The notes under the pieces were generated by a model. The model worked only from the letters and a program-made list of their open reading frames with translations, had not been told where the DNA came from and made no database searches. From the NCBI GenBank assembly GCA_017527065.1, contig JAFXQO010000010.1:1-64000 (forward strand): a stretch of 64,000 bases of DNA, given 5' to 3'. Below, piece after piece: positions 1 to 64,000 of this stretch. Numbering within the stretch: the first letter of the stretch is position 1; each line of letters opens with the position of its first letter. A program made the translations under genes and the position numbers. Source of the stretch: Clostridia bacterium. Its GTDB lineage: Bacteria; Bacillota; Clostridia; Christensenellales; Aristaeellaceae.

Positions 1-2
1 AG

Positions 3-1346
3 TTCTCCGCCTATTGCGTCTATTCGGCGGCGATTTCCCTGTTCATCTATCCCGTGTCCGGCCATTGGATCTGGGGCGGCGGCTGGCTCAGCGACCTGGG
101 CTTCCACGACTTCGCCGGTTCCACCTGCGTCCACATGGTGGGCGGCGTCTGCGCGCTGATCGGCGCGAAGATGCTGGGCCCGCGCATCGGCAAGTACGGC
201 AAAGACGGCAAGCCCCGCGCGATCCTCGGCCACAACCTGTCCATTGCGGCGCTGGGCGTGTTCATACTGTGGTTCTGCTGGTTTGGCTTTAACGGCGCTT
301 CCACCGTGGGCATGGACAGCGATGAGTTGATCGCCAGCGCGGGCCTGGTGTTCTTCAACACCAACCTGGCCGCCGCCGTGGCGACGCTGACCACGATGCT
401 CTCCACCTGGCTGCGCTACGGCAAGCCGGACGTGTCCATGACCTTCAACGCCTCGCTGGCGGGTCTGGTGGGCATCACGGCGGGCTGCGACGCGGTCGAC
501 CCCTTCGGCGCGGCGATCATCGGCCTTTGCTGCGGCTTCGCCGTGGTGCTGTCGGTGGCGTTCTTCGACAATGTGGTCAAAATCGACGACCCCGTCGGCG
601 CGATCTCCGTTCACGGCGTCTGCGGCGCGATGGGCACGATCCTCACCGGATTCTTCGCCACCGGCGTCTCCACCATGAAGGGCGTTTTCTACGGCGGCGG
701 CTTCAAATTCCTGGGCGTGCAGCTGCTGGGCGTGGCTGCGACCGTCGCGTGGACGGCGGCCGTCATCACCCTGGTATTCATGCTGATCAAAAAGACCATC
801 GGGCTGCGGGCGGACGCCGCGGACGAGGTCATGGGCCTGGATCGCTCCGAACACGGCCTGCACACCGCCTATGCCGGCTTCTCCATCATGCCGGACAGCG
901 CGGCGGAGGACGCGGCTCCCGTTGCGGCGCCCGCCGCCGGTGTCGAAGCGGAAGCGCCTGCGCGCAGGGTCCACGAAAAGGCCCCCGACGCGCCGGTCTA
1001 TACCAGCGTCCGCATCATCTGCCGCCCGGCCAGCCTGGAGAGCCTGAAGGCCGCCATGAACAAGATCGGCATCACCGGCATGACCGTCACCAACGTGATG
1101 GGCTACGGGATCCAGAAAGGCAAGCCGGAGTATTACCGAGGCACGCCGGTGGAAGTCACGCTGCTGCCGAAGGTGCAGGTGGACATCGTGGTCAGCAAGG
1201 TGCCCGTCAGGCAGGTCATCGAGACGGCCAAACAGGCGCTGTACACCGGGCATATCGGCGACGGCAAGATTTTCGTCACCGATGTGGAGAACGTCGTCCG
1301 CGTGCGCACCGGCGAGGAGGGCTACGACGCGCTGCAGTCTGACTGA
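3..1346 (+). CDS. amt: Ammonium transporter fused to a C-terminal P-II domain (5' partial)
   Basis: Membrane channel for ammonium with its own nitrogen-sensing P-II module. The frame is open from base 3, so the start lies outside the window. The Amt part (to about base 870) shows the GHWIWGGGWL block, the DFAGSTCVHMVGG signature and a second pore histidine in ISVHGVCG, so both conserved pore histidines are kept. A linker rich in Ala and Glu follows, then a complete P-II domain from about base 1000, with the T-loop (QKGKPEYYRGT), LPKVQVDIVV and the TGHIGDGKIFV C-loop. The position of the uridylylated Tyr51 of enteric GlnB appears to be Val, which suggests no such modification. Amt-PII fusions are known but uncommon; usually glnK is a separate gene. 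Confidence 0.95.
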   Translation, partial: FSAYCVYSAAISLFIYPVSGHWIWGGGWLSDLGFHDFAGSTCVHMVGGVCALIGAKMLGPRIGKYGKDGKPRAILGHNLSIAALGVFILWFCWFGFNGASTVGMDSDELIASAGLVFFNTNLAAAVATLTTMLSTWLRYGKPDVSMTFNASLAGLVGITAGCDAVDPFGAAIIGLCCGFAVVLSVAFFDNVVKIDDPVGAISVHGVCGAMGTILTGFFATGVSTMKGVFYGGGFKFLGVQLLGVAATVAWTAAVITLVFMLIKKTIGLRADAADEVMGLDRSEHGLHTAYAGFSIMPDSAAEDAAPVAAPAAGVEAEAPARRVHEKAPDAPVYTSVRIICRPASLESLKAAMNKIGITGMTVTNVMGYGIQKGKPEYYRGTPVEVTLLPKVQVDIVVSKVPVRQVIETAKQALYTGHIGDGKIFVTDVENVVRVRTGEEGYDALQSD

Positions 1347-1381
1347 TTGGGCGGAGCGGGCGATTTACGGATAATATACGT

Positions 1382-1410
1382 CACGCGGGGCAGTTTATCT
1401 GCCCCGCGTG
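1382..1410. terminator. Bidirectional hairpin terminator
   Basis: A perfect 12-bp stem (CACGCGGGGCAG / CTGCCCCGCGTG) with a 5-base loop lies between the convergent ends of the ammonium transporter and the SH3 protein. There is no long T-tract on either side. Confidence 0.7.
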
Positions 1411-1427
1411 ATGCGCGTTCAGCGCTG

Positions 1428-2426
1428 TCAGTCAATGACCGTCAGGGTATTCATCATGTTGCGGAACCGGACGCCGAAGCCTTCGGCGCTTTCAAAGGTG
1501 CAGTGCGCCGTGGCGATGACGCTGCCATCGGCCGCGGGAATGATATATACCGTCTGAAGCAAATCGGGCGTTCCCTTGCCGCCTTTGGCGATTGACGCGT
1601 CGATCCGCACGCAGCTTCCCGCGCCGTCAAGAATGGAGGATTCCACGATGATATCATAATCGTTTGAAAGCGCCTCGCCGACGGACGCGGCGGCGGCATC
1701 GACATCCGCCGGGCTGTGCGTTATTTCAATATAATTCTCGGGCTGATTGGGATCGTCATAGCGGGAGACAAAGCATTCGCGATCCGGCTCGCTGCGCCTT
1801 ACAAAACGCTCATAATCGTAGTCCATCTCGAACCCGATGGCGTCGTTTCTGACGCGCTCGTATTGGACGGTCTCCTCCATGCCCTCGATCATGATGACCG
1901 CTTCAGAGCGATTGCCGCTCTGCCTTCCGGTTCCCGCGCAGATCCATCCCACCGCGCCGCGGAGGCTGACGATAAGCCATTCTCCCTCATCCTTCAGAAT
2001 GGGCAGGAAGGTGTCCGGATCAAGGAACTCAGTATTTGCGTCCAGCAGGGCGACTTTGGGGGCCGACGTATCGTTCCAGGCGTACACCGGCGTTTTCGTT
2101 TCCGTCCGGTACCAGGCGGGATCAATGGTGATATAGTCAGCGTTTACCCATCCCGACGCCGAGTCTTCGGCGTCCCCAAGGAAGCAGTGCGCCCATCCGT
2201 CGGTCTGCTCTGTCACGATGATGAGGTCCCGGTATCGCAGGGTCTGTACGGCCTTGGAAGAGGTATCGGGCTCTTCGCGCACGGTCAGGCTATCGCACAA
2301 CACCGCGGCCTGGAGGCCGATTTGTCCTTCTCCGAAAGGAGGAAGGATTTCCGCATGAACGGTACCAAAGCACCCAAGCATAAGAATCAGAGCGGTCAGG
2401 ATCGTCAGCCAAGCGTTTTTTTTCAT
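1428..2426 (-). CDS. Secreted SH3-domain protein
   Basis: A 332-residue exported protein of unknown role. It starts with a signal peptide (MKKNAW, then a hydrophobic run ending TVHA|E). Residues about 40-100 form a bacterial SH3 domain (SLTVREEPDTSSKAVQTL ... GWVNADYI), and a second SH3-like repeat follows at about 108-170 (KVALLDANTEF ... GWICAG). The C-terminal half (about 175-332) is an acidic domain I do not recognise. Bacterial SH3 domains usually bind cell-wall peptides. The start at 2426 was chosen because it opens directly into the signal peptide and is preceded by an AAGGGGA-like site; the frame continues upstream without signal-like sequence. The residues before the cysteine (MLGC) are a poor lipobox. 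Confidence 0.8.
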   Translation of the reverse strand: MKKNAWLTILTALILMLGCFGTVHAEILPPFGEGQIGLQAAVLCDSLTVREEPDTSSKAVQTLRYRDLIIVTEQTDGWAHCFLGDAEDSASGWVNADYITIDPAWYRTETKTPVYAWNDTSAPKVALLDANTEFLDPDTFLPILKDEGEWLIVSLRGAVGWICAGTGRQSGNRSEAVIMIEGMEETVQYERVRNDAIGFEMDYDYERFVRRSEPDRECFVSRYDDPNQPENYIEITHSPADVDAAAASVGEALSNDYDIIVESSILDGAGSCVRIDASIAKGGKGTPDLLQTVYIIPAADGSVIATAHCTFESAEGFGVRFRNMMNTLTVID

Positions 2427-2576
2427 CTTCAGTATTTCCCCTTTTTTATTTTGCAAGGTAAGACGTCGAATCCGGCCGTTTTGTTCCATCTGCCGATTAC
2501 TTGGATCATCTGGAATGGTGGAAGAGGCTGCGTGTGGGGGCATGGCTATGAGCATTTTACTTTGACATATTGTTTT

Positions 2577-2605
2577 TTGCAGGGATTTCGTGAAATACAT
2601 AGAAT
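2577..2605 (+). promoter_or_regulatory. Sigma-A promoter for the esterase
   Basis: TTGCAG, a 17-base spacer, then TAGAAT, ending 35 bases before the esterase start. An AAAGGAG ribosome binding site follows at about 2624-2630. Confidence 0.5.
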
Positions 2606-2640
2606 AATGAAATATAAGAGAAAGAAAGGAGACCGAAGCT

Positions 2641-3594
2641 ATGAGTGAAAGGAAAATCATCGTCAAAAAACCCGGTGAAGTCATTGACTTTGAGACTGTC
2701 TTTGAACTGAACCCGGCCATCGAAGAAGCCGAACCGGTGAAAAAGGGCCGCATGGTCCGCGTCGACTACACAACCGATGTCTATGAATACGGCATTACGT
2801 ACCCCAAGTATTGCAATGTTTACCTTCCCTATTGCTACGACGAAAACGACAAAGCCCGCAAATACAACGTCCTGTATTATCAGCACGGCAACACCTGCGA
2901 CCCCGAGCTTTTCAATACGCCCGAAACGGTGAAGCGCTTTGACAACCTCTTTGACAGCGGCGAGATTGATCCCTGCATCATCGTCTGCACCACCTATTAC
3001 TTCGATCCGGCGCGCGATGTGGAGATTCGGAAAAAGACCGGCGGTGCGCAGGCGGGGGATAACGGCAGCACCGGCAATCCGCCGAACTTCTACCGCGAAG
3101 TGATCGAAAGCATCATCCCCGCCGTGGAAACCCGCTTCAACACCTATCTGACCGACGCCGGCAAAGAGGGCATCATCGCCACCCGGGACCACCGCGCCTT
3201 CTCCGGCTATTCCCGCGGCGCGGCCTGCACCTGGTATATGTTCCACAACGCCTTTGAATTCTTCCGCTGGTATGCGCCCATGAGCTGCATGACCACAGCC
3301 GGCCGGGGCATACGCGACGAGCTGGCCGACGAGGTCGTGACAGACTATGTATCCTATCAGGTCAAACGGAAGCCCGATCTGCCGTTCTTCATTTACGCCA
3401 CCAACGGAGATCCTGAGAAGGACGTCAAGCGGATGAACGACCAGATGAAGTTCCTCACCAAAGCGCCCGGTTTCTCTTACGGCCTCGACGTCCATAAAAA
3501 CAATATCTTCTTTGGCGTTTCCGAGTTCTATCACACCGACCTTCTGGTGCCGTATTATTACTGGAACTCCCTCAAGGTGCTGTTCAAGCTGTAA
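2641..3594 (+). CDS. Esterase-type alpha/beta hydrolase
   Basis: A 317-residue putative esterase of the esterase D / feruloyl-acetylxylan esterase type (PF00756-like fold). It has an oxyanion-hole HGN near residue 82, the nucleophile elbow GYSRG with Ser191, and a late histidine in EFYHTDLL as the likely third catalytic residue. There is no signal peptide, so it probably acts in the cytoplasm on imported oligosaccharides; substrate is unknown. A strong AAAGGAG site supports the start. It is followed on the same strand by a putative glycoside hydrolase and a sugar isomerase-like protein, which suggests a small glycan-processing patch. Confidence 0.8.
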   Translation: MSERKIIVKKPGEVIDFETVFELNPAIEEAEPVKKGRMVRVDYTTDVYEYGITYPKYCNVYLPYCYDENDKARKYNVLYYQHGNTCDPELFNTPETVKRFDNLFDSGEIDPCIIVCTTYYFDPARDVEIRKKTGGAQAGDNGSTGNPPNFYREVIESIIPAVETRFNTYLTDAGKEGIIATRDHRAFSGYSRGAACTWYMFHNAFEFFRWYAPMSCMTTAGRGIRDELADEVVTDYVSYQVKRKPDLPFFIYATNGDPEKDVKRMNDQMKFLTKAPGFSYGLDVHKNNIFFGVSEFYHTDLLVPYYYWNSLKVLFKL

Positions 3595-3665
3595 AAAAGC
3601 GCCCGGAACAAAAGACATAACGACACCGCCTCACGTTGCGGTGACATCCTGATGTGTATGGCATT

Positions 3666-4775
3666 ATGAGGTACATTTTACAGGTTTTCACGGGCTCCTG
3701 GCATTCGGCCAAAGCCGGAGCGGGAGATATCATGCGGAGAATCGACGCGATATGCTCCCGGATCACGGTGGATAAAGTGATTATCGGCTGGCGTTGCGAT
3801 CCGTCTCTGTACGGGGAGATCGGGGCGTTCCTTCACGGGCGGGGAATCAAAATGCTGCTTTGGCTCCCCGTCTTTTCGGAAATTAGCGCAATAGAGACGC
3901 CGGACGAAGCGCTGGATATCTTCGGGAAAGCCGTCGTTACGCCGATTCAGCAGGAGGACGAGGACTTCACTTTTTGCTGTCCTTCGTCCCGCCGGAATAT
4001 TCAGATCGTAGAGGGCATCTATGAGAAGCATTTTTCCGCCTGCGGTTTTGACGGCGTATTTCTCGACAAAATACGGAGCCAGTCGTTTGTGTCGGGCGTT
4101 TCCGGCGTATTGAGCTGCGGCTGCGAGCGATGCAGGCAGGCTTTTCGGAAACGAGGCGTGGATATCGACGCCGTCCGAAAGCTGTATGCGGAGAAACAAT
4201 CCGCCTTTTTTGAAATGGCGTCCTTTCCGATGGATGGAAGATTCACGCTGAATGAAGAACTGGCGACGCGCTTTTTTGAGGCGAAGGAAGAGATCATCGC
4301 CGAAGCGGTCTCAGATGTCAGCGGGTATTTTAAGGACAAAGGCATGATTGTCGGCCTGGACCTGTTCGCGCCCGTCGTCAGCCGGTTTGTCGGTCAAAAT
4401 TATCCTCTGATCACGAAAAACGCGGACTTCATCAAGCCAATGCTCTACCGGATGACGAACGCGCCTGCCGGCATCGCCTACGAATACGCGCTGTTTGAAA
4501 AATACGCGTCCAATGGCCGGGAGCGCGGGAAACTGCCGATGGACAGAGCCTTTCTGGATACTCAGCTCGAGGCCATCAGGGATGCGGCCTGCGAAAAGTA
4601 TCCGGGAGTAGAAATCAATTACCGGGAGGACATAGCCAGGACGAATGCCGGCTACATTGCGGAAACGCTGGCGGCGATAAAGGCATTTGGGTTTGAAGGC
4701 GCCGCTTTATGCTGGAATGTGATGCTGGCCCCGGAAGCGCATATTGAGGCGATAGAGAGGATTGAGCGGGCTTAA
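3666..4775 (+). CDS. Putative glycoside hydrolase-like TIM-barrel protein
   Basis: A 369-residue cytoplasmic protein. The N-terminal half resembles uncharacterised glycoside-hydrolase-like barrels (COG1649/GHL type): VIIGWRCDPSLYGEIGAFLH, LLWLPVF, then FDGVFLDKIR followed by the Cys-rich SCGCERCRQAFRKRG element seen after the strand-4 acid in such proteins. The Asp in FDGVFLDK is a candidate catalytic or binding residue. The C-terminal half (LDLFAPVVSRFVGQNYPLI, FIKPMLYRM) also looks barrel-like. The start is uncertain: ATG at 3666 or GTG at 3654, neither with a strong ribosome binding site. Substrate is unknown. Confidence 0.7.
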   Translation: MRYILQVFTGSWHSAKAGAGDIMRRIDAICSRITVDKVIIGWRCDPSLYGEIGAFLHGRGIKMLLWLPVFSEISAIETPDEALDIFGKAVVTPIQQEDEDFTFCCPSSRRNIQIVEGIYEKHFSACGFDGVFLDKIRSQSFVSGVSGVLSCGCERCRQAFRKRGVDIDAVRKLYAEKQSAFFEMASFPMDGRFTLNEELATRFFEAKEEIIAEAVSDVSGYFKDKGMIVGLDLFAPVVSRFVGQNYPLITKNADFIKPMLYRMTNAPAGIAYEYALFEKYASNGRERGKLPMDRAFLDTQLEAIRDAACEKYPGVEINYREDIARTNAGYIAETLAAIKAFGFEGAALCWNVMLAPEAHIEAIERIERA

Positions 4776-4796
4776 GCGACGGGCGAATAATGCCCC

Positions 4797-4825
4797 TTGC
4801 TTTTGCGCGCTTCCGCTGGTATAAT
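4797..4825 (+). promoter_or_regulatory. Sigma-A promoter for the isomerase-like gene
   Basis: TTGCTT at 4797-4802, a 17-base spacer and a perfect TATAAT at 4820-4825. The gene at 4862 is therefore probably transcribed separately from the glycoside hydrolase-like gene. Confidence 0.75.
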
Positions 4826-4861
4826 GTGAATGAAAAAGCAACAAAGGGAGGGCATATCTTC

Positions 4862-5701
4862 ATGAAGAAGGCGTTCATTGGCTATCAGGTTTATTCCGCC
4901 CGCGAAGAGGCGGCGAAGGATCTCAAAGGCGTGCTGAAGAAGCTGGCCGAGCTGGGCTACGACGGCGTGGAGTTCGCCGGGTTCTACGGCCACACGGCGC
5001 AGGAAGTGAAGGCCATGCTGGAGGAGACCGGGCTCAAGGCCATTTCCGGCCATCAGCCGATCCCAGAGACCACCGAGGATATGTTCGCGCAGATCGCGTT
5101 CTATAAGACGATCGGCTGCGAATACCTGGCCATTCCGTTCCTGGACGAGGCGCATCGCCCCGGCAGCGAGGGCTTCGCCAAGACCCTGCAGGGCATTTAC
5201 CGCTTCGGCAGGCTCTGTAAGGAAGCCGGCATCCAGCTGCTCTACCACAACCACGATTTTGAATTCATCAAGATCAGCGGCGAGTACGGCCTTGACTTCA
5301 TCTACGACACCGTTTCCGAGGACATCCTCAAGACGGAGGTCGACGTATGCTGGGTGAAATACGCGGGCGAGGATCCCGCCGCCTATGTGCGCAAGTACAC
5401 GGGCCGCGCGCCCATCGTGCACCTGAAGGACTACGTGGGCAAGAAGGGCGGCAAGCAGCCTTACGCGCTGATCAGCAAGGATGGCAGCGGCAAGGACGAC
5501 GGCGCGGCCGCCGATCCGAACGACATTGCCTTCGAGTTCCGTCCCGTCGGCTACGGCTGCCAGGACATCCCCTCCGTGGTCGAAGCCGGTCTGGACGCGG
5601 GCGCGGGCTGGTTCATCGTGGAGCAGGATCAGTGGTATGACAGGCATCCTCTGGAGGCCGCGAAGATGAGCATCGAATATTTGAAGTCGATCGGGCTGTA
5701 A
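4862..5701 (+). CDS. Sugar phosphate isomerase/epimerase (IolE/Hyi-like TIM barrel)
   Basis: A 279-residue xylose-isomerase-like TIM barrel (AP endonuclease 2 family fold). Characteristic pieces are LGYDGVEFAGFYGH with a metal-ligand Glu, LLYHNHDFEF, DVCWVKYAGEDP, IVHLKDYVG and a late GYGCQDIP; these supply the Glu, Asp and His residues that bind the divalent metal in this family. Members interconvert keto and aldo sugars or inositol derivatives; the exact substrate cannot be read from sequence. The start at 4862 has an AAAGGGAGG site upstream and begins directly with the first barrel strand (MKKAFIGYQVY). A perfect-stem hairpin follows the stop codon. Confidence 0.85.
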   Translation: MKKAFIGYQVYSAREEAAKDLKGVLKKLAELGYDGVEFAGFYGHTAQEVKAMLEETGLKAISGHQPIPETTEDMFAQIAFYKTIGCEYLAIPFLDEAHRPGSEGFAKTLQGIYRFGRLCKEAGIQLLYHNHDFEFIKISGEYGLDFIYDTVSEDILKTEVDVCWVKYAGEDPAAYVRKYTGRAPIVHLKDYVGKKGGKQPYALISKDGSGKDDGAAADPNDIAFEFRPVGYGCQDIPSVVEAGLDAGAGWFIVEQDQWYDRHPLEAAKMSIEYLKSIGL

Positions 5702-5724
5702 GCCGATAAGACAATAACAGATGT

Positions 5725-5766
5725 CACCGCGCCGCCGCTTCTGAAAACCTGAGCGGCGGCGCGGTG
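5725..5766. terminator. GC-rich hairpin, probable terminator
   Basis: A perfect 15-bp stem (CACCGCGCCGCCGCT / AGCGGCGGCGCGGTG) with a 12-base loop. There is no T-tract. The arm core CGCGCCGCCGCTT recurs in the hairpin at 7799. Confidence 0.6.
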
Positions 5767-5790
5767 GCTTATGGGGAAGAGGAGAAAGAC

Positions 5791-6408
5791 ATGGATTGGG
5801 AATTGTGCCGGCAGCACTTGATCAGCGGGTGTTGCCCGGTTTTCATTGCGTTATTACTGTATTCTATCATTTTGATTATCGTGAGAAAGAAGAAGATACT
5901 GGCGCATATGGCGCTGTCATTTGTGTTCTGCTTTTATCTGGTCGGCGTACTGACGATGACGGGCGTTTGGTTTATGCGTCAATACGCGCCAAGGATCGTC
6001 TACATGCCTTTTGCCGATATGATCAGAGGGCCGGTTCAGACCGTGCTGAATTTCATTCTCTTTATTCCTCTGGGTGTGTTCCTTCCGCTGCTTTACAAGG
6101 AGTTTAACAGGGCTGGCAGAACGGTTCTGGCAGGGTTCCTTATTTCACTTTCCGTTGAAATCGTTCAGATGTTCGGCTGCGGAACAACAGACATAAATGA
6201 CTTGATAACAAACACGGCGGGCACATGGGCGGGGTATTGGATATACAGCTTGCTGTGCAGGTTTATTCCCAAATCATGGCTAAAAGCGCTTCGCGTCAGA
6301 GGAATTCCAGGTTGGCTTGAGTTGCCGCTTTACTGGTTGGGTTGTTTGGCAATTATGATAACGGTTCAGCCGGACATTTTCCACATGCTGTTCTCGGCGA
6401 ATAGGTAA
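5791..6408 (+). CDS. VanZ family membrane protein
   Basis: A 205-residue integral membrane protein with about four to five hydrophobic segments. It contains the VanZ-family core: VLNFILFIPLGVFLPLL, SVEIVQMFGCGTTDINDLI and NTAGTWAGYWIY. VanZ homologs are widespread in Firmicutes; the founding member gives low-level teicoplanin resistance, but most relatives have no known role and nothing here shows a link to a resistance cluster. The start at 5791 was chosen over an upstream in-frame ATG because an AGAGGAGA site precedes it and the protein then opens with the first membrane segment. Confidence 0.85.
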   Translation: MDWELCRQHLISGCCPVFIALLLYSIILIIVRKKKILAHMALSFVFCFYLVGVLTMTGVWFMRQYAPRIVYMPFADMIRGPVQTVLNFILFIPLGVFLPLLYKEFNRAGRTVLAGFLISLSVEIVQMFGCGTTDINDLITNTAGTWAGYWIYSLLCRFIPKSWLKALRVRGIPGWLELPLYWLGCLAIMITVQPDIFHMLFSANR

Positions 6409-6429
6409 TCTGTTTTTCGGTCGCGGTAC

Positions 6430-6458
6430 TTGACGCTTTTGATAAAGCGGTGTATACT
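6430..6458 (+). promoter_or_regulatory. Promoter of the toxin-antitoxin operon
   Basis: TTGACG at 6430-6435, a 17-base spacer and TATACT at 6453-6458. An AAGGAGG site at 6469-6475 then serves a GTG start at 6484. The 5' leader is very short, as expected where the antitoxin binds its own promoter. Confidence 0.8.
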
Positions 6459-6483
6459 TCGTATAAACAAGGAGGCGATTTGA

Positions 6484-6726
6484 GTGCAGGTGAGATTGAA
6501 GCAATGGGGGAACAGCCATGGCATTCGTCTTCCCAAAGAATTTCTTCAAAGGGCGGGCATTTCTCCAAATGATATGCTGAATATGGAGATCGTGGGCAGG
6601 CAGATCGTCCTGACGCCGAGTTTTTGTCACCGTAGCCTGAAAGAGAGGGCAGCCGACTACGGCGGACAACTCAACCTTTCGGATGAATTGCCGCGAGAAG
6701 AACCGGCAGGCGGCGAGGTGTGGTAA
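6484..6726 (+). CDS. MazE/AbrB-type antitoxin
   Basis: An 80-residue SpoVT/AbrB-fold protein: QVRLKQWGNSHGIRLPKEF, then AGISPNDMLNMEIVGRQIVL, the classic swapped-hairpin DNA-binding half of MazE-type antitoxins. The acidic C-terminus (LNLSDELPREEPAGGEVW) is the part that would bind and block the toxin. The start codon is GTG with an AAGGAGG site 8 bases upstream. Its stop codon is immediately followed by the toxin ATG, so the pair is translationally coupled. It probably represses its own promoter with the toxin as co-repressor, as is usual for the family. Confidence 0.88.
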   Translation: MQVRLKQWGNSHGIRLPKEFLQRAGISPNDMLNMEIVGRQIVLTPSFCHRSLKERAADYGGQLNLSDELPREEPAGGEVW

Positions 6727-7035
6727 ATGCAGAAAGTCGAGCAGGGCGATCTTTTGAAGGTGGGCGGATTGTCCTTTCCGGTCATCGTGGTCAGCAACGA
6801 TTTCTTCAATGAAAGTGGAAAGGCCATCGTCTGCCCCATCGTGGCGCATGCTGCGGAGGGCCCGCTCCACATCCGCATGAAGGACAGTCCGATAGAAGGA
6901 TATGTGCTGTGCGAGCAGGTCAGATTTGTCGATCTTGCAGCCAGGCGGTTTTCAAAATTAACAGCCTCTCATTACTTCGACATCATGGACATTTCCGACG
7001 CCGTGATGAGCATGTTTGATTACCAGGCGCTCTGA
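6727..7035 (+). CDS. MazF/PemK-type toxin
   Basis: A 102-residue PemK-like protein, the expected partner of the antitoxin directly upstream. It shows KVEQGDLLKVGGLSFPVIVV and SND near the N-terminus, VCPIV in the middle and the conserved GYVLCEQVRFVDLAARRF stretch, which matches the MazF core strand and Arg. MazF proteins are mRNA interferases that cut at short motifs; cleavage specificity cannot be predicted here. The usual RP dipeptide before the second strand is FP (SFPVIVV), a mild deviation. It starts with no gap after the antitoxin stop, so expression depends on antitoxin translation. Confidence 0.85.
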   Translation: MQKVEQGDLLKVGGLSFPVIVVSNDFFNESGKAIVCPIVAHAAEGPLHIRMKDSPIEGYVLCEQVRFVDLAARRFSKLTASHYFDIMDISDAVMSMFDYQAL

Positions 7036-7067
7036 CAGCACCTTTTTATTCAGATGTGGAGGATAAT

Positions 7068-7784
7068 ATGGACAGACTGGAAAAGTACCGGCCGTATTTC
7101 ACAAAGGATTACCTGATGGGCCCCAATTCGTTCCGCCTGCTGGATGAATTGCTCCGCAGAAGCCCGGGAAACGCGCGCTTTGACAGGACGCTTGATCTGG
7201 GATGCGGCATGGCGCTCACATCCGTTTTTCTCGCCAATGAGACGGACGCCGGACACGTGTACGCCTTCGATCTGTGGGTTTCCGCGTCCGACAATTACAC
7301 GAGGATTCAGGCGCATCATCTGGAGGACAAGGTCATTCCCATTCACGGCGACGCCATGGACATGCCCTTTGCCCACGGCTATTTCGACGCCGTCGTCAGT
7401 GTGGACGCCTATCATTATTTCGGCTGCCGGGAAGGCGTGTTCAGGGAAAAGATACTGCCGTTCGTGAAAAAGGGCGGCAGCGTCATGATCGCCGTGCCGG
7501 GCCTCAGGGAAGAGCCGAAGGGCGAGTTGAAAGAACTCTTCACCACCTGGGCGGAGGGCGACGACGCGGAACTGTTCAAGACGCCCGAATGGTGGAAAAA
7601 CCTGCTGGCGGAAGAGTGCGGCGATCAGTGCGACGTCGCCGTCAAAGAGGGCGAATGCTTCGACGAGGCCTGGAAGGACTGGTTTGATTCGGGCCATGAA
7701 TACGGCGTCCGGGACATACAATTCCTGGACAAGGGCCTTGATAGGATTCTGAACTTCATACTCATTTACGTCAGGAAAAGGTAA
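7068..7784 (+). CDS. Class I SAM-dependent methyltransferase
   Basis: A 238-residue Rossmann-fold methyltransferase. Motif I is LDLGCGMALTSVFLA, motif II ends in the acidic VYAFDLWVSASD, GDAMDMPFAHGYFDAVV gives the motif III/IV region, and an HYFG segment follows. The family uses S-adenosylmethionine to methylate small molecules or macromolecules; the acceptor here is unknown. The ATG at 7068 is preceded by GTGGAGGA; a GTG at 7056 overlaps that site and is less likely. It follows the toxin by 32 bases and could be read from the same promoter. A strong hairpin follows the gene. Confidence 0.85.
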   Translation: MDRLEKYRPYFTKDYLMGPNSFRLLDELLRRSPGNARFDRTLDLGCGMALTSVFLANETDAGHVYAFDLWVSASDNYTRIQAHHLEDKVIPIHGDAMDMPFAHGYFDAVVSVDAYHYFGCREGVFREKILPFVKKGGSVMIAVPGLREEPKGELKELFTTWAEGDDAELFKTPEWWKNLLAEECGDQCDVAVKEGECFDEAWKDWFDSGHEYGVRDIQFLDKGLDRILNFILIYVRKR

Positions 7785-7798
7785 CTGAACGAAAAACA

Positions 7799-7834
7799 CG
7801 CGCCGCCGCTTCGGATGAATGAAGCGGCGGCGCG
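7799..7834. terminator. Bidirectional GC-rich hairpin
   Basis: A perfect 14-bp stem (CGCGCCGCCGCTTC / GAAGCGGCGGCGCG) with an 8-base loop lies between the convergent methyltransferase and DUF1667 genes. It shares its arm core with the hairpin at 5725. Confidence 0.7.
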
Positions 7835-7853
7835 GAAATTATATGAGCCCTGT

Positions 7854-8207
7854 TCAGTCGTTCGCCGTGGCGACCAGCTTCACGCCGGTGCCGGCGATAT
7901 CGGGGTCGAGCACGTCGCCGATGGCCACGGGCGCCGTCACGCGCAGCCCGCGGATGGCCTCCAGCACGGCGGGAATCTCCGCCTTCTTCACGTTTTCGGC
8001 CGTCTTCACCGAGCACACCGGACGGCGGCCCCCCTCGACGCGCACGGAGCTGGTCACGGTGCGCATGGGGCAACTCATCTCCTGGATGCCGTATTCCTCG
8101 CCGCGGCGGCAGGTGTTGCCGGTCACGGTGAAGGTTTCGCCCTCCTGCGTCACGGTCAGGCGGCAGCCCATGGGGCAGCGGATGCAGGTCATTTCCATCG
8201 TCTTCAT
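7854..8207 (-). CDS. DUF1667 domain protein
   Basis: A 117-residue small Cys-rich protein. It opens with TCIRCPMGCRLTV, then GNTCRRG and MSCPMRT, so it carries five conserved-looking cysteines that could hold an iron-sulfur cluster or zinc. DUF1667 proteins are normally encoded with a GlpA-like and a GlpB-like flavoprotein, exactly the arrangement here, and are presumed to be the third, electron-carrying subunit, in the place of GlpC of enteric anaerobic glycerol-3-phosphate dehydrogenase. Its start overlaps the stop of the upstream oxidoreductase by 4 bases, which indicates coupled translation. Confidence 0.85.
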   Translation of the reverse strand: MKTMEMTCIRCPMGCRLTVTQEGETFTVTGNTCRRGEEYGIQEMSCPMRTVTSSVRVEGGRRPVCSVKTAENVKKAEIPAVLEAIRGLRVTAPVAIGDVLDPDIAGTGVKLVATAND

Positions 8208-9463
8208 TGCGGGCGCGCCTCCTCGATTTCAAGCGTGATGTCGCCGGTGATCTTCGCGGCGTCGACGGTGATCTTCTCCATCTCGCCGGGGGTCATGATC
8301 TGCTTTTTGCGCTTCGCGATCACATCGTCTCCGCATCGCACGATCAGCGTGGCCGGGCGGTAGGCGCTGCCCACGCGGAAGTAGATGTCCAGCTTGCCGC
8401 TGGCGCTTTCGCTGACGCGCTGAGGCACGGTGTAGCGCACGCCGTTGATGCCACTGACATTGCGGTAAGCGGCCGCGGGCGCGGGATAGGTCACATACGC
8501 CGCGGCGGCGCGGCCCGCCATCATAGCCTCGTCGGACACGTTGTCCACCAGGTCGTGCACGTGCAGGACGTTTCCGCAGGCGAACACGCCGGGAATGGAG
8601 GTCTGCCGGGTCTCGTCGACGACCGCGCCGCTGGTCACGCGGTCGATCTCGATGCCCGCGGCCTGCGTGAGCTCGTTTTCCGGGATGAGGCCCACTGAGA
8701 GCAGCAGCGTGTCGCACTCATAGGTGATGTCGGTGCCGGGAATGGGCTGGCGGGTGGCGGGATCAACCTCCGCGATGGTCACGCCCTCGACGCGCTCGCG
8801 GCCGAGGATGTTCGTCACGGTGTGGTTGAACTTGAGCGGGATGCCGTTGTCCACCAGGCACTGAACGATGTTGCGGTTCAGGCCGGAGGAGAAGGGCATG
8901 ATCTCCGCCACGACCTCCACCTTCGCGCCTTCCCAGGTCATGCGGCGCGCCATGATGAGGCCGATGTCGCCGCTGCCCAGAATGACCACGCGCCTGCCGG
9001 GCATGAAGCCCTCCATGTTCACAAGGCGCTGGGCGCAGCCCGCGGTGTAGACGCCCGCCGGGCGTGTGCCGGGGATGTTCAGCGCGCCTCTGGTGCGCTC
9101 GCGGCAGCCCATGGCCAGGATCACCGCGCCCGCCTCGATTTCGACCAGGCCCAGCTTGGCGCTCACGGCCAGGATGCGGCGGTCGCCGCTCAGCTCCAGC
9201 ACCATGGTGTCGGTCATGACCTCGATGCCGCTGCCTTCGAGTTTGGCGATGAAGCGCCCGGCATATTCGGGGCCGGTCAGTTCCTCGCCGAAGAAGTGCA
9301 AGCCGAAGCCGTTGTGGATGCACTGTTGGAGGATACCGCCCAGCTCCCTGTCGCGCTCGATGATGAGCACGCTCTCGTCCGGCGCGTTTTTGCGCGCCTC
9401 CAGCGCCGCGGCCAGGCCGGCCGGGCCGCCGCCGATCACGGCGATGTCATATCGCTTGTTCAT
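8204..9463 (-). CDS. NAD(P)/FAD-dependent oxidoreductase (GlpB-like position)
   Basis: A 419-residue two-dinucleotide-fold flavoprotein of the thioredoxin-reductase type. An FAD-binding GxGxxG is at the N-terminus (DIAVIGGGPAGLAAALEA), and a second nucleotide-binding motif is VVILGSGDIGLIMARR. The FAD-closing motif is FACGNVLHVHDLVDNVSDEA. No redox-active CxxC pair is obvious next to the nucleotide site. It lies between the GlpA-like subunit (3 bases upstream) and DUF1667 (4-base overlap). By analogy it passes electrons within a membrane-associated dehydrogenase complex; the donor need not be glycerol 3-phosphate. Confidence 0.88.
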   Translation of the reverse strand: MNKRYDIAVIGGGPAGLAAALEARKNAPDESVLIIERDRELGGILQQCIHNGFGLHFFGEELTGPEYAGRFIAKLEGSGIEVMTDTMVLELSGDRRILAVSAKLGLVEIEAGAVILAMGCRERTRGALNIPGTRPAGVYTAGCAQRLVNMEGFMPGRRVVILGSGDIGLIMARRMTWEGAKVEVVAEIMPFSSGLNRNIVQCLVDNGIPLKFNHTVTNILGRERVEGVTIAEVDPATRQPIPGTDITYECDTLLLSVGLIPENELTQAAGIEIDRVTSGAVVDETRQTSIPGVFACGNVLHVHDLVDNVSDEAMMAGRAAAAYVTYPAPAAAYRNVSGINGVRYTVPQRVSESASGKLDIYFRVGSAYRPATLIVRCGDDVIAKRKKQIMTPGEMEKITVDAAKITGDITLEIEEARPQ

Positions 9464-9466
9464 CCG

Positions 9467-10903
9467 TCACACCTCCTTCAGCGCGCCGACCAGCAGCTTC
9501 GACTCTCCGCCGAATTTGGTCAGCTCGGTCATGGGAACGTTCAGCTCGCGGGAGAGGATCTCCATCACGCGGGGCGAGCAGAAGCCCCCCTGGCAGCGGC
9601 CCATGCCCGCGCGGGTGCGGCGCTTCACGCCGTCCAACGAGCGCGCGCCGCGGCGGATGGCCTCGACGATTTCGCCCTCGGTGATGGTCTCGCAGCGGCA
9701 GATGACGCGGCCGAAGCGCGGGTCCTTTTCGATGAGGGCGGCGCGTTCCTCGTTGTTCATATTGCGGAACTCGGGGATGGCCTTGCGGATGGGGTTGTAG
9801 TTTGCCTTCTCGGTCATCTCAAGGCCGCTCGCGCGCAGGATGCGGGCGATCTCCCCGGCGATGGCGGGGGCGGAGGTGAGGCCGGGGGAGCAGATGCCCG
9901 CGGCCTGGATGAGCCGAGGCTCCGCCTTCGACGCGCCGATGATGAAGTCCCCGGTGGAGGGCTGGGCCCGCACCCCGGCGAAGGAGGTGATGACCGAGCG
10001 CAGGTCGATGGAAGGCACCGACTTTTTCGACATGGCGGTGAGCTGCGCGATGCCCTCGGGCGTCACGGAGGTGTCGCGCTTGTCGGTCATATCCACGGCG
10101 GTGGGGCCGGCGAACATGTTGCCGTCCACGGTGGGGGCCACGAGGATGCCCTTGCCGAGCTTGGAGGGCGTCTGGAAGATGACGGTCTCGACGCAGGTGC
10201 TCTTGCGGTCCAGCAGCATGTATTCGCCCTTGCGGGGGCGCACGGTGAAGGAATCGTCGCCCAGCATGCGGCTGATCTCATCCGAGAACACGCCCGCGGC
10301 GTTGACCACGTAGCGGGTTTCGATCTCCTCGCCGCCCGCGGTGATTTCGATGAAATCGCCCTCGCGGCGCATGGCGGTCACGGGATGGTTCAGAAGCCAC
10401 TCTGCGCCGTTTTCGCGGGCGTTCTCGGCGCAGGCGATGGTCATCTGATAGGGGCAGGTGATGCCGCCGGTCGCCGCGAACAGCGCCATGGTGACATCCT
10501 TAGACAGCGCGGGCTCCATGGCGCGGGCCTCGCAGCCGGGCATGAGGGTCATGGCGGGCACGCCGTTCTTCACGCCGCGGTCGTAGAGGTCCTGAAGCAC
10601 TTTCTCATCCTCCGGGCCGAAGCCGATAACGAAGGAGCCGCAGCGCTTGAAGGGCACGTCCAGCTCGTCGCACCACTGGCGGTACAGGGCGTTGCCCAGG
10701 ACGTTCATGCGGGCCTCGACGGAACCGGGCGGGCAGTCGTAGCCGGCGTGGACGATGGCGCTGTTGGCGCGGGATGCGCCCATGGCCACATCCTCCGCGG
10801 CGTCGATCAGGGCGATGCGCAGGTCGTAGCGGGCAAGCTGCCGCGCGATGGCGCAGCCCACGACGCCCGCGCCGACGATGGCGACGTCATACTGTCGGGA
10901 CAT
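9467..10903 (-). CDS. GlpA-like FAD-dependent dehydrogenase with BFD-type [2Fe-2S] domain
   Basis: A 478-residue flavoprotein of the DAO / glycerol-3-phosphate dehydrogenase type. FAD is bound by DVAIVGAGVVGCAIARQL at the N-terminus; ANSAIVHAGYDCPPGS is a conserved substrate-side block. The last ~100 residues are a bacterioferritin-associated-ferredoxin-like domain with four cysteines in VICRCETI and MGRCQGGFC. This is the layout of anaerobic GlpA. The start at 10903 has an AAGGAG site. It is the first gene of a three-gene operon with the GlpB-like and DUF1667 proteins. No glycerol kinase or glycerol facilitator is nearby, so the substrate is not certain. Confidence 0.88.
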   Translation of the reverse strand: MSRQYDVAIVGAGVVGCAIARQLARYDLRIALIDAAEDVAMGASRANSAIVHAGYDCPPGSVEARMNVLGNALYRQWCDELDVPFKRCGSFVIGFGPEDEKVLQDLYDRGVKNGVPAMTLMPGCEARAMEPALSKDVTMALFAATGGITCPYQMTIACAENARENGAEWLLNHPVTAMRREGDFIEITAGGEEIETRYVVNAAGVFSDEISRMLGDDSFTVRPRKGEYMLLDRKSTCVETVIFQTPSKLGKGILVAPTVDGNMFAGPTAVDMTDKRDTSVTPEGIAQLTAMSKKSVPSIDLRSVITSFAGVRAQPSTGDFIIGASKAEPRLIQAAGICSPGLTSAPAIAGEIARILRASGLEMTEKANYNPIRKAIPEFRNMNNEERAALIEKDPRFGRVICRCETITEGEIVEAIRRGARSLDGVKRRTRAGMGRCQGGFCSPRVMEILSRELNVPMTELTKFGGESKLLVGALKEV

Positions 10904-10994
10904 GTGAATCAACTCCTTGCGGATATTATTGCTGAATCGTTTGAAAAAAGGAATGTGCGCGGTTGACTCCCGGAGAGCCGGCCGGGCAATCGTT

Positions 10995-11603
10995 TCAGTC
11001 AATGTGGTGATTGATATAGACCGCCGTGACTCTGCCGCTGTCTTCCACCGTATAGCGGGAGAGAGAACCGCTGCTTCCGTTACAGCGGAAACGGCCCCGA
11101 TCCTCCACGGACTGACCGGACAGCATTGATTGAAGGAAACTGATCGTCGTTCCGTGGGACACCACAATGATCCGATCCGCGGAAGAGGCCGTCATATCCC
11201 TGTAGAACGGCATGATCCGATTCCACAGCTCCCGATCCGATTCCGCGTCCGGGAAATCCCGATGATCGGGATCAAACGCCGCGCCCCTGGGCGCCGCGTG
11301 CTCCCGATACCATTCCCGCGTTTTGCCGTTGCCTTCTCCCGCGTTGACTTCCCGCAGTTCCTCCCGGACGACCGGCGTGATGCCGAGGCTCCGGTTGATC
11401 TCTTCCGCAGTCTGCATGGCGCGGCGCTGCGGGGACACAAACATGGACCAACCGCCGTCACAGCCCGCGTTGCGCAGCCATTCGCCGATTCGAAAAGCCT
11501 GTTCCAGGCCTTTATTTGTCAGGTTCCAGTCCTGCCAGGCGCCGATATGGCCGTTGACGTGGTGTTCGGACTGAGTATGCTGAACCAGAATGATGGTTTT
11601 CAC
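10995..11603 (-). CDS. Histidine phosphatase family protein
   Basis: A 202-residue phosphoglycerate-mutase-like phosphatase. The catalytic histidine sits in IILVQHTQSEHH; the usual RHG triplet is QHT, so the first arginine is replaced by glutamine. The following WQDWNLTNKGLEQA, FVSPQRRAMQTAE with the second arginine, LREVNAGEGNGK and the second catalytic histidine in IIVVSHGTTI are all present. I read it as a variant subfamily rather than a dead enzyme. The start is GTG at 11603, which gives the usual KTIILVQ opening; an in-frame GTG at 11615 is possible. The substrate is unknown. Confidence 0.82.
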   Translation of the reverse strand: MKTIILVQHTQSEHHVNGHIGAWQDWNLTNKGLEQAFRIGEWLRNAGCDGGWSMFVSPQRRAMQTAEEINRSLGITPVVREELREVNAGEGNGKTREWYREHAAPRGAAFDPDHRDFPDAESDRELWNRIMPFYRDMTASSADRIIVVSHGTTISFLQSMLSGQSVEDRGRFRCNGSSGSLSRYTVEDSGRVTAVYINHHID

Positions 11604-11767
11604 GCTGCCACCCACACGCTTTCAAAAGATAACAGCCGCAGCAAACAGGCCCGCGCAAAACGGGCCGCCTGCCGCGGCTTCTCTCAATACTCTGCCGTAT
11701 GTTAATATTTTAAGCGATTGTCAAATTTCTGTCAAATTAAGTTTCTGTGCGCGTGTTTTTGGAATCA

Positions 11768-12253
11768 TTATCTTCGGACAATGACGCAGTCTTTCGTGAA
11801 GACGCCGTGCTTCTCCATGTAATCCCTGAATTCCGATTCCCCGGTGATCCAGACGATCACCCAGGCGCTTTCAACGCCCAGGTTTTCATACGCCTTGTAT
11901 CGGTGGTTTCCGTCGTTCAGCTCAAACCTGCCGTCCACATAATGCGCGATGAGCGGCGGCAGGTCTGTTCCCGCCCGGATGAGCCGTTCCAGGTTTGCGA
12001 CGCGCTTTGAGAAGGCGTCCCCGTCGACGCGGTAGGCCATGCCCTCTTCCGGCCCGACGCAGCGGCTGAACAGGCCCAGCGGCATCGGCGCGGGGCTGAC
12101 GTAGTATCTTTCACACAGCTTCAAGCCGTCCGAAAAGGGGACATTATTCGCCTCGCAGGTCAGAAACCGGTGGATCCAGACGTCGAGTTGTCCCGCCTCG
12201 CCAAAGGCCATGGCGGAGGAGAGCGTGGGGGAATAGGACAGCGCGGCGGCCAT
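11768..12253 (-). CDS. Small ParB/sulfiredoxin-like protein
   Basis: A 161-residue protein of unknown function. The C-terminal half contains LPPLIAHYVDGRFELNDGNHRYKAYENLG, which resembles the ParB/sulfiredoxin nucleotide-binding core (a DGNHR-type motif). The N-terminal half is not recognised. It starts 9 bases after the stop of a sugar-kinase-like gene on the same strand and has a weak ribosome binding site, so it is probably the last gene of that operon. A few ParB-fold proteins of this size are predicted kinases or nucleases, but I cannot assign one here. Confidence 0.6.
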   Translation of the reverse strand: MAAALSYSPTLSSAMAFGEAGQLDVWIHRFLTCEANNVPFSDGLKLCERYYVSPAPMPLGLFSRCVGPEEGMAYRVDGDAFSKRVANLERLIRAGTDLPPLIAHYVDGRFELNDGNHRYKAYENLGVESAWVIVWITGESEFRDYMEKHGVFTKDCVIVRR

Positions 12254-12262
12254 GGGCGTCAG

Positions 12263-13375
12263 TCAAGCATTCTGCGCGTATTTGCGCACGATGGCCTGCA
12301 TTTTATCAAACTTCGCCTCGATGTCCTTCGCCAGCGCCATCTGGTTGCGGGCGCGCACGAGGTTGTGGTCCGGCGTGCGAATCTTGAAGTACAGATCGCC
12401 GTCGATGTAGTCGGTGAGGAAGCGCATGGCCAGCTCGCACGCGATCACCTGCACGGAGAGGGGCAGAAGCTCGATTTCCTCGGGCGTGAGGATGTCCTTT
12501 ACCTCGCTCAGGAAGCCCTTGGTGAACAGCTCGAACAGGTTCAGGTCGAGAGAGACCTTGCTGAGGTCCGGTTCGTCCTCGGCGGCGGTCGACGCGCCGG
12601 AACGAATGGCGTCGCCGAAATCGTAGAGGGCGGAACCGGGCATGACGGTGTCCAGGTCGATGACGCAGATGGCGCGGCCGGTCTCGTCGTCGATCATCAC
12701 GTTGTTGATCTTGGTGTCGTTATGGGTCACGCGAATGGGCAGGCGGCCCGCCTCCAGCGCCTTCACGATCTGGCTCATGACCTTGCGGCGGTCGAAGAAG
12801 AACTCGATTTCCTCCTCCAGTTCCTTTACGCGGCCGGCCTTGTCGGCGGCCACGGACGCCACGAAGGCATAGAAGCGCTTGAGCGTGTCGTGGAAGCCGG
12901 GGATGGTCTCGGTGAGCTCGGCGGCGGGGAAGTCGGTCAGCAGGCGCTGGAATTCGCCGAAGGCGCGGCCGGCCTCGAGGAAGTGCTCGGGCTTTTCGAG
13001 CATGTCGTAGGCGGTGGCGTGGTCGACGTAGTTGTAGGCGCGCCAGCAGCTGTCCTCTGACTGCCTGTAGAGGGGCTGGTTGTCCGTCGTGGGAATGACG
13101 CGCAGCACGCGGCGGCTGGAATCGACGCCCTGCGCCGCGTAAGCCTTTTCGATGTGCTCCGTGACCATGATGATATTGCGCATCACGCCGTCAGGGTCCT
13201 TGAACACGTAGGTGTTGATGCGCTGGAGCAGGTATTCCTTCTTTTCGCCGTCCGGCAGGCGGTAGATCAGGTGGTAGGTGGTGTTGATGTTGCCGGCGTT
13301 GATCTCAACGGCGTTCTCGAAACGGCCCTCAAACCGGAAGTGGGGCAGAAGCCGCCGGATATCCTCGTAGGCCAT
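12263..13375 (-). CDS. NahK-like phosphotransferase, copy 1
   Basis: A 370-residue kinase of the aminoglycoside phosphotransferase/choline kinase superfamily (PF01636). The best match from memory is N-acetylhexosamine 1-kinase. The catalytic loop is IRVTHNDTKINNVMID (Brenner-type HxD then N) and the metal-binding Asp is in ICVIDLDTVM. INAGNINTTYHL is the N-lobe glycine-rich region. It would phosphorylate a sugar C1 hydroxyl for nucleotide-sugar or glycolytic use. It is a close paralog of the gene at 13490, with runs almost identical even at the DNA level. A promoter with a flanking palindrome lies just upstream. Confidence 0.82.
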   Translation of the reverse strand: MAYEDIRRLLPHFRFEGRFENAVEINAGNINTTYHLIYRLPDGEKKEYLLQRINTYVFKDPDGVMRNIIMVTEHIEKAYAAQGVDSSRRVLRVIPTTDNQPLYRQSEDSCWRAYNYVDHATAYDMLEKPEHFLEAGRAFGEFQRLLTDFPAAELTETIPGFHDTLKRFYAFVASVAADKAGRVKELEEEIEFFFDRRKVMSQIVKALEAGRLPIRVTHNDTKINNVMIDDETGRAICVIDLDTVMPGSALYDFGDAIRSGASTAAEDEPDLSKVSLDLNLFELFTKGFLSEVKDILTPEEIELLPLSVQVIACELAMRFLTDYIDGDLYFKIRTPDHNLVRARNQMALAKDIEAKFDKMQAIVRKYAQNA

Positions 13376-13408
13376 GGCTAAAAACTCCTTTATTATTGAT
13401 TAAAAACA

Positions 13409-13449
13409 TTCACGGGAAAAAGTATAATGCTTTATCCCGTGAAAGGCAA
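13409..13449 (-). promoter_or_regulatory. Promoter with palindromic operator between the two kinase genes
   Basis: On the minus strand: TTGCCT (13444-13449), a 17-base spacer, TATACT (13421-13426). A 9-bp inverted repeat, TTCACGGGA at 13409-13417 and TCCCGTGAA at 13435-13443, brackets the -10 element. This layout is that of a repressor operator. It drives the copy 1 kinase. Confidence 0.65.
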
Positions 13450-13489
13450 TGAAAAACGTGAAGATATTGGGTTAAACCTGAGGTGCGGT

Positions 13490-14599
13490 TCAGACTTTCG
13501 CCGCGTATCTCTTCACGATGGCCTGCATCTCGCCGAACCGGCGCTCCATGTCGCGCACCAGCGCCATCTGGTTGCGGGCGCGCACGAGGTTGTGGTCCGG
13601 CGTGCGGATCTTGTAGTACAGATCGCCGTCGATGTAATCGGTGAGGAAGCGCATGGCCTGTTCGCAGGTGATGACCTTCGCCGAAAGGGGCAGCCGTTCG
13701 ATTTCCTCAGGCGTGAGGATGCCCTTCACCTCGCTGAGGAAGCCGTCTGTAAACGCCTCGAACAGCGTCAGGTCGACAGCAACCTTGTCGAAATCCGGGT
13801 CGTCCTCGATCACCGTGGCCGCGCCGGAGCGGATGGCGTCGCCGAAGTCGTAGAGGGCGGAGCCGGGCATGACGGTGTCCAGGTCGATGACGCAGATGGC
13901 GCGGCCGGTCTCGTCGTCGATCATCACGTTGTTGATCTTCGTGTCGTTGTGGGTCACGCGAACGGGCAGGCGGCCCGCCTCCAGCGCCTTCACGATTTCG
14001 CACATCATGTCCTTCCGCTCCCGCAGGAAGGCTAGTTCCTCCGCCAGATCCTTCACGCGGCCGGCCCTGTCCGCCCGCACGGAGGCCTCGAAGGTCTCGA
14101 AGCGGCGCGCTGTGTGGTGGAAACCGGGAATGGTCTCGGCGAGCCCGGCGGCGGGGAAGTCGGTCAGCAGGCGCTGGAATTCGCCAAAGCCCCGGGCGGC
14201 CTCGCGGAAGGCGGCGGGACTCTCGATGCGGTCGAAAGCGGTGGCTCCGGTGACGAAGTTGTAGGCGCGCCAGTAATCGTCCGTGTCGGTGCGGTGGAAC
14301 AGCCCACCCTCCCGGGTGGGGATCACGCGCAGCACGCGCCGGGCCGGATCGACGCCCTGCGCCCGGTAGGCGCGCTCGATGTGGCGCGTGACCAGATCGA
14401 TGTTGCGCATCACGCCCACGGGGTCCTTGAACACATACGTATTGATGCGCTGGAGCAGGTATTCCTTCTTCCCGCCGTCCGGCAGGCGGCAGGTGATGTG
14501 GTAGGTGGCGTTGATGTTGCCCGCGCCGATCTCGCTGGCCGTCTCGAACGCGCCTTCAAAACGGAAATGGGGCAGGAGGGGGAGGATATCGTATGCCAT
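13490..14599 (-). CDS. NahK-like phosphotransferase, copy 2
   Basis: A 369-residue paralog of the kinase at 12263, same orientation, 114 bases apart. The same motifs are present: IGAGNINATYHI, VRVTHNDTKINNVMID and ICVIDLDTVM. Most changes cluster in the middle (residues about 100-190), which contains the presumed substrate-binding lobe, while the catalytic part is nearly unchanged, including an almost identical DNA stretch (about 13827-13940 against 12608-12720). This suggests a tandem duplication with divergence of substrate choice, or gene conversion of the active-site region. It follows cstA by 39 bases and is probably co-transcribed with it. Confidence 0.82.
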   Translation of the reverse strand: MAYDILPLLPHFRFEGAFETASEIGAGNINATYHITCRLPDGGKKEYLLQRINTYVFKDPVGVMRNIDLVTRHIERAYRAQGVDPARRVLRVIPTREGGLFHRTDTDDYWRAYNFVTGATAFDRIESPAAFREAARGFGEFQRLLTDFPAAGLAETIPGFHHTARRFETFEASVRADRAGRVKDLAEELAFLRERKDMMCEIVKALEAGRLPVRVTHNDTKINNVMIDDETGRAICVIDLDTVMPGSALYDFGDAIRSGAATVIEDDPDFDKVAVDLTLFEAFTDGFLSEVKGILTPEEIERLPLSAKVITCEQAMRFLTDYIDGDLYYKIRTPDHNLVRARNQMALVRDMERRFGEMQAIVKRYAAKV

Positions 14600-14638
14600 G
14601 GATGGACTCCTTTCTGCGCGCCGCTGTTTCGCGGCGTT

Positions 14639-16057
14639 TTATGCCGTCGTCTGACGGGTCGTGCGCCGGTTCAGGGCGCAGTACAGCGCGAACAGGGACG
14701 CGGCGAACAGCGCGCCGGCGGGATAGGCGAAGGCCGAAGAGAGGCCGAAGCCCTCGTTTGCCATCAGGATGTAAGTCAGGCTGACCGCCGACATGAAGGC
14801 CGCGGGCGCCGCTGTGACGAGGGACGCGAAGCGGCGGCCTTCCTTCATGAGGTACGCCGTCGCGACCCAAAGGGAGATCATCGCCAGGGTCTGGTTGGAC
14901 CAGGAGAAATAGCGCCACAGGACGTTGAAGTCCAGCTGCGTGAGCACCGCGCCGACGCCCAGCAGCGGCAGCGTGATGACGAGCCGGTTTATGATTTTCT
15001 TCTGGTCGAGGCGGGTCATCTCCGCCAGGATCAGCCGCGCGCTGCGAAAGGCCGTATCGCCGGATGTGATGGGGCAGAGCACCACGCCGACGACGGCCAG
15101 CGCCCCGCCGACGACGCCCAGCATGGTGTTTGAGATTTCATAAACCGCGCCGGATTGCCCGAGCGTTGAAATCGCCTCGTTCAGAATGTCCGTCGCGCCG
15201 TAAAAAGCGACGCCGGCCGCCGCCCAGATCAGGGCGATCACGGATTCCGCGATCATCGCGCCGAAAAAGACGGTCCGCCCCTGCTTCTCGGAGGTGATAC
15301 ATTTGGCGATCATGGGGGACTGCGTCGCATGGAAGCCGGAAATCGCGCCGCAGGCCACGGTGACGAACATGAACGGCCAGACGGACAGTCCTGTGGGATG
15401 CAGGTTTTTCAGCGTGATTTCAGGGATCGTGTAGCCGCCGAAAAACAGGCCGCCCAGCACGCTCAGCGCCATGACGATCAATATCACGCCGAACACAGGG
15501 TAGAGCTTTCCGATCAGTTTGTCGATGGGCAGGAGCGTTGCCAGCACGTAATACAGAAGAATCGCCACGATCCAGAACTGTTCGTTCAGGGCGGCGGGCG
15601 TCAGCCGCGCGATCAGCGCCGCGGGGCTGTTCACAAACACGGTTCCCGTCAGCGTCAAAAGAACGATCGAAAAGACGCGCATGATCCATTTGGCGGCGTT
15701 TCCGAGGAAATCGCCGGAAAGCTCCGCGATGGACGCGCCCTTGTGCCGGCAGGAGATCATGCCGGACATGTAGTCATGCACCGCGCCGCCGAGGATGGAG
15801 CCGAACACGATCCACAGAAACACGACCGGCCCGAAGCACGCGCCCATCAGCGCGCCGAAAATCGGCCCTGTGCCCGCGATATTGAGAAGCTGTACCAGGA
15901 ACGCCTTCCACTGTTTCATCGGCACGCAGTCAACGCCGTCGTTTATGGCGATGGCCGGGGTCTGGCGGTCGTCCGGACCGAAGATCTTTTCGACGACATG
16001 GCCGTAAACGGCAAATCCCACGAAGAGCACGATCAGGGAGAGGATTAAAGAAATCAT
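14639..16057 (-). CDS. cstA: CstA family carbon-starvation transporter
   Basis: A 472-residue polytopic membrane protein of the CstA family. Recognisable blocks are DDRQTPAIAINDGVDCVPM, QLLNIAGTGPIFGALMGACFGP, GGAVHDYMSGMIS and a central ISGFHATQSPMIAKC. E. coli CstA and BtsT transport peptides and pyruvate; this shorter form is typical of Gram-positive anaerobes. The substrate here is not certain. It heads a minus-strand operon with the NahK-like kinase genes. An extended -10 (TGGTATAAT, 16103-16111) lies 46 bases upstream of the ATG. Confidence 0.88.
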   Translation of the reverse strand: MISLILSLIVLFVGFAVYGHVVEKIFGPDDRQTPAIAINDGVDCVPMKQWKAFLVQLLNIAGTGPIFGALMGACFGPVVFLWIVFGSILGGAVHDYMSGMISCRHKGASIAELSGDFLGNAAKWIMRVFSIVLLTLTGTVFVNSPAALIARLTPAALNEQFWIVAILLYYVLATLLPIDKLIGKLYPVFGVILIVMALSVLGGLFFGGYTIPEITLKNLHPTGLSVWPFMFVTVACGAISGFHATQSPMIAKCITSEKQGRTVFFGAMIAESVIALIWAAAGVAFYGATDILNEAISTLGQSGAVYEISNTMLGVVGGALAVVGVVLCPITSGDTAFRSARLILAEMTRLDQKKIINRLVITLPLLGVGAVLTQLDFNVLWRYFSWSNQTLAMISLWVATAYLMKEGRRFASLVTAAPAAFMSAVSLTYILMANEGFGLSSAFAYPAGALFAASLFALYCALNRRTTRQTTA

Positions 16058-16102
16058 GCTTTATTCCTCCAAAACAGTTCATATTGGTTCTTGAGCGCCC
16101 TT

Positions 16103-16111
16103 ATTATACCA
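16103..16111 (-). promoter_or_regulatory. Extended -10 promoter for cstA
   Basis: TGGTATAAT on the minus strand, a perfect extended -10 with no good -35 element. The ATG of cstA is 46 bases downstream, after a GGAGGA ribosome binding site. Confidence 0.5.
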
Positions 16112-16160
16112 GATATGGGCATGAAATGCTACGGGAAAGTGTTAATTATCTGCGGGGAGA

Positions 16161-16189
16161 TTGACTTTGCTCCGGGTATGCGTTATACT
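16161..16189 (+). promoter_or_regulatory. Promoter of the rplU-prp-rpmA operon
   Basis: TTGACT at 16161-16166, a 17-base spacer and TATACT at 16184-16189: a strong sigma-A promoter with a leader of about 95 bases before rplU. Confidence 0.8.
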
Positions 16190-16195
16190 ATGCAG

Positions 16196-16289
16196 GTGAT
16201 CCGCACGGAGCAGGCTAGAGCTATGCTCTCAGGAAAGCGCGAAAGCGTGCCCGCGTCCGGCGAGACTTTGTAAGGAGGTGCAACGCAGG
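16196..16289 (+). promoter_or_regulatory. 5' leader of rplU, candidate L21 leader
   Basis: The untranslated leader between the promoter and the L21 start. It holds several short GC-rich inverted segments (for example AGCGCG AAA GCGTGC near 16237-16250) and an AAGGAGG site. Firmicutes rplU operons often carry an L21-binding leader (Rfam L21_leader) for autogenous control. Assignment is by position; I cannot verify the fold. Confidence 0.4.
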
Positions 16290-16598
16290 ATGTATGCAGT
16301 CATTAAGACGGGTGGTAAGCAGTACCGTGTTCAGCAGGGCGATGTGATCTATGTCGAGAAGCTCGACGCTCAGGAAGGCGACGCCGTGAACTTCGACGTG
16401 CTGATGCTGGGCGACGAAGGCAACGTGACCATCGGCGCGCCCGTTGTCGAGGGCGCCAAGGTCGAAGGCAAGGTCGTCGGCCAGGTCAAGAGCGCGAAGG
16501 TCGTCGTGTTCAAGTACAAGGCCAAGAAAAACGAGCGCAAGAAGCAGGGCCATCGTCAGCCGTATACCAAGGTTGAGATCACCGCTGTTCAGGGCTGA
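16290..16598 (+). CDS. rplU: 50S ribosomal protein L21
   Basis: A 102-residue large-subunit protein that binds 23S rRNA. The sequence is canonical: [18 protein letters not shown] at the start and [19 protein letters not shown] near the end. The ATG at 16290 gives this standard N-terminus; an in-frame start 12 bases upstream would add a non-family extension. It is the first gene of the operon rplU-prp-rpmA. Confidence 0.98.
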
Positions 16599-16600
16599 TC

Positions 16601-16939
16601 ATGATCAGGGTTGCCTTCTTCCGAAAGGAAGGCAGGATCATCGGCGTTGAGTCGGAAGGTCACGCCGGATACGCCGACAGCGGCTATGACATCGTCTGCG
16701 CCGCGGTCTCAGCGCTTCTCATTACCTGCGCAAACGGGCTGGAATCGGTGGTTCGCGCCGCGCCGGCCATCCGTCAGAATGATGAAGCGGGCTATCTGAA
16801 GGCGGAGCTTCCGGATCGCCTCGACGAAGCGCAGCGCCATGACGCGGACATCGTGCTCAGCGTCACGGAGCTGGGACTTCAAGCAATCGCACAGCAATAT
16901 CCCGGCTTTGTCCGGGTATCAACGAAGAACAGGAGGTAG
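16601..16939 (+). CDS. prp: Ribosomal-processing cysteine protease Prp
   Basis: A 112-residue protease that removes the N-terminal extension of ribosomal protein L27 in Firmicutes and relatives. The catalytic His is in ESEGHAGYADSGYDIVCAA (His21) and the Cys follows 12 residues later (Cys33), the spacing typical of Prp (YsxB). It starts 2 bases after rplU stops and ends 6 bases before rpmA, its substrate gene, so all three products are made together. Confidence 0.95.
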   Translation: MIRVAFFRKEGRIIGVESEGHAGYADSGYDIVCAAVSALLITCANGLESVVRAAPAIRQNDEAGYLKAELPDRLDEAQRHDADIVLSVTELGLQAIAQQYPGFVRVSTKNRR

Positions 16940-16945
16940 TGCACC

Positions 16946-17242
16946 ATGATTATCATGAATTTGCAGCTGTTCGCTCATAAAAAAGGTATGGGCAGCTCCC
17001 GCAACGGCCGCGACTCCCATGCCCAGCGCCTGGGCACCAAGCGCGCCGACGGTCAGTTTGTTCTGGCTGGCAATATTCTGGTTCGTCAGCGCGGCACTGT
17101 CATTCATCCCGGCCTGAACGTGGGCATCGGCGATGACGACACGCTGTACGCCAAGATCGACGGCATCGTCAAGTTCGAGCGTAAGGACAAGAAGCGCAAG
17201 CAGGTCAGCATTTATCCGAAGCCTGAGGTTGCCGCGGACTGA
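16946..17242 (+). CDS. rpmA: 50S ribosomal protein L27 with cleavable N-terminus
   Basis: A 98-residue large-subunit protein whose mature N-terminus reaches the peptidyl transferase centre. The precursor begins [24 protein letters not shown]; the LQLF extension is the recognised Prp cleavage motif, so the mature protein should start at Ala10. An AGGAGGT site precedes the ATG at 16946. The extension and the protease next door match the known Firmicutes processing system. In most genomes obg follows; here a DNA glycosylase does. Confidence 0.97.
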
Positions 17243-17260
17243 TCCATTGCATCGAATCGA

Positions 17261-17291
17261 CCCGCCTGGATTCGTTTCCGGGCGGGTTTTC
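17261..17291 (+). terminator. Intrinsic terminator after rpmA
   Basis: A 10-bp stem (CCCGCCTGGA / TCCGGGCGGG, one G-U pair) with a short loop and then TTTTCT. It separates the ribosomal operon from the glycosylase. Confidence 0.85.
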
Positions 17292-17315
17292 TGCGCAATA
17301 CAGAGGGGAAAAACC

Positions 17316-18200
17316 ATGATGATAGAGAGACTGTCAGAAACCAGCGCGCGTTTTTCAGGCGTCCCTTTCGACCCACGGCTGACGCTCCTGGACAGCGCGC
17401 AGGTTTTCCACTGGCGGGAGGAGAACGGCGTGTTTGCGGGCGTTTCGGGCGGACACGAAGCGCGGCTGATCCCCGAGGCGAACGGCTTCCTCCTGGAAGG
17501 CTGCGCGCCGGGCGAGGAGGCGTACTGGACGCGCTATTTTGACCTCGAGCGCGACTACGCCGCGCTGCGGACGGCCGTGGCGGCCTGTCCCATGGCGCTG
17601 GAAGCGCTTGAACGGCTGCCGGGACTGCGCGTGCTGCGGCAGCCGCCCTGGGAGGCGCTGGTGGCCTTCATCATCTCGGCCAACAACAACGTGGGCCGCA
17701 TCCGGAAGATCGTGCGCGCGCTGATCGACGGACTGGGCGAGGACGGCGCGTTTCCGACGCCCGCCGCGCTGGCCGGGGCGAGGGAGGAGGCGCTGCGCGC
17801 GCTGGGCTGCGGCTACCGTGCGCTGTTTCTCATTCGGACGGCGGGCATGGTGGCGGATGGCTTCGCCCTGGACGCTGTCGCCGCGCTGAACTACGGCGAA
17901 GCCCACGCGCGGCTTTTGCGCCTGCCCGGCGTGGGCGATAAGGTGGCCGACTGCGTGCAGCTCTTTGGCATGGGACACGGGGAAGCCTTTCCGGTGGACG
18001 TTTGGATTGAGCGCGCCGTGAAAGGCTGGATCGCTCCGGAGGCGAAGACCAAGCGGGACATCCGCCGGGCGGCGCGCAGTCTGTTCGGCGAAAACGCCGG
18101 GCTGATCCAGCAGAGCCTGTTCCACTGCGCGCGGATGGGGCTGATTTCGCTGGACGATCCGCAAATCCATCTTTCTTATAAGCGGGGCGGCGCAACCTGA
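17316..18200 (+). CDS. ogg: OGG1-like 8-oxoguanine DNA glycosylase
   Basis: A 294-residue base-excision repair glycosylase/AP lyase for oxidised guanine. The C-terminal part is a helix-hairpin-helix-GPD domain: LLRLPGVGDKVADCVQLF carries the catalytic Lys, and EAFPVDVWIER carries the activating Asp, as in OGG1 (PGVGTKVADC, VPVDVH). The N-terminal half (QVFHWREENGVFAGV) is the OGG_N domain. The start at 17316 follows CAGAGGGGA. The upstream frame overlapping rpmA is not coding. A small 7-bp hairpin overlaps the stop codon. Confidence 0.92.
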   Translation: MMIERLSETSARFSGVPFDPRLTLLDSAQVFHWREENGVFAGVSGGHEARLIPEANGFLLEGCAPGEEAYWTRYFDLERDYAALRTAVAACPMALEALERLPGLRVLRQPPWEALVAFIISANNNVGRIRKIVRALIDGLGEDGAFPTPAALAGAREEALRALGCGYRALFLIRTAGMVADGFALDAVAALNYGEAHARLLRLPGVGDKVADCVQLFGMGHGEAFPVDVWIERAVKGWIAPEAKTKRDIRRAARSLFGENAGLIQQSLFHCARMGLISLDDPQIHLSYKRGGAT

Positions 18201-18335
18201 CGTTGCGCAATTTCCTGAAAGTGCGCATATGAGTTGGTGGAAACGGCGGTGCCCTTCTGTTAATCTATACTTGCGACGCGGCGCAAAAGACATGTGTCAG
18301 GAGAGAGCAGTGTACGGTTTAAAGGAGGGGCATCT

Positions 18336-19004
18336 ATGAGTTTTGGGAAGAATCTTCAGTATTTCCGCCAGCTGAGCGCCAACCTGACCCAGGAGGCCCT
18401 GGCGGAGCGTTTAAACGTCAGCCGCCAGACGATCTCCAAGTGGGAAATGGACGCGGCCAATCCGGAAATGGACAAGGCGCTGGAGCTGTGCAAAGTGTTT
18501 AACTGCTCCCTGGATAACCTTTTCAGGGACGAGATGGATAAGCGCGGCAGCGCCTACTCGGATCTTCGCGTGGAAGACGTTCCGGGATTCCGCTATGTCG
18601 AGCATACAGTCGTGAGCGTGAACCCCGAAGGCGACGCGCTGGACAGGGTGTTCGGATACGCGAAAGCGAACGGCGTCGAGAACCCCAGGGTCGTCGGGTG
18701 GGATTTCCCCAATCTGTCGGTCGAGCAGGTCAACGTGTTCAAGATGCACGGATACACGGCGGCGTGGATACTGCCCGAAGGACTCGCGCCCGAAGGGCTG
18801 GAAATCAAGGAGCAGCCCCGGCACAAATACGCCGCGATCCATATCGACAGGCCGTTTGACAATCCCTTTGTCACGATCCCCGGCGCGTATCAAACCCTGG
18901 GGGACTATATGAGGACGAACGGCCTGAAGCATGTTGAGACCGGCGTGATCCCCTGCTTTGAGACAGCCGGCGACAGCATGGATATCTATCTGGCCTGCGA
19001 ATAA
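18336..19004 (+). CDS. XRE-family regulator with effector-binding domain
   Basis: A 222-residue transcription regulator. Residues 1-60 are a Cro/CI helix-turn-helix (LTQEALAERLNVSRQTISKWE). The remaining ~150 residues, including EDVPGFRYVEHTVVSV and a terminal DSMDIYLAC, resemble a GyrI-like/SOUL effector-binding domain that senses small hydrophobic ligands. The start is supported by an AAAGGAGGGG site; the frame extends upstream but without domain content. It is a single-gene unit closed by a strong terminator. The target and ligand are unknown. Confidence 0.85.
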   Translation: MSFGKNLQYFRQLSANLTQEALAERLNVSRQTISKWEMDAANPEMDKALELCKVFNCSLDNLFRDEMDKRGSAYSDLRVEDVPGFRYVEHTVVSVNPEGDALDRVFGYAKANGVENPRVVGWDFPNLSVEQVNVFKMHGYTAAWILPEGLAPEGLEIKEQPRHKYAAIHIDRPFDNPFVTIPGAYQTLGDYMRTNGLKHVETGVIPCFETAGDSMDIYLACE

Positions 19005-19032
19005 AAGAAAAGAGAGCGGTCTGACGATTCAA

Positions 19033-19071
19033 CCGGAGGCGCGCATAGGCTCGACGCCTCCGGCTATTTTT
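19033..19071 (+). terminator. Intrinsic terminator
   Basis: A perfect 9-bp stem (CCGGAGGCG / CGCCTCCGG) with a 13-base loop, followed by CTATTTTTA. Confidence 0.85.
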
Positions 19072-19234
19072 ATCTGACAGTAAAAAGTTGGAAAAGTATT
19101 GCGCACAGCGGGGCCGGATGACGCAAAACACAAGGAAAACGGAGCTATCAGGAGGGAAAAAGAGGATACTGGCGAATATATGAAGAAAACAATGCCAGAT
19201 GCAGGAAATGGCGGAAATTCGTCCCGGACAGGAT

Positions 19235-19266
19235 TTGCACTCGGTACCCAATTCGGCTAATATAAT
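19235..19266 (+). promoter_or_regulatory. groESL promoter
   Basis: TTGCAC at 19235-19240. The -10 is either TAATAT (19258-19263, 17-base spacer) or the overlapping TATAAT (19261-19266, 20-base spacer). The CIRCE element begins 11 bases downstream. Confidence 0.65.
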
Positions 19267-19277
19267 GGCCGTAGCGA

Positions 19278-19304
19278 TTAGCACTCAATCCTACTGAGTG
19301 CTAA
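19278..19304. promoter_or_regulatory. CIRCE operator (HrcA binding site)
   Basis: A perfect TTAGCACTC-N9-GAGTGCTAA inverted repeat between the promoter and groES, the canonical CIRCE element. HrcA repression relieved by heat is expected. Confidence 0.97.
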
Positions 19305-19339
19305 CAATCTGAAAAACACATCCGAAGGAGGATCTCATT

Positions 19340-19624
19340 ATGAAAATCAAGCCTTTGGGCGATCGCGTTGTCATCAAGAACGTGGAAGCCGAGGAAACCA
19401 CCAAGAGCGGCCTGCTGCTCACCAACGCCTCTAAGGAAAAGCCCCAGATGGCCGAAGTGCTGGCCGTGGGCCCCGGCGGCAACGTGGACGGCAAGGACAT
19501 CGTCATGAACGTGGAAGTGGGCCAGAAGGTCATCTACTCCAAGTACGCCGGCACCGAAGTGAAGCTGGAAGGCGAGGAGTACATCCTCGTTCGCCAGAGC
19601 GACATCCTCGCGATCGTCGAATAA
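19340..19624 (+). CDS. groES: Co-chaperonin GroES
   Basis: A 94-residue co-chaperonin that caps the GroEL chamber. The sequence is canonical: MKIKPLGDRVVIKNVEAEE at the start, a mobile loop with TKSGLLLTNASKEKPQ, then AEVLAVGPGG and a YILVRQSDILAIVE end. A GAAGGAGGA site precedes the ATG. It is the first gene of the CIRCE-controlled groESL operon. Confidence 0.98.
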   Translation: MKIKPLGDRVVIKNVEAEETTKSGLLLTNASKEKPQMAEVLAVGPGGNVDGKDIVMNVEVGQKVIYSKYAGTEVKLEGEEYILVRQSDILAIVE

Positions 19625-19655
19625 AGATTTCTTTCGCATTTATATCAGGAGGTAA

Positions 19656-21293
<1,638 letters not shown>

Positions 21294-21311
21294 TCGCCAA
21301 AAAAACGATTT

Positions 21312-21341
21312 CCCCCGCGCTTCAAAAGCGCGGGGGCTTTT
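21312..21341. terminator. Intrinsic terminator after groEL
   Basis: A perfect 11-bp stem (CCCCCGCGCTT / AAGCGCGGGGG), 3-base loop, then CTTTT. It can also serve the convergent lipid kinase gene. Confidence 0.88.
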
Positions 21342-21345
21342 CATA

Positions 21346-22209
21346 TTATGCCATGATCTGCAGCGCGCCGGGCAGCAGCTCGTATTCGGCCGCGTCCATT
21401 TCCCTCAGTTCGCCGTCCATGTTGATCGTCATGCCGGGGCAGCGGATGGTGAGCGCCTTGCAGCGCGCCTCGTGCGCGATGGGCAAATCGGCATGCTTTC
21501 CTTTGATGAACTTGCCGAGGAACTTCAGGATGCCGAGGCGGCTGAGCTTGTCGACGTAAATCACGTCGAACAGGCCGTCGTCGATCTCGGCGTGGGGGAC
21601 GGGCATCATGCCGCCGCCGAAATACCGGCCGTTGCCCACGGAGATGATCGTCACGCTGCGCTTCTCGGTTTTGCCGTTCATCGTCAGCTCGATATCCAGC
21701 GGCCTGAACAGCCGCAGCGCCGTGAGCAGGCCCAGCATGTAGGGCAGCAGGTTCTTGCCGATTTTCTTGAAGCGCACGGTCTGGCGCAGCACCTCCACAT
21801 CGAAGCCGCTGCCGGACACGTTCATGAAGTAGTGCTCGTTCACGCGGCCCACGTCAATGGCGCGGGGCTTGCCGTCCAGCTGGACGCGCAGCGCCTCGAT
21901 GGGATCCTTCGGCAGGCTCAGCGTGCGCACGAAGTCGTTGCCCGTGCCGCAGGGCACGAAGTAGAGCGTCATGAAACGCCCGGCCAGGCCGTTGACGATC
22001 TCGAAGATGGTGCCGTCGCCGCCCAGGCACACGATGCCGTCCATATTCTCCCGCACGGCCATGCCGGCCAGCTCGGCGGCGTGGCCGGGGCGTTTTGTCT
22101 CCTCGCAGCGGTAGCTCAGGCCGCGCTTGTCGAGCAAGGCGCGAACGCCCGGAAGTGTCGCAGCGCCCGCGCCGCTGCCGGACGTGGGGTTTGAAATGAC
22201 GAGAAGCAT
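21346..22209 (-). CDS. Diacylglycerol/lipid kinase family protein (DagK/YegS type)
   Basis: A 287-residue soluble lipid kinase. LLVISNPTSGSGAG at the N-terminus, GIVCLGGDGTIFEIVNGL (the GGDGT motif that binds ATP) and FVPCGTGNDFVR are all present, followed by the C-terminal beta-sandwich (NVSGSGFDVEVL, ISVGNGRYFGGGM, NMDGE). Gram-positive members phosphorylate diacylglycerol during lipid recycling. The start at 22209 was chosen because it begins with the first strand and has an AGGTGGG site; it is the gene furthest downstream of the minus strand here. Confidence 0.9.
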   Translation of the reverse strand: MLLVISNPTSGSGAGAATLPGVRALLDKRGLSYRCEETKRPGHAAELAGMAVRENMDGIVCLGGDGTIFEIVNGLAGRFMTLYFVPCGTGNDFVRTLSLPKDPIEALRVQLDGKPRAIDVGRVNEHYFMNVSGSGFDVEVLRQTVRFKKIGKNLLPYMLGLLTALRLFRPLDIELTMNGKTEKRSVTIISVGNGRYFGGGMMPVPHAEIDDGLFDVIYVDKLSRLGILKFLGKFIKGKHADLPIAHEARCKALTIRCPGMTINMDGELREMDAAEYELLPGALQIMA

Positions 22210-22356
22210 GGAACCCACCTCTGAATCCTTTGTAATAATTGTCATTATAATTGATTATGACGCTTTTGAACAGGGGGAAATGCAAAAATCAAGCAAATCG
22301 ACGCGAAAAATCCGCATTTGCCGCGAATATGGGCCGCCGATATAACGCGAATGACG

Positions 22357-22385
22357 TTGACAAGTCAAAACGATGGGCATAGAAT
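22357..22385 (+). promoter_or_regulatory. Promoter of butyrate kinase
   Basis: TTGACA at 22357-22362, a 17-base spacer and TAGAAT at 22380-22385, 41 bases before the ATG. Confidence 0.75.
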
Positions 22386-22426
22386 GACTCCATGAATCAC
22401 TTCAGCCCTGTTTCGGAGGTTACGCT

Positions 22427-23545
22427 ATGGAAGGCGCGGCAAAAGCCCTGAAAATCCTTGTCATCAATCCCGGTTCCACCTCGACGAAAATCAGCCTCTT
22501 TGAAAACGAAAAGCCCCTTTTTGAAAAGAGCATCTTTCACGACGCGCCGGTGCTTTTGAGCTATCCGAACGTCAACGATCAGATTCCCTTCCGCTATCAG
22601 GTCATCGTGGACATGCTGCGCGGGTACGGCGTGGCCCCGGAGGACATCGACGTGTTTGTCGGGCGGGGCGGCAGCGCCTGCACGCAGCTCTCCGGCGTGA
22701 CGGAGATCGACGAAAAGCTGTACGGCGACACGGTGAAGGGCGTGGGCGGCAGCGAACATCCGGCCAAGCTGGGCGTCATGCTGGCGTGGGAATTCGGCCG
22801 GCGCTACGGCCGCGGCGCTTATACGCTGAATCCCACGAATGTGGACGAGCTGTGCGACTACGCGCGCCTGACCGGCATCCGGGGGGTGTACCGCGCCGCC
22901 CAGTCCCACGTGCTGAACCAGAAGGCCACGGCGGACGCGCACGCCCGGAAGATGGGCCGGCGCTACGAGGACTGCAACTTCATCGTGTGCCACATCGACG
23001 GCGGCATTACCGTCAACGCCCACGACCACGGCCGCATGGTGGACGGAAACGTCGGCGCGGGCGGCGACGGCAGCTATACGCCCACGCGCATCGGCAGCGT
23101 GCCCGTGCTGGCCCTGCTGGACTACCTGGAGTCACATTCCCTGGAGGAAGCGCGCCTGATGTGCTCCCGCGCGGGCGGCTTCGTGAGCTTTTTCGGCACG
23201 GCCGATTCGGACGCCATCCACAAGCGCCTCGAGGAGGGCGACGAGGCCGCGCGCCTCGTGTGGAACACCATGATCTACCAGATCTGCAAGCAGGTCGGCG
23301 CGATGAGCGCCGTGTTGCGCGGCCAGGTGGACGGCATCCTGCTGACCGGCGGCCTGGTGCGCTTCAGCGACATCGTGGAGGGCGTGCGCGAGCGCTGCGG
23401 CTGGATCGCCCCGATCACGGTGTATCCCGGCGAAATGGAGCAGGAAGCCCTGGCAATTTCGGTGCTGCGGGCGCTGCGGGGTGAAGCGCCGATACTGCGC
23501 TATACCGGAAAGCCCGTCTGGCAGGGCTTCGACGCCCTGAAATAA
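22427..23545 (+). CDS. buk: Butyrate kinase
   Basis: A 372-residue acetokinase-family enzyme that interconverts butyryl phosphate and butyrate with ATP formation. VINPGSTSTKISLFENE at the N-terminus is the phosphate-1 loop, VGRGGSACTQLSG and HIDGGITVNAHDHGRMVD are signature blocks, and ILLTGGLV is near the C-terminus. It might act on branched acids as well. No phosphotransbutyrylase lies alongside, although ptb and buk are usually adjacent. A CGGAGGT site and a strong promoter precede it; a small gene follows 27 bases later. Confidence 0.92.
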   Translation: MEGAAKALKILVINPGSTSTKISLFENEKPLFEKSIFHDAPVLLSYPNVNDQIPFRYQVIVDMLRGYGVAPEDIDVFVGRGGSACTQLSGVTEIDEKLYGDTVKGVGGSEHPAKLGVMLAWEFGRRYGRGAYTLNPTNVDELCDYARLTGIRGVYRAAQSHVLNQKATADAHARKMGRRYEDCNFIVCHIDGGITVNAHDHGRMVDGNVGAGGDGSYTPTRIGSVPVLALLDYLESHSLEEARLMCSRAGGFVSFFGTADSDAIHKRLEEGDEAARLVWNTMIYQICKQVGAMSAVLRGQVDGILLTGGLVRFSDIVEGVRERCGWIAPITVYPGEMEQEALAISVLRALRGEAPILRYTGKPVWQGFDALK

Positions 23546-23572
23546 CGCGTCCCGCGGGAGGAGATGAGGACA

Positions 23573-23794
23573 ATGCCGCTTTTTCACAGGAAGACGCCCG
23601 CGCCCGCCTACGACTCGGCCCGCCAGCAGCCCGCCGTGCGCCGGAGCATCTGCAACGGCGAGATGACGGTCGGCTTTATCGACAGGGAAACGGGAAAATT
23701 CACCGACCACATGAAAGTGGACGGCGAAAAGGGCCTGGCCGAGTTCTGCCAGGCCATCGGCGTCCGTCCGGAGGACGTTCGCACGATCTATTGA
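23573..23794 (+). CDS. Small conserved-looking protein of unknown function
   Basis: A 73-residue basic-to-acidic soluble protein: MPLFHRKTPAPAYD, then CNGEMTVGFIDRETGKFTDHM and a C-terminal FCQAIGVRPEDVRTIY. The codon use matches its neighbours and a GGAGGAG site lies just upstream, so it is probably real and co-transcribed with butyrate kinase. An ATG 9 bases upstream is possible but too close to the ribosome binding site. I do not recognise the family. Confidence 0.6.
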   Translation: MPLFHRKTPAPAYDSARQQPAVRRSICNGEMTVGFIDRETGKFTDHMKVDGEKGLAEFCQAIGVRPEDVRTIY

Positions 23795-23811
23795 CGATCA
23801 TCAACGAAAAT

Positions 23812-23846
23812 ACCGAGCCGCCGGGCGTCGTCCGGCGGCTCGGTTT
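23812..23846. terminator. Bidirectional terminator
   Basis: A perfect 13-bp stem (ACCGAGCCGCCGG / CCGGCGGCTCGGT) with a 7-base loop and a short TTT, between the convergent small gene and the GH3 gene. Confidence 0.8.
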
Positions 23847-23864
23847 GCGTATGAACGGGGGGTT

Positions 23865-26315
23865 TTACTCGGCCTGTTCGCGCAGCAGCAGGGCCAGGTC
23901 GATCAGGCGGGCCGCGCATTTCTCCAGATGGGCGCGGGTGAGGGGATAGCGCGCCTCGCCGTTGTTCAGGGCGTTCATGAGGTCGGCGTGGTCGACGGGG
24001 CTGCCGGGCATGAACACGTCGTTGCCCGCCTTGATCGTGCCGGAGGCGCAGGCGGCGGGATACTTATGCGCCGCGCCGGCCATGAACGCCACGACCCAGT
24101 CGGTCATCACGAGGCCGTCGAAACCCCACTCGCCACGCAGCGCGGTCTCCACGAGGTCTTCACGGTGGGAGGTGTGCTCGCCGTTGAGCAGGTTGTAGGA
24201 GGTCATGACGGCGCGCGGGTCGCCGTTCTCGACGGCGATCCGGAAGCCGCGCAGGTAGATTTCACGCAGCGTCCGCTCGCTCATGACGCTGTTGTTGCGC
24301 AGCCGGTTGGTCTCCTGGTTGTTGCAGGCGTAGTGCTTGATGGTCACGCCGCGGCCGGGATGGCTCTGCACGCCGTCGGTGATGGCCGCCGCCGCACGGC
24401 CGCTGACGAGCGGGTCTTCGCTGTAGTATTCAAAATTGCGGCCGCAGAGCGGGCTGCGATGGATGTTCAGCGCGGGGGCGAGCCACAGGTGCACGCCGAA
24501 GCGCTCCATCTCTTCGCCTACGATATCGCCGCAGGCGCGGCAGACCTCGGGATTCCAGCTCTGCGCCAGCGCTGTGCCCACGGGAATGGCGGTGCAGTAC
24601 TGATCGTGAATGACGCCGTGGCGTTCGGCCTTGACATCGTTCAGGTGCATCGTGTTGACCATTTCATCGGGCAGGAAGTCCTTGACCAGCTCGAACAGGC
24701 TGGGCTGTATGGAGTAGCGGCCCTGTTCGTCCTCGCCGTACTGCCTGTCCAGGCGCAGGCCCGCGGGCCCGTCGGCCATGACGAGGGAGGGGATGCCCTT
24801 GTCAGGATAGCGCGAGCAGCTGTCTCCCGCCGCGCCCATCACCTGCATGCCGGCACTGCCGACGAAGCTGTCGCTGCCGGTCTCGCGGTAGTCGCCCACG
24901 CAGAGGTAGGCAAGTTCCTCGTCCGTGAGGCCTGCGGCGATGGCCTTGGCTTCCTCACTGATTTCGGGCGCGCCGGGCAGGGGCGCGGGGTCAAAGGCGT
25001 CGGTATCCAGGGAAAGCACGGGCAGGCCCTCCGGCAGCGGCGCGCAGGGAACGGCCTCGGGCTTCCAATCGACGAAGTCGGGTTCGCCGCCGATGTGGCT
25101 GAGCTGGCGGGCGATCACGGTCTTGCCGATCTCGATCGCGCCCACGACGGTTGTGTCGCGGCTGCTTACGCCCAGGCGCAGCGCGTATTGGCCCGCCTCG
25201 AGGATCTCGCAGGCGGTTTCATTGTCGAAGGAGGCGATGTCGCGCAGGTCGAAGCCAAGGAGCACGTTTTCGCTCTCGCCGGGCAGAAGCTCGTCGGTTT
25301 TTTCAAACGCCGCCAGCGTCTGGAAGGGCTGATCCAGCTTGCCCTGCGGCACAGAGACATACAGCTGGGCGACCTCGCGGCCGGGCCTTCGGCCCGTGTT
25401 TGTGACCGTTGCTTCGACGGACACGAACGAGCTGTCCAGCTCGATCCGGTTCACCGCGAGTTCAAAGGTGGTGTAGCCCAGGCCGTAGCCGAAGGGGAAG
25501 AGGGGCGTCTTGCCGACGCTGTCGAAATAGCGGTAGCCCACGTAGACGCCCTCGCGGTAGCGGGTCTCGTCCATTTCGGCGAAGTCGCCGATATGGCAGT
25601 AATCCGCCCACGCGGCCCAGGTGGAGGCCAGCTTGCCGGAGGGATACGCCTTGCCCAGGAGCACGTCCGCGAAGGAATCGCCGATGGTCATGCCCAGCTG
25701 GGATACGAGCAGTATGTTGTCCACTTTGTCCGCCACGGGCGTGAGGTCGACCGGACCGCCCACGTTGAGCGCCAGCAGGAAACGGGGATATTTGGCCTGC
25801 AGGCTCAGGATGTCGCGGATCTCGGTGGGCGTGAGCTCGAAATCGCCGGGCACGGCGTGGCGGTCGTCGCCTTCGCCGCACACGCGGGAGAGCACGTACA
25901 CCGCCGCGTCGCCCTCGCCGTCCAGCGGGAGGTCGTAGTCCGGCTCGGGCATGACCGCGCCCAGCGCCAGCATGAAGCCGTCAGGATCGCCCGCGGCGAT
26001 GCGCGCCTTGATCCCGGCGGTGAACGCGGCGCGGGCTTTCTGCCAGACCGCGTCGTAGGCGTCCAGCCAGGCGTCGGTGGTGATGGTGAAGCCGGCGGCT
26101 CTGAGGCCCTGCTCTATGGTGGTGAACGCGCGCACGTTGACGTCGCCGGAGCCGGTGCCACCCTTGAGCGTGCGGCGCGCGCCGCTGCCGTAGAGCGCGA
26201 GTCTGCCCGGCGCTTTTAGCGGGAACGCGCCGTTGGTTTTGAGCAGCACCATGCACTCCGGCGCGAGCGCGCGGATGCGGGCGATGTGTTCCTTTTCGTA
26301 GGGATACAGATTCAT
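23865..26315 (-). CDS. Glycoside hydrolase family 3 enzyme with permuted domain order
   Basis: An 816-residue beta-glucosidase-type enzyme for beta-linked glycosides. The domains run in reverse order: the alpha/beta-sandwich domain comes first (VLLKTNGAFPLKAPGRLALYGSG at about 23-45, with the later LLVSQLGMTIGDSFADVLLG region), then a fibronectin-III-like stretch (FPFGYGLGYTTFEL, then GRRPGREVAQLYVSVP), and the (beta/alpha)8 domain with the active site last (GPAGLRLDRQ, TIKHYACNNQE, GLVMTDWV with the nucleophile Asp). No signal peptide, so it acts on imported oligosaccharides. It is 24 bases downstream of an epimerase-like gene and shares its promoter. Confidence 0.92.
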   Translation of the reverse strand: MNLYPYEKEHIARIRALAPECMVLLKTNGAFPLKAPGRLALYGSGARRTLKGGTGSGDVNVRAFTTIEQGLRAAGFTITTDAWLDAYDAVWQKARAAFTAGIKARIAAGDPDGFMLALGAVMPEPDYDLPLDGEGDAAVYVLSRVCGEGDDRHAVPGDFELTPTEIRDILSLQAKYPRFLLALNVGGPVDLTPVADKVDNILLVSQLGMTIGDSFADVLLGKAYPSGKLASTWAAWADYCHIGDFAEMDETRYREGVYVGYRYFDSVGKTPLFPFGYGLGYTTFELAVNRIELDSSFVSVEATVTNTGRRPGREVAQLYVSVPQGKLDQPFQTLAAFEKTDELLPGESENVLLGFDLRDIASFDNETACEILEAGQYALRLGVSSRDTTVVGAIEIGKTVIARQLSHIGGEPDFVDWKPEAVPCAPLPEGLPVLSLDTDAFDPAPLPGAPEISEEAKAIAAGLTDEELAYLCVGDYRETGSDSFVGSAGMQVMGAAGDSCSRYPDKGIPSLVMADGPAGLRLDRQYGEDEQGRYSIQPSLFELVKDFLPDEMVNTMHLNDVKAERHGVIHDQYCTAIPVGTALAQSWNPEVCRACGDIVGEEMERFGVHLWLAPALNIHRSPLCGRNFEYYSEDPLVSGRAAAAITDGVQSHPGRGVTIKHYACNNQETNRLRNNSVMSERTLREIYLRGFRIAVENGDPRAVMTSYNLLNGEHTSHREDLVETALRGEWGFDGLVMTDWVVAFMAGAAHKYPAACASGTIKAGNDVFMPGSPVDHADLMNALNNGEARYPLTRAHLEKCAARLIDLALLLREQAE

Positions 26316-26339
26316 GATGATTCCGACCTCCTGTTTGTT

Positions 26340-27146
26340 TCATCTGAAAATATTCTTCAGCCATCTTGCCGAGCGGCGCATATAGAGGAGCTGGTCGCCG
26401 GCGCTGAAATGCTCAATGGCGAACAGGCCGTCGTAGCCGCGCTCATAGAGACGGCGAACGATTTCGGCCATGGGGAGTTCGCCGCTGCCCACGGGAGCGG
26501 GGTAGAGCTGTTTGCCTTTGACGGAGGTCTTGCCCTTTTCCCCGCGCAGGGGCGCGTAGGCGATGTCCTTCATGTGGACGTGGGCGATGCGCTTTTCCAG
26601 CAGGTCGTAGGCCTTCAGCACATCCTCGCCGAAAAAGAGGAAATTGCCCGTGTCAAAGGCGCAGCCCAGCCCGGGCACCTTCGACAGCAGTTCCTTGCAA
26701 GTCTTCATGCGGCCGTAGGGCGCATTTTCCGCGTCGAAATTCTCCATCACGACGCTCACGCCGCGCTCCGCCGCCTTCCCGACCAAGTCGTTCAGGCCCT
26801 CGGCCAGCCGGTCGAGGAAAATCGCTTCGTCGTCGCCCGGTTCGGTGAAGCCGGGCACGGCCATGATCTGCGGCGCGTTCAGCGCAGCGGCGGTGTCGAG
26901 AGCGCTCTCAATCAGGTCGGGCTGCTTTCCCTTGCCGAAATCGAACCATGCGTTCAGCGCGCCCGTCTCAAGGCCCGCGCCGTCCATCATGGATTTCAAC
27001 TCGGCCTCCCGGCCATGCGCGTTCCTGTAATCTATTTCGAGGTAATCAACGCCGGATTTCTTGGCTTCTTTCAGCGCCGCCGTCAGCGAGACGTTTTTTT
27101 GCGCGCTCAGCTCGGTCAGATGCGCCAGAAAAATTGATACCTTCAT
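26340..27146 (-). CDS. Sugar phosphate isomerase/epimerase
   Basis: A 268-residue xylose-isomerase-like TIM barrel. Pieces bearing the metal ligands are VDYLEIDYRNAH, SVVMENFDAENAPYG (Glu), GCAFDTGNFLFFGED (Asp) and AHVHMKDIAYAP (His), followed by LFAIEHF (Glu). It is preceded by a perfect consensus promoter and an AAGGAG site and is co-transcribed with the permuted GH3 enzyme, so it may process the sugar released by that enzyme. The exact reaction is not known. Confidence 0.87.
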   Translation of the reverse strand: MKVSIFLAHLTELSAQKNVSLTAALKEAKKSGVDYLEIDYRNAHGREAELKSMMDGAGLETGALNAWFDFGKGKQPDLIESALDTAAALNAPQIMAVPGFTEPGDDEAIFLDRLAEGLNDLVGKAAERGVSVVMENFDAENAPYGRMKTCKELLSKVPGLGCAFDTGNFLFFGEDVLKAYDLLEKRIAHVHMKDIAYAPLRGEKGKTSVKGKQLYPAPVGSGELPMAEIVRRLYERGYDGLFAIEHFSAGDQLLYMRRSARWLKNIFR

Positions 27147-27203
27147 GGTGTAAGCTCCTTTATCCCGACGTGCCGATCGCACGCGATGATCCTGATACGC
27201 TTT

Positions 27204-27232
27204 ATTATAATGAACGCTTAACAGTCTGTCAA
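27204..27232 (-). promoter_or_regulatory. Consensus promoter of the epimerase-GH3 operon
   Basis: On the minus strand, a perfect TTGACA (27227-27232), 17-base spacer and perfect TATAAT (27204-27209). Confidence 0.85.
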
Positions 27233-27274
27233 CCGGCAATATCATCTTTTGACGCGAGAAAGCGGCGCAGGCCG

Positions 27275-27304
27275 TTGATTCACAGACGCAACTTATGTTA
27301 TAAT
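27275..27304 (+). promoter_or_regulatory. Promoter of the amidohydrolase operon
   Basis: TTGATT at 27275-27280, an 18-base spacer and TATAAT at 27299-27304, 38 bases before the ATG. It diverges from the minus-strand promoter at 27204. Confidence 0.72.
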
Positions 27305-27342
27305 GAGATATGTAAGATTCATACGACAAGGAGGAACTGAAC

Positions 27343-28506
27343 ATGCTTCTCATTCGCAGCGGACTCATTCACACGGCGGTCGATCCCGAGCCGTTTGTCG
27401 GCGATATCCTCGTCGAGGACGGGAAGATCGTGAAGATCGCCCCTGAAATCGACGCGCCCGGCGCGGAGGTCTACGACGCCGCGGGCAAAAACATCTATCC
27501 CGGCTTTGTCGAGGCGCACGGCCATATCGGCCTGGACGGATACGGCATCGGCTTCGAGGGCCAGGACTACAACGAATACGGCGACTACGCCACGCCGCAG
27601 CTGCGCGCCATCGACGGCATCGAGCCTCGCGACCGTGCGCTGGCCGAGGCGCGGGACGCCGGCGTGACCACGATGTGCGTCGGCCCGGGCAGCTCGAACG
27701 TGCTGGGCGGCACCTTCGCGGCCATCAAGCCGGTGGGTGTGCGCGTGGAGCAGATGGTCGTCAAGGCAGAGGCCGCCATGAAGTGCGCCTTCGGCGAGAA
27801 TCCGAAGCGGTGCTATCGCGAGAAGGGCAACTGCAGCCGCATGACCACCGCCGCGCACCTGCGCGAGATGCTCTTCAAGGCGCGCGAGTACATGAACAAG
27901 CTCGACGCGGCCAAGGACGACCCCTCCAAGGCCCCCGCCTTCGACATGAAGCTGAACGCGCTGGTGCCCGTGCTGCGGCGCGAAATCCCCCTGAAGGCCC
28001 ACGCGCACCAGGCCAACGACCTGTTCACCGCGCTGCGCATCGCCCGCGAGTTCAACGTGAACATCACGCTTGAGCACGTGACGGAAGGCCACTTGGTGGC
28101 GGACGAGCTGGCGAAGGAAAACGTGATGCTGGCCGTCGGGCCGACGCTGGGCCACGCCAGCAAATTCGAGCTGCGCAACAAATCCTGGACGACGCCCGGC
28201 GTGCTGGCCGCCCATGGCTGCCACGTTTCCATCATCACCGATTCGCCGGTCATTCCGCAGAAGTACCTGCCCATCTGCGCGGGCCTGGCCGTGAAGGCCG
28301 GCATGGATCCCTACCAGGCGCTTCGGGCCATCACCATCAACCCCGCCGAACACATCGGCATCGCGGATCGCGTGGGCTCCCTGGAGGCGGGGAAGGACGC
28401 GGACATCGTCGTGACAGACGGCTGCCCGTTTGAAATCGAGACGCAGGTCGTGGATGTGTTCATCAACGGGAAGAAGACGGAGAAGTTCGTCGAAACGGCT
28501 ATTTGA
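27343..28506 (+). CDS. Amidohydrolase, imidazolonepropionase-like
   Basis: A 387-residue metal-dependent hydrolase of the amidohydrolase superfamily. The first metal pair is in FVEAHGHIGLDG; later His residues are in LKAHAHQANDL and ITLEHVTEG, and the catalytic Asp is in VSIITDSPVIPQ. The C-terminal segment (RVGSLEAGKDADIVVTDG) is the standard composite beta-sandwich end. Related proteins hydrolyse cyclic amides; the substrate is not clear. A GGAGG site precedes the ATG. Glutathione peroxidase and flavodoxin genes follow at 33 and 35 bases and are probably co-transcribed. Confidence 0.87.
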   Translation: MLLIRSGLIHTAVDPEPFVGDILVEDGKIVKIAPEIDAPGAEVYDAAGKNIYPGFVEAHGHIGLDGYGIGFEGQDYNEYGDYATPQLRAIDGIEPRDRALAEARDAGVTTMCVGPGSSNVLGGTFAAIKPVGVRVEQMVVKAEAAMKCAFGENPKRCYREKGNCSRMTTAAHLREMLFKAREYMNKLDAAKDDPSKAPAFDMKLNALVPVLRREIPLKAHAHQANDLFTALRIAREFNVNITLEHVTEGHLVADELAKENVMLAVGPTLGHASKFELRNKSWTTPGVLAAHGCHVSIITDSPVIPQKYLPICAGLAVKAGMDPYQALRAITINPAEHIGIADRVGSLEAGKDADIVVTDGCPFEIETQVVDVFINGKKTEKFVETAI

Positions 28507-28539
28507 ACGGATAAACGGGAAAGAGAAAGGAGCGCCGCA

Positions 28540-29085
28540 ATGAAAACGGTCTATGACTTTACGGTGAAGGACAGGCAGGGGAACGACGCGAACCTTTCGG
28601 CGTACCGGGGCAAGGTGCTGCTGATCGTCAACACGGCGACCGGATGCGGCTTTACCCCGCATTACGAGCCCCTGGAAGCCATGTATAAAGAGATGAAGGA
28701 CAGGGGATTCGAGATCCTTGATTTCCCCTGCAATCAGTTCGCCAACCAGGCCCCAGGCAGCGCCGATGAAATCTATCAGTTTTGCACGCTGAAATTCGGG
28801 ACGGAGTTCCCCCAGTTCGCGAAGATCGACGTCAACGGCGAAAACGCCGACCCGCTGTTCGCCTTCCTCGCGGGCGAAAAGCCCTTCGAGGGCTTCGGAA
28901 AGGGCCTGAAATTCGCCGCGCTGAATAAGTTTGCGGAGATGAACAACAAGGCGTTCGGCGACAAAGCCTACATCAAATGGAATTTCACGAAATTCCTGAT
29001 CGACCGCGAGGGAAACGTCGTCGCCCGCTTCGAGCCGACCGTGGACATGAAAGCGGTCAGGGACGCGGTTGAGGCGGCCCTGTAA
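28540..29085 (+). CDS. Glutathione peroxidase family protein (Cys type)
   Basis: A 181-residue thioredoxin-fold peroxidase that reduces hydroperoxides. The active-site Cys is in NTATGCGFTPHYE, not selenocysteine; the rest of the catalytic tetrad is visible in FPCNQFANQAPGS (Gln) and IKWNFTKFLID (Trp, Asn). Non-mammalian Cys-type members normally use thioredoxin, and an anaerobe such as this would use it for peroxide defence. An AAAGGAG site precedes the ATG. It sits between the amidohydrolase and a flavodoxin. Confidence 0.94.
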   Translation: MKTVYDFTVKDRQGNDANLSAYRGKVLLIVNTATGCGFTPHYEPLEAMYKEMKDRGFEILDFPCNQFANQAPGSADEIYQFCTLKFGTEFPQFAKIDVNGENADPLFAFLAGEKPFEGFGKGLKFAALNKFAEMNNKAFGDKAYIKWNFTKFLIDREGNVVARFEPTVDMKAVRDAVEAAL

Positions 29086-29120
29086 CGGGGCGGAGCGCCG
29101 CATTCAGGGAGGAACGACAT

Positions 29121-29531
29121 ATGACCGTCGCAGTCAGATACTATACGAAGACAGGGAACACGCGCCGCCTCGCGGAAGCCATCGCAAAGGCCGTCAACGC
29201 CGAGGCCCTGCCGATCAGCGTGCCCGTGGACGAACGCGCAGACATCCTCTTCCTCGGCAATTCGTATTACGCGTTCACTATTGACCCCGAGGTGCGGGAT
29301 TTCGTCAGGTCGCTGGACAAAGACAAAGTGGGCAGGATCGTCAATTTCGGCTCCGCCGCCATGCTGAACTCCACCTACAGGAAGGTCAAGGCCGAGGCGG
29401 ACAAGGCGGGTATTCCCATGGATGAGCGCGAATTCCACTGCAAAGGCGAATTCAAAGGCATTCACAAGGGACGCCCGAACGAGGAGGATCTGAAGGCGGC
29501 CGCGGCGTTCGCCAGGAAAATCATGGAATGA
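29121..29531 (+). CDS. Flavodoxin family protein
   Basis: A 136-residue FMN-binding electron carrier. The phosphate-binding loop is YYTKTGNTRRLAEAIA at the N-terminus; DILFLGNSYYAF and IVNFGSAAMLNSTY line the flavin site. It probably passes electrons to a partner not identified here. A GGAGG site precedes the start. It is the last gene of the operon starting at 27343 and is followed by a strong terminator. Confidence 0.9.
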   Translation: MTVAVRYYTKTGNTRRLAEAIAKAVNAEALPISVPVDERADILFLGNSYYAFTIDPEVRDFVRSLDKDKVGRIVNFGSAAMLNSTYRKVKAEADKAGIPMDEREFHCKGEFKGIHKGRPNEEDLKAAAAFARKIME

Positions 29532-29571
29532 GGACGCTTCGCCTCAGGACGGGATCCTTCGGATAAAAAGG

Positions 29572-29616
29572 ACGGCGGCGTTCCGGCCCGGATGGGCTTG
29601 GGAACGCCGCCGTTTC
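29572..29616. terminator. Bidirectional terminator
   Basis: A perfect 13-bp stem (ACGGCGGCGTTCC / GGAACGCCGCCGT) with a 16-base loop then TTTC, between the flavodoxin and the convergent coaX. Confidence 0.82.
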
Positions 29617-29625
29617 ACGCTTTTG

Positions 29626-30393
29626 TCACACGTTCTTTTCGTAGATGAGCCGCAGGCCCTTGAGGGTCAGCGTGCCGTCGAGCACGTCGATCATGTCGGT
29701 TTCATCCGCGACGAGCAACGCCAGGCCGCCCGTGGCGATGACTTTTGCCTTCGGCGCTTTCAGCTCCTGCTTCATCTTCTGGATAAGGTAGGTCACCAGG
29801 CCCACGTGGCCGTATACGATGCCGGACTGCAGGTTGGTGATGGTATTGCGGCCGATGGCGCTTTCCGGCTTGACCAGCTCGAAGTTGGGCAGCTTGGCCG
29901 CCCGGTCGACCAGCGCCTCGCTGGCCAGCTTCAGGCCGGGGCAGATCGCGCCGCCCAGGAACTCGCCCTTATCGGACATGACGCCGAAGGTGGTCGCCGT
30001 GCCGAAGTCGATGAAGATGCAGGGCCCGCCGTACAGCTCCCAGGCCGCCACGGCGTTGGCGATGCGGTCCGAGCCCAGTTCGCGGGGGTTGTCGTATTTC
30101 AGGTTGATGCCGGTCCGGATGCCGGGCACCACCATCATGGGCTCGATGCCGAAGTAGTTCTGCACCATGTGCTCGATGGTGAAGTTGATCGACGGCGCGA
30201 CGGAGGACATGATGATGCCGTCCACGTCCTTCATGCTCAGGTTGTTGTGGCGGAAGAGGTTTGCCAGCAGGATGCCGTACTCGTCGGAGGACATCATCTT
30301 GTTGGTGGTCAGCCGCCAGTACTGGACCATTCTTTCGCCGTCGAACAGCGCGGTCTTGATGTTGGTGTTGCCGATATCCATGGTAAAGATCAT
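29626..30393 (-). CDS. coaX: Type III pantothenate kinase
   Basis: A 255-residue ASKHA-fold kinase that phosphorylates pantothenate, the first step of coenzyme A synthesis. MDIGNTNIKTALFDG is the phosphate loop; NPRELGSDRIANAVAA and FIDFGTATTFGVM are family signatures with the catalytic Asp; GLKLASEAL and ATGGLA complete the set. It is the second gene after an ECF transporter S component, 39 bases downstream, which suggests a uptake-and-activation pair. A GGAGGT-like site precedes the start. Confidence 0.96.
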   Translation of the reverse strand: MIFTMDIGNTNIKTALFDGERMVQYWRLTTNKMMSSDEYGILLANLFRHNNLSMKDVDGIIMSSVAPSINFTIEHMVQNYFGIEPMMVVPGIRTGINLKYDNPRELGSDRIANAVAAWELYGGPCIFIDFGTATTFGVMSDKGEFLGGAICPGLKLASEALVDRAAKLPNFELVKPESAIGRNTITNLQSGIVYGHVGLVTYLIQKMKQELKAPKAKVIATGGLALLVADETDMIDVLDGTLTLKGLRLIYEKNV

Positions 30394-30432
30394 GGTATAA
30401 CCTCCGGTATTGAATCAGGTTGGGCAGGGGAG

Positions 30433-31032
30433 TCAGTCCCCGATCAGGCGGGCCTTGTGGAGCGCCGCGCTGATGGCGCCGGTGAGCACCGCGGCCACGA
30501 TCATTTCGACCACGGCGTTGACGCCGACCGAGGCGATGACGAACGCCAGCACGCTGCGCCCGGCGATGAGACCCTGCAGGTATTCGGTGTTGCCGAAGAG
30601 CAGCACCAGCGCGCTCATGAAAAAGAGCGTATTCAGGAAGGCGGCGCAGAAGCCGGTCACGACGCTGCTCACGTGCACGTTTGCCTTTTTCCTGAGCAGG
30701 CGATAGGCCAGCGCCGTGAAGACGCCCACCAGCAGGCGCGAGAAGAAGCGCTGCACAAAGGAAAAAAACGGGCTGACGGAAACGAGCGCCGCGCCCATGC
30801 CGCTGTAGCCCAGTATGCCGAAGCACTGGAGAAAGCTGATCAGGCCGAAGGCGCCGCCGATGATCGCGCCGCCTTTAACGCCCAGCGCGATGGCGGCGAT
30901 GGCCACGGGGATCATGTTGAAGGTGATGGAGAGGCCCGCGGGCTGCGGGATGTTGACCATGCCCAGCACGATCAGCACGGCGATCAGCAGGGCGAGCAGG
31001 ACGAAATCACGGGTTTTGAATGGGCTTTTCAT
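30433..31032 (-). CDS. ECF transporter S component, probably for pantothenate
   Basis: A 199-residue membrane protein with about six helices. It begins with basic MKSPFKTRDF, then long hydrophobic stretches; FGLISFLQCFG and GFCAAFLNTLFFMSALVLL fit the vitamin S-component fold. The S component gives substrate specificity to a shared ECF module encoded elsewhere. Co-transcription with coaX argues for pantothenate (PanT-like); this is inference from context. The start is supported by a CGGAGGT site; an in-frame upstream GTG/ATG is less likely. Confidence 0.8.
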   Translation of the reverse strand: MKSPFKTRDFVLLALLIAVLIVLGMVNIPQPAGLSITFNMIPVAIAAIALGVKGGAIIGGAFGLISFLQCFGILGYSGMGAALVSVSPFFSFVQRFFSRLLVGVFTALAYRLLRKKANVHVSSVVTGFCAAFLNTLFFMSALVLLFGNTEYLQGLIAGRSVLAFVIASVGVNAVVEMIVAAVLTGAISAALHKARLIGD

Positions 31033-31139
31033 GGGAATACCTCCGTTCAAGTTCGCATTGTGGATACCTGACGAATAAGACCAGGGACACCGGGAACACC
31101 GCGAGGTTCGGTTCCTGTCGGATACCGACCTTCCGTTCC

Positions 31140-31168
31140 ATTATAGCCGCCCTATGGGAAGATGTCGC
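31140..31168 (-). promoter_or_regulatory. Promoter of the S component-coaX operon
   Basis: On the minus strand, GCGACA (31163-31168), a 17-base spacer and a perfect TATAAT (31140-31145). The 213-base gap 31033-31245 holds nothing else I can support. Confidence 0.6.
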
Positions 31169-31245
31169 GCACCTTATGTAAATAAAAGAATAAATGAAGG
31201 GCCGCCCAGCCCGAGGGAGGGAATGGGAGGCCGGTCTCTCCGCGT

Positions 31246-32040
31246 TCAGCTCAGCAGCGCCTGGTCGGAGGCGAATTCCTCGCCGCTGGCCCGCTCGAAC
31301 TGCCTCAGCAGCGCCTCGACGGTGAGGCGGCTCTTTTCCTCGCCGCGAATATCCAGGATGATCCGCCCCTCGTGCATCATGATGAGCCGGTTGCCGTGGG
31401 CGATGGCGTCCTTCATGTTGTGGGTGATCATGATGGTGGTGAGCTTGTCCTGGGCGACGATGCGGTCGGTGGCGTCGAGCACCTTGGCGGCCGTCTTGGG
31501 ATCGAGGGCGGCGGTGTGCTCGTCCAGCAGCAGCAGGCGGGGCCGCCTGAGCGACGCCATGAGCAGCGTGAGCGCTTGCCTCTGGCCGCCCGAGAGCAGG
31601 CCGACCTTGCTGGTCATGCGCTCCTCCAGGCCCAGCCCCAGCGTGGCCAGCGCCGCTTTGTAAGTGTCGCGCTCGGCGGCGGTGATGCCGCGCCTGAGCG
31701 TCCGCTTCTCGCCGCGCCGCGCGGAGAGCGCCATGTTTTCCTCGATCCACATGTCCGCCGCCGTGCCCATCATGGGATCCTGGAACACGCGACCGATGTA
31801 TTTGGCGCGCTTGTGCTCGGGCAGCGGCGTGAGGTTGATCCCGTCGATGAAGACGGAGCCGCCGTCCACCGGCCACACGCCGGCCACGGCGTTCAACAGG
31901 GTGGATTTGCCCGCGCCGTTGCCGCCGATCACGGTCACGAAATCGCCGTCTTCCAGGGTGAGCGAGACGCCGCACAGCGCCTTTTTCTCGTTGATCGTGC
32001 CGGGATTGAAGGTCTTGTGGATGTTCTCGATTTTAAGCAC
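31246..32040 (-). CDS. ABC importer ATPase (TrpZ-like)
   Basis: A 264-residue ABC ATPase. Walker A is VIGGNGAGKSTLLNAV, the signature is LLSGGQRQALTLLMA, and Walker B is LLLLDEHTAALDP. It is the energising subunit of the TrpXYZ-type importer (COG1101), downstream of the permease and binding protein. Its start overlaps the permease stop by 8 bases. The importer most likely carries aromatic amino acids or related compounds. Confidence 0.9.
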   Translation of the reverse strand: MLKIENIHKTFNPGTINEKKALCGVSLTLEDGDFVTVIGGNGAGKSTLLNAVAGVWPVDGGSVFIDGINLTPLPEHKRAKYIGRVFQDPMMGTAADMWIEENMALSARRGEKRTLRRGITAAERDTYKAALATLGLGLEERMTSKVGLLSGGQRQALTLLMASLRRPRLLLLDEHTAALDPKTAAKVLDATDRIVAQDKLTTIMITHNMKDAIAHGNRLIMMHEGRIILDIRGEEKSRLTVEALLRQFERASGEEFASDQALLS

Positions 32041-32929
32041 GGCCCCGCGCCCCCTTTCGGAAATACTTCGACCTGAGATAGGGAACGGACAGGAACACGG
32101 CCACCACGAGCGCCGTGAGGAGCTTCAGGTCGTCGGTGTTGAGGCCCAGCCAAAGCACCGCCTGGATGACCAGGTAATAGAGCACCGCGCCCAGCGCCAC
32201 GGCGAGCAGCCTCAGCGCGAAATTCTTGAACAGCTTGCCGAACAGCACCTCGCCGATGATCACGGCGGCCAGGCCGATGACGATCGCGCCGCGGCCCATG
32301 TTGATGTCCGCGAAGCCCTGATACTGTGAGAACAGCGCGCTGGAGAGCGCCACGATGCCGTTCGAGATCATCAGGCCGAGCACGCGGGTGAAGCTGGTGT
32401 TGATGCCCTGCGCGCGGGCCATGGCCATGTTGCAGCCGGTGGCCCGCAGCGAGCAGCCCAGTTCCGTGCCAAAGAACCAATACAGTATGGCGATCAGCGC
32501 GGCGATGAACAGCGCGGTGATCAGCGCGGCCTGGGGGATGTGCAGAAGCGACAGGAGCAGGGGATACTTGCGCACGCTGATGGCCTGGTTGGAGGAGCCG
32601 AGGATGCGCAGGTTGATGGAATAGAGCGCCAGCTGCGTCAGTATGCCCGCGAGGATGGCGGGAATGCCCATCACCGTATGCAATATGCCGGTGACGAACC
32701 CGGCCAGCATGCCGGCGATGAGCGCGCACAGCAGCGCGAGCCAGACGTTGACGCCGTTCAGCATCAGCATGACGCAGACCGCGCCGCCGGTGCACATGGT
32801 GCCGTCGACGGTCAGGTCGGCGATGTCGAGCACCTTGTAGGTGATGAAGACGCCGATTGCCATGATTCCCCAGATGAGTCCCTGCGCGCAGGCGCCCGGC
32901 AGCGCGTTGATGAGCGCGGTGATGTTCAA
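32033..32929 (-). CDS. ABC importer permease (TrpY-like)
   Basis: A 298-residue permease of the BPD_transp_2 family (same fold as LivH/BtuC-type amino-acid permeases). It starts MNITALINALPGACAQGLIWG, has about eight to nine hydrophobic segments and the LYWFFGTELGCSLRATG block typical of the COG4120 group. It overlaps the ATPase gene and follows the binding-protein gene by 39 bases. It would form the membrane channel of the importer. Confidence 0.9.
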   Translation of the reverse strand: MNITALINALPGACAQGLIWGIMAIGVFITYKVLDIADLTVDGTMCTGGAVCVMLMLNGVNVWLALLCALIAGMLAGFVTGILHTVMGIPAILAGILTQLALYSINLRILGSSNQAISVRKYPLLLSLLHIPQAALITALFIAALIAILYWFFGTELGCSLRATGCNMAMARAQGINTSFTRVLGLMISNGIVALSSALFSQYQGFADINMGRGAIVIGLAAVIIGEVLFGKLFKNFALRLLAVALGAVLYYLVIQAVLWLGLNTDDLKLLTALVVAVFLSVPYLRSKYFRKGARGRA

Positions 32930-32968
32930 AGCGGTTTCCCCCGTTCGTGTTTTTTTCTTTCAGCGCGG

Positions 32969-33934
32969 TCAGTCGATGGCCACGTAGTCCTCGGGAATCG
33001 CGACGTTCAGCGCCGCGGCGTTCTCGGCGTTGTATTTTTTCGTGACTTCGGGCGCGTAGGCGATGGGCATGGTGGAGACATCCGCGCCGTTCACGAGGAT
33101 CTCGTAGGCCATTTCGCCGGTGACGTAGCCGATGTCGTAGTAGCTGATGGACAGCGTGGCCACGCCGCAGCCGGCGCAAATGCCCTCTTCACCGGCGATG
33201 ACCGGAATGCCGGCGGGCAGGCAGATGTTGTTCACGACCTCGGTGTTATTGGCCAGGGTGTTGTCGGTGGGCACATAGATGACCTCGACCTCGGCCACGG
33301 CGTTGGTCACGACGGAAGCGATGTCGTTCGAGTCGGCGAAGGAGTAGCGCACGGTCTCGCAGCCCAGCTCATTCAGGAGCGGCTCGATCACGTCGATCTG
33401 ATACCTGCTGTTGGGCTCGGCGGAGCAGTACACAAGCCCGACGGTCTTCGCCTCGGGGAACAGCGCCTTCAGAAGCGCCGCCTGCTCGTCCAGCGGGGCC
33501 AGGTCGCAGGTGCCGGAAACGTTGTAGCCCGTGGCGCCGTCGAAGCCGTCCAGGTCGAGGGCGGAGGCGTAGTCCGTGATGGAGGTGCCCAGGATCGGGA
33601 TCGTCTCGGTGCCGGTGAAGGCGGCCTGCAGCGCGGAGGTGGCGTTGGCCATGATCAGGTCGACGTCCGCGGCGACGAAGCCGTTCACGATGGTGGCGCA
33701 GTTGGCGCTGTCGCCCTGCGCGTTCTGGTAATCGAAGTTGAGTTTGTCCTCGCCGAGCTTTTCGACGAGCGCGTCCCGGAAGCCCTGGGTGGCGGCGTCG
33801 AGCGCGGGGTGCTGGATCAGCTGGATGATGCCGATGTTATAGGTTTTTTCATCGGCGAAGGCGGCGCCCGTCAGGGCGGTCAGGGCCAGCAGGGCGGCCA
33901 GCAGCGTGCAGATACGGCGAACGGTTTTTTTCAT
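32969..33934 (-). CDS. ABC importer substrate-binding protein (TrpX-like, PF04392)
   Basis: A 321-residue exported binding protein. A signal peptide MKKTVRRICTLLAALLA ends about ALTGAAFA|DE; there is no lipobox Cys, unusual for a Gram-positive binding protein. IGIIQLIQHPALDAATQGF, ANATSALQAAFT, TDYASALDLDGFDG and VPTDNTLANNTEVVN match the TrpX/TyrX family (ABC_sub_bind) for tryptophan or tyrosine. The substrate is inferred. The ATG at 33934 follows AAAGGGTG; a GTG 9 bases upstream is possible. It is first in the operon. Confidence 0.9.
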   Translation of the reverse strand: MKKTVRRICTLLAALLALTALTGAAFADEKTYNIGIIQLIQHPALDAATQGFRDALVEKLGEDKLNFDYQNAQGDSANCATIVNGFVAADVDLIMANATSALQAAFTGTETIPILGTSITDYASALDLDGFDGATGYNVSGTCDLAPLDEQAALLKALFPEAKTVGLVYCSAEPNSRYQIDVIEPLLNELGCETVRYSFADSNDIASVVTNAVAEVEVIYVPTDNTLANNTEVVNNICLPAGIPVIAGEEGICAGCGVATLSISYYDIGYVTGEMAYEILVNGADVSTMPIAYAPEVTKKYNAENAAALNVAIPEDYVAID

Positions 33935-33988
33935 GGTTTTCACCCTTTCGTTTATTGAGCGGTGCGCTCAAAATAATTAATGGGATAA

Positions 33989-34017
33989 AGTATAAGGGGT
34001 GAATGTTAAGAAATCAA
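33989..34017 (-). promoter_or_regulatory. Promoter of the TrpXYZ-like operon
   Basis: On the minus strand, TTGATT (34012-34017), 17-base spacer, TATACT (33989-33994). The leader is about 45 bases, too short for a T-box. Confidence 0.7.
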
Positions 34018-34170
34018 TCTGAAAACATGATGATAACCATCAAAGAATTTGAATTATTGGTGGCAGCGGAAACAATTTGCAGATGGATGCAGGTTTTGCG
34101 ATAGAGTGCGCATTTGAAGCGAAAAAGTGTATAACTCAGCCTCAAAAAGGCGGTTTACGGGCAAATCGCC

Positions 34171-34198
34171 TTGCGCGGGCGGCGAAAAGTGCTATAAT
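34171..34198 (+). promoter_or_regulatory. Promoter of the ABC exporter operon
   Basis: TTGCGC at 34171-34176, a 16-base spacer and a perfect TATAAT at 34193-34198, with the GTG start 35 bases downstream. Confidence 0.6.
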
Positions 34199-34232
34199 AG
34201 GGCCATGCACAAGGAAAGAGAGGGACGATCAA

Positions 34233-34946
34233 GTGCTCAAAATTGACCATCTGACGAAACGGTACGGCGACAAGGAAGCCGTCAAAGACCTGTCACTGCA
34301 CATCAAACCGGGAGAGATATACGGCTTCATCGGCCACAACGGCGCCGGCAAAACCACCACCATCAAATCCTGCGCCGGCATACTGGCCTTCGACGAGGGA
34401 GAAATCGAAGTAGGCGGCGTGTCCATCCGGCAGGATCCCATCGCCTGCAAGAAGATGATGGCCTACATTCCGGACAATCCGGATCTGTACGATTTCCTGA
34501 GCGGCGTCAAATACCTGAACTTCGTGGCGGACATGTACGGCGTGGGCAAGGGAGAAAGGGAGGAGCGCATCGCCCGATACGCCGACCTCCTCGAATTGAC
34601 GGACGACCTGGCCCAGCCCGTGTCGGCTTATTCCCACGGCATGAAGCAGAAGCTGGCGATCATCTCCGCGCTGATTCACGAGCCCAGGCTGATCATTATG
34701 GACGAACCCTTCGTGGGCCTCGACCCGAAGGCGACGCACATCCTGAAGGGCGTTATGCGTGACATCTGCGACAAGGGCGGCGCGATCTTCTTCTCGACGC
34801 ATGTGCTGGAGGTGGCCGAGAAGCTCTGCGACCGCGTGGCGATTATCCGCCAGGGCCGGCTCGTGGCAAACGGCACGATGGAGGAGGTCTCCGGCGACGC
34901 GTCGCTGGAGGAGGTCTTCCTGGAACTGGAGGGCGGCAATGCTTAA
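34233..34946 (+). CDS. ABC transporter ATPase (COG1131 type)
   Basis: A 237-residue ATPase. Walker A is FIGHNGAGKTTTIKS, the ABC signature is YSHGMKQKLAIISAL, Walker B is LIIMDEPFVGLDP. The GTG start at 34233 is preceded by GAGGGA and gives the usual LKIDHLTKRYGDKEAV opening. The frame continues further upstream but without domain content. The next gene, a large permease, overlaps its stop by 8 bases. The pair forms an ABC-2-type exporter of unknown substrate. Confidence 0.9.
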   Translation: MLKIDHLTKRYGDKEAVKDLSLHIKPGEIYGFIGHNGAGKTTTIKSCAGILAFDEGEIEVGGVSIRQDPIACKKMMAYIPDNPDLYDFLSGVKYLNFVADMYGVGKGEREERIARYADLLELTDDLAQPVSAYSHGMKQKLAIISALIHEPRLIIMDEPFVGLDPKATHILKGVMRDICDKGGAIFFSTHVLEVAEKLCDRVAIIRQGRLVANGTMEEVSGDASLEEVFLELEGGNA

Positions 34947-36540
34947 GACGTTGGTGGCTATCCGCTTCCGGGCGCTCGTCAGCGCGCTGTTCAAAGGCCG
35001 CAATGCGAAGAAGAAAATCGGAGCGGGCAAAAAGATCCTGTTCGGAATTGTTGGATTATATGTTCTGGCGGTATACGTCATGCTGTTCGGCATGCTGTTC
35101 TACGGGCTGTACATGCCCTTCGACGCGACCGGCATGATGGCCCTCTATTACGCGGTGGCGGCGTTCATGGCGCTGACGCTGAGCTTCGCGGGCAGCGTGT
35201 TCACCACGCAGTCGCAGCTCTACGACGCGAACGACAATGAACTGCTTTTGTCCATGCCGGTTCATCCGTGGATGATCCTGGTGAGCCGCATGATCGTGCT
35301 GTACCTGTCGAACCTTCTTTTTACCGCGATGGTGATGGTGCCCGCGGGCGTGGTCAGCGTGATCTATGCGGCCCCCTCGGTTCGGGGCGTCGTGGAGTTC
35401 GTCCTCGGCGTGTTCCTGCTGCCGCTGGGCTCGCTCACGCTGTCGTGCGTCTTCGGCTGGCTGTTCGCCTGGATCGGCTCGCACATGCGCAGAAAGAATA
35501 TCGTGTCCCTGGTGGTGACCGTGGCGTTCTTTGCCGTTTACTTCTACTTCATCAGCCGGAGCAGCGAATTGCCGCAGATGATCGTCAAGAACGCGGATAA
35601 GGTCGGCGCGTTCATTAAGACGGCGGGCTGGCGCGCCTGGCAGTTTGGCCAGGGCATCGCCTACGCGGGCGACGCGCTGGCGTTCCTCCGCTTCGTCGCC
35701 GCGATACTCCTGCCCTTCGCCGCCGTCATGGCGGTGCTGTCGCGCAGCTTCATCGGCATTGCCACGCGCAACAAGGGCGGCGTAAAGATCAAATACGAGA
35801 AGCGCGAGATGAGCGTGCGCAGCGTGAAAAAGGCGCTGCTCATGAAGGAACTGACGCACTTCGGCGCGAGCGCGCCCTGGATGCTGAACGGCGGCATCGG
35901 GCTCCTGTTCATGCTGGTCGGGCCGATCATGGTGCTGGCGAACGCGGAGTTCATCCGGACGATTTTCTCCGAATTCCCCGCAGCGGCGAAATACGTCATG
36001 CTGCTGCTGGCGCTCTTTGAATGCCTCACGATGTCGATGACCACCATCTCGGCCGGCGCCGTGTCCATCGAGGGCAAGAGCGTCTGGCTCATTCAGTCCA
36101 TGCCGGTGGACGCGAAGGACGTGCTGGTGAGCAAGGCCATGCTGCAGTTCGCGGTCACGCTGCCGTTCCTGGCCGTTTCGACGGTTCTCATGTGGATCGG
36201 CTGCTCGGGCGGCGCGCTGATGTACGCGGTCTCGCTGCTACTGCCGCTGTCCTATGCGCTGATGATGTCGCTGCTCGGCGCGGCGCTGAACGCGCGCCTG
36301 CCGCGGCTTGACTGGACGAGCGAGGCCATCGCCGTGAAGCAGGGCATGAGCATACTGGCCGACATGGGAGCCGGGTTCGCGCTGCTGGCAACGCCCATCG
36401 CGGCCTGGGCGCTGTGGCTGAACAAATGGTTCTCCGCCGAAGCTTGGGCGCTGATCGCGGCGGTTCTCTACGCGGGCGTGTCCGCGCTGCTGTACCTATA
36501 CCTGGGCCGCGGGGGCAAGCGGCGCTTTGAAATGCTGTAA
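34939..36540 (+). CDS. ABC-2 type transporter permease
   Basis: A 533-residue membrane protein with around twelve hydrophobic segments. Features of the large Gram-positive ABC permease group (PF16949-like) are QSQLYDANDNELLLSMPVHP after the first pair of helices, SRMIVLYLSNL, and a second similar element KSVWLIQSMPVDAKDVLVSK. The two LLxSMPV and LIQSMPVD elements suggest an internal duplication. The start overlaps the ATPase gene. It probably exports peptides, lipids or antibiotics; no dedicated substrate gene is adjacent. Confidence 0.87.
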   Translation: MLKTLVAIRFRALVSALFKGRNAKKKIGAGKKILFGIVGLYVLAVYVMLFGMLFYGLYMPFDATGMMALYYAVAAFMALTLSFAGSVFTTQSQLYDANDNELLLSMPVHPWMILVSRMIVLYLSNLLFTAMVMVPAGVVSVIYAAPSVRGVVEFVLGVFLLPLGSLTLSCVFGWLFAWIGSHMRRKNIVSLVVTVAFFAVYFYFISRSSELPQMIVKNADKVGAFIKTAGWRAWQFGQGIAYAGDALAFLRFVAAILLPFAAVMAVLSRSFIGIATRNKGGVKIKYEKREMSVRSVKKALLMKELTHFGASAPWMLNGGIGLLFMLVGPIMVLANAEFIRTIFSEFPAAAKYVMLLLALFECLTMSMTTISAGAVSIEGKSVWLIQSMPVDAKDVLVSKAMLQFAVTLPFLAVSTVLMWIGCSGGALMYAVSLLLPLSYALMMSLLGAALNARLPRLDWTSEAIAVKQGMSILADMGAGFALLATPIAAWALWLNKWFSAEAWALIAAVLYAGVSALLYLYLGRGGKRRFEML

Positions 36541-36552
36541 GACAGACCTGTG

Positions 36553-36583
36553 AAAAAAGGGCATCCGCGCTCAGCGGATGTCC
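36553..36583 (-). terminator. Intrinsic terminator overlapping the end of metA
   Basis: On the minus strand a 10-bp stem (GGACATCCGC / GCGGATGCCC, one G-U pair) followed by six T. The 5' arm contains the last codons and stop of metA. Confidence 0.85.
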
Positions 36584-37488
36584 TTCAAATCATACGGCGT
36601 GGTCTGGTATACGAAGTAATTCAGCCAGTTGGAGTAGAGGAGGTTCGCGTGCGCGCGCCATGAGACGAGGGGTTCCCGCGTCGGATCGTCGTTCGGGAAG
36701 TAGTTGATCGGGATCTTGATGGGTTTGCCCGCCGCCACGTCGCGCTTGTACTCGCGGTTCAGCGTCTGCGCGTCGTATTCCGAATGGCCGGTGATGAATA
36801 TCTGCCGGCCGTTCTTCGTCATGAGGGCGTATACGCCGGCTTCATCGGATGAAGCGAGTATGCGCAGCTCGGACACGCGCTCGATGTCGGCGCGGTCCAC
36901 CGTGGTGTGGCGGGAATGGGGCACCATGAACACGTCGTCGAAGCCGCGGAACAGGATGGCGCGGCGGTAGTCCAGCGTATGGGGGAACACGCCGAACATC
37001 TTCTCCGGCAGGGGCTTTTTCTGGATGCCGAAGTGGTAGTAAAGCCCCGCCTGCGCGCCCCAGCAGATGTGGAACGTGCTGTGCACGTGGGTCTTGCTCC
37101 ACTCCATGATGCGGCACAGCTCGCCCCAGTAGTCCACTTCCTCAAAGGGCAAGTGCTCCACCGGCGCGCCGGTGATGATCATGCCGTCGAAGTTGAGGTG
37201 GCTCACCTCGTCGAAGTTCTTGTAGAAGGCGAGCATATGTTCCTCGGAGGTGTTTTTCGGCTCGTGGGAGCGCACGCGCGCCAGCGTCAGCTCGACCTGC
37301 AGCGGCGTGTTGCCCAGCAGGCGCGAGAGCTGCGTCTCCGTGTCGATCTTCGTGGGCATGAGGTTGAGCAGCAGGATTTGGAGCGGCCGGATGTCCTGCG
37401 TCATGGCGCGGGTCTCGGTCATGACGAAGATGTTTTCCTCGGTCAGCGTCTTGGTGGCGGGCAGTTCGTTCGGGATTTTGATGGGCAT
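36571..37488 (-). CDS. metAA: Homoserine O-acetyltransferase (MetA family)
   Basis: A 305-residue MetA-type acyltransferase that activates homoserine for methionine synthesis. The nucleophile is Cys142 ([11 protein letters not shown]) and the His235/Glu237 pair is in FITGHSEYD. Residue 111 is Glu ([16 protein letters not shown]); studies of this family link Glu at this site to acetyl-CoA use and Gly to succinyl-CoA use, so the product is predicted to be O-acetylhomoserine. This fits MetY encoded 15 bases upstream in the same operon. The gene ends inside the terminator hairpin. Confidence 0.93.
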
Positions 37489-37503
37489 GGCGCGTTCCTC
37501 CTG

Positions 37504-38787
37504 TCAGGCGCGTTCGAGGGCCTGAGCGATGTCGGCGATGAGGTCCTCCTTGCTTTCCAGGCCGCAGGAGAACCGCACCAGGTCGCCCGGCACGCCCGCC
37601 GCGGCCAGCTCCTCGTCGTTCATCTGGCGGTGGGTGGTACTGGCGGGATGCAGGCAGCAGGTGCGCGCGTCGGCCACATGCGTCTCGATGGCGGCCAGCT
37701 TCAGCGCGGCCATGAAGCGGCTCGCGGCCTCGCGGCCGCCCCTGATGCCGAAGCTGACCACGCCGCATGTGCCGCCCGGCATGTACTTCTTCGCCAGTCC
37801 GTAATAGGGGCTCGAAGGCAGGCCGGGATAATTGACCCAGGCGACCTTCCCGTGCTTTTCCAGGAATTCGGCCACGGCCTGCGCGTTTTCGCAGTGCCTC
37901 GGCATGCGCACGTGCAGGCTCTCCAGGCCCAGGTTGAGTAGATACGCGCTCACCGGGGAGGCCATGGAGCCGAAATCGCGCATCAGCTGGGCAGTGGCCT
38001 TGGTGATGAACGCGCCGCCCAGTCCGAACTTCTCGGCGTAGGTGACGCCGTGATAGGAGTCGTCCGGCGTGCAAAGGCCGGGGAACCTGTCGGCGTGGGC
38101 GAGCCAGTCGAATTTGCCGGAATCGACGATGCAGCCGCCCAGCGACGCGCCGTGCCCGTCCATGTATTTCGTGGTCGAATGGGTCACGATATCCGCGCCC
38201 CATTCAAACGGCCGGCAGTTGACGGGCGTGGCGAAGGTGTTGTCCACGATCAGCGGCACGCCGTGGGCGTGGGCCGCGCGGGCGAATTTCTCGATGTCCA
38301 GCACGGTCAGCGCGGGGTTGGCGATGGTCTCGCCGAACACGGCCTTGGTGTTCGGGCGGAAGGCGGCTTCCAGCTCCTCCTCGCTGCAGTCGGGCGAGAC
38401 GAAGGTAAAATCGAGGCCCATCTTCTTCATCGTGACAGAGAAGAGGTTATAGGTGCCGCCGTATATGGCGGAGCTGGCCACGACGTGGTCGCCGCAGGAG
38501 GCGATGTTGAACACGGCGTAGAAACTGGCCGCCTGGCCGGAGGAAGTGAGCATCGCGGCCGAGCCGCCTTCCATCTCGCATATTTTGGCGGCGACCATGT
38601 CGCAGGTGGGGTTCTGCAGGCGGGAGTAGAAATAGCCCGAGGCCTCCAGGTCGAACAGGCGGCCCATGTCTTCGCCCGTGGCGTATTTGAAAGTGGTGCT
38701 CTGAATGATGGGGATCTGGCGCGGTTCGCCGTTGCCGGGGGTGTAGCCGCCCTGCACGCACTTGGTTTCGATTCTGTAATCGCTCAT
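37504..38787 (-). CDS. metY: O-acetylhomoserine sulfhydrylase
   Basis: A 427-residue PLP enzyme of the Cys/Met metabolism family that adds sulfide to O-acetylhomoserine to give homocysteine. The PLP lysine is Lys207 in THSTTKYMDGHG; RLQNPTCDMVAAKI, TSSGQAASFYA and PLIVDNTFATP are family blocks, and the length suits MetY rather than MetB/MetC. The start at 38787 follows AGGAGG. It leads the metY-metA operon and is preceded by a promoter and a transcription-terminating leader, so methionine- or SAM-linked control is likely. Confidence 0.94.
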   Translation of the reverse strand: MSDYRIETKCVQGGYTPGNGEPRQIPIIQSTTFKYATGEDMGRLFDLEASGYFYSRLQNPTCDMVAAKICEMEGGSAAMLTSSGQAASFYAVFNIASCGDHVVASSAIYGGTYNLFSVTMKKMGLDFTFVSPDCSEEELEAAFRPNTKAVFGETIANPALTVLDIEKFARAAHAHGVPLIVDNTFATPVNCRPFEWGADIVTHSTTKYMDGHGASLGGCIVDSGKFDWLAHADRFPGLCTPDDSYHGVTYAEKFGLGGAFITKATAQLMRDFGSMASPVSAYLLNLGLESLHVRMPRHCENAQAVAEFLEKHGKVAWVNYPGLPSSPYYGLAKKYMPGGTCGVVSFGIRGGREAASRFMAALKLAAIETHVADARTCCLHPASTTHRQMNDEELAAAGVPGDLVRFSCGLESKEDLIADIAQALERA

Positions 38788-38812
38788 GTTCCCATTCCTC
38801 CTGTCGCTGATG

Positions 38813-38845
38813 AAAAACCGCCTCAAAGCCCCTGCCTTGAGACGG
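38813..38845 (-). promoter_or_regulatory. Intrinsic terminator inside the metY leader (attenuator)
   Basis: On the minus strand, an 11-bp stem (CCGTCTCAAGG / CTTTGAGGCGG, two G-U pairs), a 6-base loop and then TTTTT, ending 26 bases before the metY start. It lies downstream of the metY promoter, so the operon can only be expressed if this stem is bypassed. The 5' part of the leader (38846-38897) is very GC-rich with repeated GCCGGC that could form an alternative pairing. Confidence 0.7.
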
Positions 38846-38903
38846 CCGTATCGCCGCCGGCCCGCGCTGTCCGCCGGCCTTTATCGGCATTTTTTATGGA
38901 AAC

Positions 38904-38932
38904 ACTCTAGCACACGCCCGCGAAAAAGTCAA
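38904..38932 (-). promoter_or_regulatory. Promoter of the metY-metA operon
   Basis: On the minus strand, TTGACT (38927-38932), a 17-base spacer and TAGAGT (38904-38909). The predicted leader is about 110 bases. Confidence 0.65.
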
Positions 38933-39072
38933 GCGCGGCGGTTTGAATTTCGATGGGAGATACAGGCGCGTCCCTTTTTCTGTGATAAGAAACGGTTATT
39001 CTGTGGAAAATGCCGCAAGGATATGGTAAAATGGCGGCAATGCAAAAGAATGTTATCGAAGGGGAAACAAGT

Positions 39073-39789
39073 ATGATGATAGGCACGCTGGTCAATACGG
39101 CGGCGATCGTCGCCGGGGGATTGTGCGGCTGGGGCTTCGGCAAGGCGCTCAAGGCGCGCCACCAGGAGACGCTGACGATGGCCTGCGGCGTCAGCACGCT
39201 GTTCATCGGCATCGCGGGAGCTGCGAAGCAGATGCTGCACAACGACAGCCTGCCCGGCGGCGGTACGATGCTGATCGTGGCCTGCCTGGCGCTGGGCGCG
39301 TTGGTGGGCGAAATACTGGACATAGAGCGCCGGTTTGAAGCCTTCGGCGAATGGCTGAAGGTCAAAACCGGCAACGCGAAGGACAAGAGCTTTGTGAACG
39401 GCTTCGTCACAGCCTCGCTCACGGTATGCATCGGGGCCATGGCCATCGTGGGGTCGATTCAGGACGGCATCTCCGGCGACTGGTCCACCCTGGGCGCGAA
39501 GAGCGTGCTTGACCTGATCATCGTGATGGTCATGACCTGCTCGCTCGGCAAGGGCTGCGCATTTTCGGCGATCCCCGTGTTCGCGCTGGAGGGCGGCATG
39601 ACGCTGCTGGCCCAGGCCATAAAACCCCTGATGACCGATCTGGCGATGGACTACCTCTCGCTGGTCGGGTCGGTGCTGATCTTCTGCGTGGGGCTGAATC
39701 TGGTGTGGGGCAAGAAAGTGCGCGTGGCCAATCTCCTGCCGGCGCTGGCGTTCGCGGTGGCCGCGGCGTTTTTGCCGCTGCCGTTTTGA
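39073..39789 (+). CDS. DUF554 membrane protein
   Basis: A 238-residue integral membrane protein with about seven hydrophobic segments (E. coli YdfK/YqgA family). The family start GTLVNTAAIVAGGLCGW is clear, and GEILDIERRFEAFGEWLK, FVTASLTVCIGAMAIVGSIQDG and SLVGSVLIFCVGLNL follow. The function is unknown. The ATG at 39073 follows AAGGGG. It is followed 18 bases later by a split threonine/serine exporter gene. Confidence 0.9.
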   Translation: MMIGTLVNTAAIVAGGLCGWGFGKALKARHQETLTMACGVSTLFIGIAGAAKQMLHNDSLPGGGTMLIVACLALGALVGEILDIERRFEAFGEWLKVKTGNAKDKSFVNGFVTASLTVCIGAMAIVGSIQDGISGDWSTLGAKSVLDLIIVMVMTCSLGKGCAFSAIPVFALEGGMTLLAQAIKPLMTDLAMDYLSLVGSVLIFCVGLNLVWGKKVRVANLLPALAFAVAAAFLPLPF

Positions 39790-39807
39790 CGCGGGAGGGA
39801 CGAATTG

Positions 39808-40584
39808 ATGGAAACGGAAATGCAGCGGGTTGTTTCCGTGGCCAGGGCGGCGGCGGGCCTCATTCTGGCAAACGGCGGCGAGACCTGCCGCGCCGAGGAT
39901 ACGGCCAGCCGGATCGGCCGCGCCTTCGGCTATGACATGGACATCGTCGCCCTTCCGACCGGCGTGACCATGACCGTGTCGAAGGACGGGGAGAGCGTAT
40001 CCTCCATCGCCCGGGTCAAAAGCCGGACGGTAGACCTGACCAGGCTTGAACAGGTCAACGGCGTATCGCGCGCGCTGGCGGCCCACGAGATGACGCTAGA
40101 AGAGGCCGAGCGCGCCATGAAGGCCATCGCGGAGGCGAAAGGCCCCGGCTTCTGGCGCAGCGTGCTGGCGGCGGGCGGCTCGGCGGCCATGTTCGCCGTG
40201 ATGTTCGGCGGAGGCTGGTTTGAGTTTCTGATCGCCGGGCTGGTCGGCGCGGCGGTTCACGCCGTGCTTCGGCGCATGCCGGAACAGGCGGCTGCGAGCC
40301 TGGACTGCCTGATCGGCGGTTTTATGGCGGCAGCGCTGGCGCTGGCGGCCTCGGCGGCCTGCGGGCGGGGCAACGTGAGCCTGATCATCTGGTCGATCAT
40401 GATGCCGCAGCTGCCCGGGCTGGCCTTTACAAACGGCATCCGCGACTCGATGCGTGGCGATATGGTCTCCGGCGGCGCGCGCGTGAGCGACGCCGTGATG
40501 CGCGCGGTGGTGCTGGCGGGCGGCGCGGGCATCGCCATGTGGTGCTATCTGCGGTTGGGAGGTGCGGCGACATGGCTGAGGTGA
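39808..40584 (+). CDS. Threonine/serine exporter, N-terminal subunit (ThrE_1, DUF1212)
   Basis: A 258-residue protein. The N-terminal soluble half contains ANGGETCRAEDTASRIGRAFGYD and the GVTMTVSKDGE block of the ThrE N-terminal domain; five helices follow, with CLIGGFMAAALAL and PQLPGLAFTNGIRD. In many Firmicutes the ThrE protein is split into two genes, as here. It would export threonine or serine. The ATG at 39808 follows GGGAGGGA; a TTG 3 bases earlier is possible. It overlaps the second subunit by 13 bases. Confidence 0.9.
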   Translation: METEMQRVVSVARAAAGLILANGGETCRAEDTASRIGRAFGYDMDIVALPTGVTMTVSKDGESVSSIARVKSRTVDLTRLEQVNGVSRALAAHEMTLEEAERAMKAIAEAKGPGFWRSVLAAGGSAAMFAVMFGGGWFEFLIAGLVGAAVHAVLRRMPEQAAASLDCLIGGFMAAALALAASAACGRGNVSLIIWSIMMPQLPGLAFTNGIRDSMRGDMVSGGARVSDAVMRAVVLAGGAGIAMWCYLRLGGAATWLR

Positions 40585-41021
40585 TTCCGGCGCTCAAGGG
40601 CCTGGCGGGCAGCTTCGGCGCGTGCCTGTGTTTCGCGCTGTTGTTCCACATTCCGAAGCGCTGCCTTCTCAGCGCCTCTTTCACGGGCATGGCGGGCTAC
40701 GGAGTCTATATGGCTTGCCTGGCGCTGTGGCATTCGGCCATCGGCGCGAACTTCATCGGCGCGCTGGCGGTGGCGGTGCTCGCGGAGATCCTGGCCCGCA
40801 GGCAGGAGGCCCCGGCGGTGATTTTCTCGCTGATGGGCATCGTGCCGCTGGTGCCCGGCGCGGGACTTTACCGCACGATGCTTTCGCTGGTGCTGGAGGA
40901 CTACCCGGACGCCGCTTCCATCGGCGTTGAAACCATGCTGGTGGCGGCAAGCATCGCGCTGGCCGTCGCCACGGTGACAGTGCTGGTGAGCGCCGTCCAA
41001 CGCCATAAAAACGCAAATTGA
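40572..41021 (+). CDS. Threonine/serine exporter, C-terminal subunit (ThrE_2, DUF3815)
   Basis: A 149-residue membrane protein with about five hydrophobic segments, the second half of the split exporter. LLFHIPKRCLLSASFTGMAGYGVY, FIGALAVAVLAEILARR and MGIVPLVPGAGLYRTM are typical of the domain. It starts inside the end of the N-terminal subunit gene, with GGGAGG as its ribosome binding site, which indicates coupled synthesis. Confidence 0.9.
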   Translation: MAEVIPALKGLAGSFGACLCFALLFHIPKRCLLSASFTGMAGYGVYMACLALWHSAIGANFIGALAVAVLAEILARRQEAPAVIFSLMGIVPLVPGAGLYRTMLSLVLEDYPDAASIGVETMLVAASIALAVATVTVLVSAVQRHKNAN

Positions 41022-41074
41022 CGGACAGACAAGGGACAAAGAATCGCTATCAGGGAAACGGATTGAGGCATGAT

Positions 41075-41575
41075 ATGAACATTCGCATACGATCATTTGC
41101 CCGGGAGGACGCGCGCGAGGCCGCGGCCATCTGGAACCGCGTGGTGGAGGACGGCGTCGCCTTCCCGCAGCTGGAATGTCTCGACGAGGAAGGCGCGGCT
41201 GAATTCTTCCGGGCGCAGACCTACACCGCCGTGACGGAGGACGCGGACACGGGCGAACTCGTCGGGCTGTATATCCTGCATCCGAACAATATCGGCCGCT
41301 GCGGCCATATTGGCAACGCCAGCTATGCCGTGAAGGCCAGCCGGCGCGGACAGGGTATAGGGGAAAAGCTGGTGAGCCACTGCCTTGAAAAGGCGCGCGA
41401 GACGGGCTTTCGCCTGATGCAGTTCAACGCGGTCGTGGCGTCCAACGCCCCCGCGCTGCGTCTCTATGAAAAGCTGGGATTCGTGCGTCTGGGCGTGATC
41501 CCGGGCGGTTTCCACATGAAGGACGGCTCCTTCGAGGACATCGTGCTCTTTTATCACACGCTGGGCCGGGAATAA
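41075..41575 (+). CDS. GNAT family N-acetyltransferase
   Basis: A 166-residue acetyl-CoA-dependent acyltransferase. It opens IRIRSFAREDAREAAAIWNRV, has the pantetheine-binding loop ASRRGQGIGEKLVSHCL and the strand NAVVASNAPALRLYEKLGF. It resembles the phosphinothricin/amino-group acetyltransferases, but the acceptor cannot be deduced. The start at 41075 was chosen for the GAGG upstream and the strand-1 opening. It follows the exporter by 53 bases on the same strand. Confidence 0.88.
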   Translation: MNIRIRSFAREDAREAAAIWNRVVEDGVAFPQLECLDEEGAAEFFRAQTYTAVTEDADTGELVGLYILHPNNIGRCGHIGNASYAVKASRRGQGIGEKLVSHCLEKARETGFRLMQFNAVVASNAPALRLYEKLGFVRLGVIPGGFHMKDGSFEDIVLFYHTLGRE

Positions 41576-41610
41576 AAAGCAAGGCTCCTCCCGTTCAGGA
41601 AAAGCCTTGC
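41574..41610 (-). terminator. Terminator of the Gfo/Idh/MocA gene
   Basis: An 8-bp outer stem (GCAAGGCT / AGCCTTGC) with inner pairing; on the minus strand it is followed by TTTTT that overlaps the stop of the convergent acetyltransferase. Confidence 0.8.
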
Positions 41611-41621
41611 CGCAGGTATCC

Positions 41622-42911
41622 TTATTCCGCGTTTTTGCCGGAAAGCCAGATCTTCCGGACCTCCTCGTACACGCTGTCGGGGTATTCCATGCTCCCGCCC
41701 GGATAGCAGGGGAGCAGGTCGTCGCCCTGGGCGACGGCGGGATTGGTGCACTTGTTGTCGTGCCGCCAGGCGTCCCGCTCGGCCTTGTCGCGCAGGTCGG
41801 GCACGCGCAGGGGCCGGTTGCCCGCGAGGGCGGAGCGATACGCCAGTATGCCGCAGATGCCCATGTCGACGGCGTGGTACACGTCGATGGAGTATTTCTC
41901 CCCATCGGGACGGCCCAATATCTTTTCGATGAAGAAGTGCGTGGGGTAGAAGTCGCTGCCCCCGTGGGTGGAGAATTTCTTCGCCATTTCGCCCGCGATG
42001 GGCTGTGGGCCGGGCCGGTAGCGCTCCGTCGTGCCGACGCACAGCTTGTCGCCTTCGCGATAGACCTGCAGCTCGGGTTCCTGTCCCTCCGGCGCGTAGC
42101 TGGGCGTGAAGCGTTCCGATTCCATGGAGCCCTTTGTGCCGTAGATCTCGTAGTTGATGCTGCCCGGTTCGCGCTTGAGGTGCCCGTGAACGCTCTTGCA
42201 GATCGCGCCGTTGTCCAGCGTCACGATCTCGATGCCGGCGCATTCGCCGCTCTTGAGGCCGAGCGGGCGCACGGTGTTGTTCCGCTGGGTGATGAAGCCC
42301 GTCACCTGCACCGGCCTGCGGCCCGTGATGGAGAGCATGGGGCCGATGGAGTGCGTGCAGTAGAAGGTGGGATACATGTTGTTGCGCCAGTGGCCGCGCT
42401 CTCCGTAGGTGATGCCGGGCCAGATGGCGGCGCAGTCGTGAATGTATTCGCCCTCGGCGTACATCACCTCGCCGATTTCGCCGCGGGCGTAGCGCTCGCG
42501 CATCTCGAAGGCGTGCCACATGTAGCAGTAATTCTCGGCGTAGGCGTACACCTTGCCGCTTGCCTCGACCGCCTCGATGAGCTCGACGGCCTGCGCCATG
42601 GTCTCGCAGGGCAGCACTTCGCTGAGCACGTGCCGGCCGCTCTTCAGCAGCCGGATGGCGAAGGGCGCGTGCTCGTTGGCGTAGTTGGCCAGCACCACGG
42701 CGTCCATATCGTGCCGGAAGAAATCCTCGAAATTCTCGTAGAGCGCGATGTCGAGCCCCGCTTCCCGCGCGGCCTTGCCCGCCTTTTCCAGCGCGGGCTT
42801 GTATTTATCGCAAATGGCGACCAGTTCCGCTTCGGGATGGCGCAGCAGCACCTCGATCATCGTCATGCCGCGATACGCGCCGAAAACGCCGATCCTGACC
42901 TTGCCGGACAT
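41622..42911 (-). CDS. Gfo/Idh/MocA oxidoreductase with altered catalytic motif
   Basis: A 429-residue NAD(P)-dependent sugar oxidoreductase-like protein. The N-terminal Rossmann domain is KVRIGVFGAYRGMTMIEV with VAICDKYKPALEKA. The family EKP triad (the Lys of catalysis) reads HVLSEVLPCETM here, so the lysine is lost; the paralog at 53262 keeps LCEKP. The C-terminal domain (AEGEYIHDCAAIWPGITYGE, VDVYHAVDMGICGILAYRSA) is intact. Some family members with SEVP are catalytic through other residues, so I do not call it dead. The start at 42911 begins the first strand. Confidence 0.88.
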   Translation of the reverse strand: MSGKVRIGVFGAYRGMTMIEVLLRHPEAELVAICDKYKPALEKAGKAAREAGLDIALYENFEDFFRHDMDAVVLANYANEHAPFAIRLLKSGRHVLSEVLPCETMAQAVELIEAVEASGKVYAYAENYCYMWHAFEMRERYARGEIGEVMYAEGEYIHDCAAIWPGITYGERGHWRNNMYPTFYCTHSIGPMLSITGRRPVQVTGFITQRNNTVRPLGLKSGECAGIEIVTLDNGAICKSVHGHLKREPGSINYEIYGTKGSMESERFTPSYAPEGQEPELQVYREGDKLCVGTTERYRPGPQPIAGEMAKKFSTHGGSDFYPTHFFIEKILGRPDGEKYSIDVYHAVDMGICGILAYRSALAGNRPLRVPDLRDKAERDAWRHDNKCTNPAVAQGDDLLPCYPGGSMEYPDSVYEEVRKIWLSGKNAE

Positions 42912-43023
42912 GAAAACCACCCTTTCCCTTTTGTTTTGCCGCCTCTACTATATCAGATTGCGGCGGGATTTGTAATGCTCAAATTGCACAAATTTTCAGT
43001 TCATTAGAATTTGATAATCCAAG

Positions 43024-43052
43024 TTGACAAGCCGCAGGTGTCTTTCTATAAT
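43024..43052 (+). promoter_or_regulatory. Consensus promoter of the PopT-like gene
   Basis: Perfect TTGACA (43024-43029), 17-base spacer, perfect TATAAT (43047-43052). The ATG is 37 bases downstream. Confidence 0.88.
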
Positions 43053-43088
43053 GAATGGAAACAGAAAGAAACAGGGGAGAACGCGCGG

Positions 43089-43904
43089 ATGGACAGGGAA
43101 GCTCTCAGACACTATGCGAAGCGCTTTCTGGCGGGCGTCATGATGGGCGTGGGCGGCATGCTGCCCGGCGTGAGCGGCAGCGTGCTGGCGGTGGTCTTCG
43201 GGCTGTACGCCCCGATCCTGGACGCCCTGGCGACCTTTTTCAAAAACGTGAAGGAAAACCTCAGGCTCCTCATTCCGGTCGCGCTGGGGGGCCTCGTCGG
43301 CCTATACGGCGTGGCGGCGGTGCTGAACCGCGTCATTGACCGATACGAAACAACGCTGATCTTCCTGTTCTGCGGATTGATCGCGGGTTCAATGCCCGCG
43401 CTGATCCGCGAGGCGAAGGCGGCCGGCGGCTTTAAAAAGCGCTATCTCATCGCCACGGCGGCGGGGCTTGCGCTGAGCCTGCTTTTGCTGCTCGTCGAGC
43501 GCGGGCCGGGCGGCGATGCGGCGGCGGTGGGATCGTGGCAGGCGGCGGCGACCGGCGCTCTGATCACGGCGGGTTCGATTCTGCCGGGCTTTTCCACGGC
43601 CTTTATCATGATCCGGCTGGGCTGGTACGGCCCGATGATGGCGGCGTTCACGGGGCTGGACATGGGGCTGCTTCTCTGGGCCGCGCTGGGCGCGCTGATC
43701 GCGGCGGTGGCGCTGGTCGGGCTCATGCGGATGCTCATCAAAAGGCATCCCGGTCCGACCTATTTCATGGTGATCGGCCTGATGGCCGGCTCGATGATTT
43801 CATCGCTGCCAGCCGTGCCGCTGGCATGGAACAGCCTTATCAATGCGATTCCCTTCGTCCTCGGCGCGCTGGCCGCGTGGCTGATGGCGAGGATCGAGAA
43901 TTGA
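43089..43904 (+). CDS. popT: DUF368 / PopT-like undecaprenyl phosphate translocase
   Basis: A 271-residue membrane protein with about eight helices. GVMMGVGGMLPGVSGSVLAVVFG at the N-terminus is the DUF368 signature, with a second half-copy at TGALITAGSILPGFSTAFIMI, so the protein has an internal repeat. DUF368 proteins were identified as flippases that return undecaprenyl phosphate to the inside of the membrane for wall synthesis. The start is preceded by GGGGAG. The gene has its own near-perfect promoter and terminator. Confidence 0.85.
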   Translation: MDREALRHYAKRFLAGVMMGVGGMLPGVSGSVLAVVFGLYAPILDALATFFKNVKENLRLLIPVALGGLVGLYGVAAVLNRVIDRYETTLIFLFCGLIAGSMPALIREAKAAGGFKKRYLIATAAGLALSLLLLLVERGPGGDAAAVGSWQAAATGALITAGSILPGFSTAFIMIRLGWYGPMMAAFTGLDMGLLLWAALGALIAAVALVGLMRMLIKRHPGPTYFMVIGLMAGSMISSLPAVPLAWNSLINAIPFVLGALAAWLMARIEN

Positions 43905-43929
43905 CAAAAGCGCCGGACAAGTGGCTTTT

Positions 43930-43963
43930 CCCCGTATCAAGCGACGATGCGGGGGCTTTTTTT
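43930..43963 (+). terminator. Intrinsic terminator
   Basis: A 9-bp stem (CCCCGTATC / GATGCGGGG, one G-U pair), 7-base loop and TTTTTTT. Confidence 0.88.
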
Positions 43964-44042
43964 ATCCATTTTTGGCAATAACCGCATAAATCCCCTGCAA
44001 TTCGCGCATGCTCCATATCAGTGATTCATGGGGGGAAAAGCT

Positions 44043-44600
44043 GTGAAAAAAAGTCGATTGATCGCCTCCGCCGCGCTGACCGTGGTCTATTTGATCGCGG
44101 GCGCGCCGAAGGCCCTTTCTGGCGCGGCGGAGGAAACGCCCGTCTGCGGCTACATCCGCCTGCATGTCGTGGCCCGCAGCGACAGCGCGTGGGATCAGGG
44201 CGTGAAGCTGGCCGTAAAGGACGCCGTGAGGGACGAAGCCGCTTCGCTGCTCGCGGGCTGCGGGACGGCGGACGAGGCATGGCGCGTCGTGCAGGACAAT
44301 CTTGACGCCTTGGAAAAGGCCGCCCGGGAAACGCTCCGCGAATGGGACGCCCCGTATGAGGCGAGCGCCTGCGTCGGCGCGTTTGAATTCCCGGAAAGAC
44401 ATTACGGTCAAATCGTCGTGCCGGCGGGAGAATACCGCGCCGTCCGCGTGACGCTGGGCGGCGGCGAAGGCAAGAACTGGTGGTGCGTGCTGTTTCCTTC
44501 GCTCTGCCTGCCTGTTGGGGCTGACGAGGAAACGCCCATCGTGTTCTATTCCGGCCTGGGCCGGTGGCTCGCCGAGGTGTTCGGGAGGGATGCGGCGTGA
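44043..44600 (+). CDS. spoIIR: Stage II sporulation protein R
   Basis: A 185-residue forespore-secreted protein that signals the mother-cell protease SpoIIGA to activate sigma-E. It has an N-terminal signal/hydrophobic segment, then RLHVVARSDSAWDQGVKLAVKDAV, HYGQIVVPAGEYRAVRVTLG and KNWWCVLFPSLC, the SpoIIR signature. The GTG at 44043 was chosen because GGGGGAAAAG sits just before it and it begins the signal sequence; an ATG 15 bases upstream overlaps that site. It ends in a GTGA overlap with sleB, so the three sporulation genes are coupled. Confidence 0.95.
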   Translation: MKKSRLIASAALTVVYLIAGAPKALSGAAEETPVCGYIRLHVVARSDSAWDQGVKLAVKDAVRDEAASLLAGCGTADEAWRVVQDNLDALEKAARETLREWDAPYEASACVGAFEFPERHYGQIVVPAGEYRAVRVTLGGGEGKNWWCVLFPSLCLPVGADEETPIVFYSGLGRWLAEVFGRDAA

Positions 44601-45283
44601 AGAAACAGATCGTCCTGCTGACGGCGCTGTTCGCGCTGGCGATCGCGCTTTCGTTTTCCGTTCTGTTTCCGGCGCGGGCTGCGGTGGTGCTTGAGGTGGG
44701 CTCAAGGGGCGCAAACGTCACCAAGGTGCAGCAGAGGCTGATTCAATTCGGCTATCTGAAGGGCGTCGCCGACGGCCGCTACGGAGAGGCCACGCGCGAC
44801 GCGGTGATCCTGTTTCAGAAGCGCAACGGCCTGACCGTGGACGGGCGCGTGGGCCCGGCGACGGCGGCGGCGCTGGGCGTTTCGCTGTCCTCTCAGGCCA
44901 GCGCGGCGGTCTCAGCCACGGCGTCCGTCTCGTCGGACCAGTACCTGCTGGCGCGGCTGGTTTACGCCGAGGCGCGGGGAGAATCCTACAAGGGCAAGGT
45001 GGCTGTGGCGGCGGTGGTTCTCAACCGCGTGTCGTCGTCCTCGTTCCCGAACACGATTTCCGGCGTCATCTATCAGCAGGGCGCGTTTGAATCGGTGAGC
45101 AACGGAGCCATCAACCTGTCGCCGGACAGCGATTCCCTCCGCGCGGCGAAGGAAGCCATGAACGGCTGGGATCCGACCGGCGGCTGCCTGTATTTCTATA
45201 ACGCCAGCACGGTCTCTTCCGGCTCGTGGATTCTCTCCCGAACGGTCAAGACGGTCATCGGCAACCATTGCTTCGCAATGTGA
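44597..45283 (+). CDS. sleB: Spore cortex-lytic enzyme SleB
   Basis: A 228-residue exported cell-wall hydrolase that degrades spore cortex at germination. A signal peptide (VKKQIVLLTALFALAIALSF) is followed by a peptidoglycan-binding domain (VGSRGANVTKVQQRLIQFGYL, FQKRNGLTVDGRVGPATAAAL) and a Hydrolase_2 catalytic domain (LVYAEARGESYKGKVAVAAV, with the catalytic Glu; CLYFYNAST). The GTG start overlaps the spoIIR stop. YpeB, needed for its stability, is next. Confidence 0.95.
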   Translation: MKKQIVLLTALFALAIALSFSVLFPARAAVVLEVGSRGANVTKVQQRLIQFGYLKGVADGRYGEATRDAVILFQKRNGLTVDGRVGPATAAALGVSLSSQASAAVSATASVSSDQYLLARLVYAEARGESYKGKVAVAAVVLNRVSSSSFPNTISGVIYQQGAFESVSNGAINLSPDSDSLRAAKEAMNGWDPTGGCLYFYNASTVSSGSWILSRTVKTVIGNHCFAM

Positions 45284-45305
45284 CATTCGGTTTCAGGAGG
45301 AAAAA

Positions 45306-46631
45306 ATGACGATAAAACGCATGCGCATGCTGGCTGCCGCCGTCGCGGTCCTTACCGCGCTGGCCGTGGCGCTCACGATCTACGCGCGGGCTCAGGCCGA
45401 AAAGATCGACGCGCTGCAAAACGCCATCAGCGCATCTTATGAGCGCGCGTTCTACGAGACGGCTTCCCTGATGAACGGCATCGAAATCAATCTCGAAAAG
45501 GCGCAGGTTGCCGGAAGCGACGCGCATCGCCGCGCGCTGCTCAATGAAATCGACCGCGACGCCATGAGCGCACAGAACAACCTCGCGGCGCTCCCCGCGT
45601 CTCTCTCCGTCATCTCGGAGGCGCTGAAGTTCGTCAACCAGACCGGCGACATCGCCGCGGTGCTGTGCGGGCGCCTGAACGAGGGCGGCTCGCTGACGCC
45701 GGAGGACGTGGAGCTGCTGGCCCGGCTGCACGGCGCCTGCGTGAATGTGAACGATCTCATCGACGGCGTGATACGGGACATCGAACAGGGGCTTGATCCT
45801 CTCTCGGAGACGGCGGACGGCGCGCCCGTCGCGCAGGTCGAGCGGGTGAAGCTGCGGGAAGTTGAAATAGACTATCCCATACTGCTCTACGACGGCCCCT
45901 TCTCCGACGGGCGCGGCGAGACGGCGCTCAAGGCGCTCGGCGGCCCTGAAATCACGCCCGAACAGGCGCTGGCCGCCGCGCGCGCGTTTGTCGGAGAGGA
46001 CCGCGTCATCGAGGCGCGGCTTGCCGGCGAGGGCAGCGTGCCCGCGCCGAGCTACGAGATAAACCTCTCCACTGGCGACGGGCTGATTTCCCTCGCCCTC
46101 TCCAAACAGGGCGGGCAGGTGATCTACATGATGGTCGAGGGCGCGGCGCGGCGGGCCGCCTTCTCCCAGGCCGCGTTGATCGACATGGCCGCGTCCTTCC
46201 TGAAAAACCGCGGTTATCCGCCGGTGGCCGTCAGCTATTGGGCGGCCTTTGACAATTACCTCACCGTCAACTTCGCCGCCGTGCAGGACGGCGTGGTGCT
46301 CTATCCCGACCTCATCAAGGTCCAGATGAGCATGGAGAGCGGTCTTCCGGTCGGCCTTGAAGCCGTTAATTACCTCTCGAATCACGTCGAAAGGAGCCTG
46401 CCGGAGCCGGCGCTCAGCGAGGAGGCGGCCCGCGAAAGGCTCAACGGGGCGCTGTCGGTGGAACGGGGACGGCTGTGCGTCGTCCCGCGCGGCAGCGGCG
46501 AAGCGCTCGCGTGGGAATTCGCCGCCAGCGCGGACGACGTGCGTTATCTCGTCTATATCGACGCGGCGACGGGCGAAGAACTGAACATCTACCGGGTGGT
46601 GGAGGATGAAAACGGCCAGCTCGTGATCTGA
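45306..46631 (+). CDS. ypeB: Germination protein YpeB
   Basis: A 441-residue spore membrane protein that stabilises SleB. It has one N-terminal transmembrane segment (MLAAAVAVLTALAVALTIY), a central helical region (SASYERAFYETASLMNGIEINLEKAQVAGS) and three C-terminal PepSY-like repeats (ITPEQALAAARAFVG, ALIDMAASFLKNRGYPPV, LSEEAARERLNGALS, with YIDAATGEELNIYRVVE at the end). The sleB-ypeB order is the conserved one in Bacillus and Clostridia. A GGAGG site precedes the ATG. Confidence 0.95.
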   Translation: MTIKRMRMLAAAVAVLTALAVALTIYARAQAEKIDALQNAISASYERAFYETASLMNGIEINLEKAQVAGSDAHRRALLNEIDRDAMSAQNNLAALPASLSVISEALKFVNQTGDIAAVLCGRLNEGGSLTPEDVELLARLHGACVNVNDLIDGVIRDIEQGLDPLSETADGAPVAQVERVKLREVEIDYPILLYDGPFSDGRGETALKALGGPEITPEQALAAARAFVGEDRVIEARLAGEGSVPAPSYEINLSTGDGLISLALSKQGGQVIYMMVEGAARRAAFSQAALIDMAASFLKNRGYPPVAVSYWAAFDNYLTVNFAAVQDGVVLYPDLIKVQMSMESGLPVGLEAVNYLSNHVERSLPEPALSEEAARERLNGALSVERGRLCVVPRGSGEALAWEFAASADDVRYLVYIDAATGEELNIYRVVEDENGQLVI

Positions 46632-46633
46632 AA

Positions 46634-46647
46634 CGAATACATGTTCG
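46634..46647. promoter_or_regulatory. Upstream LexA-like box
   Basis: CGAATACATGTTCG, one arm base away from the Gram-positive LexA (SOS) palindrome CGAAC-N4-GTTCG. It lies upstream of the -35 of the radical SAM gene and just after the ypeB stop. Confidence 0.6.
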
Positions 46648-46667
46648 TAATTTAACGTGGCGTTCGG

Positions 46668-46695
46668 TTGATTTCCGGCGGGAAAGTGGTATAAT
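46668..46695 (+). promoter_or_regulatory. Promoter of the radical SAM cassette
   Basis: TTGATT at 46668-46673, a 16-base spacer and a perfect TATAAT at 46690-46695. It is bracketed by the two LexA-like boxes at 46634 and 46704. Confidence 0.75.
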
Positions 46696-46703
46696 GAGCA
46701 TAA

Positions 46704-46717
46704 AGAACAAATGTTCT
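46704..46717. promoter_or_regulatory. LexA (SOS) box at the transcription start
   Basis: AGAACAAATGTTCT: perfect GAAC-N4-GTTC arms of the Bacillus/Clostridia SOS box, placed 8 bases after the -10 where binding would block transcription. Confidence 0.75.
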
Positions 46718-46743
46718 TTTTTACTTCAAAGAGGTGATTCGCC

Positions 46744-48036
46744 ATGACCATCATGGAAAAGCTGACCATCCTGAGCGACGCCGCCAAATACGACGTGGCC
46801 TGCACCTCCAGCGGCGTGGGCCGCGCGGCGAAGGCGGGCGCTGTCGGCAATTCGATGGCCTGCGGCATCTGCCACAGCTTTTCGGCGGACGGGCGCTGCA
46901 TATCGCTTCTCAAGGTGCTGCAGAGCAACGCCTGCGTTTACGACTGCTCCTACTGCGTCAATCGCCGCTCGAACGACACGGCCCGCGCCACGTTCACGCC
47001 GCGGGAGCTGGCGGAATTGACGATGGCGTTCTACCGGCGCAACTACATCGAAGGGCTGTTTCTGAGCTCAGGCGTGATCGGCTGCGCGGATAACACCATG
47101 GAACTGATGATACGCACGCTGTCGCTGCTGCGGGAGGAGTACCGCTTCGGCGGCTATATCCACGCCAAGGCCATTCCCGGCGCGGACGAACGGCTGGTCG
47201 CCCGGCTGGGTCGGCTGGCCGACCGCATGAGCGTCAATCTCGAACTGCCCTCGCGCCAGAGCCTGCAGCGCCTCGCGCCGGACAAGCGCGGCGAGGATGT
47301 GCTGCGGCCCATGGACCAGATCGCGCAGGGCATAAGGCAAACGCAGAACGAGCTCACGCTCTATCGTCATACGCCGCGCTTCGTGCCCGCCGGGCAGAGC
47401 ACGCAGATGATCGTGGGGGCGTCGCCGGAAACCGACCGGCAGATCCTCTCGCTGACCGCCGGGCTGTATAAAAAGTACCGGCTCAAGCGCGTGTTCTTCT
47501 CGGCCTACATGCCCGTGGTGGCGGACAGCCGCCTGCCCGCGCTGACCACCCGCCCGCCGCTTTTGCGCGAGCACCGGCTCTATCAGGCGGATTGGCTGCT
47601 CCGGTTTTACGGCTTCTCCGCCGACGAGATACTCGACGAGAAACAGCCGAATTTTCATCCTCTGCTGGATCCGAAATGCAACTGGGCGGTCAATCATCCG
47701 GAATTCTTCCCGGTGGAGGTCAACCGGGCGGACTACGAGGCGCTCCTGCGGGTGCCCGGGGTCGGCGTGACCAGCGCGCGGCGCATCCTGCAGGCGCGGC
47801 GCGGCGGGCCGCTCAGCGCCGAAGGGCTCAGGCGGCTGGGCGTCGTGATGAAGCGCGCGCAGTATTTCATTACGGTGGGCGGGCGCATGGGCGTGAACGC
47901 CTCCCTGGGCCGGGCGCAGCTCATCGGCGCGCTCTCATCCGGCGGCGGTATGGCCCTGCCTGAAACCGCGCGCCAGCTCTCTTTTTTCGACACGACGGAG
48001 GAGGATCTGTCAAAATGCCTGACAGGACAAATCTGA
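46744..48036 (+). CDS. Radical SAM DNA modification/repair protein (TIGR03916 type)
   Basis: A 430-residue radical SAM enzyme. The cluster motif is C64-x3-C68-x2-C71 (NACVYDCSYCVNRR); further Cys at 20, 40, 43 and 52 (MACGICH) could bind a second cluster. Residues about 333-356 are a helix-hairpin-helix DNA-binding element (LLRVPGVGVTSARRIL). The family is predicted to act in DNA repair because partners are often fused to uracil-DNA glycosylase; the reaction is unknown. LexA-like boxes flank its promoter. The next gene, its usual partner, overlaps it by 22 bases. Confidence 0.92.
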   Translation: MTIMEKLTILSDAAKYDVACTSSGVGRAAKAGAVGNSMACGICHSFSADGRCISLLKVLQSNACVYDCSYCVNRRSNDTARATFTPRELAELTMAFYRRNYIEGLFLSSGVIGCADNTMELMIRTLSLLREEYRFGGYIHAKAIPGADERLVARLGRLADRMSVNLELPSRQSLQRLAPDKRGEDVLRPMDQIAQGIRQTQNELTLYRHTPRFVPAGQSTQMIVGASPETDRQILSLTAGLYKKYRLKRVFFSAYMPVVADSRLPALTTRPPLLREHRLYQADWLLRFYGFSADEILDEKQPNFHPLLDPKCNWAVNHPEFFPVEVNRADYEALLRVPGVGVTSARRILQARRGGPLSAEGLRRLGVVMKRAQYFITVGGRMGVNASLGRAQLIGALSSGGGMALPETARQLSFFDTTEEDLSKCLTGQI

Positions 48037-48830
48037 TCTATCGCTACGACGGCAGCTTCGACGGCCTGCTCACCTGCGTGTTCGAGAGCTACGCCCGCCA
48101 CGAAACGCCCGACGCCATCCTGTCGCCCGACGAGGAGCAGACCATGCTCTTTGAGGCGCGCCGGATCGAGACGGATTACGTGAAGTCGGAGCGGGTGCTG
48201 CGGGGCGTGATCAACAGGATTTCGCCCGAAGCGGCGGATTTCATCCGCATGGCGCATCTGAGCTGCATCTTCGATCGCGACCGGCGCATCCTGGCGTTTC
48301 TGAAGCTGGGGTTCGAGGCGGGGCCGGGCGTCATGAACCGGTTGGCCGACGTCCGCGTGAACGCGCTGATGAGCGGCGTGCGCTACCTCGAGCGCGAAGC
48401 GCATCATTACATGGGCTTTGTGCGGTTTACGGAGATCGACGGCGTGCTGGCCTCGGTCATCCAGCCGAAAAACCGCGTGCTGCCGCTGATCGATCCGCAT
48501 TTTTCAGACCGATTCAACGCCGAGCGCTTTATCATCCACGACGCCACGCACCGCTGCGCGCTGATGCACATGCCAGGCTGCAGCCGCATCGTGGCGATGG
48601 ACGAGCTGCGCGTGACGGCCTCCAGCCCGCGGGAATTGCAGGTGCAGGCGCTGTGGAAGCGGTTTCACGAGACGATCGCCGTGGAAGGCCGGCTGAATCC
48701 GCAGCTTCAGCGCAACAATCTGCCGCTTCGGTTCCGGCCGCAAATGACGGAATTCCAACCGAAAGAGCCAGCAGGAAAGGAGATCGAGAGATATGAGGAA
48801 GGTGCCGGTCGGCGTCTTGGCGCAGTTTGA
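48015..48830 (+). CDS. TIGR03915/DUF4130 partner protein, probable DNA metabolism
   Basis: A 271-residue cytoplasmic protein, the standard partner of the radical SAM enzyme upstream. YRYDGSFDGLLTCVFESYARHETPD at the N-terminus, EADFIRMAHLS in the middle and ERFIIHDATHRCALMHMPG are typical of the DUF4130 domain. In about two-fifths of genomes this protein is fused to a uracil-DNA-glycosylase-like domain; here it stands alone, with no such extension. It starts within the end of the radical SAM gene. The C-terminus is overlapped by a small third gene. Confidence 0.88.
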   Translation: MPDRTNLIYRYDGSFDGLLTCVFESYARHETPDAILSPDEEQTMLFEARRIETDYVKSERVLRGVINRISPEAADFIRMAHLSCIFDRDRRILAFLKLGFEAGPGVMNRLADVRVNALMSGVRYLEREAHHYMGFVRFTEIDGVLASVIQPKNRVLPLIDPHFSDRFNAERFIIHDATHRCALMHMPGCSRIVAMDELRVTASSPRELQVQALWKRFHETIAVEGRLNPQLQRNNLPLRFRPQMTEFQPKEPAGKEIERYEEGAGRRLGAV

Positions 48831-49017
48831 CGCGCAGGGGCGGCTGCTGCCCGTATCCGTGACGTGGGAAAACGGGCGGATATACAACATCGAGCGCGTC
48901 CTCGGCATGCGCGTGTCCCGCATGAACAGCGCGAACCATCGCTACGACGTGGTCATTCACGCCCAGGAAACCTGCCTGTACAAGGCGGGCGACACATGGT
49001 ATATGGAGGCGGAATAG
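48793..49017 (+). CDS. Small third protein of the radical SAM cassette
   Basis: A 74-residue protein of unknown function: VPVGVLAQFDAQGRLLPVSV, TWENGRIYNIERVLGMR, then NHRYDVVIHAQETCLYKAGD and WYMEAE. The alternating pattern predicts a small beta-barrel with Trp at both ends. It overlaps the DUF4130 gene by 38 bases and has an AAAGGAG site inside it, so it is part of the same SOS-like operon. I do not recognise the family; a DNA-repair accessory role is inferred from context only. Confidence 0.75.
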   Translation: MRKVPVGVLAQFDAQGRLLPVSVTWENGRIYNIERVLGMRVSRMNSANHRYDVVIHAQETCLYKAGDTWYMEAE

Positions 49018-49050
49018 AAAAAAGCCCGTCGCGGGAACCGCGCGCGGGCT
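49018..49050 (-). terminator. Terminator of the ispE operon
   Basis: A hairpin with outer arms AGCCCG / CGGGCT and inner CGCGG / CCGCG; on the minus strand it is followed by TTTTT. Confidence 0.75.
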
Positions 49051-49065
49051 GTCATTATATAGGTG

Positions 49066-49920
49066 CTATTCCTGTATTTCCACGCCGCAGGGTCGGGTTT
49101 CGACGCGCCATGTCTGCGGATGCCGCGCCTTCAGAGCGGTTTCGGCGGCTGCCGGATCGTCGAACACGCCGAAGCAGCAGGAGCCGCTGCCGCTCATGCG
49201 GGCGAAGCGCGCGCCGAGCGCCGTCATGTCTGAAAGGACCTCCGAGACCTGCGGGCAGAGTGCCTGCGCGGGCGGCATGAGATCGTTGTGCGCCGCAGTG
49301 TCCAGCCCTGCGAAATCGCCTTCCAGCAGCGCGCGGGCCGCGGCGGCGTTGTCGGTCGGAAGCGGCGCGGGGGAGCGGTCGTATTGGCTGAACACCGCGC
49401 CGGTAGAAAGGCCGGCCTCCGGCATGACGAGCACCAGGCCGGGGGAGAGCGGGGCGGGCAGCGGTTCCAGCTGTTCGCCGATGCCGCGCACGCGCTGAAA
49501 GCCGCCGGTGAGGCAGAAGGGGAGATCGGCCCCGAGAAACAGCCCCCACCGGCAAAGCGCCTGCGTGGTCAGGCCAAGGTTCCACAGCCGGTTGAGCGCC
49601 ACGAGCGTGGCCGCGGCGTCCGCGCTGCCGCCGCCAAGCCCGGCCATGGCGGGAATGCGTTTGAAAAGGGCGATGGAAACGCCGCTGTCAGGATGATACG
49701 CGTCCCACAGGAGCGTCGCCGCGCGGCAGACGAGGTTTTTCTCATCCCAGGCGCTCTTGCCGCCGGCGATGAACTCCAGGCGGCGGGCGGGCTGAAAGGT
49801 GAGTACATCGCAGAGCGAGACGGACTGCATGAGCATGTCAAGGTCGTGGTATCCGTTCGATCCCAGGCCGGTGATGGAGAGCGACCAGTTGATCTTGGCG
49901 TTGGCGCGCGCGGTCAGCAT
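49066..49920 (-). CDS. ispE: 4-diphosphocytidyl-2-C-methyl-D-erythritol kinase
   Basis: A 284-residue GHMP-family kinase of the MEP isoprenoid pathway that phosphorylates CDP-methylerythritol. ANAKINWSLSI (residues 6-16) is the substrate-side motif with Lys9, and PAMAGLGGGSADAAATL at 90-106 is the glycine-rich ATP loop; the Asp in GADLPFCLTGG and GSGSCCFGVF also match. It is near full length for the family. It follows a lipoprotein gene by 12 bases on the same strand and they share one promoter. Confidence 0.97.
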   Translation of the reverse strand: MLTARANAKINWSLSITGLGSNGYHDLDMLMQSVSLCDVLTFQPARRLEFIAGGKSAWDEKNLVCRAATLLWDAYHPDSGVSIALFKRIPAMAGLGGGSADAAATLVALNRLWNLGLTTQALCRWGLFLGADLPFCLTGGFQRVRGIGEQLEPLPAPLSPGLVLVMPEAGLSTGAVFSQYDRSPAPLPTDNAAAARALLEGDFAGLDTAAHNDLMPPAQALCPQVSEVLSDMTALGARFARMSGSGSCCFGVFDDPAAAETALKARHPQTWRVETRPCGVEIQE

Positions 49921-49932
49921 GGCGATCCCTCC

Positions 49933-50571
49933 TCAGGTGATGGTGGACAGCGAGTCGCGCACGGTCTCGAGTACGGCGGAGAGCTCGGTGAACTCGCGCG
50001 TAGGCGCGGTAAAGTGAAACAGATACACGCGCCGCGTCTCGCGCACATAGAATACCAGCGCGTAGCCCGTCACGGCCTCGTTCGTGTTCGGATCGTAGGC
50101 CGTATAGCGCTGAGAAAAACCGGTGGTGTCCATGATTTCCACGGCCTCGTCCAGCTCGCCCGCCTCGTAGCCGGTGTATTGCTCCTGCACGAGCTTCATG
50201 AAATCGTCCAGGTGCGTGCGAACCTGCCGGCTTGTGGGACGCTCGGCCAGGAGCTTGCTGGTCACGGCCAGGCGTGCGGCCGTTTTGCCGGGATCGACCG
50301 GCTCAATGTAACTGATGGTGGAGCGGCCGGGCTGGTTGATCCAGTGCGAAGGATATTTGAACATCACGTCCAGCGTGGAGTTGCTCACAAGGTAGTACTC
50401 GTAGTCTTCCACGGCCGTTTTCGGCACGGGGCTGGGCGCGGGGGTTGGCTCCGGCGTGGGCTCGGGCGTGGCGGCCGGCTCCTCCGTGGGTTCAACATCT
50501 GTTTTTGAACTGCCGCAGCCCGTCAGCAGAAGCAGCAGGAAGGCCAGCAGCAGGCAGAGCGTTTTTTTCAT
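49933..50571 (-). CDS. Lipoprotein of unknown function
   Basis: A 212-residue exported lipoprotein. The N-terminus is a clear type II signal (LLLLLTGCGSS, lipobox LTGC), then a Pro/Glu/Thr-rich tether (EPAATPEPTPEPTPAPSP) and a folded C-terminal domain with FKYPSHWINQPG and RRVYLFHFTAP, resembling PsbP-like or DUF-type surface domains. The function is unknown. It is co-transcribed with ispE. The GGAGTT-like site and the consensus promoter at 50604 support the start. Confidence 0.87.
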   Translation of the reverse strand: MKKTLCLLLAFLLLLLTGCGSSKTDVEPTEEPAATPEPTPEPTPAPSPVPKTAVEDYEYYLVSNSTLDVMFKYPSHWINQPGRSTISYIEPVDPGKTAARLAVTSKLLAERPTSRQVRTHLDDFMKLVQEQYTGYEAGELDEAVEIMDTTGFSQRYTAYDPNTNEAVTGYALVFYVRETRRVYLFHFTAPTREFTELSAVLETVRDSLSTIT

Positions 50572-50603
50572 GAAGAACTCCTCTCATGCGGTGGTATGTT
50601 TCC

Positions 50604-50632
50604 ATTATAAGGGATTATCGGGAATTTGGCAA
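50604..50632 (-). promoter_or_regulatory. Promoter of the lipoprotein-ispE operon
   Basis: On the minus strand, TTGCCA (50627-50632), 17-base spacer, perfect TATAAT (50604-50609). The 235-base gap 50572-50806 holds no gene; I see no clear promoter for the aldolase. Confidence 0.8.
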
Positions 50633-50806
50633 GGGCGGGGGAAGGCGTGTGTTCGCCCGCGCCTTTGTAAAAATCGAACGCACAGCAGGGGGCAGGGTTA
50701 TGATTCGTTTGAGTCTTTGCGCGGCGGCAGGAATTCCGCGGGTGGCGTCGAAAAGAAAGGGTGTATCAAGAAGAAAATGGATGTACCATTTTGAAGGGAG
50801 ACAGTT

Positions 50807-52093
50807 ATGAGATTTGATCTGCTTCACCCCGCCGACCAGCTGGTCATGATCATGGACCGCATTTACCAGTACGGCATGACCACCACCTCCGGCGGCAACC
50901 TCTCCATTCGCGACGCCAACGGCGACATCTGGATCACGCCCTCCGGCATCGACAAGGGCAGCCTGACGCGCAACGACATCATGCGCGTGACGCCTTCGGG
51001 CGAGGTCATCGGCCCCCACAAGCCCTCCGTCGAGCTGCCTTTCCACCGCGAAATATACAAGCTCCGCCCCGACCTGAACGCCATCCTGCACGCGCATCCG
51101 CCGACGCTGGTGGCCTTCTCGCTGGCGCGTAAGATCCCCGAGATCCGCCTGGTGCCTTCCGTGTCCGCCATCTGCGGCGAGGTTTCCATGGCGAAATACG
51201 AAGTGCCCGGCAGCGAAAAGCTGGGCGAGTACCTCTCCGGCGAATTCGCCAAGGGCTTCAACACCGTCATGATGGAGAATCACGGCGTGTGCTGCGGCGC
51301 GCAGGACCTGTTCCACGCGTTTATGTCTTTCGAGACGCTGGATTTCTGCGGCCGCATTGAGATCGACGCCCGCAAGCTGGGCGAGCCGAACCTGCTCAGC
51401 CCCACGCAGATCGCCATGGATTCCTCCAAGGCGCATCCGCCTCTCGACGCCTTCGTGGCGCGCCAGGTCTCCAGCGAGGAATGCGCCGCCCGCCGCGACA
51501 TGTGCCAGCTGATCCATCGGGCCTATGACCAGCGTCTGTTCAACAGCACCCAGGGCACCTTCTCGCAGCGCCTGTCGGACGGCTCCTTCCTCATCACGCC
51601 CTACAAGAAGGACAGGAAGTATCTGGAGCCCGAGGACATCGTGCGCATCAAGAACGGCATGTGCGAGGCGGGCAAGACGCCCAGCCGCTCAGCGCTGCTG
51701 CACAAGGCGATCTACGAGCGCCATCCGGAGATCGGCTCGGTCATCATCGCGCATCCGCCGGCCATCATGGCCTTCGCCTGCACGGACGCCACCTTCGACT
51801 CCCGCACCATTCCCGAGAGCTACATCAACCTGCGCGATGTGAAGCGCCTGCCCTACGCCTCCAGCTCGCTGGACGTTGAGGGCACCGCGGATGCCCTGTG
51901 CGAGACCACGCCGGTGCTCATCATCGACAACCAGTGCGTGATCGTGGCGGGCTCCACGCTGCTGAACGCGTTCGATCGCCTGGAGGTGCTGGACTACAGC
52001 GCCAAGGCCATCATCGCCGCGCGCGACATCGGCCCGCTGGTGATGATTTCTCCCGAAGAAGTGAAGGACATCGAGGTCGCGTTCAACCTGTAA
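50807..52093 (+). CDS. Tandem class II aldolase/adducin protein with inactive-looking second domain
   Basis: A 428-residue fusion of two class II aldolase domains. The first (about 1-200) has the active-site set: SVELPFHREIY with the Glu, ILHAHPPTLVAFS with the zinc-binding HxH and ENHGVCC with the third His. The second (about 215-425) has the same fold but the Glu is Ser, HxH reads IAH and the third His is Gln (VLIIDNQCVIVAG). The first domain would cleave a sugar phosphate such as fuculose or rhamnulose phosphate; the second is probably structural. A GAAGGGAG site supports the start. Confidence 0.92.
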   Translation: MRFDLLHPADQLVMIMDRIYQYGMTTTSGGNLSIRDANGDIWITPSGIDKGSLTRNDIMRVTPSGEVIGPHKPSVELPFHREIYKLRPDLNAILHAHPPTLVAFSLARKIPEIRLVPSVSAICGEVSMAKYEVPGSEKLGEYLSGEFAKGFNTVMMENHGVCCGAQDLFHAFMSFETLDFCGRIEIDARKLGEPNLLSPTQIAMDSSKAHPPLDAFVARQVSSEECAARRDMCQLIHRAYDQRLFNSTQGTFSQRLSDGSFLITPYKKDRKYLEPEDIVRIKNGMCEAGKTPSRSALLHKAIYERHPEIGSVIIAHPPAIMAFACTDATFDSRTIPESYINLRDVKRLPYASSSLDVEGTADALCETTPVLIIDNQCVIVAGSTLLNAFDRLEVLDYSAKAIIAARDIGPLVMISPEEVKDIEVAFNL

Positions 52094-52112
52094 GTAATCC
52101 AAAAGAAAAAAG

Positions 52113-52150
52113 GCCAGCCTTTCCCGCGCCATGGGGGAGGCTGGCTTTTT
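52113..52150 (+). terminator. Intrinsic terminator after the aldolase
   Basis: GCCAGCCT / AGGCTGGC outer stem with inner CCC/GGG pairing, followed by TTTTT. A smaller hairpin (TCGGTGG / CCACCGA) follows at 52162-52182. Confidence 0.88.
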
Positions 52151-52221
52151 CATGTAAAAAATCGGTGGATTTCTCCCACCGACAGCATTATATTACCACA
52201 CTTTCGGGAAAATTACAAGTC

Positions 52222-52259
52222 TTGTATTTCGTCCCGACAGGGTGTAATAAGTATACACC
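52222..52259 (+). promoter_or_regulatory. Promoter with inverted repeat for the methyltransferase
   Basis: TTGTAT (52222-52227), 17-base spacer, TAATAA (52245-52250). An inverted repeat GGTGTA-N7-TACACC at 52241-52259 covers the -10, a possible operator. Confidence 0.5.
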
Positions 52260-52281
52260 ACATTTTGAGGAGGGCCGGTCG

Positions 52282-53160
52282 ATGGACAGTTTAACGGCAA
52301 AGGTCAGCTGCTTCGCGAGGGCATATCACTACAGGCACAATACGACGCGTATCTTTTCCGACACGGCGGCGGAACGGCTGCTCGGATCGGACTACGATCA
52401 GATCGCGCGGAGCATGTCGCAGGGCGCCGGGTTCTTTCTGCCCGGTTTTCAGGGAAGCGCGGAGGAGGGACTGCGCCTGATCATGGACGGGCAGCTTTCT
52501 CCCTCCGTGCTCGGGCGGAGCGCCTTCTGCGAGGCGGCGCTGGAAAGAGAGAAGCGGCTCGGCTGCCGCCAGTATGTCCTTTTCGCCTCAGGGTACGATA
52601 CGTTCGCCATAAGGAACGAAGACGCCTCGCTTTCCGTGTTTGAACTCGATCTGCCCGAGGCGCTCGCCGTCAAGAAAGCGAGGATAAACCGGGCAGGGTT
52701 GAAGTCCGGCGCGGTCTACGTCCCCTGCGACCTTTCGGGAGAACAATGGAAAGACGGGCTCGCGGAAAGCGGGTTCAGGCGCGAGGAATTATCCTTTGCC
52801 AGTCTGCTGGGCATAAGCTATTACCTCAGCCGGGATGAGTTCAAAAACCTCCTGGCGGGATTGGGCGGCGTCCTGCGAGGAGGCTCCAACATCTGCTTCG
52901 ATTATCCCTCGGAAGACGGCGGCCGGGAAGCGCTGGTGAACCGGGCGCTGGCTCAGGGCGCGGGCGAGCGGATGAAGGCGCGGTACGCCGCCGGGGAGCT
53001 GGAAAACTTGCTGGAGGCATGCGGATTCCTGACGCGCGAACACCTGGATCACGGGGCAATGACCGGGCGGTTCTTTTCGGAATACAATGAGTGCAATCCG
53101 GCGCATCGGATGGAAGCGCCGCAGGGCGTGGGCTATGTCCTGGCCGTCAGGAAACCGTGA
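52282..53160 (+). CDS. SAM-dependent methyltransferase of the LCMT/TIGR00027 type
   Basis: A 292-residue methyltransferase of the leucine-carboxyl-methyltransferase fold. The nucleotide-binding strand is QYVLFASGYDTFAI, followed by the acidic VFELDLPEALAVKKARI, and a later LLGISYYLSRDEF; these match the PPM1/TIGR00027 group often found near polyketide or natural-product genes, though none are seen here. It starts at the ATG 52282 after GAGGAGGG. The substrate is unknown. Confidence 0.85.
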   Translation: MDSLTAKVSCFARAYHYRHNTTRIFSDTAAERLLGSDYDQIARSMSQGAGFFLPGFQGSAEEGLRLIMDGQLSPSVLGRSAFCEAALEREKRLGCRQYVLFASGYDTFAIRNEDASLSVFELDLPEALAVKKARINRAGLKSGAVYVPCDLSGEQWKDGLAESGFRREELSFASLLGISYYLSRDEFKNLLAGLGGVLRGGSNICFDYPSEDGGREALVNRALAQGAGERMKARYAAGELENLLEACGFLTREHLDHGAMTGRFFSEYNECNPAHRMEAPQGVGYVLAVRKP

Positions 53161-53193
53161 TAGAGGATCATGCGTTTTTTTTATACCGCACTA

Positions 53194-53222
53194 TGTACAT
53201 TTGATCCTGAATCCGCTATAAT
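53194..53222 (+). promoter_or_regulatory. Promoter of the Gfo/Idh gene
   Basis: TGTACA (53194-53199), 17-base spacer, perfect TATAAT (53217-53222). The -35 matches TTGACA at four of six bases. Confidence 0.55.
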
Positions 53223-53261
53223 AGGGCTGCAAAATACTTCTGCGAAAGGATGTTTACCGCG

Positions 53262-54362
53262 ATGGATAAGATCAGAATCGGCATCATCGGCACCGGCGGC
53301 ATCGCGCACAGCCATATGCGCGCCTATCTGCAAATGGACGACGTCGAGATCGTCGGCGCGTCCGACATCGTGCCCGGCAAGGCGCGCGCCTTCCTGGACG
53401 AATTCGGCCTGACCGACGTGCCCGCGTTTGAGGACAACGACGAACTGCTGGCGCTGAAGCCGGACGGCGTCTCCGTGTGCACTTACAACACCCAGCACCA
53501 CACCTGCGCCTGCGCGGCGATGAAGGCCGGCGTCAACGTGCTGTGCGAGAAGCCCATGTCCGTCACGCTCGATCAGGCGGTTCAGATGGCGAAGTGCCAA
53601 AAGGAAACCGGCAAGATCCTCACCATCGGCTTCCAGCCCCGCTACGGCGAAAACATGAAGATGATCAAGCACCTGGTTCGCTCGGGCGAGCTGGGACACA
53701 TCTATTACATCCAGACCGGCGGCGGCCGCAGGCGCGGCATTCCGGGGCGCACCTTCGTGCAGAAGGACCTGGCCGGCGTAGGCTGCCTGGCCGATATCGG
53801 CTGCTACGGCCTCGACATGGCGCTCAACGCCGTGGGCTATCGCAAGCCCGTGACCGTGTCCGCCTACGCGTCGGACTACTTCGGAAAGAACCCGAAGTAC
53901 TACGATCCCGTGAAGGGCGGCGGCGAATTCAGCGTGGACGATTTCACCTGCGCTCTCATCCGCTTTGAAGACGGCCTGGTGATGGACTTCCGCATGAGCT
54001 GGGCCATGCACATGGATACCATGGGCGATACCCTCTTCCTCGGCACTGAAGCGGGCCTCAAGGTCAAATCGCCCAACCCCGAGGTCAACTGGGGCGGCGC
54101 GTGGGACGGCGGCGTCGGCGACATCTACCTGTATCGCGACATCGACGGAAACCAGGTGGAGGTCAAGATCCCCAAGAAGATGGAGGACAACAAGAAGGGC
54201 TTCTTCTTCCTCAAATGCCGCGACTTCGTGGACGCCGTCCGCACGAACGGCCCGTCGCCCATTCCGTGGGAGGAGATCATCTGCAACCAGGCCATCATCG
54301 ACGGCATCATCCGCTCCAGCGCGCTCAAGAGAGAGGTCGAGGTCAACATACCCGAAATCTGA
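53262..54362 (+). CDS. Gfo/Idh/MocA family oxidoreductase
   Basis: A 366-residue NAD(P)-dependent dehydrogenase, probably of sugars or cyclitols. The N-terminal dinucleotide motif is IRIGIIGTGGIAHSHM and the conserved EKP motif is intact (NVLCEKPMSVT). The C-terminal part has GCLADIGCYGLDMALNAVG, which supplies the conserved Asp and His-equivalent of the active site, though the usual GxxxDxxxH reads GCYGLDM. The ATG at 53262 was chosen because the upstream ATG lies on the ribosome binding site AAAGGA. It has its own promoter and terminator. Confidence 0.9.
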   Translation: MDKIRIGIIGTGGIAHSHMRAYLQMDDVEIVGASDIVPGKARAFLDEFGLTDVPAFEDNDELLALKPDGVSVCTYNTQHHTCACAAMKAGVNVLCEKPMSVTLDQAVQMAKCQKETGKILTIGFQPRYGENMKMIKHLVRSGELGHIYYIQTGGGRRRGIPGRTFVQKDLAGVGCLADIGCYGLDMALNAVGYRKPVTVSAYASDYFGKNPKYYDPVKGGGEFSVDDFTCALIRFEDGLVMDFRMSWAMHMDTMGDTLFLGTEAGLKVKSPNPEVNWGGAWDGGVGDIYLYRDIDGNQVEVKIPKKMEDNKKGFFFLKCRDFVDAVRTNGPSPIPWEEIICNQAIIDGIIRSSALKREVEVNIPEI

Positions 54363-54370
54363 AAGGGCAG

Positions 54371-54409
54371 GAGAGCCGCCGCAAGAAATAACCGGCGGCT
54401 CCTTTTTTA
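54371..54409 (+). terminator. Intrinsic terminator
   Basis: An 8-bp core stem (AGCCGCCG / CGGCGGCT) with extra GG/CC pairing and TTTTTT. Confidence 0.87.
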
Positions 54410-54431
54410 TGTGTATTCCGGCCCAAAATAC

Positions 54432-54460
54432 TTGACACGTTCAGGCTTTTGCACTATCAT
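54432..54460 (+). promoter_or_regulatory. Promoter of the opp operon
   Basis: Perfect TTGACA (54432-54437), 17-base spacer and TATCAT (54455-54460), 72 bases before oppB. Confidence 0.75.
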
Positions 54461-54531
54461 ATTATAAACTTATAATTCATCTGGGATTAAAACGCCGCAA
54501 AGTCTGTGTCGGAAAGGCAGGTAAAACCCCG

Positions 54532-55446
54532 ATGCTCAAATATGCGTTGAGACGCCTGGTCACATCCCTTATTACGATTTTTCTTGTCATAACGCTCACC
54601 TTTTTCCTGATGCAGATGGTGCCTGGCGGGCCGTTCCTCGGCGAAAACGTCAACCCGAAGATCACCGAGCGCCTGCTGGCCAAATACGGCTACGACCAGC
54701 CGCTGCTGATCCAGTACGGACGCTATTTGAAGGCCATGTTCCAAGGCGATCTGGGTTATTCCATGGTCGTGAAATCGGGCTACACCGTGACGGAAGTCAT
54801 ACTGGGCTCCTTCCCGACGTCCGGAAAACTGGGCTTCCTCGCGCTGAGCGTGGCGCTGGTCATCGGCATCCCCCTGGGCGTCTTCGCCGCCATGAAGCAC
54901 GGCACGGTGTTCGACCGGACCTTTATCTTCCTCTCTTCGCTGTTTGTTTCGATCCCCAGCTTTATCATGACCATTGTGCTGATGCTGGTGTTCGCGTCCT
55001 GGCTGAAACTCCTGCCAGTTGCGTACCTGGACAGCTGGAAGTCGTATATCCTGCCGGTGTCCGGCATGGCGATCTATCCCATGTTCCACCTGGGCCGTCT
55101 CACGCGCACGACCATGCTGGACGCGGTTTCGCAGGACTACATCGTGACGGCGCGCGCCAAGGGCCTCTCGACGGGCAAGATCATGTTCAAGCACGCGCTG
55201 CGCAACGCCATCATTCCCGTCATCACCTCGCTGGGCCCCACCATCGCAGGCATCATGACGGGCTCTTTCGTCGTCGAGAAGGTGTTCGCCATCGACGGCA
55301 TGGGCAAATACTTCGTGAACTCCATCAGTTCCCGTGATTATCCCTTGATCATGGGCACCACGATCTTTTACGGCGCGCTGCTGATCCTTTGCAACTACGT
55401 GGTCGACCTGCTCTACGGCGTCATCGACCCGCGCATCAAGCTGTGA
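54532..55446 (+). CDS. oppB: Oligopeptide ABC transporter permease OppB
   Basis: A 304-residue membrane protein with six helices, one of two permeases of a peptide importer. The start MLKYALRRLVTSLITIF is a DppB/OppB signature; VPGGPF follows, and the conserved ATPase-contacting loop is YIVTARAKGLSTGKIMFKHALRNA. It is the first gene of the complete operon oppBCDFA and starts after GGAAAGGCAGG. Confidence 0.95.
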   Translation: MLKYALRRLVTSLITIFLVITLTFFLMQMVPGGPFLGENVNPKITERLLAKYGYDQPLLIQYGRYLKAMFQGDLGYSMVVKSGYTVTEVILGSFPTSGKLGFLALSVALVIGIPLGVFAAMKHGTVFDRTFIFLSSLFVSIPSFIMTIVLMLVFASWLKLLPVAYLDSWKSYILPVSGMAIYPMFHLGRLTRTTMLDAVSQDYIVTARAKGLSTGKIMFKHALRNAIIPVITSLGPTIAGIMTGSFVVEKVFAIDGMGKYFVNSISSRDYPLIMGTTIFYGALLILCNYVVDLLYGVIDPRIKL

Positions 55447-55483
55447 GAAGGCCGCAGAACGGACGGGCGAGGGGGTACGAATT

Positions 55484-56482
55484 GTGCAATACAATCCTGA
55501 AAAGCTGAAGCAATACGAAATATCCGCGGAAGACCTGGAGCTGGCGTCCTCCTCCGAAAAGGCGGGCATCGACCAGATGCGCCCCTCCGTGACCTATTGG
55601 AAGGACGCTTTCCGGCGCTTCCGCCGCAACAAACTGGCGATCGTGATGTTCTTCATCCTCACGATCATCATCCTGATGGCGATCTTCGGGCCGATTTTCT
55701 CGCCTTACACCTACAAGGGTCAGTCGCGCGACGTGCGCCAGGGCCCGAGCTGGCAGCACTGGCTGGGCACCGACAACCTGGGCCGCGACCAGTTCACCCG
55801 CCTGATGTACGGCACGCGCATTTCGCTGCTGGTCGGCGTGGTGACGATGGTGCTGGTCTGCCTCATCGGCATCACATACGGAGGCATCGCCGCCTATGTG
55901 GGCGGGCTCGTAGACAACTTAATGATGCGTTTCGTCGACCTGATGATGACCATCCCGTCGATGCTGATCATCATCCTCCTGTCTGTGGTGCTGCGGGACC
56001 CGCTTGAATCGCTTTTCAACAATCCCACGTTCTCCGGCCTCGCCACGTTGGGCTCCGGCCTCATATCCATATTCCTGGTGCTTGCGCTATTCAACTGGCT
56101 GGGCATGGCGCGAGCGGTGCGCGCGTCGCTGCTCATGAACCGCTCGCAGGAATACGTGCTGGCATCCGAGGCCATGGGCGCGCGGTCGAAGTGGGTGCTC
56201 ACCAAGCACATGCTTCCCAATTCCATCGGCGTCATCATCATCAGCGCCACGGGCGTCGTGCCCGGCGCCATCATGACCGAGTCGTTCCTGTCGTTCATCG
56301 GATTGGGCGTGTCCGCGCCCATGCCGTCGCTGGGTTCCATGGCGAACACGGCCCTCAACGGCATCATCAGTTATCCGCAGAACATGCTCTATCCCGCGTT
56401 CCTGATCAGCATGATCATCCTCTGCTTCAACATCCTGGGCGACGCGCTGCGAGACGCGCTGGATCCGAAGATGCGCACGTGA
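55484..56482 (+). CDS. oppC: Oligopeptide ABC transporter permease OppC
   Basis: A 332-residue second permease. The N-terminal extension SVTYWKDAFRRFRRNKLAIV precedes the first helix, WLGTDNLGRDQFTRLMYG is the diagnostic OppC block, and the coupling loop is YVLASEAMGARSKWVLTKHM. The start codon is GTG at 55484 with GAGGGGG upstream. It follows oppB by 37 bases. Confidence 0.95.
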   Translation: MQYNPEKLKQYEISAEDLELASSSEKAGIDQMRPSVTYWKDAFRRFRRNKLAIVMFFILTIIILMAIFGPIFSPYTYKGQSRDVRQGPSWQHWLGTDNLGRDQFTRLMYGTRISLLVGVVTMVLVCLIGITYGGIAAYVGGLVDNLMMRFVDLMMTIPSMLIIILLSVVLRDPLESLFNNPTFSGLATLGSGLISIFLVLALFNWLGMARAVRASLLMNRSQEYVLASEAMGARSKWVLTKHMLPNSIGVIIISATGVVPGAIMTESFLSFIGLGVSAPMPSLGSMANTALNGIISYPQNMLYPAFLISMIILCFNILGDALRDALDPKMRT

Positions 56483-56503
56483 CCGGAGGAGGGAGGCAAG
56501 GAC

Positions 56504-57499
56504 ATGACTTCTGAAAGCAAAAAAAACATCCTCCAGGTAGAGGATCTGAGCGTCAATTTCAAAACGCCCGCCGGCGTGGTGCACGCCGTGAGCCACGTGA
56601 GCTTCACCCTGCACGAGGGCGAGGTTCTGGGCATCGTGGGCGAGTCCGGCTCCGGCAAGTCGGTCACGGCGAAGGCGCTCATGCGGCTTCTGCCCGACAC
56701 GGCGCGCGTGAGCGGCTCGATCAAACTCAAGGGCCGCGACATCATGGGCATCCCCACAAAGGAATTCAACAAGATTCGCGGCAAGGACATCGCCATGATC
56801 TTTCAGGACCCCATGACGAGCCTGAACCCGCTTTACACCATCGGCAATCAGCTGGAGGAAACGCTGAGGCTGCACATGGGCCTTCGCGGCGACGCGGCCA
56901 AGGCGCGCGCTGTCGAGCTGCTCGACATGGTGTCGATCCCCCAGCCGGAGACGCGGCTCAAGCAATATCCCCACGAGTTTTCCGGCGGCATGCGGCAGCG
57001 CGTGATGATCGCCATGGCGCTGGCCTGCGACCCGGCGATCCTGATCGCCGACGAGCCCACCACGGCGCTGGACGTGACCATACAGGCGCAGATTTTGGAG
57101 CTCATGCGGGACCTGATGAAGAAGGTCAACACGGCCATCATCCTCATCACGCACGATCTGGGCATCGTGTCCGACCTGTGCGACCGGGTGAACGTGATGT
57201 ACGGCAGTTTCATCATGGAAACCGCGGAAACGAACGACCTGTTCTATGAGACCGCGCATCCCTACACCAGGAGCCTCATGCGGTGCCTGCCCGAGTCGGT
57301 TCAGAACATCGGCCAGTCGCGGCTGCGGCCGATCACCGGCACGCCGGTCGATTTGATGATGCTGCCCGAGGGCTGCGCGTTCGCTTCCCGCTGCGACCAG
57401 TGCATGAAGCTGTGTCTGGGAAGGCGGCCGGAGCTTTACCAGATAAAAGCGGGGCACGCTTCCCGCTGCTGGCGCACCATTCTGGAAATGGACGACTGA
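56504..57499 (+). CDS. oppD: Oligopeptide ABC transporter ATPase OppD
   Basis: A 331-residue ATPase. Walker A is IVGESGSGKSVTAKAL, the signature is FSGGMRQRVMIAMAL, Walker B is ILIADEPTTALDV. The C-terminal Cys-rich tail (CAFASRCDQCMKLCLG) is typical of OppD/DppD and can bind a [4Fe-4S] cluster in some homologs. It pairs with OppF to drive import. It is 21 bases after oppC, after a GGAGGGAGG site. Confidence 0.96.
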   Translation: MTSESKKNILQVEDLSVNFKTPAGVVHAVSHVSFTLHEGEVLGIVGESGSGKSVTAKALMRLLPDTARVSGSIKLKGRDIMGIPTKEFNKIRGKDIAMIFQDPMTSLNPLYTIGNQLEETLRLHMGLRGDAAKARAVELLDMVSIPQPETRLKQYPHEFSGGMRQRVMIAMALACDPAILIADEPTTALDVTIQAQILELMRDLMKKVNTAIILITHDLGIVSDLCDRVNVMYGSFIMETAETNDLFYETAHPYTRSLMRCLPESVQNIGQSRLRPITGTPVDLMMLPEGCAFASRCDQCMKLCLGRRPELYQIKAGHASRCWRTILEMDD

Positions 57500-57520
57500 C
57501 CGCCCAAAGGAGTAAAGGCA

Positions 57521-58492
57521 ATGAGCAGCGATATTATACTGGAACTCCAAAACCTGAAGACCTATTTCCCCGTGAAGGGGTCGCGCACGCAGTTCGTCAA
57601 GGCGGTCGACGGCGTGTCCTTCCAGGTGAAGAAGGGCGAGACGGTCGGCCTGGTCGGCGAGTCGGGCTGCGGCAAATCGACCATCGGCCGCACGATCATG
57701 CGCTTCAACCAGCCCACCGACGGCCGGATCATCTTCGACGGTAACGACATCACCACGGCCGATATGAAGCCCTATCGCCAGCGCATGCAGATGGTCTTCC
57801 AGGACCCTTATTCCTCGCTTGACCCCCGCATGAGCGTGGGCGACATCGTGGGCGAGCCGCTGGACATCCAAAGCCCGAAGATGAACCGCAGGGAGCGCTA
57901 CGACCGCATACTGGAGCAGATGAAGCTGGTCGGCCTCAACAGCGAGCAGCTGAGCCGCTTTCCGCACGAGTTTTCCGGCGGCCAGCGCCAGCGCATTTCC
58001 ATCGCGCGCGCCATGGTCATCAAGCCGGAGTTCCTGGTGCTGGACGAGCCCGTGTCCGCGCTGGACGTATCCATCCAGGCGCAGATCATCAACATGCTGA
58101 TGGACCTGCAGGAGCAGATCGGCCTGGCGTATCTTTTCATCGCGCACGATCTGGCCGTCGTGCGGCATATTTCAAAGACGGTCGTGGTCATGTACCTGGG
58201 CCATGTCATGGAGATCAACACGGCGGCGGACCTGTACCAGCACCCGCTGCACCCCTACACGCAGGCGCTGCTCTCGGCCATTCCCGTGCCCGATCCCAAG
58301 ACCAGCCGCGCGCGGAAGCGGCAGATTTTGCAGGGCGACGTGCCCAGCCCCATCAATCCGCCCTCCGGCTGCGTGTTCTCCACGCGCTGTCCCTACGCCA
58401 CCGACGCCTGCCGCCACCAGACGCCGCAGGTGGAGGACCTGGGCGGCGGCCACAAGGTCGCCTGCCTGCGCTACAAGGAAATAGGCGGCTGA
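57521..58492 (+). CDS. oppF: Oligopeptide ABC transporter ATPase OppF
   Basis: A 323-residue ATPase, partner of OppD. Walker A is [16 protein letters not shown], the signature is [15 protein letters not shown], Walker B is [13 protein letters not shown]; the tail [16 protein letters not shown] carries the OppF Cys cluster. It follows oppD by 21 bases with an AAGGAG site. It would complete the importer motor. Confidence 0.96.
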
Positions 58493-58555
58493 TCCCATTT
58501 TGGTTTTGTGCGCCCGACCGGCGCATGAAATAAATATTTTAAGGAGGAACCCCAC

Positions 58556-60187
58556 ATGAAGAAACTGCTCAGCATCGTCCTGTGCGCTCTGCTGCTCCTC
58601 AGCGTGGTCCCGTTCGCGTCCGCCGAAGGCGAGAACGTGCTGACCATCGCGATGGGCACCAAGCCCTGCCTGGACCTCCACTGGAACGCCGGTTCCACTG
58701 GCGCGACCCTGATGAACATGCTCTATGAGGGCCTGTATCGCATCACGGAGAACAGCATCGAGCTGGCCGGCGCGACCAGCCGCGACGTCTCCGAGGACGG
58801 CCTGACCTGGACCTTCCACCTGCGCGAGGACGCCAAGTGGTCTGACGGCAAGCCCGTCACCGCCGGCGACTACGTGTACAGCATGAAGCGCCTGGTCGAC
58901 CCGAACGTCTCCAGCTCTTACATGATTGACTACGGCCAGTATCTGAAGAACGGCCTGGCCATCTCCAACGGCGAAATGGCTCTGGACGAGCTCGGCGTGA
59001 AGGCCATCGACGACTTCACCCTCGAGATTCAGCTGGAGGAGGCCTGCTCCTACTTCGAGTCCATGCTGACCTACACCTCCTACTTCCCGCTCCGCGAGGA
59101 CTGCGTGGCTGTGGAAGAGGGCAACGAGGCCCGCGAGGCTCAGTGGAACTGGGCTTGGGACGCCGAGAAGCACATCACCAACGGCCGCATGATCATGACC
59201 TACTGCGACCCCGAGCAGGAGATCGTGCTCGAGAAGAATCCCAACTACTACGGCAAGGACAACGTGAAGCTGGACAAGCTCGTCGTGAAGCTGCTGGACG
59301 ATACCAACACCACCCTGCAGCTGTTCGAGACCGGCGCTGTGGACATGATCGACTCCTTCCCCTCTGAGGAAACCGAGCGCCTGAAGGCCGCCGGCTACTA
59401 TCACAGCGTGCCCTCTCTGTACACCCGCTTCCTGCTCATCAACAACAACGCCGAAGGCCTGAGCGATCCTCGCGTGCGCAAGGCGCTGTCTCTGGTCATC
59501 GACCGTGAGTTCGTTTCCGAAGTGACCCTGGGCGGCTCCTTCATCGCCGCTGACACCTATGTCGGCGCCGGCTTCCCCGGCAACACCGACGCGGCTGACT
59601 TCCATACCGACGGCGGCCCGCTGTTCAGCAAGACCGCGACCGAGGAAGACATCGCAGAGGCTCAGAAGCTGATGGCCGAAGCCGGCTATCCGAACGGCGA
59701 AGGCTTCCCGCTGCTCACCTGCTCCTATGCTTCCAGCCCCAACTACGACCTGCTGTTCCAGTATCTGGAGGCTGTGTGGTCTGAGAACCTGGGCATCACC
59801 GTGAAGCTGGATCCCATGGAGGGCGCCACGATGACAGAGCTCCGCGACGCGGGCAAGTTCCTCATCACCCCCCAGGGCTGGGGCCCCGACTGGCTGGACG
59901 CTTCCAACATGCTGTCCATCTTCGTGACCGGCAACTTCATCAACGCCGGCCGCTACTCCAACGAAGCCTTTGACAAGGCCTACGCCGAGGCGAAGGTCAC
60001 CTTCGAGACCGAGCCCCGCCTGGCCCTGCTGCATGAGGCCGAGCGCATCCTGATCCAGGAAGACATGGGCATCATCCCGCTGTACCATCGTCATGCCGTG
60101 GCCCTGTATCGCGACAGCGAAGTCACCAACGTGAAGTTCGACGCCGACCGCAAGGTCATGTACTGCGACGTGGTCGTGACCAAGTAA
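58556..60187 (+). CDS. oppA: Oligopeptide ABC transporter substrate-binding protein OppA
   Basis: A 543-residue peptide-binding protein (SBP_bac_5). The signal peptide MKKLLSIVLCALLLLS ends about VVPFASA|EG; its only cysteine is within the hydrophobic core, and no lipobox follows, so it appears to be released rather than lipid-anchored. RDVSEDGLTWTFHLREDAKWSDGKPV is the family signature. The body is full length. It is the last gene in the operon, which gives high expression of the binding protein through its own strong AAGGAGG site. Confidence 0.95.
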   Translation: MKKLLSIVLCALLLLSVVPFASAEGENVLTIAMGTKPCLDLHWNAGSTGATLMNMLYEGLYRITENSIELAGATSRDVSEDGLTWTFHLREDAKWSDGKPVTAGDYVYSMKRLVDPNVSSSYMIDYGQYLKNGLAISNGEMALDELGVKAIDDFTLEIQLEEACSYFESMLTYTSYFPLREDCVAVEEGNEAREAQWNWAWDAEKHITNGRMIMTYCDPEQEIVLEKNPNYYGKDNVKLDKLVVKLLDDTNTTLQLFETGAVDMIDSFPSEETERLKAAGYYHSVPSLYTRFLLINNNAEGLSDPRVRKALSLVIDREFVSEVTLGGSFIAADTYVGAGFPGNTDAADFHTDGGPLFSKTATEEDIAEAQKLMAEAGYPNGEGFPLLTCSYASSPNYDLLFQYLEAVWSENLGITVKLDPMEGATMTELRDAGKFLITPQGWGPDWLDASNMLSIFVTGNFINAGRYSNEAFDKAYAEAKVTFETEPRLALLHEAERILIQEDMGIIPLYHRHAVALYRDSEVTNVKFDADRKVMYCDVVVTK

Positions 60188-60231
60188 TCCCCCGCGGGAC
60201 GAACGGCACAACGCGACTAACTGAACACGTA

Positions 60232-60261
60232 AACGGGAGCGCTTTTCCGGCGCTCCCGTTT
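60232..60261 (+). terminator. Hairpin terminator after oppA
   Basis: A perfect 11-bp stem (AACGGGAGCGC / GCGCTCCCGTT) with a 7-base loop; the T-tract is weak (TTTC). Confidence 0.72.
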
Positions 60262-60287
60262 CGGACCTGTGAATGGGTGACAATTCT

Positions 60288-61640
60288 ATGAGCCAACAAA
60301 AGCTGTTCGATACGGATCGACTGATTCCCACGTATTTCAAGCTGGCGCTGCCGGTGGTGTTCAGCATGGTGGTCACGCTGATCTACAACCTGGCGGACAC
60401 CTACTTCATCGCCCAGAGCAACGACGCCATGCTGGTGGCCGGCGTGTCGCTGTGCGCGCCGATTTTCACCGCGCTGATGGCCATCGGCAACATATACGGC
60501 CAGGGCGGGAATTCGCTCCTTTCCCGCATGCTGGGCGGGGGAGACAGAGAAGGCGCGGCCCGGGTGAGCGCCTTCTGCTTCTATCTTTCCATAGTGACTG
60601 GCGCAGTCATCGCCGTGCCCATCCTGCTTTTGCGCCATCCCATATTGGGCCTGCTCGGCGCGAGCGACAAGACGATCGGCTTCGCGGAGTCGTATTTTAT
60701 CGTCATCGTGGCCGGCGCGCCGCTGATTATCCTTAGCTTCATTCACACGAACCTGATGCGCAGCGAGGGCCTTTCCACATTCTCGATGATTTGCACGGTT
60801 TCCGGATCGCTGCTTAACATCGTCCTGGATCCGATCTTCATCAGCGCGCTGGGATGGGGCGCCCGCGGCGCGGCGCTGGCCACGGTGATGGGCTACACCC
60901 TGACGGACATATTGTGCCTTGTCTTCGTGACGCGAAAGAGCCGCGCGCTGTCGGTAGACGTCCGCAAGGCGCGCGTGAAAGGCCGGGAGCTCGGGCAGAT
61001 TTTCAGCGTCGGCACCACCGCGGCCATCACCAACATCGCCACCAGCGTGTGCCTCGTTTTCATGAACCAGTTCCTGCTGCCCTATGGCGATGAGAAAATC
61101 GCCGCCCTCGGCATCGTGCTCAAGGTGACGATGGTGGTGCAGCTGATCCTGGTGGGCTTCTCCTTCGGCGGCGTGCCGCTGTTCGGCTACCTCTATGGCG
61201 CGAAGGAAAGCGAAAAGCTGAAGCGGCTGCTCCGCTTCCTGACGGTCTTCCTGTGCTCGCTGGCGCTGGCGGAATCGCTCATCGTGTTCCTGCTGGCGAC
61301 GCCGCTCATCCGCGCTTTCATCGACAACGCGGTCATCATCGCCGACGGGTCGGTCATGCTGCGCTGGCAAATCGCCGGCATGGTGTTCTGCGCGATCGTG
61401 CTGCTTTACACGTGCCTTTTCCAGGCGTGCGGCAAAGCGCTGCAGGCGCTGGCGCTGTCCCTCAGCCGGCAGGGCCTGATCTTCGTGGCGGTGTTTTTCA
61501 TAGCCACGCTGATCGCGCAATACGACGGCTTCCTCGTCGCCCAGTTCGCCGCGGACGTCGTGAGCGCTGCGCTGGCGATCGTGCTCTACCACAGAACCTT
61601 TGGGCGGGCGGGCGCATTTGACAGCCCGGCTTCGGCGTAG
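60288..61640 (+). CDS. MATE family efflux transporter
   Basis: A 450-residue membrane protein with twelve predicted helices. The opening PTYFKLALPVVFSMVVTLIYNLADTYFIAQ is the Gram-positive MATE (NorM/DinF-type) start and IGNIYGQGGNSLLSRMLGGGD follows. The second half repeats the plan (SVGTTAAITNIATSVCLVF). It would export drugs or metabolites with sodium or proton uptake. The ATG at 60288 follows GGGTGA; an upstream ATG lies on the binding site. A ridA promoter is embedded in its last codons. Confidence 0.92.
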   Translation: MSQQKLFDTDRLIPTYFKLALPVVFSMVVTLIYNLADTYFIAQSNDAMLVAGVSLCAPIFTALMAIGNIYGQGGNSLLSRMLGGGDREGAARVSAFCFYLSIVTGAVIAVPILLLRHPILGLLGASDKTIGFAESYFIVIVAGAPLIILSFIHTNLMRSEGLSTFSMICTVSGSLLNIVLDPIFISALGWGARGAALATVMGYTLTDILCLVFVTRKSRALSVDVRKARVKGRELGQIFSVGTTAAITNIATSVCLVFMNQFLLPYGDEKIAALGIVLKVTMVVQLILVGFSFGGVPLFGYLYGAKESEKLKRLLRFLTVFLCSLALAESLIVFLLATPLIRAFIDNAVIIADGSVMLRWQIAGMVFCAIVLLYTCLFQACGKALQALALSLSRQGLIFVAVFFIATLIAQYDGFLVAQFAADVVSAALAIVLYHRTFGRAGAFDSPASA

Positions 61641-61646
61641 TACAAT
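61618..61646 (+). promoter_or_regulatory. ridA promoter inside the MATE gene end
   Basis: Perfect TTGACA (61618-61623), 17-base spacer, TACAAT (61641-61646). The -35 and spacer lie within the last codons of the MATE gene. Confidence 0.75.
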
Positions 61647-61669
61647 AGGAGCGAAGGAGTTGAGTGCAT

Positions 61670-62050
61670 ATGAAGAATATCATTTCCACCAAAGACGCCC
61701 CCGCCGCCATCGGCCCGTATTCCCAGGGCATCGCCGCGGGCGGGATGGTCTTCACCTCCGGCCAGCTGGGCCTCGACCCGGCGACCGGCGATTTCGCGCC
61801 CGGCGGCATCGAGGCGCAGACCCGGCAGTCCCTGACCAACGTGAAAGCCGTGCTGGAGGCCGCGGGCGCGGACCTCGGCAAGGTGGTCAAGACCACGGTT
61901 TTCCTTAAGGATATGAACGATTTCGCCGCCATGAACAAGGTCTACGCCGAGTTCTTCGGCGAGGGCGGCTGTCCCGCGCGCTCCGCCGTCGAGGTGGCGC
62001 GTCTGCCGAAGGGCGGGCTGGTGGAAATCGAAGCCATCGCAGTGAAATAA
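61670..62050 (+). CDS. ridA: RidA family enamine/imine deaminase
   Basis: A 126-residue trimeric enzyme that hydrolyses reactive 2-aminoacrylate and related imines made by PLP enzymes. [14 protein letters not shown] at the start, [19 protein letters not shown]-like [16 protein letters not shown] and the C-terminal [20 protein letters not shown], with the Arg that holds substrate carboxylate and the Glu, are all present. The ATG at 61670 is preceded by GAAGGAG. It is probably in its own transcription unit. Confidence 0.95.
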
Positions 62051-62082
62051 TGGGGAATTGGGAATGGGGAATGGGGAATTGG
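62050..62082. repeat. Short GGGAATTGG/GGGGAATGG direct repeats
   Basis: Four tandem variants of GGGAATTGGGAATGGGGAAT lie between ridA and its terminator. The stretch is a purine-rich low-complexity tract with no open frame of its own. Similar intergenic tracts occur in many Clostridia genomes; the role is unknown. Confidence 0.6.
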
Positions 62083-62093
62083 AGTTTGGCTGA

Positions 62094-62128
62094 AAAAGGA
62101 ACGCGGGCGGGTTGCTCGCGTTCCTTTT
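62094..62128. terminator. Bidirectional terminator
   Basis: A perfect 12-bp stem (AAAAGGAACGCG / CGCGTTCCTTTT) with an 11-base loop, between ridA and the convergent CAP-domain gene. Confidence 0.82.
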
Positions 62129-62159
62129 GTGTGAATTGCAATTCGTGTGAGAGATAGTG

Positions 62160-62705
62160 TTATTTACCGAACAGCTGGACCCAGCAGTAGATGCCGTCGA
62201 CCTGCAGGCAGGCGACGCCGATGCTGCCGTAGGAGGCGCGCAGGATGTTGGCGCGGTGGCCTTCCGAGCTCATCCAGGCCGCCATGACCTTGTCGACATA
62301 GGTGTAGCCGCGGGCGATGTTTTCGCCGAACGCCTTGTCGGACACGGTGAAGCAGCTGCTTCCGTCCGGCCGGGTGTGGCTGAACTTCCGGGCGATCTCG
62401 TTCGCGCGAATCTGCGCGGCCCTTGTGAGGTCGGCGTCGACGGCCAGCGTTTTGAGGCCGTATTTCGCGCGTTCGGCGTTGGTCTGCGCGATCACCTGCG
62501 CGGCCATGCCGCTCTGGTCGGTCACTATGGGCTGGGGCGTCGCCGCGGGCTGAGCCGGGGCGGCCGTCGCGCTGCCCGAAGGCGCGCATACCCAGCCTCC
62601 GAACTGAGAGGTGGGGCGGCAGGTATACGGCGCGGCCTGCGCGGGGACGGCGGCGAATAGCAGCGCGAGCGCCAGGAACAGGGAAAACAAGCATTTTCTC
62701 GGCAT
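62160..62705 (-). CDS. Secreted CAP-domain (SCP-like) protein
   Basis: A 181-residue exported protein. A signal peptide (MPRKCLFSLFLALALLFAAVPAQA|A) is followed by a short linker and a CAP domain from about residue 75. The four conserved cavity residues are visible: His in FSHTRPDG, Glu in GENIARGY, and Glu/His in MSSEGHRANIL; YGSIGVACL follows. Bacterial CAP proteins (YkwD type) are widespread, with proposed roles in wall or signalling functions. An AGAGGAG site precedes the start. Terminators flank it. Confidence 0.92.
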   Translation of the reverse strand: MPRKCLFSLFLALALLFAAVPAQAAPYTCRPTSQFGGWVCAPSGSATAAPAQPAATPQPIVTDQSGMAAQVIAQTNAERAKYGLKTLAVDADLTRAAQIRANEIARKFSHTRPDGSSCFTVSDKAFGENIARGYTYVDKVMAAWMSSEGHRANILRASYGSIGVACLQVDGIYCWVQLFGK

Positions 62706-62802
62706 GAATTATCAACTCCTCTGTCATATATTTGAAATATATTTCACAGGTATTGTAAGCCCTGAGAGGAGTTGGCGTCAATGGAAATAGCTGGAAGCGG
62801 CG

Positions 62803-63450
62803 TCAGGCCAAGGCCACGAGGATCGTCGTGTTTTCCACGCGCAGCTTCTTTTCGACAGAGGCGAAGCCCGCCGCCCGCAGCGCCGCCTCTTGGTGGGCGA
62901 TGGTGAGGGGCGTGTCGTAGTGCACGAATTCGTCCGGCGAAAGGCCCTGCTCGCGGCGCATCCTGTCCAGCTCGGCGAAGTGGAACGCCTCTTCGGCGTC
63001 GTCCTCGATCATGTAGTCGCACTCCACGTAGACGCCGCCCGGCTTCAGCGCCCGCCGCACGCGCTCGTAGAGGCCGCGCTTTTTCTCCGCCGTGAAATGG
63101 TGCATGGTCTGGAACGATACCGCGGCGTCGAAGGCGGCCTCGCCGAAGTCCACGTCGAAGTAGCTGCCGCAAATCAGGTTCAGGACCTTGTCGGGATGCT
63201 TGCGGCGCAGTTCGTCCAGCATAGCGCGCGTCAGGTCGACGCCGGTCACGGCGAGATCGGGGAAGCGGGGGAAGATGAAATCCAGCTCCAGCCCCGTGCC
63301 GCAGCCCAGGTCAAGCAGGGTTTTCGCGTCCTCCGGCACCAGCCGCGCCATTTCTTCATAGCATTCGCGGCAGCCGCCCACGTCGCGCAGCATGTGCTCG
63401 TCGTAGCCGTTCACCCGCGCCGTGAAAAAGGCGCTCATTTCTTCGAGCAT
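62803..63450 (-). CDS. Class I SAM-dependent methyltransferase
   Basis: A 215-residue methyltransferase. Motif I is TLLDLGCGTGLELDF, the acidic strand-2 end is VTGVDLTRAML, and the strand-4 block is FDAAVSFQTMHHFTAEKKRGLY. ALKPGGVYVECDYMI is motif III. The N-terminus (MLEEMSAFFTARVNGYDEHM) starts at 63450; the frame upstream belongs to the adjacent gene. It lies between two CAP-domain genes on the same strand; the acceptor is unknown. Confidence 0.9.
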   Translation of the reverse strand: MLEEMSAFFTARVNGYDEHMLRDVGGCRECYEEMARLVPEDAKTLLDLGCGTGLELDFIFPRFPDLAVTGVDLTRAMLDELRRKHPDKVLNLICGSYFDVDFGEAAFDAAVSFQTMHHFTAEKKRGLYERVRRALKPGGVYVECDYMIEDDAEEAFHFAELDRMRREQGLSPDEFVHYDTPLTIAHQEAALRAAGFASVEKKLRVENTTILVALA

Positions 63451-63469
63451 GTGCGTTTTCTCCCTTCCG

Positions 63470-64000
63470 TCAGTTGCCGAACAGGATGTCCCAATAGTAT
63501 TCGCCGTTGATCTGGAAGCAGGCCGAGCCATAGGCGGTGACCTTATCGCTCAGTATGATCTCGCAAAGATCCTCGTCCGCCAGGATCTCGGCCAATACGG
63601 CCCTGTTGTCGGCGGTCTTGGTCTTGGCAATGTACTCAGTCACCACTCTGTTCGAGGCGTCGTATACCGTCGTTCCGTCCGGGCGGGTATGGCTGTACGA
63701 CTTATAGAGCTCCAGCACGCGGGCGCGGGCAAGCACGTTTATATCAGTGAACATTCTCCAGTTGGAGATCTGAGTGGGAAGGCCGCGTTGATCACGATAG
63801 ACAATGAGCTCAGACATGACCCAGTCGACGTAGACATACTCGTCGTACACATTGGGATGGTCCGGGTCGGGCGTCGGGGTGACTGCGGGCTTCGGCTTGT
63901 TCGTGGAAGCCACGGCTCCCTCGCTTCCAATCGCTGTCAGGGTCAAGGGTCCGGCCTCGCCGTCCGCTGTCAGGCCGTTTGCCTTCTGGAAGGAGATCAA
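63470..64000 (-). CDS. Peptidoglycan-binding plus CAP-like protein (5' partial)
   Basis: The C-terminal 176 residues of a longer protein; the start lies beyond the window. It begins within a peptidoglycan-binding domain 1 repeat (ISFQKANGLTADGEAGPLTL), then a Pro/Thr linker (KPKPAVTPTPDPDHP) and a CAP-like domain. The first cavity His is kept (SHTRPDGTT) and perhaps a Glu (VVTEYIA), but the Glu/His pair of the other CAP protein (SEGHRANIL) is lost. The ending ACFQINGEYYWDILFGN resembles that of the protein at 62160, so the two are probably diverged paralogs. Confidence 0.8.
   Translation of the reverse strand: MISFQKANGLTADGEAGPLTLTAIGSEGAVASTNKPKPAVTPTPDPDHPNVYDEYVYVDWVMSELIVYRDQRGLPTQISNWRMFTDINVLARARVLELYKSYSHTRPDGTTVYDASNRVVTEYIAKTKTADNRAVLAEILADEDLCEIILSDKVTAYGSACFQINGEYYWDILFGN

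Follow-up and report, generated by a model that had tools for sequence, protein, structure and literature searches.

A predicted SOS-controlled radical SAM/DUF4130 operon and its small third protein, most likely a standalone ImuB-C

How the widespread radical SAM/DUF4130 gene pair is controlled, and what a small third gene contributes to it, are the questions raised by a locus within the window, the 64,000-nucleotide stretch of Clostridia bacterium DNA that was analysed here. A conserved SOS-type promoter provides a handle on the role of the pair. The genome from which the window derives (G000) comprises 3.07 Mb in 85 contigs and is 89% complete, and the host is probably an endospore former, since genes matching Spore_II_R, a cell wall hydrolase (Pfam; SleB by NCBIfam) and YpeB are located upstream of the operon. 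The three open reading frames, two boxes and promoter proposed for this locus by an initial annotation are all present as described, and are given below together with one further element.

46634 to 46647, no strand assigned: upstream LexA-like box CGAATACATGTTCG, with one mismatch in the left half
46649 to 46666, forward strand: AATTTAACGTGGCGTTCG element adjoining the -35 and containing a GTTCG half-site
46668 to 46695, forward strand: sigma-70-type promoter TTGATT-N16-TATAAT
46704 to 46717, no strand assigned: main LexA-like box AGAACAAATGTTCT, at the expected transcription start
46744 to 48036, forward strand: ORF of the radical SAM protein TIGR03916, 430 aa, assigned by family profiles
48015 to 48830, forward strand: ORF of DUF4130/TIGR03915, 271 aa, assigned by family profiles, with a predicted DHH/DHHA1-like fold that lacks the DHH motif
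48793 to 49017, forward strand: ORF of a 74-aa all-beta protein, most likely a standalone ImuB-C

The radical SAM and DUF4130 frames overlap by 22 nt, and those of DUF4130 and the 74-aa gene by 38 nt. Taken as a whole, the locus is probably best explained as a DNA-damage-inducible repair operon that carries an ImuB-C-type adaptor.

The window alone is powerless to establish that the boxes are LexA operators, as a loose LexA consensus with up to two mismatches occurs in it 45 times where 44.8 sites are expected. The SOS control of the operon is nevertheless well supported by sequence comparison, because the boxes are conserved in relatives. The radical SAM profile finds a match in 25 of 100 relatives' genomes, 24 of them above the cut-off. 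Excluding the window's own locus, 17 of the 22 loci with upstream DNA carry a box within 200 bp, as counted by eye from the start of the profile match and leaving out L039 (truncated), L041 and L042 (paralogues scoring under the cut-off) and L040 and L043-L045 (weak fragments). Among the best-scoring 80 loci of named genomes, 34 carry a perfect GAAC-N4-GTTC site no more than 200 bp ahead of the radical SAM gene and 56 carry one with no more than one mismatch; over 300 rounds of dinucleotide shuffling the averages are 0.23 and 4.7 and the highest counts 2 and 12. The perfect sites are concentrated near the gene: 41 fall within the final 200 bp, as opposed to 6 in the preceding 2.8 kb and 2 in the first 1.5 kb beyond the start. 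Many of the 80 loci belong to Oscillospiraceae and Lachnospiraceae, with Paenibacillus, Desulfosporosinus, Endomicrobium and Brucepastera also represented, and since they are related and were kept for their scores they do not amount to 80 independent events. Box conservation upstream of orthologous operons, which the initial annotation had proposed as a check, is thus found both in the relatives and in the named genomes.

The arrangement of the promoter is conserved along with the boxes. TTGATT-N16-TATAAT is one of three promoter-like sites in 2.7 kb, where 0.5 are expected, and is retained in an alignment of five genomes, its position being shifted in L017. The main box is perfect in four relatives (L017, L020, L022 and L023) and is preceded in each by a counterpart of the upstream box at a distance of 69-70 bp, perfect in L017 and with one mismatch in the other three. 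G001, G002, G004 and G048 all retain the layout of two boxes flanking the same promoter. LexA bound to the box over the transcription start would block the promoter, and the second box 70 bp upstream probably aids LexA. Following DNA damage, activated RecA would trigger the self-cleavage of LexA, and the three overlapping genes would then be expressed together.

A full LexA is encoded in the genome (228.1 bits against a cut-off of 110.95). Genome-wide there are 24 exact GAAC-N4-GTTC sites, whereas the reversed pattern is found 16 times; GAACAAATGTTC is present at five places, one of them before ruvC. Some AT-centred boxes precede ruvC, ftsK/spoIIIE and, as a pair, a Y-family polymerase gene (Pfam names). 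It could be argued that the boxes serve another repressor of the same motif class, for instance a regulator of phage type or one resembling HdiR. C43 encodes a second protein similar to LexA, which scores below the cut-off, and two copies of GAACAAATGTTC have neighbours of another kind, one preceding a terminase ORF and one lying beside a gene for a calcineurin-like phosphoesterase. The presence of a full LexA, the ruvC, ftsK and polymerase sites and the identity of the motif with the Bacillus subtilis LexA operator GAACN4GTTC, as given in the available part of PMC4234289, all speak against such a repressor and make it very improbable. The terminase site is at position 2503 of L048 (G000:C36), and the large-terminase ORF that it precedes is possibly a prophage gene under SOS control; two more GAACAAATGTTC sites, at position 2010 of L047 and position 2461 of L049, lie beside an ORF without a Pfam match and the calcineurin-like phosphoesterase. 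The site near the lexA gene of this genome has two mismatches, and its recA (L213, G000:C10) has a weak LexA-like site only.

The first protein of the operon is a clear member of TIGR03916 (rSAM_link_UDG; 643.7 bits against a cut-off of 343.5), with a Pfam Radical_SAM match above the cut-off and helix-hairpin-helix matches below theirs. The CxxxCxxC motif corresponds to C64, C68 and C71, which are invariant in 99 of 99 sequences, and so are the additional residues C20, C43, H44 and C52, which may form a second metal site. Two radical SAM paralogues below the family cut-off (L041 and L042) match from profile position 51-53 onwards, which places the N-terminal cysteine region outside the match. 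The 22 sequence matches in the PDB at E up to 1 include, for the cluster region, radical SAM maturases (HydE and HydG, for example) and, for the helix-hairpin-helix, ComEA-related and RuvA chains, with no SPL-titled chain among them. The protein resembles SplB in being a radical SAM protein predicted to act in DNA repair, and earlier authors name its relatives SplB-like, but it differs in its three extra invariant cysteines. With its DNA-binding helix-hairpin-helix the enzyme would perform radical chemistry on a damaged or modified base.

We take COG4277 to be the radical SAM family of the window. COG1573-COG4277 operons, whose radical SAM relative is annotated with the same name, are predicted LexA targets in Bacteroidetes and were reported earlier from Verrucomicrobia and Alphaproteobacteria, according to the accessible text of PMC8565304. 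In the Paracoccus example of such an operon the second gene encodes 479 aa and is annotated as UdgX, whereas the window operon lacks a glycosylase; Pfam and NCBIfam find no uracil-DNA glycosylase domain in its three ORFs. For Clostridium acetobutylicum, LexA control of CAC3343-CAC3344 was predicted in 2013 in a report whose available portion mentions no third gene and does not give the second gene the name DUF4130 (PMC3828012). The earlier description of the pair as uncharacterised has to be amended with regard to its regulation. We regard the operon as an SOS repair operon of a known type, built around a known pair, in a form specific to this lineage.

DUF4130 is the standing partner of the radical SAM protein. 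The second ORF matches TIGR03915 with 223 bits (cut-off 112.25) and Pfam DUF4130 with 147.7 bits (cut-off 27; E 3.2e-43), and in 77 of the 80 best-scoring loci a DUF4130 gene lies downstream of its radical SAM partner, with as much as ~1.3 kb separating the two in a few of them. Among the remaining three loci, L182 stops at the radical SAM gene, while L128 and L133 show no DUF4130. The structural model of DUF4130 (pLDDT 90.6) resembles DHH/DHHA1 phosphoesterases such as RecJ, Cdc45 and PAP phosphatase over residues 1-206. In contrast to these enzymes there is no invariant Asp-His-His among 66 DUF4130 sequences, and the invariant residues are located in the second half of the protein. Sequence profiles do not confirm the fold, and 20 NrnA-type proteins gave no profile match. 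No report of a DHH/DHHA1-like fold for DUF4130 was found in the literature, and this model-based prediction is, as far as our searches show, a new proposal which would link DUF4130 to RecJ and Cdc45. Having lost the DHH motif, such a protein would probably bind DNA or a nucleotide rather than cut it.

The 74-aa protein has no match in Pfam or NCBIfam and had been put down as unrecognised, a description which is superseded by its membership of a family of SOS-linked small beta proteins. That it is a real gene follows from the 34 positions that are invariant among four copies and from dN/dS values of 0.14-0.29 in 9 of 10 pairs, those with a finite dS. Its structural model comprises six strands (pLDDT 90.2) and has no close match in the PDB, as is likewise reported of ImuB-C in the part of PMC12926913 that is available. 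W69, R29, R40 and R50 are conserved at 90% or above in 24 family sequences, and the traits of standalone ImuB-C, namely ~80 residues, an all-beta fold, a conserved C-terminal Trp and basic residues, are present. The small protein is most likely a standalone ImuB-C. It shares the small all-beta build, the SOS-type promoter and the C-terminal Trp with the standalone ImuB-C that accompanies YqjH-type polymerases in the available sections of PMC6511836 and PMC3765255, and differs from it in its partner, which here is the radical SAM/DUF4130 pair, and in a shortened loop where other family members have AGG.

An alternative is an unrelated small SOS beta protein that shares the gene neighbourhoods of ImuB-C. 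Tests against 16 ImuB proteins are not significant (hhalign P 0.03-0.07 local, 0.4 global) and HMMER recovers none of the 16, so that membership rests on context, size and fold class. Pfam DUF6504 finds 2 of 24 family members, at E 0.031 at best, as well as another member at E 0.027, and has no match in the window genome or in 148 genomes of its class. Against this, the best local alignments to full-length ImuB, although not significant, fall in its C-terminal domain. The contexts of the family (Y-family polymerase, Ku and ligase, peptidase, radical SAM) also equal those of standalone ImuB-C in the network described in PMC3765255, whose accessible part names DUF4130 and radical SAM genes of the SplB-like kind as well. 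The YqjH polymerases next to which ImuB-C occurs are mostly clostridial, according to the corresponding part of PMC6511836. An unrelated protein is accordingly rather improbable, and the ImuB-C assignment is kept in what follows.

Within the radical SAM operon the small gene is found in five genomes only, from two genera. Besides the window it is present in 4 of 25 relatives' radical SAM loci (G048, G004, G002 and G001), and in none of the 80 best-scoring loci of named genomes. The idea that it is a third component of the operon can thus apply only to a small clade. Absence of the small gene from orthologous operons, which the initial annotation had named as a refutation, is what is seen in the family at large, though not in this genus. 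The DUF955 peptidase of the published contexts is presumably Pfam M78. At the loose threshold of E 0.5 the small-protein profile matches in 223 of 300 relatives' genomes, many of which must be chance hits, and at E up to 0.5 the window genome yields a single match. Phylum-wide, matches occur in 27 of 398 genomes, and in a subsequent scan of 34 loci the radical SAM gene turns up in the flanks of the window's own locus alone. In 14 of the best 25 loci outside the operon, the ORF immediately upstream and in the same orientation is that of a Y-family polymerase (one checked with Pfam); these ORFs are preceded by a perfect box in 11 cases and by a box with one mismatch in two, while L085 begins inside the ORF. 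On an Oscillospiraceae plasmid the small gene is annotated next to DNA polymerase IV, with a ligase and Ku nearby. A longer version in the same genus (L093, G003:C159) is accompanied by genes for an HTH protein and an IrrE-like peptidase, and by a Y-family gene in divergent orientation. Among 26 viral contigs, 7 copies carry a perfect box of their own no more than ~62 bp upstream (L187, L188, L190, L194, L195, L196 and L198), and in the 8 viral contigs viewed Ku adjoins the small gene in L187, L190 and L194.

In the family tree, which was built from short sequences and rooted at the midpoint, the copies from the five operons group as a single clade (support 100) whose sister is the polymerase-linked L082, which comes from a different genus within the same family (support 100). 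Most simply this would reflect one transfer from a polymerase operon into the radical SAM operon, and as far as our searches show such a partner switch is new. The small gene might instead be a hitchhiker that gained SOS expression in an SOS-controlled operon and serves a polymerase encoded elsewhere rather than the radical SAM enzyme. The frequent company of Y-family polymerases, the two Y-family genes (C9 and C29) that face one small-protein match in the window genome and the boxes owned by the viral copies are all in keeping with this. The start of the small gene, however, overlaps DUF4130 in all five operons, suggesting coupled translation, and the loop shortened in the operon clade is what a change of partner might leave behind, which renders a hitchhiker somewhat unlikely.

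In the preferred reading, the small protein would be a beta barrel of the standalone ImuB-C type that was acquired a single time, from a Y-family polymerase operon under LexA control, and that here docks the repair enzyme rather than a polymerase to RecA or damaged DNA. The genes and their families, the conservation of the boxes, the clade and the gene contexts were observed directly and the folds are predictions, whereas LexA binding, induction, the substrate, complex formation and the adaptor role are the parts of this scheme that we infer. A more far-reaching proposal, put forward tentatively and judged to be less probable than its negation, is that ImuB-C is a portable SOS adaptor that moved from a translesion polymerase to a radical SAM base-repair enzyme, and that DUF4130 is a catalytically dead RecJ/Cdc45-like DHH protein holding the DNA. 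Together they would form a radical-based direct-repair complex recruited like the mutasome, with C20, C43-H44 and C52 as the second metal site of the enzyme. A small protein that left a mutagenic polymerase for a repair enzyme would constitute a natural experiment in which ImuB-C could be studied as an adaptor apart from the polymerase.

A short element is common to the two kinds of promoter. GGCGTTCGNTTG at 46658-46669, a GTTCG half-site abutting the -35, is found in the radical SAM operon promoter of six genomes and in two polymerase/ImuB-C promoters (L084:160-171 and L089:2090-2101), and lies 46-47 bp ahead of the box in L001, L084 and L089. It matches in 15 of 335 loci, a count in which some are the same place counted twice and one (L188) is located elsewhere. 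One scan for AATTTAACGTGGCGTTCG used a pattern taken from the window site, so that its match in the window is by construction. The element may be either a half-operator or an extended -35.
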